DNA from: a virus
DNA length: 37,000 nt
Reading direction: 5' to 3' (one strand)
IMG/VR virus record: IMGVR_UViG_3300034375_006542
Location: 1-37,000 of that record
Positions 1 to 37,000 of this stretch are shown piece after piece. The position numbers and the translations under genes were made by a program. Numbering within the stretch: position 1 is the first letter of the stretch; the number at the start of each line of letters is the position of its first letter. The notes beneath the pieces are model-generated. The model ran no database searches. It saw only the letters and a list, made by a program, of their open reading frames with translations, and had not been told where the DNA came from.

Positions 1-19
1 GAAACTTTTTTTTAATTCA
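1..19 (-). repeat. 19-bp element downstream of the polymerase gene (copy 1)
   Basis: GAAACTTTTTTTTAATTCA on the plus strand is identical to 8550-8568. Both copies lie 12-14 bases after the stop codon of a minus-strand replication gene (polymerase here, helicase there). Read leftward, copy 2 gives an A-tract, GTTTC and a T-tract, so it may be a weak terminator or 3' end signal. Here the window edge hides what follows. Positions 20-33 hold nothing recognisable. Confidence 0.6.
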
Positions 20-33
20 TATAAATCAAGTGT

Positions 34-2847
34 TTAACTTAACTTGCGAATCTTATCAATATATATCTTTCGGAAACCTTTTCTTAGAGTTCCTTTTACA
101 AGATACCAATCATTCAATCTTCCATCCTCAACTATAGGTTTGCCCATCTTAGGATATTTAAATCTATCTATTGTACTTATAATTGGACCAGTGTCATCTT
201 CAAATGTCATATTCAGCCATAGATTGTGAGTTTCTGCTATGCGACCACCTCTTTTTGCTAGGTTGACAGTTTCATTTAAGTCTCTTAAATTTTTCTCTTT
301 TAACTTGCCAAAAAATACATATACTCCAGGATTATCAGCTTCAAGTGTGTCTATATCTATTATATCCGATTTAATGTTGTGAGAAGCTGGATCTTTCTTA
401 ATATGTCCAAACCTGCGTTCACATTCAAATATATCGTCGTATGGTGTTCCTCCCTCGTTTAAAAGACGATCTTGCCTTGGAGTTAAAGGTTGCTGTAAAT
501 TTCTACGATTAATTATGTCTTCAGCAAGTTTTGGACCAACACCTTTTATACCTATTAAACCACCTATGAGTTCACCATTTTGCACAGACCAATTTATTTT
601 AGATTTATATTTATCATATGGTTTGTAAACTAATCCCTCTTTTACAACTTCTCTTAAAAGTCTTACACCTTGCTCATCATCTCTTACATTTCTTAAACAT
701 GCAGCAGCAAACTCAAGTGGGAACTTACTTTTTAACACACAACACCAATAACTGACCATTCCATATGCTATTGCATGACTTCTATTGAATGCCCATGATC
801 CCATTGTATTAATATTTTTCCATATATTTAATGCTTGGTCTTCTTCAATACCATTCTGTTCTGCACCAACTTTAAACCTTTGCCAATACCTATCAAAGAA
901 CTCTTCACCATAACTTTTACTCATAGCTTTCCTTAATTGAGAAACATCCTCCCAACTTAGTTTACCAACATCTCTGGCTATGTTCATGACTTGCTCTTGG
1001 TAAACTACAACACCAAATGTAACTTCTGTTATTTCTTTTGTTAAGGGATGCAAATATTCTGTAGGACTTTCCCCAACTCTTCTTTTTATATATTGAGTTG
1101 TTCCTCCAGAGTTAAGTGGTCCAGGACGAGCCAAAGCAGTAATTGAAGCAACGTCCTCAAAATCAGCTATTTTCATTTGTCTAGTTAATGATTGAAGAGC
1201 ATATCCTTCAAATTGAAATATTCCTGCATATTTCTCATCATTTAATATCTTGAATGCTTTTTCATCATCTAATCTATAATTTATTAATTTTTCTCGTTCC
1301 CAGCCAACTTGATCCAAAATATCTTGCAATACAGATAAAGTCCTTAAACCTAATGCATCTATTTTAAGTAAGTTTAAATCTTCTGCATCTTTTTTATCTA
1401 TTTGTGCTGCACCAGATTGATTGTTAACTGAACAATATTTATGCACTGGCTCTTCTGTTACTATTATTCCTGCAGCATGAACACCAGTATGCCTAGCATG
1501 ATTCTCCATAGTCGATGCTATTTTCATTTGAGGATATTTAGCAAGGACTTGCTTACCAACTTCAAGATCATTAAATGTATCCATGATGCACATCGCAGCA
1601 CGAGCATCACCAGAACTTCTTTCAATAATAGCACCTTTTAAATCATTTACTTCCCATGCTGGTATTCCTAGTTCTTTGGCAACTTCTGTTATAGTGCTTT
1701 TGGCTTTATAACGAGAAACTGTTCCTAGATGGGCAACTTTTTCTAAACCATATTTTTCTATTAAATATTGTATAACCATCTCACGTCTATCATCTTGAAA
1801 GTCAATATCTATATCTGGTAAATCTTCGCGAGTTATATCTATAAATCTTTCAAACAATAAATTATGCCTTATCGGATCTATATCAGTAATTCCAGTTAAA
1901 TAACATACTAATGATCCTGCTGATGATCCTCTTGCTGGACCAACCAGCATATGCTTTTTTGCATAATTAATCATATCAGCTATAACAAAAAAATAATCCT
2001 CAAACTTTTTATCTGCAATCATATCTATTTCTCTTGTCAATCTTGCAGAATAAATTTTATCTTTTAAATCTATATTCCTTGCTGGTGCTCCCTCTTCACA
2101 CAATTTCCTTAGAGTTTTATCTGAGTGAAATGAAATCATTTGTGCTACTGGTAAATCAACATTGCACTGGTCGGCTAATAAATAAGTATTTTTAAAAGAA
2201 TCATCTGGTATCCAAGGAACACAATCTTTAAGTTCCCATTCATTTAATATGTGCATTGGTGCAGTTCTATCTGTCCTATTCCTTCCAACAAGAACTTCAT
2301 ATGCTTTTTTATCAATAACTTTTGGATAATAATTATCACTTGTTGCTATAGTTCTAAATCCCTTCTGATTTGCAAACTCAAGAGATTTACGAGTGCTCAT
2401 AGGATTAATCTCTATATAAAGATTATCTTTTTTGCTCAGAGGTAACATTCCCCACTCTGGGTGAGTTCCACTTAATATTATAACATTGTCTGATATATCA
2501 AAGAGCTCAGAATACCCAAGACGAGGGAAATAGTAAAATCGCTGAAGACTAGTTGAGTCTGTGACGAGTTTATATATTTCTTCGAGTCCTGAATTATTTT
2601 TTGCGATGAAAGACATTTGATTTGCTGGTTGCTTTGATCTATCGAATGGGTCTGATACGACTGCGATTTCAGTTCCGAACAATGGTTTCTTTCCTGACTT
2701 TTTGCATGCGTTGTTAAAAGAAACATGCCCCCAAGTGCCAGTGTCACATATACCAATAGTATCTTCTTGACATGATTCGATAATTTTAGATATCGGACCA
2801 TATGATTTCCTAAACGAGTATTCTGTTCTTGTTCTAACATTTATCAA
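34..2847 (-). CDS. DnaE-type (family C) DNA polymerase III alpha subunit
   Basis: This is the replicative DNA polymerase, 937 aa against about 1160 in E. coli DnaE. Visible family C marks are GPARGSSAGS (residues 303-312), the catalytic acidic motif PDIDIDF (344-350, Asp345/347/349), the third Asp in LKIDALGLRTL (Asp497), the fingers motif ALARPGPLNSG, YQEQVMNIA, a helix-hairpin-helix GIKGVGPKLA, and an OB-like C-terminus. The N-terminal PHP domain is present, but the first metal motif (usually HxRxHSxYS) reads NVRTRTEYS, so both histidines are gone. I infer that its own proofreading site is dead, which fits the separate DnaQ-like gene at 2993. No clear clamp-binding or tau-binding tail is visible. 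The start is a TTG at 2847, overlapping the TGA of the small gene upstream; the nearby ATG at 2840 is out of frame. A GGAGG lies 4 bases before the TTG. Confidence 0.93.
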   Translation of the reverse strand: MINVRTRTEYSFRKSYGPISKIIESCQEDTIGICDTGTWGHVSFNNACKKSGKKPLFGTEIAVVSDPFDRSKQPANQMSFIAKNNSGLEEIYKLVTDSTSLQRFYYFPRLGYSELFDISDNVIILSGTHPEWGMLPLSKKDNLYIEINPMSTRKSLEFANQKGFRTIATSDNYYPKVIDKKAYEVLVGRNRTDRTAPMHILNEWELKDCVPWIPDDSFKNTYLLADQCNVDLPVAQMISFHSDKTLRKLCEEGAPARNIDLKDKIYSARLTREIDMIADKKFEDYFFVIADMINYAKKHMLVGPARGSSAGSLVCYLTGITDIDPIRHNLLFERFIDITREDLPDIDIDFQDDRREMVIQYLIEKYGLEKVAHLGTVSRYKAKSTITEVAKELGIPAWEVNDLKGAIIERSSGDARAAMCIMDTFNDLEVGKQVLAKYPQMKIASTMENHARHTGVHAAGIIVTEEPVHKYCSVNNQSGAAQIDKKDAEDLNLLKIDALGLRTLSVLQDILDQVGWEREKLINYRLDDEKAFKILNDEKYAGIFQFEGYALQSLTRQMKIADFEDVASITALARPGPLNSGGTTQYIKRRVGESPTEYLHPLTKEITEVTFGVVVYQEQVMNIARDVGKLSWEDVSQLRKAMSKSYGEEFFDRYWQRFKVGAEQNGIEEDQALNIWKNINTMGSWAFNRSHAIAYGMVSYWCCVLKSKFPLEFAAACLRNVRDDEQGVRLLREVVKEGLVYKPYDKYKSKINWSVQNGELIGGLIGIKGVGPKLAEDIINRRNLQQPLTPRQDRLLNEGGTPYDDIFECERRFGHIKKDPASHNIKSDIIDIDTLEADNPGVYVFFGKLKEKNLRDLNETVNLAKRGGRIAETHNLWLNMTFEDDTGPIISTIDRFKYPKMGKPIVEDGRLNDWYLVKGTLRKGFRKIYIDKIRKLS

Positions 2848-2993
2848 CTTTCCTCCCTCACTTTCATAATCATTCTAATAATATCGCTTTTTATTTGAAA
2901 TTTTGCTAGTTGATCAAGTGGCGACACTGTAAAACTTGACTCCCATATTTTGATTGTCTTCTCTATCTCATTATCTATTTCGCTGGAAGTCAT
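2844..2993 (-). CDS. Small unknown protein (49 aa) between exonuclease and polymerase
   Basis: A 49-residue acidic, helix-prone reading frame with an ATG that overlaps the exonuclease stop (TAATG). Its own TGA overlaps the TTG start of the polymerase. Its 3' end carries the GGAGG that serves the polymerase. The tight coupling on both sides is the main evidence that it is translated. I recognise no family. A role linking exonuclease and polymerase would be pure guesswork. Confidence 0.6.
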   Translation of the reverse strand: MTSSEIDNEIEKTIKIWESSFTVSPLDQLAKFQIKSDIIRMIMKVREES

Positions 2994-3526
2994 TACATAT
3001 GTCCTTCTTTTTTGTACCATTTAATAATCTCAACTGTAGCTTCAACATCAACTAAAGACCTATGTGCACCATCAATCTTTTTACCAAATAACTCTTCATA
3101 TATATCTCCGAGTTTTTTCATCTTTCCCCAAACTGCTTGACCCACTTCAACTGTGCATATATGATTTGGTGGCCATGGAAATTTAGTCAGCTTATCATTT
3201 CTTTCTAATTCAAATTTTAATATCTTTCTATCAAAAGCTAAATTATGAGCAACAAGACATTCCTCTCCTAAAAAGAATTCACAAAGTTTAGAGTAATATG
3301 CTATAAAAGGTTTTTCATCTTTTAATACATCATCTGTTATTTTAGTAATTTTTGTAATTATAGGATCTAGTGGATGTCCAGGATTACAAAAAAATTCTAA
3401 TCTATCTATTTCTTTAAGATCCTTATCAAGTTTTATAGCACCTAACTCTATAATCCTTGGTTGTATATCTAAATCAGATCCTTCAGCTTTTGGAAGACCA
3501 GTGGTCTCAAGATCGAATACTATCAT
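2993..3526 (-). CDS. DnaQ-like DEDDh 3'-5' exonuclease
   Basis: Proofreading-type exonuclease of the DnaQ/RNase T superfamily, about 177 aa. Exo I is FDLETTGLP (Asp5, Glu7), Exo II is HNLAFDRKI, and Exo III is HRSLVDVEAT with the DEDDh histidine five residues before the last Asp. It removes 3'-terminal nucleotides using two metal ions. It sits one small gene upstream of the DnaE-type polymerase whose PHP metal site is degraded, so it probably acts as the epsilon equivalent in trans. Two ATGs are adjacent (3529 and 3526). The second is better spaced (7 bases) from GGAG and is chosen here. The 5' end overlaps the preceding gene by about 20 bases. Confidence 0.9.
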   Translation of the reverse strand: MIVFDLETTGLPKAEGSDLDIQPRIIELGAIKLDKDLKEIDRLEFFCNPGHPLDPIITKITKITDDVLKDEKPFIAYYSKLCEFFLGEECLVAHNLAFDRKILKFELERNDKLTKFPWPPNHICTVEVGQAVWGKMKKLGDIYEELFGKKIDGAHRSLVDVEATVEIIKWYKKEGHM

Positions 3527-3812
3527 CATATGACTCCAACATAAATGAATAAACTCCCAAATCGTGCATTGAGTCTTTGTGTTTAGTTTCCCATTGATTT
3601 GAATATCTAATTAACTTACTAACAATCATATTTAAAAGACCCATGCGATTAAAATCATCAACTGTTTTTAATTCAATACCATTAGGAAATAAAACTTTCA
3701 TAACTTCCCCATATTGATTATAAGAGTTGCCATATGCTTTTCCTCTTTGCTCAAATGTTTTTAATGCTTCTCTTATATTTGATGCAGGATTTGGTTTTTT
3801 ACTTTTACTCAA
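3507..3812 (-). CDS. Small protein, possibly Nmad1/DUF1599 or DUF6378-like
   Basis: 101 aa with an N-terminal ALKTFEQRGKAYGNS segment, a central M/K-L-I-R helix and a C-terminal KHKDSMHDLGVYSFMLE. The pattern of a YG motif, then KL-R, then a DS-D-Y tail, resembles the small phage proteins called DUF1599 (nucleotide modification associated domain 1) and the related DUF6378. I could not align it, so this is tentative. It lies beside exonuclease, PNKP-like phosphatase and ThyX genes, which would fit nucleotide metabolism. It overlaps genes on both sides. Confidence 0.75.
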   Translation of the reverse strand: MSKSKKPNPASNIREALKTFEQRGKAYGNSYNQYGEVMKVLFPNGIELKTVDDFNRMGLLNMIVSKLIRYSNQWETKHKDSMHDLGVYSFMLESYDDSIRS

Positions 3813-4014
3813 CTTGATACTCCTTTTTTAATAATTTTGCATATGCACGAGTTCCACAATCATAACCTTTTTTATAATAGTGAGAAAAAGTTTTATCAGG
3901 ATCTTTCTCACCTTCACAGATAGCATCTGTAACACCATCTTCAAAGAATGAAAGATATGATGCTCTCTTTTTAGATTCAATCGTCTCTTTTACCAGCTTC
4001 TTCTTCTGTTCCAT
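3805..4014 (-). CDS. Unknown small charged protein (69 aa)
   Basis: Lysine- and glutamate-rich. The C-terminal half has FEDGVTDAICEGEKDPDKTF and a YYKKGYDCGTRAYAKLL helix. Three consecutive ATGs occur. The last (4014) has GAGG eight bases upstream and is preferred; longer starts up to 4056 are possible. It overlaps the upstream 66-aa gene by 38 bases in another frame and the downstream gene by 8 bases. No family recognised. Confidence 0.6.
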   Translation of the reverse strand: MEQKKKLVKETIESKKRASYLSFFEDGVTDAICEGEKDPDKTFSHYYKKGYDCGTRAYAKLLKKEYQVE

Positions 4015-4177
4015 CATCATGACCTCTATCATATGCTTTTTTAATTTCCTCATCATAAGTATCAGCTTTATTGATCAGAGACTCAAGTTCTGACCTTAAA
4101 GTTGCTCTTACATCAAATATTCTAGCAACCTTTTCTCCACCTAGTTCGATGTCGTTACCAATAATCCTAATATCCAT
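3977..4177 (-). CDS. Unknown small acidic protein (66 aa)
   Basis: Begins MDIRIIGNDIELGGEKVARI, a short beta-rich stretch, then a strongly charged helix ending DRGHDDGTEEEAGKRDD. Similar small phage proteins occur in many genomes without assigned function. Its start overlaps the stop of the phosphatase gene by one base, which suggests translational coupling. Confidence 0.6.
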   Translation of the reverse strand: MDIRIIGNDIELGGEKVARIFDVRATLRSELESLINKADTYDEEIKKAYDRGHDDGTEEEAGKRDD

Positions 4178-4611
4178 TAAAAGTCTCCATCTCTAGGTTG
4201 TAAGCAGGTTAATCCTAATTTCCTCCACATATCTACACATATTCTTCTATCCTCTAAAACAAACCATATTTGAGACGATTTAAAATTATCTTTAAATAGA
4301 GATTCTTTAACTTCATCATCATAACGATTATCTTCACTTTTCCTCATGATTAATTTATCACATGGTATATCGTAAATCTTCAACCACTCTAAAGTTGCAT
4401 GTCTGTGATACTCATCACGAGCAGTCATTATAACAATATCAGTATCATCGTCTTTTAGATTCCTAAGAATATTACAAACACTTTCAATAGGAGTATCTTC
4501 TATTCCTGCTTTATTAAATTCATAATAATTTTTACTATTGTAAAAATGAGCTCTCTTTTCATAGTTTGATATTGTACCATCCAGATCGCTGATTATTATA
4601 CGTTTATCCAT
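4177..4611 (-). CDS. HAD-superfamily phosphatase, like the 3'-phosphatase domain of T4 polynucleotide kinase
   Basis: 144 aa. HAD motif I is SDLDGTISN (nucleophile Asp in DLDGT), motif II is VIMTARDE, and the late acidic motif is FVLEDRRICVDMWRKLG followed by a C-terminal DGDF. The order and the MWRKLG...DGDF ending match the phosphatase half of T4 Pnkp, which removes 3' phosphates from nucleic acid ends. The kinase half is absent, so this is a stand-alone phosphatase. The start ATG at 4611 has GGAGG seven bases upstream; a longer reading from 4635 is unlikely. The neighbouring genes fit DNA end repair or nucleotide modification. Confidence 0.85.
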   Translation of the reverse strand: MDKRIIISDLDGTISNYEKRAHFYNSKNYYEFNKAGIEDTPIESVCNILRNLKDDDTDIVIMTARDEYHRHATLEWLKIYDIPCDKLIMRKSEDNRYDDEVKESLFKDNFKSSQIWFVLEDRRICVDMWRKLGLTCLQPRDGDF

Positions 4612-5123
4612 GATGGCACCTCCGAACTTTTCCAAATAGCAAAACCTAATTTTTCACCATTGTAATAATTTCTATATGCCTGAACTGGATCATCACATTT
4701 ATATTGGTCTGGCATACACTGAGGAACAGTTGTAACTGCACGATGCCTTATAGGTTGATTGTGATCGAGGTGTAATTCCCAAGAAAACCTTTTCATATTA
4801 TCTGGTTGAAAATAAAGCCACTCCTCTAATTTTTTACAAGAGTGAACCTTACCATATCTTATAAAATATTCTTCAAGTAAACCTAAAAATAATTGATATG
4901 CCCATACATAATTAGGAACACAATCTCTTACCCAAACAGCACAAGGATGATTTTTAAAAGCAGTTTTATATAAACCAGTTTCATCAGCCCATTGGTCACC
5001 ATCCAAAACTCTATGAGCAGTACAAAGTAATTGTGCAGTTTCAAGTATCATCTTAACAACATGCTTATCACAGTGCATATTTGCAGCGACTCTTGGGTCT
5101 CTATCTAACATAAATATATTCAT
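4596..5123 (-). CDS. Conserved phage protein of unknown function (sometimes labelled pyrimidine-dimer glycosylase)
   Basis: 175 aa, starting MNIFMLDRDPRVAANMHCDK and continuing HVVKMILETAQLLCTAHRV. This N-terminus is common in phage genomes, where it is often left as hypothetical and sometimes named a pyrimidine-dimer DNA glycosylase; I see no proof of that activity. It has conserved His, Cys and Trp residues and an HRAVTTVPQCMPDQY segment. The start has the extended ribosome site AGAAAGGAAAA (5127-5137), and a TATAAT (minus strand, 5151-5156) lies upstream without a good -35. Its 3' end overlaps the phosphatase gene by 16 bases. Confidence 0.8.
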   Translation of the reverse strand: MNIFMLDRDPRVAANMHCDKHVVKMILETAQLLCTAHRVLDGDQWADETGLYKTAFKNHPCAVWVRDCVPNYVWAYQLFLGLLEEYFIRYGKVHSCKKLEEWLYFQPDNMKRFSWELHLDHNQPIRHRAVTTVPQCMPDQYKCDDPVQAYRNYYNGEKLGFAIWKSSEVPSWINV

Positions 5124-5181
5124 TAATTTTCCTTTCTAAAATATAAATTTATTATAATAATTAAAACTAATATTAAAAGTT

Positions 5182-5826
5182 TTAATTTAAAGATTTAGCC
5201 ATTGATGGTGCAGCCCACTCCTTTGGAGTTAAAAATGGCTCTGCCCATGGATGCTCTTTTACTACTGCGTCAACCATGCCTTTGAAAACTTCACGATATT
5301 CACCTTGAGCTCTTGGGCTTAATCTACTCTTAGCCATCTCATGTAAAGTCCTTAGATTAAACTTAGCAACAATATTAGTATAAATATTTGTTGGTAAAAC
5401 TCCACGAGCATCTTCTGCAGCAACACCCATCTCTCTCATCTGCTGGTATCTCATATTTATTACTTCCATAGTCTGGTCGTAAATCATTTTTGCTGCTTCA
5501 TTATTAGCTATTGCTTCTGGGACATAATAATCAAATCCTGCCATATCTACAGTCCTTTGAGACTGCTGGGCATATGATGCTTGACGAGTCCTTACAAACT
5601 GATGAGTGAATCCTCTTGATACATCTCTTATATCAAAAGTGTAATCAATAAACTCCCAAGATGATTTTATAGTATTAAGCATGTAGTCTAATTCTTTTTG
5701 CTTAGCTTCTTCAGACCATGCTGATATTTTAGAATAAGAATCGTCCTCATTCATTAACCTTGTATTTTTAGTAAACAGCAATAGATTGACTGCGTCGCTG
5801 GTCGCATTAATTAATTTAACTTTCAT
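5182..5826 (-). CDS. thyX: Flavin-dependent thymidylate synthase (ThyX family), variant signature
   Basis: 214 aa. ThyX makes dTMP from dUMP using methylene-tetrahydrofolate and reduced FAD. The signature region reads RTRQASYAQQSQR, which fits the family pattern RHR-x7-S-x-R except that the His is Thr. The later conserved part is also present: ARGVLPTNIYTNIVAKFNLRTL and then AQGEYREV. A long frame reaches 5919, but ATG 5826 has the extended site AGAAAGGAAAAG (5831-5842) and is taken as the start. It overlaps the methyltransferase stop (ATGA). It could be a true thymidylate synthase or a related dUMP-modifying enzyme; the changed His keeps that open. Confidence 0.88.
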   Translation of the reverse strand: MKVKLINATSDAVNLLLFTKNTRLMNEDDSYSKISAWSEEAKQKELDYMLNTIKSSWEFIDYTFDIRDVSRGFTHQFVRTRQASYAQQSQRTVDMAGFDYYVPEAIANNEAAKMIYDQTMEVINMRYQQMREMGVAAEDARGVLPTNIYTNIVAKFNLRTLHEMAKSRLSPRAQGEYREVFKGMVDAVVKEHPWAEPFLTPKEWAAPSMAKSLN

Positions 5827-6338
5827 TGATCTTTTCCTTTCTTTATTAATTGACCTATTAACATTAAATTTCTTCCAACCACTCCGATTATACATTGTGA
5901 TTGTAGTTCTAGTTCCCATTTAAATCCCGTTGTTTCTGGATCATAATATGGGTTATTCATTAGCATTTTAAATGATGACTCTGTCCAAAAGGATTTGTGA
6001 GTAAGATCTTGATATGCTAATTCTGATGTGTAATATGGTACACCATATTGGAATATACCACCATACATTAAAACTCTTTGAACTTCTTTTAAAAATAATA
6101 TAGCATCCTCGCCTGTTAGGTGCTCGAGGAAGTGGTAACAATGCATCATTGATACCTTACCATCAGTCGTTGGTATTGGGTTTTTAGGAAAGTTCCAGTT
6201 TGGTAATCCAAGATACATATCTGCTAATGATTTCTTTTCACCACTTTCTCCAATACCTATTGTAATTCCAGATATAGGTGTTTTAAGAATACCTATATCT
6301 CTGTCAAGTGCCAACTTGGCTAGAACTCTATGCTCCAT
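5823..6338 (-). CDS. Putative SAM-dependent methyltransferase
   Basis: 171 aa from ATG 6338 (an ATG at 6359 lacks a ribosome site). A glycine-rich ITIGIGESG stretch could be motif I. MMHCYHFLEHL, then FLKEVQRVLMYGGIFQYGVP, is the typical central part of a class I methyltransferase of the methyltransf_11 type. The substrate is unknown. It is short, and the C-terminal strands are less clear. It overlaps the flavoprotein stop upstream and the ThyX start downstream, so the three genes probably form one translational unit. Confidence 0.72.
   Translation of the reverse strand: MEHRVLAKLALDRDIGILKTPISGITIGIGESGEKKSLADMYLGLPNWNFPKNPIPTTDGKVSMMHCYHFLEHLTGEDAILFLKEVQRVLMYGGIFQYGVPYYTSELAYQDLTHKSFWTESSFKMLMNNPYYDPETTGFKWELELQSQCIIGVVGRNLMLIGQLIKKGKDQ
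5831..5842 (-). promoter_or_regulatory. Extended ribosome binding site that fixes the ThyX start
   Basis: On the minus strand this reads AGAAAGGAAAAG, five bases before the ATG at 5826. The same AGAAAGGA core precedes the starts at 5123, 8465, 11859, 13366 and 14353 on this strand, and 14658 and 14809 on the other. Confidence 0.7.
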
Positions 6339-7260
6339 TTTTATGCATCCACTTCTCATAGTTTGAATTTGTATTAATAAATTTCTCTATCACTTGTATA
6401 TCATTAACAACATCATCAAGTAATAATTGTCTCCATGTAGCAAAACGACCAATAGAATATATGTTATATTTACTAGTCATTTCATAAATAAAATCTTTTC
6501 TTAACTTTTCATTGATTGGTCTTATCTTACCATATTTCTGATAAGACTCTTCAAGACCTACTAACTTATTTGCACGGAAACCAAAGTCATCATATAATGC
6601 TGACATAATATGAGAACCAGCACTTGCATCTGGCTTTTCTATTGATTCAGATATTACAATATTTCCTATTACAGATATTCTGTAATGCTTAACATTTGGG
6701 TCTGGGTAATAAACAGTTTGATGTATATCAACTTCTGGAGAATCAATAATAGCTTTTTGAGTCCATATCTCTTGATAAGGAAATTCTGGTATATCTTTCC
6801 ATTGAACTATTTTCATTAATGTAGGCATAGGCAGTGTAGATATTAATGGTTCTCTTTCTCTGTTTTCAATAATATCTAATCCATTTACTTTATAATCATA
6901 AACTATATTGCAATCACTTGCCATCTGACTTATTATATTCCCTGGAGCAATATATCTTTCAACAGGTTTTAAATTATCTATAGAGCGACTCAATACTGAA
7001 TTTGTAACCTTTTGAGAATACATATTGCTATAATATAAGTTTGGCTCTGTTATCAAACCTTTCTCAGATTTAATACCTTTTGTAACACTTACTTTTTTAA
7101 ATGGAATAGAACAAGCAGTGCCTACATCACTTGTTCTAAATCTTAATAAAGCTGAATGATTATTAGGAAGCTCGCTCTGAGATTCATAAATCTTAGGATG
7201 ATATTTCCTTAATATATTTCCTGATAAAAGTCCTGCCAGACCTGCTCCATAAATAATCAT
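6328..7260 (-). CDS. FAD/NAD(P)-binding Rossmann-fold protein
   Basis: 310 aa. The N-terminus MIIYGAGLAGLLSG is a classic dinucleotide-binding GxGxxG (Gly5, Gly7, Gly10), and KIYESQ closes the beta-alpha-beta unit with an acidic residue. The rest resembles NAD(P)-binding oxidoreductases of the UDP-galactopyranose mutase or amine oxidase type only loosely. AAAGGAA precedes ATG 7260. It sits directly upstream of the methyltransferase and ThyX. I infer a role in nucleotide or base modification from position only; a role in sugar chemistry is equally possible. Confidence 0.75.
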   Translation of the reverse strand: MIIYGAGLAGLLSGNILRKYHPKIYESQSELPNNHSALLRFRTSDVGTACSIPFKKVSVTKGIKSEKGLITEPNLYYSNMYSQKVTNSVLSRSIDNLKPVERYIAPGNIISQMASDCNIVYDYKVNGLDIIENREREPLISTLPMPTLMKIVQWKDIPEFPYQEIWTQKAIIDSPEVDIHQTVYYPDPNVKHYRISVIGNIVISESIEKPDASAGSHIMSALYDDFGFRANKLVGLEESYQKYGKIRPINEKLRKDFIYEMTSKYNIYSIGRFATWRQLLLDDVVNDIQVIEKFINTNSNYEKWMHKNGA

Positions 7261-7418
7261 TTTAGTTCCTTTAAAATTTTTTTAATCTTTCTTGTTACTC
7301 TTACAGCCAGAGCATGAGTAGTTGTCGCTGGTTCTCTGGTTGGTTCTATTGGGTAAGAACAAGAATCTAAAACACTAAGAATTAATCTCAATTCATTACT
7401 ATCTAGTTTAGTTGTCAT
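7257..7418 (-). CDS. Small unknown protein (53 aa)
   Basis: A basic 53-aa frame beginning MTTKLDSNELRLILSVLD and ending in a lysine-rich helix VRVTRKIKKILKELK. Its ATG lies 9-10 bases after GGAG, inside the end of the 88-aa gene. Its TGA overlaps the flavoprotein ATG (ATGA). It fills an otherwise empty 147-base gap, and coupling at both ends supports it. Confidence 0.65.
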   Translation of the reverse strand: MTTKLDSNELRLILSVLDSCSYPIEPTREPATTTHALAVRVTRKIKKILKELK

Positions 7419-7674
7419 CTTTAAATACTCCTTGAAAATTATTAATCCTAGTTATGATTGCCTGCCAAGCACGAATATTCTGATTACATTCTGCAACAAA
7501 ATGCTTTAATACTTTTTTCTTAGTAGGCATTCTTTTACCAGTCTTTGGGTCTGGAAAAGGAATATCATCATCATACTTTTTCATAATATAATAAAGTGTC
7601 AAGTCTTTTGGATCTTTTTCAGCACAAGACATAATATTATTTAAGAGCATCTGAGCATCTGTAAGTTGCATCAT
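7408..7674 (-). CDS. Unknown small protein (88 aa)
   Basis: MMQLTDAQMLLNNIMSCAEK, then a D/K-rich middle with PDPKTGKRMPTKKKV, then a helical HFVAECNQNIRAWQAIITRI. GGAG lies six bases before the first ATG. It is soluble with no signal or membrane segment. No family recognised. It lies between the lipoprotein and the small gene upstream of the flavoprotein. Confidence 0.7.
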   Translation of the reverse strand: MMQLTDAQMLLNNIMSCAEKDPKDLTLYYIMKKYDDDIPFPDPKTGKRMPTKKKVLKHFVAECNQNIRAWQAIITRINNFQGVFKDDN

Positions 7675-7675
7675 A

Positions 7676-7921
7676 TTAAACTCCTGACTTTGGTCCGCAA
7701 GTTATATCTACTACAACTGGGATCATTTGACCATTGATTTTTCTACGACCATAGAACATAACAGGTCTTAGATTTACACTTTTACAATCTTCAATTGCGT
7801 TTATAACTTCTTGCCGATCCATGATGTTCATCTCCTCCTCGACAATTAGCTTTGTATTGGGAGTGCCACTACTACAAGCAGAAAGCACCCCAACAGAGAT
7901 TAGAGCCAGAACTCTAATCAT
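7676..7921 (-). CDS. Predicted small lipoprotein (81 aa) with a possible internal start
   Basis: From ATG 7921 the protein begins MIRVLALISVGVLSACSSG, a short signal peptide with lipobox LSAC (Cys16) followed by Ser. That is a bacterial type II signal with an outer-membrane-favouring +2 residue. Phage lipoproteins of this size can block superinfection at the cell surface; that role is inference. AGGA sits nine bases upstream, and the start overlaps the 183-aa gene by 8 bases. Inside the gene, GAGGAGGAG (7832-7840) sits nine bases before a second in-frame ATG (7822), which would give a 48-aa soluble form, MDRQEVINAIEDCKS and onward. A longer frame up to 8029 is a shadow. Confidence 0.7.
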   Translation of the reverse strand: MIRVLALISVGVLSACSSGTPNTKLIVEEEMNIMDRQEVINAIEDCKSVNLRPVMFYGRRKINGQMIPVVVDITCGPKSGV

Positions 7922-8465
7922 TAAACTTATCCTCAACAAGAACATAACCTTTATCAAGATCCCAAGCAAGGTCTTGTCTGCGACCTCCGAGAGCAATATA
8001 CTCTTCATAAGGAATATCCCCACTGGCATTAATAAGTATGCCCATTGAATGAAAACCTTTAGTTGCTTCTCTTCTAGGATTCTCAGTTACATTACACCGA
8101 ATCATCTTACCAGCAAATCTGCCTTTAGTAGTTTCTTGTGACGCAACTTTTTTAGGTTTTGATGGAACAGAGTCTGAGACTAGCTTTTCATCCATTCCTG
8201 GAGTCCAACCTTTTTCAGGAGCAATTGAAAGTAATTTAGAAAATATTCTTTTGGCACCAGTTATTTTATCTGGAAACTTTTTAGTTTGATCGCCACTAAG
8301 ATTATTAAAGATGTTAACTAATTTTTGAAGAGTTGTATTATCATTATTAGCTAATTCTGTAGGAGTGCTGGCAACAATGAAACCATTGCCATAACTTTGA
8401 GTTTGCTTCCTTGAAGCAAAAGATTTAGTCTTATAAGTTTTATTATCAAATATATATATAGTCAT
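7914..8465 (-). CDS. Unknown protein with DUF3489-like segment (183 aa)
   Basis: Starts MTIYIFDNKTYKTKSFASRK, then FIVASTPTELANN. The middle LQKLVNIFNNLSGDQTKKF plus DKITGAKRIFSKLL resembles DUF3489 proteins, which carry a short helical unit with a VKKF-D-xxA-xRI pattern. The C-terminal part ends GYVLVEDKFND. The function of that family is not established. The start has AGAAAGGAAATAAA, and an 11-bp hairpin lies just upstream. It is the first gene after the helicase and probably has its own promoter (8513-8541). Confidence 0.7.
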   Translation of the reverse strand: MTIYIFDNKTYKTKSFASRKQTQSYGNGFIVASTPTELANNDNTTLQKLVNIFNNLSGDQTKKFPDKITGAKRIFSKLLSIAPEKGWTPGMDEKLVSDSVPSKPKKVASQETTKGRFAGKMIRCNVTENPRREATKGFHSMGILINASGDIPYEEYIALGGRRQDLAWDLDKGYVLVEDKFND

Positions 8466-8482
8466 TTTATTTCCTTTCTAAA

Positions 8483-8507
8483 TATAAGCCGAACAATTCA
8501 GCTTATA
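8483..8507 (-). other. Leader hairpin upstream of the 183-aa gene
   Basis: In the leftward transcript the arms UAUAAGCUGAA and UUCGGCUUAUA pair over 11 bp (one G-U) around a 3-base UUG loop. It is placed between the candidate promoter and the ribosome site, with no T-tract after it. So it is more likely a leader structure than a terminator. Confidence 0.5.
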
Positions 8508-8512
8508 AATAT

Positions 8513-8541
8513 GTTATCTCTCTTTTCAATACAAAAGTAAA
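8513..8541 (-). promoter_or_regulatory. Candidate sigma70-type promoter (leftward)
   Basis: On the minus strand TTTACT (8536-8541) and GATAAC (8513-8518) are separated by 17 bases. The -35 hexamer is the same as in the plus-strand candidate at 14601. The matches are modest. The place, between helicase and the next leftward gene set, is suitable. Confidence 0.35.
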
Positions 8542-8549
8542 GCAAAAAA

Positions 8550-8568
8550 GAAACTTTTTTTTAATTCA
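8550..8568 (-). repeat. 19-bp element downstream of the helicase gene (copy 2)
   Basis: Identical to positions 1-19. In the leftward direction the element and its flank read an A8 tract, GTTTC and then TTTTTT, able to form a weak A/T hairpin. It starts 12 bases after the helicase stop codon. Confidence 0.6.
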
Positions 8569-8580
8569 GCTTTTTCAACA

Positions 8581-10044
8581 CTATACTTCAAAGTATCGAA
8601 GACCTCTAGGTCTGACCAAAAATAAGTTTTGTTTTGTTCTAGTCAAAGCAACATACCAAACTCTGTTTTCCTCATCCCCACCTAAATTTTCCCAAGATAA
8701 CTTTCCCATATCTGTTAATAGCACTAGGTTATCTGCTTCACCACCTTTTGATTGATGAATTGTAGATATAGTTATTCTTGGTTTGCTACTAAATTTTTCT
8801 CCATTCCTTAAACATGATCTTAAATATTCTCTCTCGTCTGGTGCTATACCTTTTAAAACTTTCATCCAATCATACTGTTTTGCGTCAGATGGCAGACCAA
8901 TATCGTTAATAAAATATTTTTCTAGCTTCTCAATTTTAACTTTAAATCCTAAAAAGTTTATAATATTTTTTGCTTCATGATTTGATATTGATTCGCCTTT
9001 TCTCATTTTCTCCCAACTTATTATAGCACGAGTTTCTTCGCTGTCAAGAGAACTTTTACCATATATGTTGTAAGCAAATCCCTGCTGGCGAACTGCTTGT
9101 TTGTATCTATTTAATAAATATTTACTCCTGCTTAAAAGCATCCATGTTCCTTCAGCAGAAAAATCTATGTCTTGTTCACTTACTACATATTCTACTGAAC
9201 CTTTTTCATCTCTTGGTTGCCACTCTTTTGGATACCTATTTTTTATTCTTTTTACAACATCTCCAGCAAGACTATGAACTGATGATGGTATTCTATAACT
9301 TTTTGGCAATATTCTTTTTTTACCTTTTAAACTCAAAAATTTAGTTATATCTGCCCCAGCCCAACCAAATATGGCTTGATCATCATCCCCAGCTATATAA
9401 ACCTCACTGGCAGACAAACTTGCTCTTATAGCCATTTTATATTGTAAAGAAGATAAATCTTGTGCTTCATCTATTATACAAATATCTATTGGTAAAGTTG
9501 ATTCATAACTTTCAAGCATATCTGTAAAATCATATAAACCATTTTCTTTTTTATACTTCATTAATGAATGGTGGTATTGTTTCACTGCATGTAAAGTCAA
9601 ATCATTTACTTGTGTAATATTATATTGGTCTTCAATTGTACGAATGCCTACTCTGGCCAGAGACTCAAGTCTTGAACATTTATCCCCAAGACCATCGCCA
9701 GTGTGTAAACCTAAATCCTCATCATATATTCCTCTAAACTCAACACCGAGAGCTTTGCCAAATTTACGATAATGAGTGTTAGTCATAACTTCATCTCTTT
9801 GCATTCCTAATTGTTTAAAAGCAAGTGAATGCAAAGTTCTAAAATATGGAAATCTATTTTCATCAAAGTTAAACTGAACCATTGCTCTTTCTTGTGCTTC
9901 GTATGCAGCTTTACGAGTAAAAGCAAGATATGCTATTCTTTCTGGTGGTATACCACGACCAATAGCAGATTGGACTATATTTAGTAATGTTGTTGTCTTT
10001 CCTGTTCCTGGAGGACCAAGTATTAGTTCAACATGCCTAGTCAT
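8581..10044 (-). CDS. UvrD/Rep-like superfamily 1 DNA helicase
   Basis: 487 aa. All SF1A motifs are visible: Walker A GPPGTGKTT (residues 10-18), Ia YLAFTRKAAYEA, II DICIIDEAQD, III IAGDDDQAIFGWAGAD, V TIHQSKGGEADN, VI VWYVALTRTKQNLFL. It should unwind DNA 3'-5' with ATP. It is shorter than UvrD (about 720 aa), as is usual for phage members. No DnaB-type ring helicase is visible in the window, so this may be the only replication helicase. The ATG at 10044 overlaps the zinc ribbon gene stop (ATGACTAG); four extra N-terminal residues are possible. Confidence 0.93.
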   Translation of the reverse strand: MTRHVELILGPPGTGKTTTLLNIVQSAIGRGIPPERIAYLAFTRKAAYEAQERAMVQFNFDENRFPYFRTLHSLAFKQLGMQRDEVMTNTHYRKFGKALGVEFRGIYDEDLGLHTGDGLGDKCSRLESLARVGIRTIEDQYNITQVNDLTLHAVKQYHHSLMKYKKENGLYDFTDMLESYESTLPIDICIIDEAQDLSSLQYKMAIRASLSASEVYIAGDDDQAIFGWAGADITKFLSLKGKKRILPKSYRIPSSVHSLAGDVVKRIKNRYPKEWQPRDEKGSVEYVVSEQDIDFSAEGTWMLLSRSKYLLNRYKQAVRQQGFAYNIYGKSSLDSEETRAIISWEKMRKGESISNHEAKNIINFLGFKVKIEKLEKYFINDIGLPSDAKQYDWMKVLKGIAPDEREYLRSCLRNGEKFSSKPRITISTIHQSKGGEADNLVLLTDMGKLSWENLGGDEENRVWYVALTRTKQNLFLVRPRGLRYFEV

Positions 10045-10324
10045 CAAACTCACCATTCATGTACATCTTTTCAAGCTCCTCATCACTTAAATTTTTAAAA
10101 GTTTTTGGATTTAATTTAGTTTTATTTTTCTTTTCAATTACTTTTAAGTTTGGGATCTTCGCTTCAATTGGAATTTCATTTGTCCTAAATATATGTTTAC
10201 AGACTAAACATACTCTTTTCCTTTTAATAGTTGATGTTCCTGCAAATTCACCTTTTTGTTGGTAAATAATCAAACGACTATCTTCAACACTTGTTTTGCC
10301 AGTCTTGCATTTTACACATAGCAT
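10037..10324 (-). CDS. NrdR-like zinc ribbon protein without ATP cone
   Basis: 95 aa. Cys3-x2-Cys6 and Cys39-x2-Cys42 frame a zinc ribbon. The surrounding text VEDSRL and IKRKRVCLVCKHIFRTNE strongly recalls the DNA-binding ribbon of NrdR, the ribonucleotide reductase repressor. The ATP-cone that normally follows is absent and is replaced by a lysine-rich linker and an acidic tail. It probably binds DNA. Whether it controls nrd genes or serves the neighbouring primase and helicase is open. The start TGATG overlaps the primase stop. Confidence 0.8.
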   Translation of the reverse strand: MLCVKCKTGKTSVEDSRLIIYQQKGEFAGTSTIKRKRVCLVCKHIFRTNEIPIEAKIPNLKVIEKKNKTKLNPKTFKNLSDEELEKMYMNGEFDD

Positions 10325-11859
10325 CAAAAGTCCTCCTCAACACTTGATGGTATCGTTAAGTCTTCATCGTCATAAAAGTCTGGCGATGGCACTGACCATA
10401 CTTTAACTGGCTTTGATTTAATTCTAAATGCTTTTCTATCACCACCCAAGTTCCTTAACCAAGACCACACTTGATGTTGAGATGGATATCTAAATCTTCT
10501 TGCTTCAAGAAATATAAATAAATCTTCTGACCTAAAATAAACTTTGCCCTCGTCAGAACTATGCCATGGCTTGCCATTCATTATCTCATCTTTTTGACGT
10601 GCTTGTACTTTTCCAGTAACAAATAAATCGAGAATCTTTTCAAACTGACCTTGAGGACTAGCATCGTCTGGATCTTGTACAACTTCAACTGTGCTTAGTA
10701 ATTCATTTATCCTTTGCTCCCATCTTTGTGCAGGCATAGTGCTTGGGCACTTATTTAATTTTTCTACACATATCTTTTGTAACTGTTTCTGATCAAGTAA
10801 TTGTTGAGTTGTTATTTCTATTCTTTCTCCTTGCATTTCAATATACCATCTTACTGATGATCTATTTTCAGTTTCATATTTAGTTATGGCATCAACCTCA
10901 ATGGATGCTCCACCACCACCTATGCTCCCAACTCCATAGTCTCTTTTCATACATTTAGACTTTTCACAATAGTTACATATTGGTGTTTGTTTACAAGTAT
11001 ATGCATAATCTTTTTTGCTGACTGCTTTAACAAGACCATTTACCTCTGATGCAGGCAATGGTTCAGATACATGCTCATAATTAAACTTCATTAAATCTTC
11101 TTGCCAATCGTCTGGATTCTTTTTGCGATAATACACACCAACATTAAATAGTGATATATTGCGACCACCTTCAGGAAAACCCATCGTCAGTATGTGTTGT
11201 AAACACGGAGGACCATCATTAAATGTTTCAACTAGCTTTGGTGTATATGATTCTAATTTTTCAAATGTTGTTCTTTTCTTTTCAGCCAGATTAATAAATT
11301 CAGATAAATTTAATTTTTTGCCTTTGTGTATTGCATGCCTTTCACTTTTATCCCCATCCCAATAGCAAAGATTAATCCAGTTTCCTCTATCACGTTCATT
11401 GGCTCTGCTAATTTGCTTTGGGAATATTTCTGCACCACCATAACCTAATTGTGCGGCAAACTCGTTTAACTTACTTACCATATCAATTGCAGCAATTGCA
11501 GGTTCACAGAATAAATATAAATGAGCACCACCAGATTTACTTCTGCAGAGTACAAGTGGTGTATCTCTAATTTTCTTTTCAAGACTCTCAAGAGATTCAT
11601 TTAACTTTACATCGCCACGAATATCTACATCAACCACTCCAAAATTACATGAGTTGTTTTGCTTCAGCATTATTATGCCAAGAATATATTCGCCACCTCT
11701 TAAATGTTCTTCAAAGTTTTTTTGACTTGCTGGTTCGCTCATCGTAATCGCACGACCAGACATTTTACCATCTGCTTCTTCTTTTTGAACTCTGTATTGG
11801 CCATGAGCATATTCATAGCCATTAAATAATTTCATAAATCTTTTTGTAAGGTCAGACAT
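10324..11859 (-). CDS. Archaeo-eukaryotic primase, TOTE conflict system type
   Basis: 511 aa. AEP motif I is FGVVDVDIRG (Asp77, Asp79), motif II is SKSGGAHLYLF (Ser109, His113), and GGAEIFPKQ (residues 141-149) is typical of TOTE-type primases. A helical region GGRNISLFNVGVYYRK follows, then a zinc cluster Cys289, Cys295, Cys298, Cys303. The C-terminal 200 residues are unassigned and may be a winged-helix DNA-binding part. It should make primers and may also polymerise DNA. ATG 11859 has the site AGAAAGGAAATAT; an upstream ATG at 11907 lies inside the structured leader and is rejected. It is co-directional and overlapping with the zinc ribbon and helicase genes. Confidence 0.88.
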   Translation of the reverse strand: MSDLTKRFMKLFNGYEYAHGQYRVQKEEADGKMSGRAITMSEPASQKNFEEHLRGGEYILGIIMLKQNNSCNFGVVDVDIRGDVKLNESLESLEKKIRDTPLVLCRSKSGGAHLYLFCEPAIAAIDMVSKLNEFAAQLGYGGAEIFPKQISRANERDRGNWINLCYWDGDKSERHAIHKGKKLNLSEFINLAEKKRTTFEKLESYTPKLVETFNDGPPCLQHILTMGFPEGGRNISLFNVGVYYRKKNPDDWQEDLMKFNYEHVSEPLPASEVNGLVKAVSKKDYAYTCKQTPICNYCEKSKCMKRDYGVGSIGGGGASIEVDAITKYETENRSSVRWYIEMQGERIEITTQQLLDQKQLQKICVEKLNKCPSTMPAQRWEQRINELLSTVEVVQDPDDASPQGQFEKILDLFVTGKVQARQKDEIMNGKPWHSSDEGKVYFRSEDLFIFLEARRFRYPSQHQVWSWLRNLGGDRKAFRIKSKPVKVWSVPSPDFYDDEDLTIPSSVEEDF

Positions 11860-11862
11860 ATA

Positions 11863-11872
11863 TTTCCTTTCT
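11863..11872 (-). promoter_or_regulatory. Extended ribosome site deciding the primase start
   Basis: AGAAAGGAAA on the minus strand ends three bases before ATG 11859. It is a copy of the early-gene ribosome site and shows that translation begins after the structured leader. Confidence 0.7.
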
Positions 11873-11880
11873 GAAAAGAC

Positions 11881-11947
11881 GTGAGCCACTGTAAGAGTTA
11901 AGCCCACTAAACCCCAAAAAAACTTAACTCTTGGGGGAGTGGCTCAC
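11881..11947 (-). other. Long nested inverted repeat in the primase leader
   Basis: The outer arms GTGAGCCACT and AGTGGCTCAC (11881-11890, 11938-11947) and inner arms AAGAGTTAAG and CTTAACTCTT (11893-11902, 11923-11932) are perfect 10-bp pairs, separated by a 2-base versus 5-base internal loop. In the leftward RNA the internal loop is CCCCC and the apical loop holds UUGGGG, so CCCCAA can pair with UUGGGG as an alternative stem or pseudoknot. It is placed 8 bases before the ribosome site of the primase. It could be an attenuator, a ligand- or protein-binding leader, an RNA processing site or a replication origin structure. Confidence 0.85.
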
Positions 11948-11949
11948 TG

Positions 11950-11972
11950 TTAGTCTGGATTAAGCAGACTAA
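11950..11972 (-). other. Hairpin abutting the stop of the upstream gene
   Basis: TTAGTCTG and CAGACTAA form an 8-bp stem around the 7-base loop GATTAAG (plus-strand reading). It touches the TAA of the 266-aa gene and stands right before the larger nested repeat. No T-tract follows. TGTTAGTCTG and CAGACT are repeated in the hairpin at 14493-14543. Confidence 0.7.
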
Positions 11973-12773
11973 TTAGAATGAATCTTCTTCAGAAGATGTC
12001 TCAGTTTCTGGAGATACTTTAACATCACCTTCAGCAATTTTCTTTTTAAAAGATCTTGCTTCAAGATAAAGTTGTGTACCATTCTCAAGGTTATCTATTA
12101 CACCACCAGACTTGGCATCGTATAACATTTCAATCTCCCAATTGAACCATGAACCATCATCGTTACTTTCTGGCACTGAGAATATTTTATAAGCAGTCCA
12201 AAACATTGCAGGATTAATCGTACCACTACCATTTGGATGAGGTATCTGTAAACGATTAATCATAGAGTTCCAACGACGAGATTTCTTTAATCCAGAACTT
12301 GCCATTGAAATAAGTGCTGGTGTATAACTACCATCCTCAGCTACAACATAAACAAAATACTCTGCAGAGCGAACCATTTCATTTCCCTCTGGTGTAAAAT
12401 ATTTTCCTTTTTCACTTTGAGTGCAATTATTTAATAATTCTGGTTTGTTACCATGATCAGCGACCAAACCTTTCCTATCAGCTTTCCACTCTATGAATGT
12501 TGTGCGATAACTTACTGGAACAACTGTAAGTCCAGCTTCACCATCATATGCTTTGTTTGATACAGAATCAAATATATGACCTGCCTCAGCACCTTCAACA
12601 TATTGCCCTTCTCTTTTATTTACTTGAGGGGATCCAGTCTGTAGAATCCTCAATCTTGGTATCATCATGTCATCATTTGACATATTGTGACCAGTTTCAG
12701 CATCTTCTAATAGTAAGCTGATATCAACTATATTGGAGCCTTGCTCCTTTTTCGCTACTTTATTATTTGCCAT
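11973..12773 (-). CDS. Putative single-stranded DNA-binding protein (inferred)
   Basis: 266 aa, soluble, with an acidic Ser/Glu-rich C-terminus (ETETSSEEDSF) such as ssDNA-binding proteins often carry. The core has MMIPRLRILQTGSPQV, VVPVSYRTTFIEW and ending region LYLEARSFKKK. Proteins with this layout occur in replication modules of many phages and are usually called hypothetical or ssDNA-binding. The role is inferred from that tail and from position directly upstream of the primase. The ribosome site is AAAGGATAAATATC before ATG 12773. Confidence 0.6.
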   Translation of the reverse strand: MANNKVAKKEQGSNIVDISLLLEDAETGHNMSNDDMMIPRLRILQTGSPQVNKREGQYVEGAEAGHIFDSVSNKAYDGEAGLTVVPVSYRTTFIEWKADRKGLVADHGNKPELLNNCTQSEKGKYFTPEGNEMVRSAEYFVYVVAEDGSYTPALISMASSGLKKSRRWNSMINRLQIPHPNGSGTINPAMFWTAYKIFSVPESNDDGSWFNWEIEMLYDAKSGGVIDNLENGTQLYLEARSFKKKIAEGDVKVSPETETSSEEDSF

Positions 12774-12778
12774 GATAT

Positions 12779-13366
12779 TTATCCTTTCCTAATCTTGGCT
12801 CTGCGACCTTCATAAATTTTAAAAAGATCGCGAGGGATGTTCTGTCCATTATCTATTTTTTCTTTAATAAAAGAATTAATAGTTGCTGGGTGAACACCTA
12901 TTGCACGTTTGTAATGAAGTGATCTGTTTTTAAGTTCTTGAGTGAACTCATTGCACAAAGCATCTTCATCACGACCAAATTGAACCTCAACATTGCTCTT
13001 AATTAATTCCGCACCACCATTAGTACGCAACCATTCAAAACACTGCTGTTGCCTAATTTCAAGTTCTGCCTTGTCATCGCCTTTGGCTCTTATAATAGAG
13101 CTTTGTGATGGGACAGAAGCTGAAACAACATCTTCAACTTTAACCTTAGCACCATTGTTAAGAGTAAAGTCTTTCATGTTCAATTCTTGCATTAGATCAG
13201 GCAAGTCTTGATTAGCCAACTTATTGAGATCCTGCTTTTTGTGCTTCAATGACAATTCAATTATTGAAATCTCTTCTTCAAGATCAAACATTTGTTGTGC
13301 CATATCAGCGATTGCACCTAGTTCATTTGATGCAGGTGCTACATCGTCAAGCAGATTTATACTCAT
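12779..13366 (-). CDS. Conserved phage protein with N-terminal coiled coil (195 aa)
   Basis: Residues about 20-65 form a strong heptad-like helix (MFDLEEEISIIELSLKHKKQ). Then comes KDFTLNNGAKVKVEDVVSAS and a C-terminal basic region with a helix after VHPATINSFIKEK. Proteins with a DLPDLMQELNM-like segment are common in phage replication modules with no proven role. It sits upstream of the possible ssDNA-binding gene, with a 5-base gap. The start has AGAAAGGAAAAAG. Confidence 0.7.
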   Translation of the reverse strand: MSINLLDDVAPASNELGAIADMAQQMFDLEEEISIIELSLKHKKQDLNKLANQDLPDLMQELNMKDFTLNNGAKVKVEDVVSASVPSQSSIIRAKGDDKAELEIRQQQCFEWLRTNGGAELIKSNVEVQFGRDEDALCNEFTQELKNRSLHYKRAIGVHPATINSFIKEKIDNGQNIPRDLFKIYEGRRAKIRKG

Positions 13367-13730
13367 CTTTTTCCTTTCTTAATTCAAGAGCGACTGGCAT
13401 GTACCATCCTTTGCGTCTATCCCTTTCGCCCTCTTCCATATTTCGCTCCCATCGGAGCACTCTTACTGTGGATGCTTTTTCGCCAGCTATCATACAACAT
13501 ATCATAACAGCGATAGGATCTCCACCTCCTGGCCAAAGTAAATAATCCTCTGGACAGAAATCTTTCATTATTTGTCTTGCTTTATATATAGATGGTCCAG
13601 GAAGAAACTGTGGCTTATCATTAGCTTCAAATATTACTTCTAATGCTCCATATCTTGCAGCATCAGTAAGATCTGGAACCCATCCAAACTTATTTTTTAT
13701 TGGTCGATTGACCACATAAACTTTTGACAT
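13347..13730 (-). CDS. Conserved marine-phage protein of unknown function (127 aa)
   Basis: Opens MSKVYVVNRPIKNKFGWVPD. The centre has FLPGPSIYKARQIMKDFCPEDYLLWPGGGDPIAVMICCMIA, and the C-terminus is a charged tail. The LPGPS...WPGGGDP arrangement looks conserved and globular. It is the first gene after the strong promoter at 13772-13801, and overlaps the next gene by 20 bases. No catalytic motif seen. Confidence 0.72.
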   Translation of the reverse strand: MSKVYVVNRPIKNKFGWVPDLTDAARYGALEVIFEANDKPQFLPGPSIYKARQIMKDFCPEDYLLWPGGGDPIAVMICCMIAGEKASTVRVLRWERNMEEGERDRRKGWYMPVALELRKEKDEYKSA

Positions 13731-13771
13731 TCTAAAGTCCTTTCTCAGTATTTTTATTATTATGTCTTATT

Positions 13772-13801
13772 ATTATAGTAATTAAAAGAAGAATTTATCA
13801 A
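13772..13801 (-). promoter_or_regulatory. Near-consensus sigma70 promoter for the replication operon
   Basis: On the minus strand TTGATA (13796-13801) is followed by 18 bases and TATAAT (13772-13777): five of six and six of six consensus positions. It points leftward into the 127-aa gene and the replication genes beyond, with a leader of roughly 35 bases. It implies use of the host housekeeping RNA polymerase. Confidence 0.7.
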
Positions 13802-13810
13802 ATACTGTTG

Positions 13811-14167
13811 TTATGATAAATATTTCCCTATGTCCATAGTTTTTAATTTTTTGCCATGTATTTCTTTTAATCTTGCTAACTCTTCAACATATTGTTTTCT
13901 GGTCAATATCATGTATTCAACTTCACCATCTGGATATATAAACTCATACAATTTATTATTATGCATGTATTTATTTGCAACTGAATTGAATTGTTTTAAT
14001 AAATCTCTATTGCCATTAAATATTATTTTAGATTTAATATCGCCAGTGTAATTATCGCTCTCATGAATATAATCTCTAATGCTTATAAGATTTCTTATGT
14101 TTGTACTCTCACAAGAATCACGCAGTGAACCATCAACATCATAATTTTCTAATCTGTGCATCTTCAT
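13811..14167 (-). CDS. Unknown early protein (118 aa)
   Basis: Begins MKMHRLENYDVDGSLRDSCE, with mixed alpha/beta character, a FIYPDGEVEYMILTRKQYVEELARLKEI segment and a basic C-terminus. Start 14167 has GGAGG eight bases upstream; the start directly follows the previous stop (TAAATG). It is among the first leftward genes, so it may be an early host-takeover protein, but nothing in the sequence shows it. Confidence 0.65.
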   Translation of the reverse strand: MKMHRLENYDVDGSLRDSCESTNIRNLISIRDYIHESDNYTGDIKSKIIFNGNRDLLKQFNSVANKYMHNNKLYEFIYPDGEVEYMILTRKQYVEELARLKEIHGKKLKTMDIGKYLS

Positions 14168-14353
14168 TTATTTTTCCTCCATATATTTTTTTACTAAATG
14201 GCTTACAACATTTTGAAGACTTACATCAAATCCTGTTTTATCATATATAACTTTTTGTATTGTTTTAATATCACTAATTAATTGAGGATTACTTATCTGA
14301 ATCAGATCTCTATTCTTTTGTCTTTCAACATAATTATGTTTGCTTGTTGTCAT
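14168..14353 (-). CDS. Small unknown early protein (61 aa)
   Basis: MTTSKHNYVERQKNRDLIQ, then helices through FDVSLQNVVSHLVKKYMEEK. The basic N-terminus and two-helix pattern could be a ribbon-helix-helix or similar DNA-binding fold, but I cannot assign it. AGAAAGGAAATGCA precedes ATG 14353. It is the first leftward gene after the divergent control region, a usual place for a regulator. Confidence 0.6.
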   Translation of the reverse strand: MTTSKHNYVERQKNRDLIQISNPQLISDIKTIQKVIYDKTGFDVSLQNVVSHLVKKYMEEK

Positions 14354-14496
14354 TGCATTTCCTTTCTGAATAAATATTATTAACCTTATATCTTATATAG
14401 AAAGAAAATTAAAGAAAAAAATTTATTGTTTGAAATTTAGAGAATTGTGGGAACGTTGGTTTCGTCAGTGATTTTATTTAATTATAACATGATGTT

Positions 14497-14543
14497 AGTC
14501 TGCGTTTCCTATCTAATGGATTAAAGGAAACGTATCCCAGACT
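14497..14543 (+). other. Two-part hairpin in the control region
   Basis: AGTCTG pairs with CAGACT (6 bp) and CGTTTCCT with AGGAAACG (8 bp, 14503-14510 with 14525-14532). The apical loop has 14 bases, and the 5-base bulge TATCC (14533-14537) lies on the right side. It is not a tRNA. It may be an operator, an origin hairpin or a leader RNA. Confidence 0.7.
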
Positions 14544-14600
14544 CTGGTAACTATTTTTCTAAGTTGTTGTTTTCATTGAATATCTTTTTTACGAATATTG

Positions 14601-14629
14601 TTTACTTCCCTGTAAAAAAAAGATAAGAT
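14601..14629 (+). promoter_or_regulatory. Candidate rightward early promoter
   Basis: TTTACT (14601-14606), 17 bases, TAAGAT (14624-14629). Each hexamer matches the sigma70 consensus at four of six places. Expected transcription start is near 14636, about 22 bases before the first rightward gene. Confidence 0.5.
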
Positions 14630-14657
14630 ATCTGTATAAATTGAGAAAGGAATAAAA

Positions 14658-14816
14658 ATGAAAAGCGATGAACTTAAATTAATTCATAATCTTCTAGATG
14701 ATTACGCAGAAATTGTTTTCAACGATTCTGAAGAGTATAGCAAAGAAACAAATGTTAATTTAACTAAGGCATTAAAAATAATTAAGACATTGAGAAAGGA
14801 AAAAACAAATGCTTAA
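14658..14816 (+). CDS. Small unknown early protein (52 aa)
   Basis: MKSDELKLIHNLLDDYAEIV, then acidic and helical, ending LRKEKTNA. GAGAAAGGAATAAAA precedes the ATG. Its end overlaps the next gene start by 8 bases. First gene of the rightward early transcript; function unknown. Confidence 0.72.
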   Translation: MKSDELKLIHNLLDDYAEIVFNDSEEYSKETNVNLTKALKIIKTLRKEKTNA

Positions 14817-15384
14817 AAAATATTTTATTACTGTTACTATTGAGATTAAGAATACAGAAACAAATGAAGTTTCAAATTATGCTGTTGATAATTTTCTAGT
14901 TAATAATGGCACACGTTATAACTTCAATCCCTCTAAGTCAATGGCTATGAGCTTCTATTCATATGATGAAGCTGAAGAGTTCAGAACTAATTTTGATTTC
15001 GAAACTTTACCTTGTTTTAAATATCTTACTGATAGAGGATATGAGGTGATTGTTTATTCAGATGTGACAGATGTTGACTATAAATATTGTAACAATCATA
15101 TGTATACTGATATTCAACCTTGCGAGATTGTAAGAGTTATTTCTCCAAAGACTATTGAAGTCAGGCAGATGGATACAGTTCAGACTGTAAAGCCAAAAGA
15201 ATTTATTCCTGGAGGTTTTTCTGCTCACTGTGTAGACCAAGATAAGCAAGAATATAATTACAATTCCAATAGTTCAAATAATTCAGTCAGAGCAAGATTA
15301 CAAAAAGATGGCTCTTATAAATCAATTATGGGCAGGCATTATTTAAGAGAACAACCTTTAAAATTTCATGATTATAATTTCTAA
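14809..15384 (+). CDS. Unknown early protein (191 aa) with a conserved phage C-terminal domain
   Basis: The N-terminal half (MLKKYFITVTIEIKNTETNE) is beta-rich. From residue about 100, IVRVISPKTIEVRQMDT and QEYNYN...VRARLQKDGSYKSI resembles a C-terminal module seen in assorted phage proteins with a V-I-x-VR strand pair and an L-KDG motif; its role is unknown. GAGAAAGGAAAAAACAA is the ribosome site. A strong terminator follows three bases after the stop. Confidence 0.75.
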   Translation: MLKKYFITVTIEIKNTETNEVSNYAVDNFLVNNGTRYNFNPSKSMAMSFYSYDEAEEFRTNFDFETLPCFKYLTDRGYEVIVYSDVTDVDYKYCNNHMYTDIQPCEIVRVISPKTIEVRQMDTVQTVKPKEFIPGGFSAHCVDQDKQEYNYNSNSSNNSVRARLQKDGSYKSIMGRHYLREQPLKFHDYNF

Positions 15385-15389
15385 TAACT

Positions 15390-15412
15390 GGGGAGCATGG
15401 CTCCCCTTTTTT
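15390..15412 (+). terminator. Rho-independent terminator
   Basis: GGGGAGC and GCTCCCC form a 7-bp GC-rich stem with loop ATG, followed by six T. It ends the first short rightward transcript. Confidence 0.9.
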
Positions 15413-15473
15413 ATATGGTTAGTAGATGATACAAGAAAGCTATTACAATTATATGATTCGGAGGACTGCACAA

Positions 15474-15653
15474 ATGGTTTTGATAAAAGAAATTAAAGAC
15501 GAAGTGGAGGGTCTTAACAAAGAGTTGATCAGATTAAGGGATCAATTATCAGAGGAGAAGTCCGAAGCAAAATTATCTTCTGTTAAAAATATGTTGAGGA
15601 TTGTTCATGTTGTCTCTGCTAAATTAAAATTTATGCAACATTACGATAATTAA
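15474..15653 (+). CDS. Small helical protein (59 aa)
   Basis: MVLIKEIKDEVEGLNKELIR, then a continuous charged helix with leucine spacing that suggests a coiled coil, ending in KLKFMQHYDN. GGAGG (15460-15464) is nine bases before ATG 15474. An upstream in-frame ATG at 15426 has no ribosome site and is rejected. It lies between two terminators, so it is probably its own small transcript. Function unknown; small coiled-coil host inhibitors would look like this. Confidence 0.65.
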   Translation: MVLIKEIKDEVEGLNKELIRLRDQLSEEKSEAKLSSVKNMLRIVHVVSAKLKFMQHYDN

Positions 15654-15659
15654 AACTAT

Positions 15660-15677
15660 CTTTTCTGATCAGAAAAG
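15660..15677. promoter_or_regulatory. 18-bp perfect palindrome
   Basis: CTTTTCTGATCAGAAAAG is a perfect dyad centred on a TGATCA/GATC core, six bases after the stop of the 59-aa gene. Perfect symmetry with no loop suits a dimeric protein binding site better than an RNA hairpin. Confidence 0.55.
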
Positions 15678-15712
15678 GATATCTTTCTATTGTTTCCTCC
15701 CCTATTGAGATC

Positions 15713-15742
15713 AGCCAGATAAATTCTGGCTTTTCTTTTTTC
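15713..15742 (+). terminator. Rho-independent terminator before the late genes
   Basis: AGCCAGA and TCTGGCT (7 bp) around loop TAAAT, followed by T-rich sequence TTTCTTTTTTC. It separates early rightward transcription from the late operon. A late promoter must lie in 15743-15800, but I cannot pick a convincing one. Confidence 0.85.
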
Positions 15743-15814
15743 TAAAAAAGAGTAATAATTGTGACAGTTAGTTTATCAGTTTACCACTGGAAATAAGGTT
15801 TAAAGGAATAAAAC

Positions 15815-16342
15815 ATGGCTACAAAGAATAAGAAAGTGCAGGTGCAGAGACCTGTTAAAGATGGACCACCAATACAACCTGAGAAATTTAATGGCAAATT
15901 TAAATCAGTTGAGCCAATGAAGTATCAGAAGCCAGCAAGAGAAAGACCATATAAATGGAATCACCATACAACTATTAACTGGATAATGGGACAAGCAGAT
16001 CCTGTTGGATTCCTTGCGCAAGTTATGCAAGGCAAAGAGATCTTTCCTGTTTATTCAGATGATGGTGGCGAGTTATCAACTGTTGGTAAGATTTCTGCAG
16101 ATCCTGAATTAAGAGTTATGGCTGCAAAAACTTTACTTGGTAAATGTGTTCCTGATTTGAAAGCAGTAGAGATCAAAGCACAAGTTGAAGAAAAAAAGAT
16201 AATAGATATAACTAGGATAAGTGATAATGACCTCACCACCATTGAGCGAGTTCTTGAACACTCTGTCATTGACGCAAGTGAGAGCAGAGAAGATGAAGAG
16301 ATCGCTGAAGGAGTTTACTCGAAATTCATGGCAAGCGATTGA
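15815..16342 (+). CDS. Probable terminase small subunit
   Basis: 175 aa, basic N-terminus (MATKNKKVQVQRPVK), then NWIMGQADPVGFLAQVMQGK and DPELRVMAAKTLLGKCVPDL, and an acidic C-terminus. The helical DP-xR-xAAKTLL pattern is like other phage small terminase or DNA-recognition proteins. The assignment rests mainly on position directly before the large subunit. AAAGGAATAAAAC precedes the ATG. Its last 116 bases overlap the large subunit gene in another frame. Confidence 0.65.
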   Translation: MATKNKKVQVQRPVKDGPPIQPEKFNGKFKSVEPMKYQKPARERPYKWNHHTTINWIMGQADPVGFLAQVMQGKEIFPVYSDDGGELSTVGKISADPELRVMAAKTLLGKCVPDLKAVEIKAQVEEKKIIDITRISDNDLTTIERVLEHSVIDASESREDEEIAEGVYSKFMASD

Positions 16343-17732
16343 GCCAGGACGAGACTTCTATGACAACTGGCATATAGATGCTGTCAGTGAACATCTTCAA
16401 GCTGTTGTTGAAGGCAAGATAAAAAGATTGATAATAAATATTCCTCCTAGGCATATGAAATCAATTAGTGTTGCTGTTGCATTACCTGCGTGGACTTGGA
16501 CCATCCAGCCAGAAAAAAGATTTTTGTTTGCGAGTTATGCTGGTTCACTTTCTATCAGGGATTCAGTAAAGTGCAGAAGACTGATTGACAGTCAATGGTA
16601 CAAAACTTATTTTGGAGATATGTATAATCTTACATCTGATCAGAATCAAAAGCAAAGATTCGAGAATGATAAAACTGGTCAGAGAATCGCAACATCTGTA
16701 GATGGAGCATTGACTGGTGAAGGTGGTGATATAATAGTTATTGATGATCCTCACAATGTAAGAGAAGCAGAATCTTCCACAGTTAGACAAGGTGTTCTTG
16801 ACTGGTGGGATCAAGCGATGCAGACTAGATTGAATGATCCAAAGACTGGTGCCTTTATTATTATAATGCAGAGAGTTCATGAGAACGATCTCACTGGCCA
16901 CATATTAGGGAATGAATACAATGCTTGGGATCATCTATGTTTACCTGCAAGATATGAAGTCGGACATCCAACACCAACAAGATCTACTCTCGGATTTGGG
17001 GATCCTCGAACGAAAGAAGGTGAGTTGTTGTGGCCAGAGAGAGTGGACGAGAAAACTCTTGAGACTCTTGAAACGAGTCTTGGGACATACGCAAGTGCAG
17101 GTCAATTGCAGCAGAGACCAATGCCCAAAGGTGGTGGGATATTAAAATCCAAATGGTGGGTGCCATGGGAGAAAGAAGAACTGCCACATATTGAATATGT
17201 AATACAAAGTTACGATACTGCATTTTCTACAAAAGAAAAAAGTTCTTATTCTGCTAGAACAACATGGGGAGTCTTTAGAGAAGATGGGCAGGTAAATGCT
17301 ATTGTTATTGAGATGTGGTATGATAGAGTTACATATCCTCAATTAAGAAAACTTGCTCAGGAGTCTTATGATGATTGGCAACCAGATGCAGTTCTGATAG
17401 AAAAGAAAGCTTCTGGTCAAAGTTTGCTACAAGATTTGCGCATGGCAGGTGTACCAGTTTTGGCTTATAATCCTGATAGAGACAAGGAAGCAAGAGCTCA
17501 CGCGAGCAGTGCATTATTAGAAGATGGAAGAATTTACTTTCCTTCTGACAAAAAATGGGCTAAAAATTTAATAGATATATGTGCAGCATTTCCTGCAGGC
17601 GACAATGATGATATAGTTGACACATGTACACAAGCATGGTTAAGATTAAGAAAAGGTTGGTTTATAACACATTCAACTGATTATGATGAAGATAATGAGC
17701 AACCTCAAAAAAGGATGACATTCTATGGCTAA
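16227..17732 (+). CDS. terL: Terminase large subunit (ATPase and nuclease)
   Basis: 501 aa. It packages DNA into the procapsid. The N-terminal ATPase has LIINIPPRHMKSIS (Walker A variant with Arg/Lys), a conserved SYAGSLSIRDSVKCRRLI segment and Walker B DIIVIDDPHN. The C-terminal RNase H-like nuclease has acidic residues in QSYDTAFS, VLIEKKASGQS and DNDDIVDTC. Start: ATG 16227 keeps the QVRAEKMKRSLKEF segment before the ATPase that homologues share; GTG 16221 and ATG 16293 are alternatives. It overlaps the portal start by 8 bases. Confidence 0.95.
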   Translation: MTSPPLSEFLNTLSLTQVRAEKMKRSLKEFTRNSWQAIEPGRDFYDNWHIDAVSEHLQAVVEGKIKRLIINIPPRHMKSISVAVALPAWTWTIQPEKRFLFASYAGSLSIRDSVKCRRLIDSQWYKTYFGDMYNLTSDQNQKQRFENDKTGQRIATSVDGALTGEGGDIIVIDDPHNVREAESSTVRQGVLDWWDQAMQTRLNDPKTGAFIIIMQRVHENDLTGHILGNEYNAWDHLCLPARYEVGHPTPTRSTLGFGDPRTKEGELLWPERVDEKTLETLETSLGTYASAGQLQQRPMPKGGGILKSKWWVPWEKEELPHIEYVIQSYDTAFSTKEKSSYSARTTWGVFREDGQVNAIVIEMWYDRVTYPQLRKLAQESYDDWQPDAVLIEKKASGQSLLQDLRMAGVPVLAYNPDRDKEARAHASSALLEDGRIYFPSDKKWAKNLIDICAAFPAGDNDDIVDTCTQAWLRLRKGWFITHSTDYDEDNEQPQKRMTFYG

Positions 17733-20160
17733 ATCCCCAACAGTTATTCCATTCGCAGAAAGTATGCCTGCTGACGACTTCCAAATAGAGAAGATAAATG
17801 ACGATGAAGTTCTTATTGGTGATCCTAGTCTTGATATTGTAGAAGAAGATAAAACTGCTTTTGATGAAAACCTAGCAGAGTCAGTTAGCAAGAACGAGCT
17901 GGATGAAAAGTCAGGCTCTCTGATCAGTAGTTATGAGTCTGATAAAGAAGCAAGATCTGAATGGGAACATAGATATAAACAAGGTCTTGAAACATTAGAT
18001 CCTGAAGGTGGTCAGCAAGAGGAAGAGAATCAAAGAGCAACAAGAGGTCTGAGCACAGTTGTTCATCCTATGATTGCTGAAGCAGCAACTCAATTTAATG
18101 CAAGAGCAATAGCAGAATTATATCCATCAGGTGGTCCAGTTAAAACAGTTATTGTTGGCGAGCCAAATGAAGAACTAGAAGAGCAAGCCAGAAGAGTCAA
18201 AGACTATATGAATTATCAGATCACTCAAGAGATGCCTGAGTATTTCCCTGATCTGGATCAAATGTTATTTCAGTTGCCTTTGGTTGGGCATACTTTTAAA
18301 AAGGTATGGTGGGATGCAAACTTAGACAGACAGTGTTCGCAGTTTGTAAAAGCAGAAGACTTTATTGTATCACCAGAGAGCAAAGATTTATATACATCAT
18401 CAAGATATACACATCTGATCAGAATACCAAGAAATGATTTTAACAAATATGTAAAAGCAGGTTGGTATCTACCAAGTAAATATTCATCAGATGATATTGA
18501 TCCATCTGGAGATATAGGCAGTGAGATTGAAGGTGTTGATCCTTATGGCGACTCTTCTGATGAGGTTATGACTTTATTAGAGATGCATGTTTATGATTCG
18601 TTTGAAGGAATAGATAACATAGATGACGATGATGAGAATGCAGTTGCCTTGCCTTATGTTGTTACAATAGACTATGATTCTGAAAAGATTGTAAGTATCC
18701 GCAGAAACTGGATGCAAGAAGATGAGCAACAAAAAAGAAGAGATTGGTTTGTAAGTTATAAATTTCTTCCTGGAACTGGCTTTTATGGTTTTGGACTTTT
18801 CCATATGATTGGTGGACTAGGTAAAGCTGCAACTGGATCTCTTAGAGCATTGTTAGATTCCGCTGCATTTGCAAATATGCAAGGTGGATTTAAATTAAAA
18901 GGCAGAGTTACAGGTGGCGATATGCAAATCAATCCTGGAGAGTTTGCTGATCTTGATGCCACAGTTGACGATGTAAATAAAGCAATAATGCCTTTACCAT
19001 TTAAAGAGCCAAGTGGTACATTGTTTAATTTAATGAATGCGATAGCTGATGCTGGTCGCAGATTCGCAAGCACTGCAGATCTAAACGTCGGAGATGCAAA
19101 TCCAAATGCACCTGTCGGTTCAACTGTTGCTTTAATTGAACAAGGCAGTAAATCATTTTCAGCTATACACAAAAGATTGCATTATTCACAAGGTCAAGAG
19201 TTTAAATTATTATCAAAATTAAATGCAATTTACTTACCTGAGTCTGGTAATTTCTCTATGGCTGGTGCAACAGGAATAATATATGCTGCAGACTTTGATG
19301 ATCGTATAGACATTATTCCTGTTAGTGATCCGAACATATTTAGCACTGCACAAAGAATCGCACAAGCTCAGGCAATATTACAGATGAGCCAAGCAGCACC
19401 TCAGCTACATGATCAATATGAAGCATACAAAAGAATGTATGAAGCTATAAGAATAAATAATGTTGATGAGATATTAAAAGCTCCAGAAGAAGCAGCAAGA
19501 CTCGATCCAATAGATGAAAACCTTAGCACGATGTATGGTAAACCAATAAGAGCTTTTCCTGAGCAGGATCATGAATCTCATATCGCAGTTCATTTACAGT
19601 TTCTTTCAGACCCATCGCTTGCAGGGAATCCTGGAGCAAAAGCTATGCAACCAATATTAATTGCACACGTTGCTGAGCATATAGCATTATTATATCGCCA
19701 GAGAATGCAGGCAAGTATAGGAGTTTCATTAGCACCATTGCCAAATCTGCTTGATCCTAAATTTAAGTTTGAGAATATAAGTCCAGAACTCGACATGCAA
19801 ATAAGTCAGAGAGCAGCAGAGGTTGTAGCACAATCTCCTCAGATGGCTGCAATTAAACCATTGGCTGCATTAGCACAGCAGCAGCAACAACAGAATCCAT
19901 TACAATATGCACAACAACTCGCAGCACTTGAAGCACAAGCACTTCAAGCAAGGACACAAGCACAGATTCAAGCAGATCAAGCCAAAGCTCAACAAAAACT
20001 TGCAATCAACGAAGCAGAAGCTAAGCAAGATCTGCAAATTGAACAAGCAAAACTTGCAGCAGACCTTGAAGCGAAAGTTAAAAAACTTGAATTAGAACTA
20101 CAACTAGAGCGAGAAAAAAATCAAATTAAAATGCAACAGGAGATAATTAAAAATGGCTAG
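17725..20160 (+). CDS. Portal protein
   Basis: 811 aa. It forms the dodecameric gate at the capsid vertex through which DNA passes. Size, place after the terminase, and sequence segments (YESDKEARSEWEHRYKQG, then GFYGFGLFHMIGGLGKA and ADLNVGDANPNAPVGSTVAL) fit the large portals of P22-like and SU10-like podoviruses. Residues about 710-811 are an Ala/Gln/Lys-rich coiled coil, the barrel or crown helix. AAAGGATGAC sits before the ATG. Confidence 0.9.
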   Translation: MAKSPTVIPFAESMPADDFQIEKINDDEVLIGDPSLDIVEEDKTAFDENLAESVSKNELDEKSGSLISSYESDKEARSEWEHRYKQGLETLDPEGGQQEEENQRATRGLSTVVHPMIAEAATQFNARAIAELYPSGGPVKTVIVGEPNEELEEQARRVKDYMNYQITQEMPEYFPDLDQMLFQLPLVGHTFKKVWWDANLDRQCSQFVKAEDFIVSPESKDLYTSSRYTHLIRIPRNDFNKYVKAGWYLPSKYSSDDIDPSGDIGSEIEGVDPYGDSSDEVMTLLEMHVYDSFEGIDNIDDDDENAVALPYVVTIDYDSEKIVSIRRNWMQEDEQQKRRDWFVSYKFLPGTGFYGFGLFHMIGGLGKAATGSLRALLDSAAFANMQGGFKLKGRVTGGDMQINPGEFADLDATVDDVNKAIMPLPFKEPSGTLFNLMNAIADAGRRFASTADLNVGDANPNAPVGSTVALIEQGSKSFSAIHKRLHYSQGQEFKLLSKLNAIYLPESGNFSMAGATGIIYAADFDDRIDIIPVSDPNIFSTAQRIAQAQAILQMSQAAPQLHDQYEAYKRMYEAIRINNVDEILKAPEEAARLDPIDENLSTMYGKPIRAFPEQDHESHIAVHLQFLSDPSLAGNPGAKAMQPILIAHVAEHIALLYRQRMQASIGVSLAPLPNLLDPKFKFENISPELDMQISQRAAEVVAQSPQMAAIKPLAALAQQQQQQNPLQYAQQLAALEAQALQARTQAQIQADQAKAQQKLAINEAEAKQDLQIEQAKLAADLEAKVKKLELELQLEREKNQIKMQQEIIKNG

Positions 20161-20761
20161 TAAAGAAGAAATAATGCAACAGATGCAAACTCTTTTAGGA
20201 AAAGGAGCAACTTCTGATAAAGAGATGTCAATGATGAATGAAAATTTAAAAATGGCATCAGGAGCAGGAGCAACTTCTGATATGGAGATGAAAATGTTAT
20301 TAGAGAATATTGACAAAGGACTTTCCCCTGGAATGAGAAGTCCTGGAGCAGGAGCAACTTCTGAATTAGAGATTGCTGCAATCAAAGAATCAATAGCTGA
20401 TCTTGAAACTATGAAGGATTTAGTTTCTATGGGAATGACACCTGAACAAGCAATGGATGAAATATCAAGAATGAAAACTAGTCCTGTTAATCCAAGTGCT
20501 TTTAGTGGAGCAGTAGAAGGTGCTGCAAGTGCTGGAGGCATGGGAGCATTAGGTGCAATGTCAGATAAAGATATGGCTGCATTTTTACAAGCTCAAGTTG
20601 CAAAATCCAGAGAAGATAGAGGCATGGGAGCATTATCAGGAGTTCCTGCAGGTAATCAGATGCCAATGCCAAGACCAACAATGATGCCACAATCTATGGG
20701 GCAAGACAGAACATTCAATCCAATGGATAGAATAACACCAACGAATGCTCCATCAACATAA
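20153..20761 (+). CDS. Repeat-containing virion-associated protein (202 aa)
   Basis: Methionine-rich. Three copies of GATS-(D/E)-x-E-M/I (residues near 18, 39 and 67) are spaced by short helices, and a fourth weaker copy GAMSDKDM lies near residue 140. The C-terminus is Pro/Met-rich and looks disordered. The start overlaps the portal stop. No family recognised; small helical proteins at this place may be assembly helpers or minor capsid proteins. Confidence 0.72.
   Translation: MASKEEIMQQMQTLLGKGATSDKEMSMMNENLKMASGAGATSDMEMKMLLENIDKGLSPGMRSPGAGATSELEIAAIKESIADLETMKDLVSMGMTPEQAMDEISRMKTSPVNPSAFSGAVEGAASAGGMGALGAMSDKDMAAFLQAQVAKSREDRGMGALSGVPAGNQMPMPRPTMMPQSMGQDRTFNPMDRITPTNAPST
20204..20364 (+). 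repeat. Three in-frame copies of a 14-20 bp repeat
   Basis: GGAGCAACTTCTGA occurs at 20204, 20267 and 20351. The 20-base form GGAGCAGGAGCAACTTCTGA is perfect at 20261 and 20345. Spacings are 63 and 84 bases, multiples of 21, so whole heptads are kept. Confidence 0.9.
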
Positions 20762-20770
20762 GAGGTATTT

Positions 20771-21862
20771 ATGGCGACAAATGCAAATATAGGAGCTCTT
20801 GGCAGTTTAAGTAAAGAAGCATATGGCTCTCTTAAATCTGGTTTTGATAGAACTAATCCAGCTTTTTCACTAGGACCACTCGATGTAACCAGAGGTCAAG
20901 TGATGAATACAATGTTAGGATTTACACCTTTCGGTGTTCCTGCACAAGTGATGAATGCATATACTTCTTATAATGCAGAAAAAGCAGCACAACAAGCACT
21001 TGGTCAGAATATAGGACTTACAGATACAGCCAAAGGAATCATGGGCTTAGGAACTACATCGCTGGACACTGCCAGAGGTATTGCTGACACTAACAAAGAT
21101 AACAAAGTATCTACAAGAGAAGCTCAGAACTTTGGTATGCAATATGGCAAGATGACTGCTTACAATGTTGGACTAAACCCAATGTCAGGCTATACGCCAA
21201 ATACTGTATCCATACAAGGTTTAACTCCATTTGGTAAAACTGATCCTGATGCTGGACTCGGTGGTATAAATACAACTGGGCAAGTGGCTGATGTTATGAC
21301 CCAACAACAAGTAGACGATATGTTTAGTGGCATTGATACTACAAGTGGTGTTACAGGTCTTGGTGGTGGTAAAGGTGCAAGTTATACTGGCATTACTAAT
21401 TTTTCACCAACAGAAGGAGTGGATACATCAGATCCAGAATCTACTGGTTCTACTGGTGTAAGTGTTAGTAATCAAAGTTATGCTGACGATGCACAAAGTT
21501 CTGGAACTGGTGGTGGTGGTGGAACATACATATGCACAGCATTATATGAAATGGGTGATATGAAAACATATATATACAAATATGATCAGATATATGGTAA
21601 ACGTGTTGATCCAGCAGTTTATAGAGGATATGAGCTTTGGGGGAAATTTTTAGCTAAACAAATTAGAAAAAAAGGTTTAACATATAAGATTGTAAAACCA
21701 TTAGCATTGGCTTGGGCTTATCAAATGGCTTATGACTTATCAAAAGGTAAAAAAGGCAGAAATAATAAACCTGTTAAAATACTTAAAACGATTGGCGAAG
21801 GAGTTTGCTATGCTCTTGGTCAAATTTTTAAAAGGAGATTCAAATGGCAGAAATCAATGTAG
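20771..21862 (+). CDS. Virion-associated protein with CTALYEMG C-terminal domain (363 aa)
   Basis: The N-terminal 250 residues are Gly/Thr/Ala-rich with low-complexity GGGKGAS and TGGGGG stretches. The C-terminal about 110 residues (YICTALYEMGDMKTYIYKYD, later YRGYELWGKFLAKQI) match a module common in phage virion proteins, where the pattern CTAL...YGYxxW recurs with unknown function. It may be an internal or ejection protein, since it sits between portal and scaffold. Confidence 0.75.
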   Translation: MATNANIGALGSLSKEAYGSLKSGFDRTNPAFSLGPLDVTRGQVMNTMLGFTPFGVPAQVMNAYTSYNAEKAAQQALGQNIGLTDTAKGIMGLGTTSLDTARGIADTNKDNKVSTREAQNFGMQYGKMTAYNVGLNPMSGYTPNTVSIQGLTPFGKTDPDAGLGGINTTGQVADVMTQQQVDDMFSGIDTTSGVTGLGGGKGASYTGITNFSPTEGVDTSDPESTGSTGVSVSNQSYADDAQSSGTGGGGGTYICTALYEMGDMKTYIYKYDQIYGKRVDPAVYRGYELWGKFLAKQIRKKGLTYKIVKPLALAWAYQMAYDLSKGKKGRNNKPVKILKTIGEGVCYALGQIFKRRFKWQKSM

Positions 21863-22125
21863 AGAATATGGAAGACAATGCAGCATTGTTTATGGAGAAG
21901 ATGGGCTTTCCTCATGATGCTCCTGGACTAGAACTAACTGATCAGCAGGTTGTAAACTTTTTATTATTATGTCATCAAGAAATGATTATGCCAGAGGAAG
22001 AAGAATCTGAAGAAGAACATATGGATGGTGATGTTAAAGTTAAAGTAATGAAAGTTGATAGTGGCGACATGCGTGGTATCATGGACGAGATACTTGGTCA
22101 TGGTGGTCCGAAAGTTAGTATGTAA
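21844..22125 (+). CDS. Small acidic protein (93 aa)
   Basis: MAEINVENMEDNAALFMEKM, a middle run of Glu residues, and a C-terminal HGGPKVSM. The AAAGGAG site lies in the end of the previous gene, which it overlaps by 19 bases. It is the acidic opener of a series of very basic genes. Function unknown. Confidence 0.68.
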   Translation: MAEINVENMEDNAALFMEKMGFPHDAPGLELTDQQVVNFLLLCHQEMIMPEEEESEEEHMDGDVKVKVMKVDSGDMRGIMDEILGHGGPKVSM

Positions 22126-22127
22126 TT

Positions 22128-22262
22128 ATGCCATTTAGTAAATATTCCCCAAAGCAAAAGAAGTTGGCAGCAATGGCTGGTAATAAGAAAAAAATTACTG
22201 GAGCAGATCTTAAAAAACTTGCTAGTCTAAAAAAGAAAAAGAAAAAGACTAGGAAAGCATAA
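22128..22262 (+). CDS. Tiny lysine-rich protein 1 (44 aa)
   Basis: MPFSKYSPKQKKLAAMAGNK, then ITGADLKKLASL and a run of K/R. The N-terminal FSKYSPKQKKLAAMAG looks like a conserved phage motif. Stop and next start overlap (TAATG). No ribosome site of note; it probably depends on re-initiation after the preceding gene two bases upstream. Confidence 0.72.
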   Translation: MPFSKYSPKQKKLAAMAGNKKKITGADLKKLASLKKKKKKTRKA

Positions 22263-22405
22263 TGTCATTATATGCAAACATACATGCTAAACGTAAAAGA
22301 ATAAAAGCAGGATCAAAAGAGAAGATGCGTAAAAAAGGTGCGAAAGGTGCACCAAAAGCATCAGCATTTAAAAGGGCAAAGAAAAGTGTCAAAAAGAAAG
22401 TTTAA
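22262..22405 (+). CDS. Tiny lysine-rich protein 2 (47 aa)
   Basis: MSLYANIHAKRKRIKAGSKE, ending FKRAKKSVKKKV. It is close to small phage proteins of the form YANI-AK-RRI--GS-E-MRK with unknown role. It starts on the stop of protein 1 (TAATG). Confidence 0.72.
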   Translation: MSLYANIHAKRKRIKAGSKEKMRKKGAKGAPKASAFKRAKKSVKKKV

Positions 22406-22571
22406 AAAAGTTCCTAAGACTAAAAAAGGTGTACCAAAGAAATATGTTGCTGGTGCAAAGAATCCAAAGGCAAGGGAAAAAGAAATTAAAAGGACTGCAA
22501 AACTATATCGCGAGGGCAAGTTAACACCTGCTATGATGGACAGAATAAGTAAAAAAAGGAGCAAATCATAA
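22386..22571 (+). CDS. Small basic protein, DUF5872-like (61 aa)
   Basis: Preferred start is GTG 22386, giving MSKRKFKKVPKTKKGVPKKY and then VAGAKNPKAREKEIKRTAKLYREGKL. The VPKKY-x-GAKNP and EIK-T-xxY motifs with a final ISK-RS are those of a small domain seen in phages and large DNA viruses (DUF5872 or relatives, from memory). AAAGGGCAAAG lies upstream. An ATG at 22338 exists in frame but is inside protein 2. Confidence 0.72.
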   Translation: MSKRKFKKVPKTKKGVPKKYVAGAKNPKAREKEIKRTAKLYREGKLTPAMMDRISKKRSKS

Positions 22572-22822
22572 TGGCAGAAACTAAAAAGAAAAAAGGTGGC
22601 AAATATGCAGGCATTCCTGGAGCGAGTCGTTTCTCAAAAGAAAAATTAGATAAGGTATACAAAAGAGGACTTGGTGCATATTATTCATCAGGAAGTAGAC
22701 CAAAGACATCAGCCAATGCTTGGGCTATGGGAAGAGTTAAATCTTTTGTCACTGGTAAAGGTGGTGCAAGAAAAGCAGACGCAGATCTACTAAAAGGAAA
22801 AAAGAAAACAAAAAAAGCATAG
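22571..22822 (+). CDS. Small basic protein, DUF5824-like (83 aa)
   Basis: Core KVYKRGLGAYYSSGSRPKTS, then ANAWAMGRVKSFVTGKGG and RKADADLL, a compact conserved motif set known from cyanophages and other marine viruses as DUF5824 (name from memory). Function unknown. Flanking Lys tails. The ATG overlaps the previous stop by one base (TAATG). Confidence 0.78.
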   Translation: MAETKKKKGGKYAGIPGASRFSKEKLDKVYKRGLGAYYSSGSRPKTSANAWAMGRVKSFVTGKGGARKADADLLKGKKKTKKA

Positions 22823-22831
22823 GAGTGCAAA

Positions 22832-23002
22832 ATGGCAAAAGGTGTAAAACATTATTTTAAGAATGGTAAAGAGCATAAAGGTGCTACACATAAAGATGCA
22901 AAAGGCAGAGTTATGTCTGGTAAAACTCATACAGCATCAAGTAAGTTTTTAGTGCATAAAAAAGATTTATCAGCAACAGCTAAGAAAGTGGCTAATGCTT
23001 AA
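22832..23002 (+). CDS. Small basic protein (56 aa)
   Basis: MAKGVKHYFKNGKEHKGATH, then GRVMSGKTHTASSKFLVHKKDLS. The KHYFKNG-E-KG-THK and MSGKTHT-SSK motifs recur in marine phages next to the DUF5824-like gene. AGGAG is seven bases before the ATG; the stop overlaps the next start (TAATG). Confidence 0.75.
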   Translation: MAKGVKHYFKNGKEHKGATHKDAKGRVMSGKTHTASSKFLVHKKDLSATAKKVANA

Positions 23003-23259
23003 TGGCAACATTTAAAGGCAAAAAGGTTACACTTAATAAACCTAGACGCATTGGTAAAGGTGAAACTTCTTATGGTAAAAAGAAGTCTGTTGTTTATGTA
23101 AGCGATGGAGATAAGGTTAAACGAGTTACATTTGGTGATCCTAATATGAGAATTAAAAAGAATCAAAAAGGTCGCAGGAGCAATTTTAGAGCAAGACATA
23201 ATTGTGATACTCCTGGACCAAAAACAAAGGCAAGATATTGGTCTTGTAAGGCATGGTGA
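23002..23259 (+). CDS. Small basic protein, DUF6321-like (85 aa)
   Basis: MATFKGKKVTLNKPRRIGKG, VYVSDGDKVKRVTFGDPNM and a C-terminal FRARHNCDTPGPKTKARYWS followed by CKAW. The Arg-His-Asn-Cys...Tyr-Trp-Ser-Cys ending is highly characteristic of a viral family (DUF6321, name from memory) and could bind a metal through the two Cys and His. Function not established. Confidence 0.8.
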   Translation: MATFKGKKVTLNKPRRIGKGETSYGKKKSVVYVSDGDKVKRVTFGDPNMRIKKNQKGRRSNFRARHNCDTPGPKTKARYWSCKAW

Positions 23260-23260
23260 T

Positions 23261-23452
23261 ATGGCTAGTGCAAAAGTAAAAAAGGTTGCAAATGCAGAAA
23301 TAAGAGCAGCAAAGAGTTTCCTTGAACGCAGAGGATTAACTTCTGATGAAGTAAGTCCTAAAAAGTTTGCCACTGCAGCAAAGAAACTGGATAAAGGTTT
23401 TACAGAAACTCTAAATATATTAGTTAAAGAATTAAGTGGTGGTCAAGTCTAA
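23261..23452 (+). CDS. Small helical basic protein (63 aa)
   Basis: MASAKVKKVANAEIRAAKSF, then RRGLTSDEVSPKKFATAAKKL. All helix; last member of the basic cluster. A longer frame from 23204 overlaps the preceding gene and lacks a ribosome site. The stop overlaps the next ATG (TAATG). Confidence 0.7.
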   Translation: MASAKVKKVANAEIRAAKSFLERRGLTSDEVSPKKFATAAKKLDKGFTETLNILVKELSGGQV

Positions 23453-24318
23453 TGGCTGAAATGGAGATGTTAAATCAGTTACCAACTGCAGCTTCTGATC
23501 GAAGTTATAAGTTCAGCGATGATACACTAAGAGATACATCAACTAAATATTTAACAGGAGCATTGTCAGGATTAGGTATGTCAGATGCTAATGCTCTAAG
23601 ATTTGCAAGAGATTTTACAGGTCGTACAGATATGGATGATATTGGTCAGAGCTTGGGAGTCTTAGATTTTACTCCTGCTGGATTAGTTTATGGTGTTGAT
23701 GAAGCAGTCGATCAGTTTCAAGCTGCAGAAAAGCCAATAGATTATATTGCTCCAACAGTCGGTCTTGGTCTAAGTGCAGTTGAAGCATTCCCAGTAACTA
23801 AAATCATGACTAAACAATTAAGAGGACTCTTAAAAAATATAGGTAATAAAGCTGTATCAGATGCACCAGTTGATATGAGTAAAAGAAAAGCGATGACAAC
23901 TATCGCAGCAGCACCATTAGTCGCAGGAGCATTAAGTGAAATTCCTGTTAAGAAAATTACTGATAAAGCTATTCCAGTTGATAATTCTAAAATCATTGAA
24001 TCAATAAAAAAAGACTTTCCTAACGATATTGAAGAATTAAATCCACTCAAATTAAAAAAATATTTCTCCTCTTCAAAAAAACTTTTTGAATGGCTAGATA
24101 GTGGTGTAATGGATAATCTAATGATGCCAGATGCTAAATCATATTTAAAAGATTTCGATGGAGATTTTTTAAAAGCAAATGATAAAATGTTAGAAGAGAT
24201 AGGGAATCTTATTGATTCTATTCATTATGATAAACACTATGAAGCAACAGGAACTGATTTTTTTAAAGAGAACATTACAGATATATTAATAGAAGATTTA
24301 ACAAAAGTCGCTAAATAA
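23452..24318 (+). CDS. Unknown virion-associated protein (288 aa)
   Basis: MAEMEMLNQLPTAASDRSYK; then LTGALSGLGMSDANALRFAR and LDFTPAGLVYGVDEAV. A hydrophobic helix KAMTTIAAAPLVAGALSEIP could insert in a membrane. The C-terminal third is charged and helical. Amphipathic features of this kind are found in internal or ejection proteins, so that is my tentative idea. The stop overlaps the next ATG (TAATG). Confidence 0.68.
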   Translation: MAEMEMLNQLPTAASDRSYKFSDDTLRDTSTKYLTGALSGLGMSDANALRFARDFTGRTDMDDIGQSLGVLDFTPAGLVYGVDEAVDQFQAAEKPIDYIAPTVGLGLSAVEAFPVTKIMTKQLRGLLKNIGNKAVSDAPVDMSKRKAMTTIAAAPLVAGALSEIPVKKITDKAIPVDNSKIIESIKKDFPNDIEELNPLKLKKYFSSSKKLFEWLDSGVMDNLMMPDAKSYLKDFDGDFLKANDKMLEEIGNLIDSIHYDKHYEATGTDFFKENITDILIEDLTKVAK

Positions 24319-25103
24319 TGGCAGCATCATCAAAAATATTATCGCCTATGTTAACAAGCTGGTTTGAGAGTCTTGCTCGTAAGATGCAACCTAATCTTAT
24401 AGATCGTTTTTCTAAGCCACCAAAGTATTCTGCTGGTAAAGATCCAGAGTCTTTAATAGAAGAAGCTGGTGAAAAAGCTAAAAGTCTTGAGGAAAAAGCT
24501 CCAGAGTTTTTTGATATGATTGAAGCAAAAGATTTATACAGTGGTCTTAAAAGAGCTCAATCAGGAGAAACTGCTATGGGTTTAATTAATCCTGCTGATT
24601 TTAGAAAGATTGCAGCACCATTGCCTGATGATGCTCCTCTTAATTCTGTTGAGAGAAAGTTTGGCTATGATTATTCTATGGGTCTTGTAAATAAAAATGT
24701 CAAAGAAATAGAAGATCTTATAAGAAATAAAATATTATTAGGAGATGCAACAGGCTCTGGAGTCCCAGAGCTTGGTTTAGAAAATATAGATAATAAATTG
24801 CTACAGGCAAGATTTCATGAAGGTCGTCACAGAAACAGAGCATTGAAAAATTTAGGATATGATAAATCTTTAGTTGAGGTTTTACCATCTACATACAGAG
24901 GAGACATAGTAACTTATAAACCAGATGTCGATCAGTTTTTAAATCTTCCAAAAGATACAAAAATTTATAGCGAGATGCGTGAGGGTCCATTGTCTAACGA
25001 TCCAGAACCTCAAAATGTTGGTACATTAGGTGATATAATAAAGTTTTTAAGTGTTGGTGGTATAGCAACAAAAGGTGCATTAAGCCAGTTGCCTGAAGAA
25101 TAA
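24318..25103 (+). CDS. Unknown protein with polyvalent-protein-like motif (261 aa)
   Basis: The central motif ARFHEGRHRNRALKNLGYDK with VEVLPST resembles an EGRHR-RAL segment that recurs in large polyvalent phage and toxin-like proteins. The C-terminus has GDIIKFLSVGGIATKGAL. No catalytic assignment is possible by eye. It may enter the host with the DNA; position between the basic cluster and scaffold fits a virion protein. Confidence 0.68.
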   Translation: MAASSKILSPMLTSWFESLARKMQPNLIDRFSKPPKYSAGKDPESLIEEAGEKAKSLEEKAPEFFDMIEAKDLYSGLKRAQSGETAMGLINPADFRKIAAPLPDDAPLNSVERKFGYDYSMGLVNKNVKEIEDLIRNKILLGDATGSGVPELGLENIDNKLLQARFHEGRHRNRALKNLGYDKSLVEVLPSTYRGDIVTYKPDVDQFLNLPKDTKIYSEMREGPLSNDPEPQNVGTLGDIIKFLSVGGIATKGALSQLPEE

Positions 25104-25132
25104 TATTTACTAATTGATAGGAATTACTTAAA

Positions 25133-25267
25133 ATGAATAGAACGCAATTCTCATCATTAATATCTAAAGGAGGTAGAAAAATGAAATATGGTAAATCAAA
25201 GATGGTTAAGCCAAAAATTAAGAAAATTAAAGGCAAAAAAAAGATTAAGAAATATGGAAAAAAATAG
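25133..25267 (+). CDS. Tiny basic protein (44 or 28 aa)
   Basis: MNRTQFSSLISKGGRKMKYG and then almost pure Lys/Ile. A near-perfect ribosome site AAAGGAGGT lies inside the frame, seven bases before a second ATG (25181), which would give a 28-aa form. Both starts are plausible. AGGAATT precedes the first ATG. Confidence 0.65.
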   Translation: MNRTQFSSLISKGGRKMKYGKSKMVKPKIKKIKGKKKIKKYGKK

Positions 25268-25403
25268 TAAAGACGTACAAGTCTATGTAACTGGCGTATC
25301 AATGACAGGAGAGGTAAAGCTAGATGAACACAATAGAACTCCTGAAGAAGATAAAGCTAAATCTGAGGGAGAAGAAATCTGCAATAGCAGAGAAGATGAT
25401 TGA
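25254..25403 (+). CDS. Small acidic protein (49 aa), uncertain
   Basis: MEKNSKDVQVYVTGVSMTGE, then VKLDEHNRTPEEDKAKSEGE. The first 25 residues look like a strand-rich fold. It overlaps its neighbours by 14 and 80 bases in other frames and lacks a strong ribosome site, so it is less sure than they are. Confidence 0.4.
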   Translation: MEKNSKDVQVYVTGVSMTGEVKLDEHNRTPEEDKAKSEGEEICNSREDD

Positions 25404-25521
25404 AGGTCGAATATCTGATTTTCAATTATATCAAAAAGACGTTGGTATAGCTCAAGGATTAGAAGATGCTTGTGCCATTATCGATGAAACATTAAACAAA
25501 CTAGACGAAGGAGATGAATAG
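25324..25521 (+). CDS. Small helical protein (65 aa)
   Basis: MNTIELLKKIKLNLREKKSA, then IEGRISDFQLYQKDVGIAQG and an acidic C-terminus. The pattern MIEGRISDFxxYxxxVGIAQGL is commonly seen in small phage proteins near capsid genes. GGAGAGG precedes the ATG. Role unknown. Confidence 0.7.
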   Translation: MNTIELLKKIKLNLREKKSAIAEKMIEGRISDFQLYQKDVGIAQGLEDACAIIDETLNKLDEGDE

Positions 25522-25523
25522 AC

Positions 25524-25931
25524 ATGCCTCATCAACATGAAGTAGCAAAGATTTATACTGACGAAGAGTCTAAATCTACAATCGGGCAACATCAGTTGCC
25601 TGTTCCTATGGGTTGGAAAATACTTATACAACCAAATCAAATCAAGCAACAGACTAAAGGTGGCATATTGTTACCGACACAAGCTAAAGACAATGAAGCA
25701 TATTTAACTGCTCATGGTCAAGTTGCTGGAGTTGGAGAATTAGCATATCGAGATAGAAACACTGGTGATAGATGGAAGCAATCTGTCATACCTAAAGCTG
25801 GGGACAGAGTTACATATGGAAAATATGCTGGTCAAAAATTAGTAATCAATGGTGTGAGGTTTCTTTTACTCAACGATGACGAGATAACATCTATCTTGCC
25901 TGAAGGTGTAGAAGTAACAGCATATTTATAA
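25524..25931 (+). CDS. GroES-like co-chaperonin
   Basis: 135 aa. After a 29-residue head the GroES fold is visible: GWKILIQPNQIKQQTKGGIL, LPTQAK, GQVAGVGELAYRD, then VIPKAGDRVTYGKYAGQKLV and a final FLLLNDDEITSIL. It should cap host GroEL during capsid folding, as T4 gp31 does. The KDNEAYLTAH part may include the mobile loop. It lies right before the scaffold and capsid genes. GGAG precedes the ATG. Confidence 0.85.
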   Translation: MPHQHEVAKIYTDEESKSTIGQHQLPVPMGWKILIQPNQIKQQTKGGILLPTQAKDNEAYLTAHGQVAGVGELAYRDRNTGDRWKQSVIPKAGDRVTYGKYAGQKLVINGVRFLLLNDDEITSILPEGVEVTAYL

Positions 25932-25957
25932 TTAGCGAATAACTTGGAGACGCAACC

Positions 25958-26851
25958 ATGGAAGAAGAAAAGAATCCAGTATTGGATGAAATAAATAAAG
26001 AGATCGAAGAAACCAAGAAAAAGTCTGGTGATGATTTCGAGATCGAGATTGCTGAAGAACAAACAGAACAAGTAGAATCAAAAGAGGATTCTAAAGAACA
26101 AGTTCCTGATATTGACCTTAGCAAAAGAGTTCAGGCAAGAATAAATAAAATTACTGAACAAAGAAGATCAGCAGAGCTTGAAACAAAAAGAGCTCAAGAG
26201 GAAACTGCTCAACTTAAAGCTAGACTTGATCGTCTTGAAAAAGGCTCTGAAACTCAAGCACAGAATGAATTTCAGAATAATTATGATTTAACTAAAAAAG
26301 CATTACACAAAGCATTTGAAGAAGGTGACACTGATGCTCAAGTAAATTTCTCTGAGCAGTTAGCTGATATGCGTGCTGCAATTAGGATGTCTGAACTTCA
26401 GAAACAAATGCAGCAAACTCAGGCAGTTTCACCAACAGTTGGTCGTGCTCAGCAAACTGCTACAAATCCAGCTCCACCAAAAGCTATGGACTGGTGGCAG
26501 AAAAATAATTGGTTTAACTCTAAAGGATATGAAAGAGAAACTGCTGCAGCAAGAGCAATAGATGTACAACTTGATTTAGAGGGACACGATAAGAATTCAG
26601 AAGATTATTACATTAATTTAAATAATCGTTTACAAAAAATGTTTCCCGAGTTAATATCAGGGAGTGACCAGACTAAGACCAGAGTAAAAAGCAGACAACC
26701 AGTATCACCAACTGCAGGTGGCTCTACTTATAAAGGTAACAGAGTTCGCATGACACAGGATCAGTTACGAATGGCGAGAGAGCTTGGAATTAATGATGAG
26801 GCAGGTCTTAAAAAATATGCTTCTGAAATACAGAAAAGTCAAAGGAGTTAA
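25958..26851 (+). CDS. Capsid scaffolding protein
   Basis: 297 aa, acidic N-terminus (EEEKNPVLDEINKEIEE), long coiled coil about residues 50-100 (ARINKITEQRRSAELETKRA), Gln-rich middle and basic C-terminus. Composition and place before the major capsid gene are typical of scaffolds that are removed on packaging. No protease domain seen. Confidence 0.78.
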   Translation: MEEEKNPVLDEINKEIEETKKKSGDDFEIEIAEEQTEQVESKEDSKEQVPDIDLSKRVQARINKITEQRRSAELETKRAQEETAQLKARLDRLEKGSETQAQNEFQNNYDLTKKALHKAFEEGDTDAQVNFSEQLADMRAAIRMSELQKQMQQTQAVSPTVGRAQQTATNPAPPKAMDWWQKNNWFNSKGYERETAAARAIDVQLDLEGHDKNSEDYYINLNNRLQKMFPELISGSDQTKTRVKSRQPVSPTAGGSTYKGNRVRMTQDQLRMARELGINDEAGLKKYASEIQKSQRS

Positions 26852-26853
26852 TC

Positions 26854-27336
26854 ATGACTGAGAAAAGAAATGTTCGTGCGAGTGAAGTAAGAGAAAGTGT
26901 TCGAGATGAGGAGTCAAGACCTCAAACTAATTGGACACCACCAGCATTGTTGGATGCACCAGAGCCAAGATCTGGATTTGTTCAACGATGGGTTGCTACC
27001 TCGATTCAGGGGAAGGACACACCTGACAACGTATTTAAAAGAATGCGCGAAGGGTGGGAAGCTCGCCCTGCTAGTACTGTGAAAAGTAAGTTGTTTCCGA
27101 CTATTAATCATGGACAGTGGGAAGGTTGTATTGGGATTGAAGGAATGTTGCTCTGTGAAATGCCTGAAGAAAAACATAAGCAAATGAAGGCTTATTATTC
27201 TAACAAGAGCGTGGAGCAAAACGAATCACTCGCAGGAGACCTTGATGCGTTAGGACGAAAAACTGGACAACCAATCTTTCAAGACAGAAAGAGTTCAGTG
27301 AGTGGTGGTAGGCAAATGTCTGCCATGGAAGATTAA
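26854..27336 (+). CDS. Conserved capsid-region protein of unknown function (160 aa)
   Basis: MTEKRNVRASEVRESVRDEE, then FVQRWVATSIQGKDTPDNVF and KRMREGWEARP, later INHGQWEGCIGIEGMLLCEM. Such a protein, with a RWV...GKDTPDNVFKR motif between scaffold and capsid, is seen in other marine phages and is unassigned. AAAGGAG precedes the ATG. Confidence 0.72.
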   Translation: MTEKRNVRASEVRESVRDEESRPQTNWTPPALLDAPEPRSGFVQRWVATSIQGKDTPDNVFKRMREGWEARPASTVKSKLFPTINHGQWEGCIGIEGMLLCEMPEEKHKQMKAYYSNKSVEQNESLAGDLDALGRKTGQPIFQDRKSSVSGGRQMSAMED

Positions 27337-27358
27337 CCAAACTTAGAAGGAAGAAAAA

Positions 27359-27913
27359 ATGGCAAATGTTGATGCTGCTTTTGGGTTAGCACCCATCCGT
27401 CATCTAAGTGGTAATGGTTACTCTCGTGCTAATAAATATACTATTGCTTCAGGATTAGCTGAAAACATCTTCACAGGAGATGTAGTCATAATCATTGCAG
27501 CTGGGGTTATTACACCTCACACTGCAACAGAGGTTAATAATATAGGTGTTTTCGCAGGAGTATCATATACTGCAGCAGATGGCTCTTATGTTTATTCACA
27601 ATATTGGCCATCAGGCACAGTTGCAACTGATATAATTGCATATGTGTACGATGATCCATATACAGTGTTTAAAGCACAATCCGCAGGAACTACTGCACAG
27701 ACAAACATAGGAAACTGTTGTGACCTTGTTGCTGGTGCTGGTTCTACTACTACAGGTCAATCGGGTTTTGAATTATCAGGAACTATGGCAGCAGGAACTG
27801 CCAGTTGTAAAATTCTTGGTCTTTATGAAACTGCAGATAATGCCTTTGGTGCAAATGCAATAATGGAAGTACTTATCAATGAGCATCTGCTCAAAGATAG
27901 TGCTGGAATATAG
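27359..27913 (+). CDS. Probable capsid decoration or minor head protein
   Basis: 184 aa, beta-rich, low charge. MANVDAAFGLAPIRHLSGNG is a start often seen in marine podoviruses immediately before the major capsid gene. Two Cys lie in GNCCDL. It presumably decorates or stabilises the shell; inferred from position and composition. Confidence 0.7.
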   Translation: MANVDAAFGLAPIRHLSGNGYSRANKYTIASGLAENIFTGDVVIIIAAGVITPHTATEVNNIGVFAGVSYTAADGSYVYSQYWPSGTVATDIIAYVYDDPYTVFKAQSAGTTAQTNIGNCCDLVAGAGSTTTGQSGFELSGTMAAGTASCKILGLYETADNAFGANAIMEVLINEHLLKDSAGI

Positions 27914-27925
27914 GGAGATTTATAA

Positions 27926-28828
27926 ATGGCAATGAATAGAGCACAATTCGCTAAACTGCTTGAGCCAGGATTAAACACCTTGTTCGGCTTAGAATACGCA
28001 TCGTATCCACCAGAGTACACACCAGTATTTGAAAGCAACACTTCTCAAAAAGCATTTGAAGAAGATGTATTGCTAACAGGTTTTGGTATTGCTCCAACTA
28101 AAGATGAAGGATCTGGAGTTTCTTATGACTCAGCATCTCAACAGTTTACTTCAAGATATCAACATGAAACTATCGCTTTAGCATTTTCTGTTACAGAAGA
28201 AGCTGAGGAGGATGGTCTTTATGGATCTCTTGCTTCACGTTATACAAAGGCACTTGCTAGATCTATGGCTTCTACTAAAGAAATCAAAGCAGCAAATGTT
28301 TTAAATAACTCGACAAGTACAACTGGTGGTGATGGTGTATCTTTATTAAGTACAGCCCATCCGACTCAAAATGGAAATCAAAGTAATACTTTGGCAACTG
28401 CAGCAGATTTATCTGAAACTTCATTAGAAAGTATTCTGATTAATATTGCTGATATGAAAGATGATCGTGGTCTTAGGATCGCAGCACAAGGAACAATGTT
28501 AATTATTCCTACTGCATATTCTTTCGTTGCAGAAAGATTGCTTGAAAGTCAGTTAAGAACTGGAACTGCAGACAACGATTTAAATGCTATCAAATCAGGT
28601 GGTTATCTACCTCAAGGATATCATGTAATGAGACGTCTTACAGATTCAGATGCATTCTTTATTAAGACTGATGTTCCTGATGGATTAAAAATGTTCCAAA
28701 GAAGTCCTATGAAAAAAGGCATGGAAGGTGATTTTGAAACAGGAAATGTACGTTACAAAGTAAGAGAAAGATATTCTTTCGGTTTTACTGACTGGCGTGG
28801 AGTCTTTGGTACAGAAGGTGCTGCATAA
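27926..28828 (+). CDS. Major capsid protein
   Basis: 300 aa. MAMNRAQFAKLLEPGLNTLF, an EYTPVFESNTSQKAFEEDV N-arm, AFSVTEEAEEDGLYG, a long helix RYTKALARSMASTKE, and a C-terminal SFGFTDWRGVFG. This order fits HK97-fold major head proteins of the Mu gpT-like branch. It follows scaffold and decoration genes and is itself followed by a strong hairpin, as expected for the most abundant virion protein. AGGGAG precedes the ATG. Confidence 0.85.
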   Translation: MAMNRAQFAKLLEPGLNTLFGLEYASYPPEYTPVFESNTSQKAFEEDVLLTGFGIAPTKDEGSGVSYDSASQQFTSRYQHETIALAFSVTEEAEEDGLYGSLASRYTKALARSMASTKEIKAANVLNNSTSTTGGDGVSLLSTAHPTQNGNQSNTLATAADLSETSLESILINIADMKDDRGLRIAAQGTMLIIPTAYSFVAERLLESQLRTGTADNDLNAIKSGGYLPQGYHVMRRLTDSDAFFIKTDVPDGLKMFQRSPMKKGMEGDFETGNVRYKVRERYSFGFTDWRGVFGTEGAA

Positions 28829-28837
28829 AAACTAATA

Positions 28838-28863
28838 TAGGAGAGGGGATAACTCCTCTCCTA
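28838..28863 (+). terminator. Hairpin after the major capsid gene
   Basis: TAGGAGAGG and CCTCTCCTA form a 9-bp stem, extended by two pairs to a tetraloop. No T-tract follows, so it may pause RNA polymerase or protect the capsid mRNA end rather than stop transcription. Confidence 0.6.
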
Positions 28864-28877
28864 AACATAAACCTTGA

Positions 28878-28889
28878 CTGCGAAAGCAG
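28878..28889 (+). other. GNRA-tetraloop hairpin in leader
   Basis: CTGC-GAAA-GCAG: a 4-bp stem with a GAAA loop, 26 bases before the ATG of the next gene. It stands between the capsid hairpin and the ribosome site AAGGAG. Confidence 0.4.
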
Positions 28890-28915
28890 ACACTTGCCAA
28901 GACAAGGAGATTGAT

Positions 28916-29464
28916 ATGGCTAATACTACATTTACAGGAGCAGTCCGCTCTGAAAACGGATTTAAAGTTGTTTCTAAAAATGCTACAACAGGTGCATATA
29001 CTGATGTTGCTTCTATTGCTTCAACAGGTATTGTAACAAACAAATATGTAAAGCACGTTGGCTTTGCAACTGGTGTGACTGTAAACACTACTGCAGGGGA
29101 TAGTCCAGCTATTGGTCAGTTTACCCAACCAGCTAACACAATAATTACTGACATAAAAATATTTTGTGCCACTGCTCCAGTTATTGGAACTGGTGATATT
29201 GGATATGAAGTTGGAACATCGTCTTCTGGTGCTCAAATTGTTGCAGCAGTAACTGATGAGATTCTTGATGGTGGAACAACTGTCGTTGTAGGAAATGTAA
29301 CCACAACTACACTCGTTGCAACAACACAGAGTGCAACAACTGCTCCAGTGTCTGCTCAATACACCTCTGCTGAAAGAACTATTTTCTGTAATATAACGAA
29401 CACAGTTGATGCGACAACTGCTGGATCATTTACTTTCATCATTGAGTATGTGCAGATTGCATAA
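28916..29464 (+). CDS. Probable head decoration or fibre protein (182 aa)
   Basis: MANTTFTGAVRSENGFKVVS, then all beta, Thr/Ala/Val-rich, almost no Lys after the first 50 residues. The FTGAVRSENGF start is typical of abundant marine-phage virion proteins beside the capsid gene. A TTG upstream (28874) lies in the structured leader and is rejected. It is flanked by hairpins on both sides. Confidence 0.7.
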   Translation: MANTTFTGAVRSENGFKVVSKNATTGAYTDVASIASTGIVTNKYVKHVGFATGVTVNTTAGDSPAIGQFTQPANTIITDIKIFCATAPVIGTGDIGYEVGTSSSGAQIVAAVTDEILDGGTTVVVGNVTTTTLVATTQSATTAPVSAQYTSAERTIFCNITNTVDATTAGSFTFIIEYVQIA

Positions 29465-29469
29465 TTTAA

Positions 29470-29489
29470 TGGGGGATTAATTTCCCCCA
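29470..29489 (+). terminator. Hairpin after the decoration gene
   Basis: TGGGGGA and TCCCCCA form a 7-bp stem around loop TTAATT, followed by only a short T run (CTTTCAT). Partial terminator. Confidence 0.6.
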
Positions 29490-29508
29490 CTTTCATAAGG
29501 AGAATTAA

Positions 29509-30114
29509 ATGAGCATTCAAAGTGACGTACAAGTCGGATTTATTGCTGATGAAAATGCAGCAGACCCAGATAGGCTTGTAACTGCAGCAAGACCAAACAC
29601 TTCAGCAACAATGGCAGAAACTACCTTTTTGGGTGGGGGTGCTAGAAATGTGACTGTAACAACTAGTGGTACTGGTGATAATGCTAAGACTTGCACAATA
29701 ACTGGTACAGATGTTTTTGGTAATGCTATGACTGAAGTTATAACATCAACAGGCTCAGCAGAAGCAGTAGCAGGAACTAAATTATTTTTAACAGTTAGTG
29801 CTGTAGAATGTTCTGCTCAATATGCAGCAAACATTACAGTAGGTTCTGGCTCATTATGTGCAAGTGCAGTAGCAGGTGGTAATCGAACTAGAATGAAAGG
29901 TTATTCTATTGTATCTGCAGGAACAGCAGGTTTGGTCAACTTTCACAATGGAACACCTGAAAGTGGTACAATTATTTTTAAAGCACAAACACTTGGGACT
30001 GATAATACAACTATAGATAATACAATTCCAGATGAGGGACTTTTATTTTCTAGTGGTTTGACTGTTGGATATACAGTCGCAACAGTTGTATTAGCAAACA
30101 TCTTTTTTGCATAA
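29509..30114 (+). CDS. Beta-rich virion protein (201 aa)
   Basis: MSIQSDVQVGFIADENAADP, then Thr/Gly/Ala-rich strands such as NVTVTTSGTGDNAKTCTITG. It resembles structural proteins next to decoration genes, perhaps a second fibre or head-completion protein. AAGGAGAATTAA precedes the ATG. Exact role unknown. Confidence 0.65.
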   Translation: MSIQSDVQVGFIADENAADPDRLVTAARPNTSATMAETTFLGGGARNVTVTTSGTGDNAKTCTITGTDVFGNAMTEVITSTGSAEAVAGTKLFLTVSAVECSAQYAANITVGSGSLCASAVAGGNRTRMKGYSIVSAGTAGLVNFHNGTPESGTIIFKAQTLGTDNTTIDNTIPDEGLLFSSGLTVGYTVATVVLANIFFA

Positions 30115-30123
30115 GGTAAAACA

Positions 30124-30798
30124 ATGGCAACATCTGGAACAGTAGCATTTAGACCTAATGTTGAGGAAATTATAGCAGAATCATTTGAGAGATGTGGGAT
30201 TGATCCACAGACAAGAACTGGCGATCATGCACGATCTGCAAGAAGAAGCATTAATTTATTATTCTCAGAATTTGCAAATCGTGGTATTAATTACTGGACT
30301 GTAACACAAAACACTTTGACACTTGTCAATGGCACAACTAACTATACTCTGCCAGTAGGCACTATAGATATATTAGATGCAGTCATAAGAGATAGTACAT
30401 CTGGTGTAGACCAAATTATTAATAGAGTCACAATACAAGAATATAATCAAATACCAGATAAAACAAATGCTGGTAAGCCAAGTCAATATATGATAGATAG
30501 GCAATACACACCTGTTATATACTTCTGGTCAGTTCCTAACACCTCTACATTATCTCTAGTATATTGGGCAATGAACCAGCAAGAGGATGTAAATGCTTCA
30601 AATCAAGACACAGATATACCTTATAGATGGAGTGACACCATTTGTGCAGGATTAGCATCAAAACTATCTATGAAATATGCACCAGAAAAGTTTCAGCTAT
30701 TAAATGAGATGTATGAGAGAGCATTTAGTTTTGCAGCACAAAGCGATAATGATGGTGTAAGTCTAAGAGTACAACCAACAGCATTGAACTTAACATAA
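30124..30798 (+). CDS. Head-to-tail adaptor protein (P22 gp4 / T7 gp11-like)
   Basis: 224 aa. VEEIIAESFERCGIDPQTRT and RSARRSINLLFSEFANRGIN, then WTVTQNTLTLVNGTTNYTLP and PYRWSDTICAGLASKLSMKY. The helical bundle with a beta insertion is the adaptor or gatekeeper fold that joins portal to tail in podoviruses. Its stop overlaps the next ATG. Confidence 0.78.
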   Translation: MATSGTVAFRPNVEEIIAESFERCGIDPQTRTGDHARSARRSINLLFSEFANRGINYWTVTQNTLTLVNGTTNYTLPVGTIDILDAVIRDSTSGVDQIINRVTIQEYNQIPDKTNAGKPSQYMIDRQYTPVIYFWSVPNTSTLSLVYWAMNQQEDVNASNQDTDIPYRWSDTICAGLASKLSMKYAPEKFQLLNEMYERAFSFAAQSDNDGVSLRVQPTALNLT

Positions 30799-31499
30799 TG
30801 GCAAGATACGCAAGTGGAAAAAAATCAAAAGCAATAAGCGACATAAGTGGCTTTAAGGTCAATTATACAGACTTAAAAACCACTTATGATAATTTTAGAG
30901 TTGAACCAAGCGAGTTTGATCCTAAACATCCACAACTAACACCAGCCAAAAATGTTATTGATGCAACTGCATTATTCCAACCAAGACCAGACAATGATCC
31001 AGAGAATGTTAGTTTTGTAGTTGGATTCAATACAGATATTTTTGCAAGTAAAATTGAAAATGCACAAAAAGGCATTGGCATTAAAGGTTTAGGTGCTATA
31101 GGCACATTTACAATAAGATTAGATCATTCTCAAGATGTTACTGGAGTTAGTGGCACTGGAGCATTAGGAACTCTTAACTTTAAATCAACCTTAACAGAAA
31201 CTGGTGTTGCTGGAACTGGTGCTATAGGTTCTATTGAGCCTACTGGCAAAAGGGATGTAACTGGTGTAAGTGGTACTGCTACATTGGGTGGCATTGGTGT
31301 TACAGATGGTGCTTCTGTCAGGATTGCACTACTAGAAACTGGTCTAGCAGGAACTGGTGCTATTGGCACAGAAATACCTAAAGCATCTCTCACAGAAAGT
31401 GGATTGGCTGGAACTGGTGCAATTGGATCTGTTAGTATCAACATAGGTGAGCTAGGATTTGGTGGTGGTGACTGGGGCGAAAGTACATGGGGTCAATAA
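30798..31499 (+). CDS. Virion protein with GTGAIG repeats (233 aa)
   Basis: The first 90 residues are mixed. From about residue 90 onward six copies of a (V/L)(S/A)GTGAIG-like motif recur every 17-24 residues, and the end is Gly/Trp-rich (FGGGDWGESTWGQ). Similar repeats occur in structural proteins of marine phages. It may be a beta-solenoid or a flexible tail component. Confidence 0.7.
   Translation: MARYASGKKSKAISDISGFKVNYTDLKTTYDNFRVEPSEFDPKHPQLTPAKNVIDATALFQPRPDNDPENVSFVVGFNTDIFASKIENAQKGIGIKGLGAIGTFTIRLDHSQDVTGVSGTGALGTLNFKSTLTETGVAGTGAIGSIEPTGKRDVTGVSGTATLGGIGVTDGASVRIALLETGLAGTGAIGTEIPKASLTESGLAGTGAIGSVSINIGELGFGGGDWGESTWGQ
31064..31450 (+). repeat. Coding repeat region (GTGAIG units)
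   Basis: Six degenerate units, with GGAACTGGTGC(T/A)AT(A/T)GG recurring at DNA level. They are diverged and unequally spaced, so they are old or under selection rather than a recent slippage product. Confidence 0.75.
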
Positions 31500-32126
31500 A
31501 TGAATTATACTAGCTTAGTTTCACAGATACAAAACTTTATGGAAGATGATAGCACAGAGCTATCTAATTCTATTAATGATATAATAGCACAAGCAGAATC
31601 AATGATATTTCAAAGATTGCCAAGTTTGCCTTGCTTTAGACAGATAACAACAGGCACTTTAGTTGTAGGTACAGACGATTATACAGTTGCAAATGCAAGG
31701 ATGATTAGACAAGTTTCTATAACTGATAGTAGTAGTAATGTATCTTTTTTAGATCATAGAGTTGACAGTTATTTAAGAGATATGCATCCTAACTCCTCGA
31801 CAACAGGACAGCCAACTATGTACTCAACTAAAAGTGCAGGAACTAGTGGTATTGTGGTTACATTAGGTCCTACACCAAGTGCTACTTTAGCATTTCAGGT
31901 TGATTTTGCTGCTCCAGAAACAGGTTTATCTTCGTCAAATGCAAACTCTTGGATCGGTGATAATGCAGAGAATGTTTTGCTTGCTGCATCACTTTATGAA
32001 ACTTCTGCTTTTCTTAAGGCTGCAGAAACGCTAAACTTGTACAAAGCTCAGTTTGATGAAGCTATAGCATTGTTTCAGCAGGAGATGGGAAGAAATTACA
32101 CAGCAGAGTATAACGCAGGAATATAA
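31500..32126 (+). CDS. Second adaptor or tail-tube-like protein (208 aa)
   Basis: MNYTSLVSQIQNFMEDDSTE, then SINDIIAQAESMIFQRLPSL and ITTGTLVVGTDDYTV, later AENVLLAASLYETSAFLKAA. The helical N-terminus, beta insertion and C-terminal helix match the adaptor-like protein at 30124 in outline, so it may be a paralogue or the next ring of the neck. Confidence 0.72.
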   Translation: MNYTSLVSQIQNFMEDDSTELSNSINDIIAQAESMIFQRLPSLPCFRQITTGTLVVGTDDYTVANARMIRQVSITDSSSNVSFLDHRVDSYLRDMHPNSSTTGQPTMYSTKSAGTSGIVVTLGPTPSATLAFQVDFAAPETGLSSSNANSWIGDNAENVLLAASLYETSAFLKAAETLNLYKAQFDEAIALFQQEMGRNYTAEYNAGI

Positions 32127-32137
32127 GGAGAAAATAA

Positions 32138-32554
32138 ATGTCAATATCACAAGCAATGTGTACATCTTTTAAAGTTGAATTATTAGATGAAGGACACGAC
32201 TTAATAGAAGACACACTGAAAATAGCACTGTACACAAGTTCAGCTAGTTTAGGAGCTGGAACGACTGCTTACTCAACATCAAATGAAATAAGTGGAACTG
32301 GTTATACTGCAGGTGGTGAAACACTAACTAGTAAAGCAGTTACAACAACAGGAACAACTGCTCACTTTGATTGTGCTAATCCCACATGGACTTCTGCAAG
32401 TTTTACTGCAAATGGTGCTTTAATATACAATGATACAAATGGTGATAAAGCAATAGCAGTTTTAGCATTTGGTGGAGATTTCACAGTCGCAGGAGGTACA
32501 TTTGAAATTGTGTTACCAGCAGCAGGGACTTCAGGAATAATAAGAATAGATTAG
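32138..32554 (+). CDS. Small beta-rich tail protein (138 aa)
   Basis: MSISQAMCTSFKVELLDEGH, then DDTLKIALYTSSASLG-like strand and AYSTSNEISGTGYTAGGETL. The KIALYTSSA...YSTSNEISGTGYTAGG pattern is very common in phages immediately before tail fibre genes. Function unproven; perhaps a fibre attachment or trimerisation partner. AAGGAG precedes the ATG. Confidence 0.75.
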   Translation: MSISQAMCTSFKVELLDEGHDLIEDTLKIALYTSSASLGAGTTAYSTSNEISGTGYTAGGETLTSKAVTTTGTTAHFDCANPTWTSASFTANGALIYNDTNGDKAIAVLAFGGDFTVAGGTFEIVLPAAGTSGIIRID

Positions 32555-32565
32555 GAGTTAAATAA

Positions 32566-34683
32566 ATGGCTAGTTCATACGTCAATAACCTTAGACTTAA
32601 CGAAATGGCTACTGGTGATGCTAGTGGTACATGGGGTACAGTCACTAACACAAACCTAGAACTGATTGGTGAAGCACTTGGTTTTGGCACAGAAGCCATA
32701 ACGACAAATGCTGATACTCATACAAGTACAGTAGCAGATGGAGCTAGTGATGGTTCAGGATCAAATAATGGTGCGAGAGCCATGTATCTTAAATACACTG
32801 GTACATTAGATAGTGCTTGTACAATTACAATAGCACCTAATGATATGAAGCGTATGCAATTTATAGAAAATGGTACAAGTGGATCACAAAATATTATAAT
32901 AAGTCAAGGGTCTGGAGCTAATGTAACTATACCTCCTGGAGATACAAAAGCAGTATATCTTGATGGTGCTGGAAGTGGTGCAGCAGTTGTAGATGCCTTT
33001 GCTTCTTTAAATGTTGTTGATCTAAAAGTTGAAGATGACTTGACTGTAACAGATGATGCTTCAGTTGGTGGAGACTTGCTTGTTAGTGGAGAAGTGCAAA
33101 CTGCCAATATTGGTTTTACAGATGGTGATAATGCTATGACCATAGCAGATGGTGGAGCAGTAACATTTCCACAAGCATCTGTCTTTACAAGTGGTTTTTC
33201 TGCTAGTGCAGGAGTAACAATAACTAATGCTGACAACACAGACCAATTAGTTCTCAAATCTACAGATGCAGATGCTAACGTAGGTCCAGTTCTTAGGTTA
33301 AACAGAGATAGTGGTAGTCCTGCTGATAGTGATTTACTAGGTTCTATTATATGGCAAGGAGATAATGATGCAGGAGAAGCTACAGAAGTAGGTCAAATGT
33401 TTGTGCAATTTGATGATGTTTCTAATGGTTCAGAAGATGGCTCTATATATCTCAAAACAAGAACTGCTGGCTCTTTAATTAGTAGAATAGGAATGTTCTC
33501 AAGCACAACAGTAATAAATGAAGATGGTGCAGACATAGACTTTCGTGTTGAATCAGACACTAATGCCAATATGCTTGTTGTTGATGCTGGGAATAACCGA
33601 GTTGGAATAGGTGCAGTTGGAGGAAGTGGTAATGGGTTAGCTGTTACAAACACAGATGGTGGTAGTGCTTTAGTAGTACATAGAGATTTTTCAGGTTCAA
33701 ATGTAGGTAGTGCTACAACTTCTGCTACTTTAGATTTTACAATGAGTGACTCTGCAACATCACATCAAACTTTAGCTAAAATTTCACCTCAAGCTATAGC
33801 AGGAACTGGAGATGCTCTTGGTGGAATTATGAGACTTTTTACATCAAATTCTTCAGGCACAACAACCGAACGTATGCGGATAGATAGTTCAGGCAATGTA
33901 ACGGTGGGTAAAACTAGTAATAGTCATTCAACTGTTGGTGTTGGTTTAGAATATTCAGGTGGTGGAAATTTTGTAGTTAACGGAGGTACAACATTAATAT
34001 TAAATCGCCTTTCTAGTGCTGGCACAATCCTTGATTTTAGAAAAGATAGTTCTAGTATAGGGATTATTGGTACTAATGGAGAACTAGGAATAGGTGACGA
34101 AGATGTAGGTATTTACTTTAGCCCAAGTACAGATAGCATTATTCCTTGTAACCCTGCTAGTACTTTTGTAAATAGAGGAAGTGCGATTGATCTTGGCTAT
34201 TCTTCAGTTCCTTTCAAAGACATCTACCTATCAGGTGGTGCATTTATAGGTGGTACTGGTTCAGCAAATAAACTTGAGGATTATGAAGAAGGCACTTGGA
34301 CTCCTGCTTTTGCATCAACTAGTGCAACATTTGCTTATGCTGTTCAAGGTGGAACTTATACAAAAGTTGGTAGATTAATCATGTGTTCATTTAGACTTGC
34401 ACTAAGTGGGGCACCCGGAGGAACAACAACTAATGGTGTTGTGGTAAGTGGATTACCTTTTAATAGTGGCACTTTAGAACAAACATATCATGGTGGTATG
34501 TTTGGTGGATATATGAATATTAATTTAGATTCAACTGGTGTTCTTGCCTATCAAACAGCAAGTGGAGCAGCAACTGTAGAGCTTAAAGTTGTTGGAGATA
34601 ATATAGGTGAACAAGGTGTTCAAGCTAATGATTTAAATAGTAACGCAGAAATTCGAGGTCAAATAATATATCACACAGCATAA
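32566..34683 (+). CDS. Tail fibre / receptor-binding protein
   Basis: 705 aa. The N-terminal MASSYVNNLRLNEMATGDAS with TWGTVTNTNLELIGEALGFG is the typical virion-anchoring part of marine phage fibres. The middle holds repeated short beta units (DDLTVTDDASVGGDLLVSGE; NNRVGIGAVG; SSGNVTVGK). The C-terminal YEEGTWTPAF...GTYTKVGRLIMCSF is a common distal fibre domain. It should decide host recognition. No chaperone-cleaved domain or enzyme motif is clear. Confidence 0.85.
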   Translation: MASSYVNNLRLNEMATGDASGTWGTVTNTNLELIGEALGFGTEAITTNADTHTSTVADGASDGSGSNNGARAMYLKYTGTLDSACTITIAPNDMKRMQFIENGTSGSQNIIISQGSGANVTIPPGDTKAVYLDGAGSGAAVVDAFASLNVVDLKVEDDLTVTDDASVGGDLLVSGEVQTANIGFTDGDNAMTIADGGAVTFPQASVFTSGFSASAGVTITNADNTDQLVLKSTDADANVGPVLRLNRDSGSPADSDLLGSIIWQGDNDAGEATEVGQMFVQFDDVSNGSEDGSIYLKTRTAGSLISRIGMFSSTTVINEDGADIDFRVESDTNANMLVVDAGNNRVGIGAVGGSGNGLAVTNTDGGSALVVHRDFSGSNVGSATTSATLDFTMSDSATSHQTLAKISPQAIAGTGDALGGIMRLFTSNSSGTTTERMRIDSSGNVTVGKTSNSHSTVGVGLEYSGGGNFVVNGGTTLILNRLSSAGTILDFRKDSSSIGIIGTNGELGIGDEDVGIYFSPSTDSIIPCNPASTFVNRGSAIDLGYSSVPFKDIYLSGGAFIGGTGSANKLEDYEEGTWTPAFASTSATFAYAVQGGTYTKVGRLIMCSFRLALSGAPGGTTTNGVVVSGLPFNSGTLEQTYHGGMFGGYMNINLDSTGVLAYQTASGAATVELKVVGDNIGEQGVQANDLNSNAEIRGQIIYHTA

Positions 34684-34699
34684 TAAGGAGAATTTAATT

Positions 34700-34987
34700 A
34701 TGGCAATAACAAAATCAACAGAAATACCAAAGATTGAGGTTGTAAATACTTGGAGTATTCAAGTTGCTACAGACACAGTTATTAAAGAAGATGGTACAGA
34801 AATATCAAGGTCAAGACATCGTCATGTTTTAAACCCATTTACCTCTGGAAAAAATGGTGATACTTGGATTCACACTACAACAGATATTTCTGGAGAAGAT
34901 TCAAGTGTTCAAGCAATAGCAAATGTAGCATGGACAGATACAGTCAAAGCTAATTACAAAATATTTGTAGAATCACAGGAAAATTAA
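34700..34987 (+). CDS. Small tail-associated protein 1 (95 aa)
   Basis: MAITKSTEIPKIEVVNTWSI, beta-rich, with a central RSRHRHVLNPF and an aromatic C-terminus. It is placed right after the fibre gene and paired with the next gene, which has a similar length and a W-x-V opening. The two may be related. Function unknown. Confidence 0.68.
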   Translation: MAITKSTEIPKIEVVNTWSIQVATDTVIKEDGTEISRSRHRHVLNPFTSGKNGDTWIHTTTDISGEDSSVQAIANVAWTDTVKANYKIFVESQEN

Positions 34988-35302
34988 ATGGCAGTAACAT
35001 GGAAAGTAAACTCAATGGATAGAGATATTACACAAGATGGTAAAGTCGATGTGGTAACAACTATACATTGGACAGCAAGTGAAACAGACAGTGATGGGAA
35101 TAGTGGCTCATCTTACGGATCTGTAGGTGTAACATTAGGATCAAGTTCTTTTGTTGCATATAAAGATATAACAGAAGCAGATGCTATTGGTTGGGCTAAA
35201 GATGCACTTGGTTCTGATGAAGTTGCAGAAATAGAAGCGAACATTGCTAGTCAAATAGCAGAAGCAAAAACACCAACAACAGCAAGTGGAGTATCGTGGT
35301 AA
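34988..35302 (+). CDS. Small tail-associated protein 2 (104 aa)
   Basis: MAVTWKVNSMDRDITQDGKV, then TTIHWTASETDSDGNSGSSY and an acidic helical C-terminus with ITEADAIGWAKDALG. Such short W-x-V...VHW proteins often follow fibre genes in marine phages. Possible fibre chaperone or attachment protein. Confidence 0.7.
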   Translation: MAVTWKVNSMDRDITQDGKVDVVTTIHWTASETDSDGNSGSSYGSVGVTLGSSSFVAYKDITEADAIGWAKDALGSDEVAEIEANIASQIAEAKTPTTASGVSW

Positions 35303-35553
35303 TGACTGATGAAAATATATTTACTTTGGATGGCAATTCATACAAAGAAGAAGATTTAGATAACAAACAGAAATATCTAATAAATCAAATTAAAGACTTA
35401 CAAGCTAAATCAGCAAGTCTTAGATTTCAATTAGATCAAGTTTCTGTCGCACAATCTAGTTTTACTAATTCATTAATTGCATCATTAAAAGAAAAAATGG
35501 AGTCAATAGACAATGCCGAAGATAACGACAATGGAAGTCAAATCGCAAATTGA
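35302..35553 (+). CDS. Coiled-coil protein, DUF6447-like (83 aa)
   Basis: FTLDGNSYKEEDLDNKQKYL, then LINQIKDLQAKSASLRFQLD and QVSVAQSSFTNSL. An LDG-xYxxxDL start followed by a coiled coil with LRFQLDQ is typical of DUF6447 (name from memory). It starts at ATG 35302 on the previous stop (TAATG). Function unknown. Confidence 0.72.
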   Translation: MTDENIFTLDGNSYKEEDLDNKQKYLINQIKDLQAKSASLRFQLDQVSVAQSSFTNSLIASLKEKMESIDNAEDNDNGSQIAN

Positions 35554-35680
35554 CACACATGAAGCAGTCTGTGCTGAAAGATGGAAAGAAACTATCTTAA
35601 GAATAAAAAGGATTGAACATATTATGATTGGCACAGCAGGAACTATGATTGTGATGATGATTGGCTTGTTGGTAAGATAA
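35513..35680 (+). CDS. XhlA-like small membrane protein (55 aa)
   Basis: MPKITTMEVKSQIDTHEAVC, a helix AERWKETILRIKRIEH, then one membrane segment IMIGTAGTMIVMMIGLLV. A cytosolic helix with HE-x-C-ER followed by a single C-terminal membrane helix matches XhlA-like lysis proteins. It overlaps the upstream gene by 41 bases. Confidence 0.72.
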   Translation: MPKITTMEVKSQIDTHEAVCAERWKETILRIKRIEHIMIGTAGTMIVMMIGLLVR

Positions 35681-35683
35681 ATA

Positions 35684-35881
35684 ATGACTGCATTTATGCT
35701 GGTTTGTTATTTAGGGATGCAAATGGAAGGTGGCATATATTTTAAAGATGTTAATGATTGTTTGTCTTATAAAAAAAGATTGCATAATCAAACAATTATG
35801 AAAGGTGAAGAAGAACAAACATATCAATGTATGTGCAAACTTATACCAAAGATAGATCCTGATAAAGTGAAGGTGTATTAA
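35684..35881 (+). CDS. Small Cys-containing protein (65 aa)
   Basis: MTAFMLVCYLGMQMEGGIYF, then NDCLSYKKRL and QTYQCMCKLIP. The hydrophobic N-terminus could be a weak signal or membrane anchor, and three later Cys could form disulfides outside the cytoplasm. That layout recalls spanin-like or periplasmic helpers, but no lipobox is seen. Unknown function. Confidence 0.62.
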   Translation: MTAFMLVCYLGMQMEGGIYFKDVNDCLSYKKRLHNQTIMKGEEEQTYQCMCKLIPKIDPDKVKVY

Positions 35882-36087
35882 TGACTGAAGATAAAAAGAA
35901 AATAATTAATTTAGATTTAAGTAATAACTCCTTTGAACTTTCCCTTAGAATACTTGGCAATGAATTTGTAGCTATAAAAATAGGATCAACTAACTTTAGT
36001 GGTAAACTTATAGCTGGTGGTATACTTATGTTATTTTTTACCTTTATGTTATTAGAAGTATTTGGTTTGCATGAGATTTTACAATGA
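35881..36087 (+). CDS. Small membrane protein (68 aa)
   Basis: A soluble N-terminal part (MTEDKKKIINLDLSNNSFEL) and one membrane helix LIAGGILMLFFTFMLLEVFG near the C-terminus. Part of the lysis cassette by position. Overlaps the next gene by four bases (ATGA). Confidence 0.68.
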   Translation: MTEDKKKIINLDLSNNSFELSLRILGNEFVAIKIGSTNFSGKLIAGGILMLFFTFMLLEVFGLHEILQ

Positions 36088-36407
36088 CAAAAAAATTAGA
36101 AAAAAACTCAAAGTTTGCTAAATTAGATACTAATGGTGATGGTGTAGTTTCAGACAAAGAGTTTGAAATGAAAGAAAAAATTATTCTTTTAGAAAACAGA
36201 GATAAAAAAGAAGACCAACAAAGATATTTAGTTTGGTTTAGTGCATTATCTGTTACATTATTTATAATTGTATTAATGACACCATTACTGCCTATGGAAA
36301 GAATTGATCATTTATCAGGCATAGCAGAGATATGGGTGTTATCTAACATGGGTGTTATTGGGTCTTTTATAGGTTTTAATCAAATGGCAAAAAGAGGTGA
36401 AAAATAA
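36084..36407 (+). CDS. EF-hand membrane protein (107 aa)
   Basis: Residues 15-26, DTNGDGVVSDKE, form a canonical EF-hand calcium loop (Asp15, Asn17, Asp19, Glu26) on the cytosolic or periplasmic head. Two hydrophobic segments follow: YLVWFSALSVTLFIIVLM (about 50-68) and IWVLSNMGVIGSFIGF (about 83-98). It lies between two membrane protein genes of the lysis cassette. It may be a holin-like or holin-control protein that responds to calcium; this is inference. Its stop overlaps the holin ATG (TAATG). Confidence 0.78.
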   Translation: MTKKLEKNSKFAKLDTNGDGVVSDKEFEMKEKIILLENRDKKEDQQRYLVWFSALSVTLFIIVLMTPLLPMERIDHLSGIAEIWVLSNMGVIGSFIGFNQMAKRGEK

Positions 36408-36814
36408 TGTTGACTGCACTCATAGGTCCCGTTTCAAATCTTCTTGGCAAGTTTATTGAGGACAAAGATGTTAAGAATAAGTTGTCACATGATTTGGCTA
36501 CACTTGCAGAACGTCATGCCCAAGAACTAGCCAAAGGTCAAATACAAGCTAACGTAGAACAAGCGAAACATCCTAGTTTATTTGTAGCTGGTGCAAGACC
36601 AGCAATTATGTGGATATGTGCATTAGGGTTATTTACTCAATTTTTTATTATGCCTATAGCAGAGTGGGTAACAGTTGTATGGATGCCTGACGTATTGCTT
36701 CCAGAATTAAACACTGGCGAACTTATGACTTTAACTCTTTCATTATTAGGACTTGGTGGGATGAGAAGTTTTGAAAAAACAAAAGGTATAGCTAGAGAGA
36801 ATATGAAAAAATGA
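36407..36814 (+). CDS. Holin of the 3TM / gene-transfer-agent type
   Basis: 135 aa. The N-terminal amphipathic helix LIGPVSNLLGKFIEDKDVKN, then AKHPSLFVAGARPAIMWICA with the membrane segment that follows, and a second membrane helix ELMTLTLSLLGLGGM. The GARPAIMW motif and the layout fit the Holin_3TMs family (PF11351, from memory). It should form the inner membrane holes that let the lysozyme out. Confidence 0.8.
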   Translation: MLTALIGPVSNLLGKFIEDKDVKNKLSHDLATLAERHAQELAKGQIQANVEQAKHPSLFVAGARPAIMWICALGLFTQFFIMPIAEWVTVVWMPDVLLPELNTGELMTLTLSLLGLGGMRSFEKTKGIARENMKK

Positions 36815-36912
36815 TGTGGCACTATTTAACAATATCTAAATTTTTTAATAAGATTGGTAATTATTTTTACTATCGTCATGTAGATTGTTTGAGAAAAAGG
36901 CAAGGTAGATAA
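36811..36912 (+). CDS. Tiny basic protein (33 aa)
   Basis: MMWHYLTISKFFNKIGNYFY and then YRHVDCLRKRQGR. The start overlaps the holin stop (ATGA) and the stop overlaps the lysozyme ATG (TAATG), so it is coupled on both sides. Aromatic plus basic; may be peripheral to membrane. Unknown. Confidence 0.6.
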   Translation: MMWHYLTISKFFNKIGNYFYYRHVDCLRKRQGR

Positions 36913-37000
36913 TGGATATTGAAATATTAAAACAACAATTAATAGAAGATGAAGGATGTAAGTACGAAATATATTTAGATCATCTGGGATATAAGACGTT
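36912..37000 (+). CDS. Endolysin, GH24 (T4-type) lysozyme, partial
   Basis: Only the first 29 residues are in the window: MDIEILKQQLIEDEGCKYEI and then YLDHLGYKT. The DEG with Glu14 corresponds to the catalytic Glu11 of T4 lysozyme, and the Y-D-x-x-GY-T pattern follows it as in that family. It degrades peptidoglycan. The gene continues beyond position 37000. Confidence 0.85.
   Translation, partial: MDIEILKQQLIEDEGCKYEIYLDHLGYKT

Follow-up and report, generated by a model that had tools for sequence, protein, structure and literature searches.

An EF-hand membrane protein encoded in the lysis cassette

The window analysed here is a stretch of 37,000 nucleotides of viral DNA (positions 1 to 37,000 of the IMG/VR record IMGVR_UViG_3300034375_006542), and its terminase, at about 77% identity, is closest to those of the Roseobacter phages CRP-901 and CRP-902. 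Near its end lie several small genes (Table 1), one of which encodes the protein P0001. A sequence-only reading of this DNA had described P0001 as a full 12-residue EF-hand loop joined to two membrane helices, encoded in a lysis cassette and overlapping the start of a holin gene. The open reading frame was found exactly at 36084-36407, and it overlaps its neighbours on both sides. The gene directly 3' matches the PF11351 model (E 2e-15, 57.8 bits against a cutoff of 24.8) as well as the PHROG holin phrog_3427 (E 2e-30), and one small ORF (36814) separates it from a lysozyme gene; the cassette location and the overlap with a holin gene, which amounts to one base at 36407, were thus both confirmed. 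P0001 shares with this holin its cassette, the gene overlap and the character of a small membrane protein, but the two belong to different families. PF11351 matched the neighbour alone, and no significant holin-family match to P0001 was found in Pfam, PHROGs or NCBIfam, one relative weakly matching Phage_holin_3_6 (E 0.024).

Table 1. Features of the EF-hand gene and of its neighbours in the window
Feature	Position	Strand	Evidence
55-aa conserved small cassette neighbour with a single hydrophobic helix at its C-terminus	35513..35680	+	ORF, neighbour comparison
68-aa protein with one C-terminal membrane helix, no family	35881..36087	+	Stop overlaps EF-hand gene start by 4 bases (ATGA)
EF-hand two-helix membrane protein P0001, 107 aa, begins MTKKLEKNSKFAKLDTNGDGVVSDKEFEMKEK...	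36084..36407	+	ORF, Pfam, AlphaFold model
EF-hand loop DTNGDGVVSDKE, 12 residues (15-26)	36126..36161	+	PS00018 match, codon selection, loop-blind searches
Predicted single long helix, residues 24-65: EF-hand exiting helix into membrane helix 1	36153..36278	+	AlphaFold, moderate confidence
Predicted helix, residues 71-105: membrane helix 2 and basic C-terminal end	36294..36398	+	K+R counts, AlphaFold
Holin-family protein, GTA_holin_3TM PF11351	36407..36814	+	Start shares 1 base with EF-hand gene stop codon
Phage lysozyme start (GH24-like endolysin), cut by window end	36913..37000	+	Homologue L002:1819-2262 matches PF00959, E 8e-10

The EF-hand loop and its selection

Positions 1, 3, 5, 6, 7, 8, 9 and 12 of the P0001 loop are occupied by D, N, D, G, V, V, S and E, and F27 follows the loop. 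It therefore presents the ligand residues D15, N17, D19 and E26, with a glycine after D19 (D-x-N-x-D-G...E), and has the oxygen ligands at positions 1, 3, 5 and 9, the hydrophobic residue at 8 and the Glu or Asp at 12 that define an EF-hand loop. When all six-frame stretches of at least 30 residues were scanned with PROSITE PS00018, this loop was the sole match in the window, 0.04 matches being expected per shuffle. Pfam EF-hand models matched residues 10-28 below their gathering scores (EF-hand_5, E 2e-4, 21.0 against 25.9 bits), as is common for lone EF-hands. A profile of the family alignment matched calmodulin and other EF-hand proteins at E values of about 2e-7 to 4e-6 over the loop and both flanking helices, and a search of the PDB with the single P0001 sequence gave no match. 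P0001 resembles the EF-hand superfamily (calmodulin, the E. histolytica CaBP) in all ligand positions, in the hydrophobic residues at position 8 and after Glu 12 and in the flanking helices. It differs in being a phage membrane protein with a single loop whose exiting helix is predicted to run into a membrane helix. With one loop per chain, P0001 departs from the usual, although not universal, pairing of EF-hands, and calcium binding by a lone EF-hand is often weak unless it dimerises.

To follow the loop through the family without bias, the searches had to be made blind to it, because some had been seeded with loop peptides; they were therefore repeated with the membrane part alone. These loop-blind searches yielded 161 loci in total, and an EF-hand-compatible loop was present in all 160 that were untruncated. 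The first set (81 loci: 79 from the membrane-part search, plus CRP-345 and CRP-810) had the loop in 80, the remaining contig beginning inside the gene. In the second, from a very divergent branch, all 80 loci had it, with Ser at position 5 in three and Asn there in many; both are usual EF-hand ligands. A strict-motif tally misplaces the register of some CRP-1-like loops (DFDVDGDG...), which alters the strict count only and not the presence of the loop. Loss of the loop among relatives, the outcome that the sequence-only reading had named as its refutation, is thereby ruled out.

The ligand positions are also the most constrained part of the loop. In an initial alignment of 26 sequences, with identity as low as 24%, only six columns were invariant, three of them loop positions 1, 5 and 12. 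Pairwise comparison of codons in 66 distinct window-group genes revealed hundreds of synonymous pair differences and zero amino-acid changes at these three positions, and the sole swap at position 3 was between Asn and Asp. The ratio of nonsynonymous to synonymous differences (N/S) in this group was 0.055 for the four ligand codons. In the remaining loop codons it was 1.22, in the 12 codons that precede the loop 1.26, and beyond the loop 0.37. Random sets of four codons from the soluble part reached 0.055 in 494 of 20,000 draws, a figure to be taken as a guide rather than a strict test because related sequence pairs are non-independent. Positions 1, 5 and 12 were equally fixed in the DC31-like group, in which position 3 alternates between ligand residues. 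Conservation of the ligand residues is thus upheld by purifying selection on their codons as well as by the loop-blind loci. A chance motif is ruled out by the uniqueness of the PS00018 match, the selection on the ligand codons and the persistence of the loop, and the sequence comparisons give good support for a real, canonical EF-hand loop maintained by purifying selection.

A 363-aa protein encoded at 20771-21862, between the portal and capsid genes, contains a further EF-hand-like loop, DTNKDNKVSTRE (at 21086). Of 14 related loci, 11 retain this loop (for example DTNKDGKVSNTE and DVNNDRNISNRE), and the protein had no Pfam or PHROG match.

Predicted topology of the protein

Hydropathy revealed two hydrophobic helices after the loop, in agreement with the AlphaFold model of P0001 (38 sequences, pLDDT 72.7, pTM 0.46, moderate confidence), whose helices span residues 24-65 and 71-105. 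A short entering helix (residues 10-14) precedes the loop (15-23), so that the loop is flanked by helices on both sides. An N-in/C-in topology was predicted from K+R counts in 245 of 245 unique family members, and this charge pattern implies that the loop should face the cytoplasm. Since one long helix is predicted to lead from the loop into membrane helix 1, a change in the loop could, if the model is correct, shift that membrane helix directly. Fold searches with the model against the PDB and viral models returned no match at E 0.001. Use of an additional start codon within the gene to make a short form without the loop, of the kind exemplified by lambda S, was considered and rejected: the ribosome-binding sites of the internal Met codons are no better than those of other codons.

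Distribution and gene neighbourhoods of the family

We confirmed 163 relatives of P0001 in viral contigs, and further searches from distant members added hundreds more. The family is large, unnamed and both marine and freshwater, with distant members in the isolates Limnohabitans phage DC31, Roseobacter phages CRP-1, CRP-9, CRP-207, CRP-345 and CRP-810, Methylophilales phage Melnitz and Pelagibacter phage HTVC008M. Cellular homologues were found at six loci, all on metagenome-assembled contigs, and these probably represent virus carry-over.

Same-strand genes within 1.5 kb on either side were counted in five sampled groups. Endolysin, spanin or holin-slot genes were present at 172 of 175 loci across four of these groups. 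The window group had a holin-slot gene at 42/42 loci and an endolysin at 33/42; the DC31 group had an endolysin at 49/49 and a spanin at 48/49; the CRP-1/9 group had an endolysin at 37/37 and a spanin at 34/37; and any lysis gene was found at 44 of 47 loci of the CRP-345/810 group. Representatives of the neighbours were identified by library as M15 and other endolysins, GH24, GH108, Rz-like spanins and PF11351; two holin-slot clusters match only PHROGs of unknown function (2524 and 6637), so 'holin' is assigned there by position. In Roseobacter phage CRP-810 the gene order is that of the window: EF-hand gene, PF11351 holin and GH108 endolysin. Together with the conservation data, these neighbourhoods give good support, at the level of sequence, for a family, widespread and so far undescribed, of small membrane proteins encoded in phage lysis cassettes.

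The fifth group, a T4-like and mixed branch of 53 loci, had hub or tape-measure genes nearby at 25 loci, lysis genes at 9 and neither at 19. In HTVC008M (AGE60355.1, L084:3959-4291) and Melnitz (gene 108, L083:4001-4330) the gene lies between gp51-like and tape-measure genes. Apart from gp67, the Melnitz paper reports no lysin-like genes; its authors propose that a curli pore acts as pinholin analogue (PMC9004378).

Two further small proteins were observed in these neighbourhoods. In many groups a tail-anchored protein of ~155 aa (cluster 1, phrog_32327, unknown function; L081:3517-3999, L086:3257-3718, L415:4326-4793) is encoded just upstream of the EF-hand gene, and CRP-902 has it too; it may be another lysis component and, in some groups, a competing holin candidate. 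The second, of ~120 aa, carries a lipobox at its N-terminus and a membrane helix at its C-terminus and is encoded next to the endolysin (L218:6276-6638, L086:4764-5105); it looks like a one-piece spanin (phrog_30566, unknown function, with a weak match to the spanin family phrog_1804).

A loop-less hairpin occupies the same slot in the nearest isolates

The isolate closest to the window by terminase is CRP-902. It carries a comparable series of small genes, with a 66-aa two-helix hairpin lacking an EF-hand just before the holin-slot gene. The family of this hairpin (CRP-902 gp43) also precedes the holin-slot gene in CRP-901 and adjoins a lysozyme gene in Puniceispirillum phage HMO-2011 and in CRP-406. 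Its gene fills the same slot, either overlapping the holin-slot or lysozyme gene or lying directly upstream of it, and it has about the same membrane part as the EF-hand protein, which is 107 aa long, but homology between the two families was undetectable (hhalign probability 0.4% for the hairpin of CRP-902/HMO-2011). Since the nearest isolates fill the slot with a loop-less hairpin, that slot can do without the calcium part. The requirement of the slot may be a membrane hairpin, on which the EF-hand version seems to elaborate by adding a sensor. A minimal hairpin at L415:3877-4077 (motif PRxMM...W.MS...SVV.GA.TG), with relatives in CRP-901, CRP-6, CRP-13, CRP-406 and HMO-2011, lies directly upstream of an endolysin or holin-slot gene in several of those phages and is likely an unannotated holin.

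A candidate calcium-responsive component of lysis

Class II-type holins, such as the lambdoid S21, have two membrane helices in an N-in/C-in arrangement. The EF-hand protein resembles them in its small size, predicted N-in/C-in hairpin and basic C-terminus and in lying beside endolysin and spanin genes; adjacency to these genes holds in four groups, whereas most loci of the T4-like and mixed branch lack it. It differs from them in its extra EF-hand domain and in matching no holin family, so that its status as a holin is that of a candidate. Among the 25 commonest PHROG families shown for genes up to three positions away, the DC31 and CRP-1/9 samples included no holin. With no known holin family found nearby, the EF-hand protein is a holin candidate in the DC31-like and CRP-1/9-like groups.

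We tentatively favour, at somewhat less than an even chance, a holin-class lysis component with an N-in/C-in hairpin that is triggered by calcium through its cytoplasmic EF-hand, with positive feedback. The protein would act as the holin where no known holin family is found nearby, and would either assist or antagonise the GTA-type holin of the window. Free calcium is far lower in the cytoplasm than outside, and a cytoplasmic EF-hand would therefore probably stay empty or magnesium-filled until the membrane leaks. Once leakage starts, calcium would enter from outside and fill the loop, and the filled loop would reorient the long helix of which membrane helix 1 is the continuation. This reorientation would promote or lock hole formation and so constitute a positive-feedback trigger of lysis. 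In its most specific form the proposal is a calcium-gated lysis switch, a hole-forming or hole-licensing hairpin that is inactive at low cytoplasmic calcium and opened by inflowing environmental calcium; we regard this form as unlikely.

The same synteny and conservation would be expected if the protein were a holin-class or antiholin protein whose EF-hand is a structural or dimerisation element, always filled with calcium or magnesium and without switching. Single EF-hands often serve dimerisation, and a loop-less hairpin can occupy the slot; the invariant Glu 12 and the canonical calcium-selective loop favour reversible binding, although a structural role is still compatible with them. We consider a purely structural EF-hand rather unlikely. 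The neighbourhoods of the T4-like relatives, in which the gene adjoins hub and tape-measure genes and not lysis genes, are a counterpoint to the favoured reading. In T4 some steps of hub assembly are membrane-associated. A protein that works at the inner membrane in assembling virions or in genome entry, such as an anchor for the baseplate hub or tail tip, would fit the proximity of the gene to gp51-like hub and tape-measure genes, seen at 25 of the 53 branch loci and in both HTVC008M and Melnitz; its lysis adjacency would then reflect only late-gene order. That role is improbable given the four other groups, in which the gene adjoins spanins, holin-slot genes and endolysins of unrelated types (M15, GH24, GH108), not tail genes.

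A recognised PF11351 holin already follows the gene in the window, which is a counterpoint to a holin role. This coexistence in the window lineage, the membrane hairpin and the predicted cytoplasmic sensor topology would suit an accessory sensor of superinfection or membrane damage, of the lysis-inhibition or exclusion type, that stands outside the hole-forming machinery and receives the calcium signals of a second infection through its EF-hand. Such a sensor seems the least probable role, since no separate known holin family is among the commonest listed neighbours in the DC31-like and CRP-1/9-like groups. As to the calcium-triggered holin-class component, the sequence evidence suggests that calcium helps decide when the host cell opens, and the calcium control of holin timing or of envelope damage raised in the sequence-only reading is an inference.

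Significance

Holins are known to be triggered by the membrane energy state and by antiholins, and to our knowledge no calcium-sensing holin or antiholin has been described. Our search of the literature on holins, lysis cassettes, cyanophages, Pelagibacter phages and prophages found neither such a protein nor a published description of an EF-hand lysis-cassette protein. Calcium-dependent endolysins, such as the phage IME-EF1 endolysin EFm1 (PMC9316690), likewise link calcium to phage lysis; calcium there concerns the cell-wall enzyme, whereas the protein described here is a membrane protein and a candidate for the holin step.

Phages of Rhodobacteraceae, Pelagibacter, Methylophilales and Limnohabitans share the family, whose calcium ligands are under selection, and this makes its role directly testable. 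The family also supplies holin candidates for phages without a known holin, such as the T4-like Melnitz, for which the curli pore stand-in was proposed (PMC9004378). If the calcium-gated switch were true, lysis would be self-amplifying through a family common to several phage groups.
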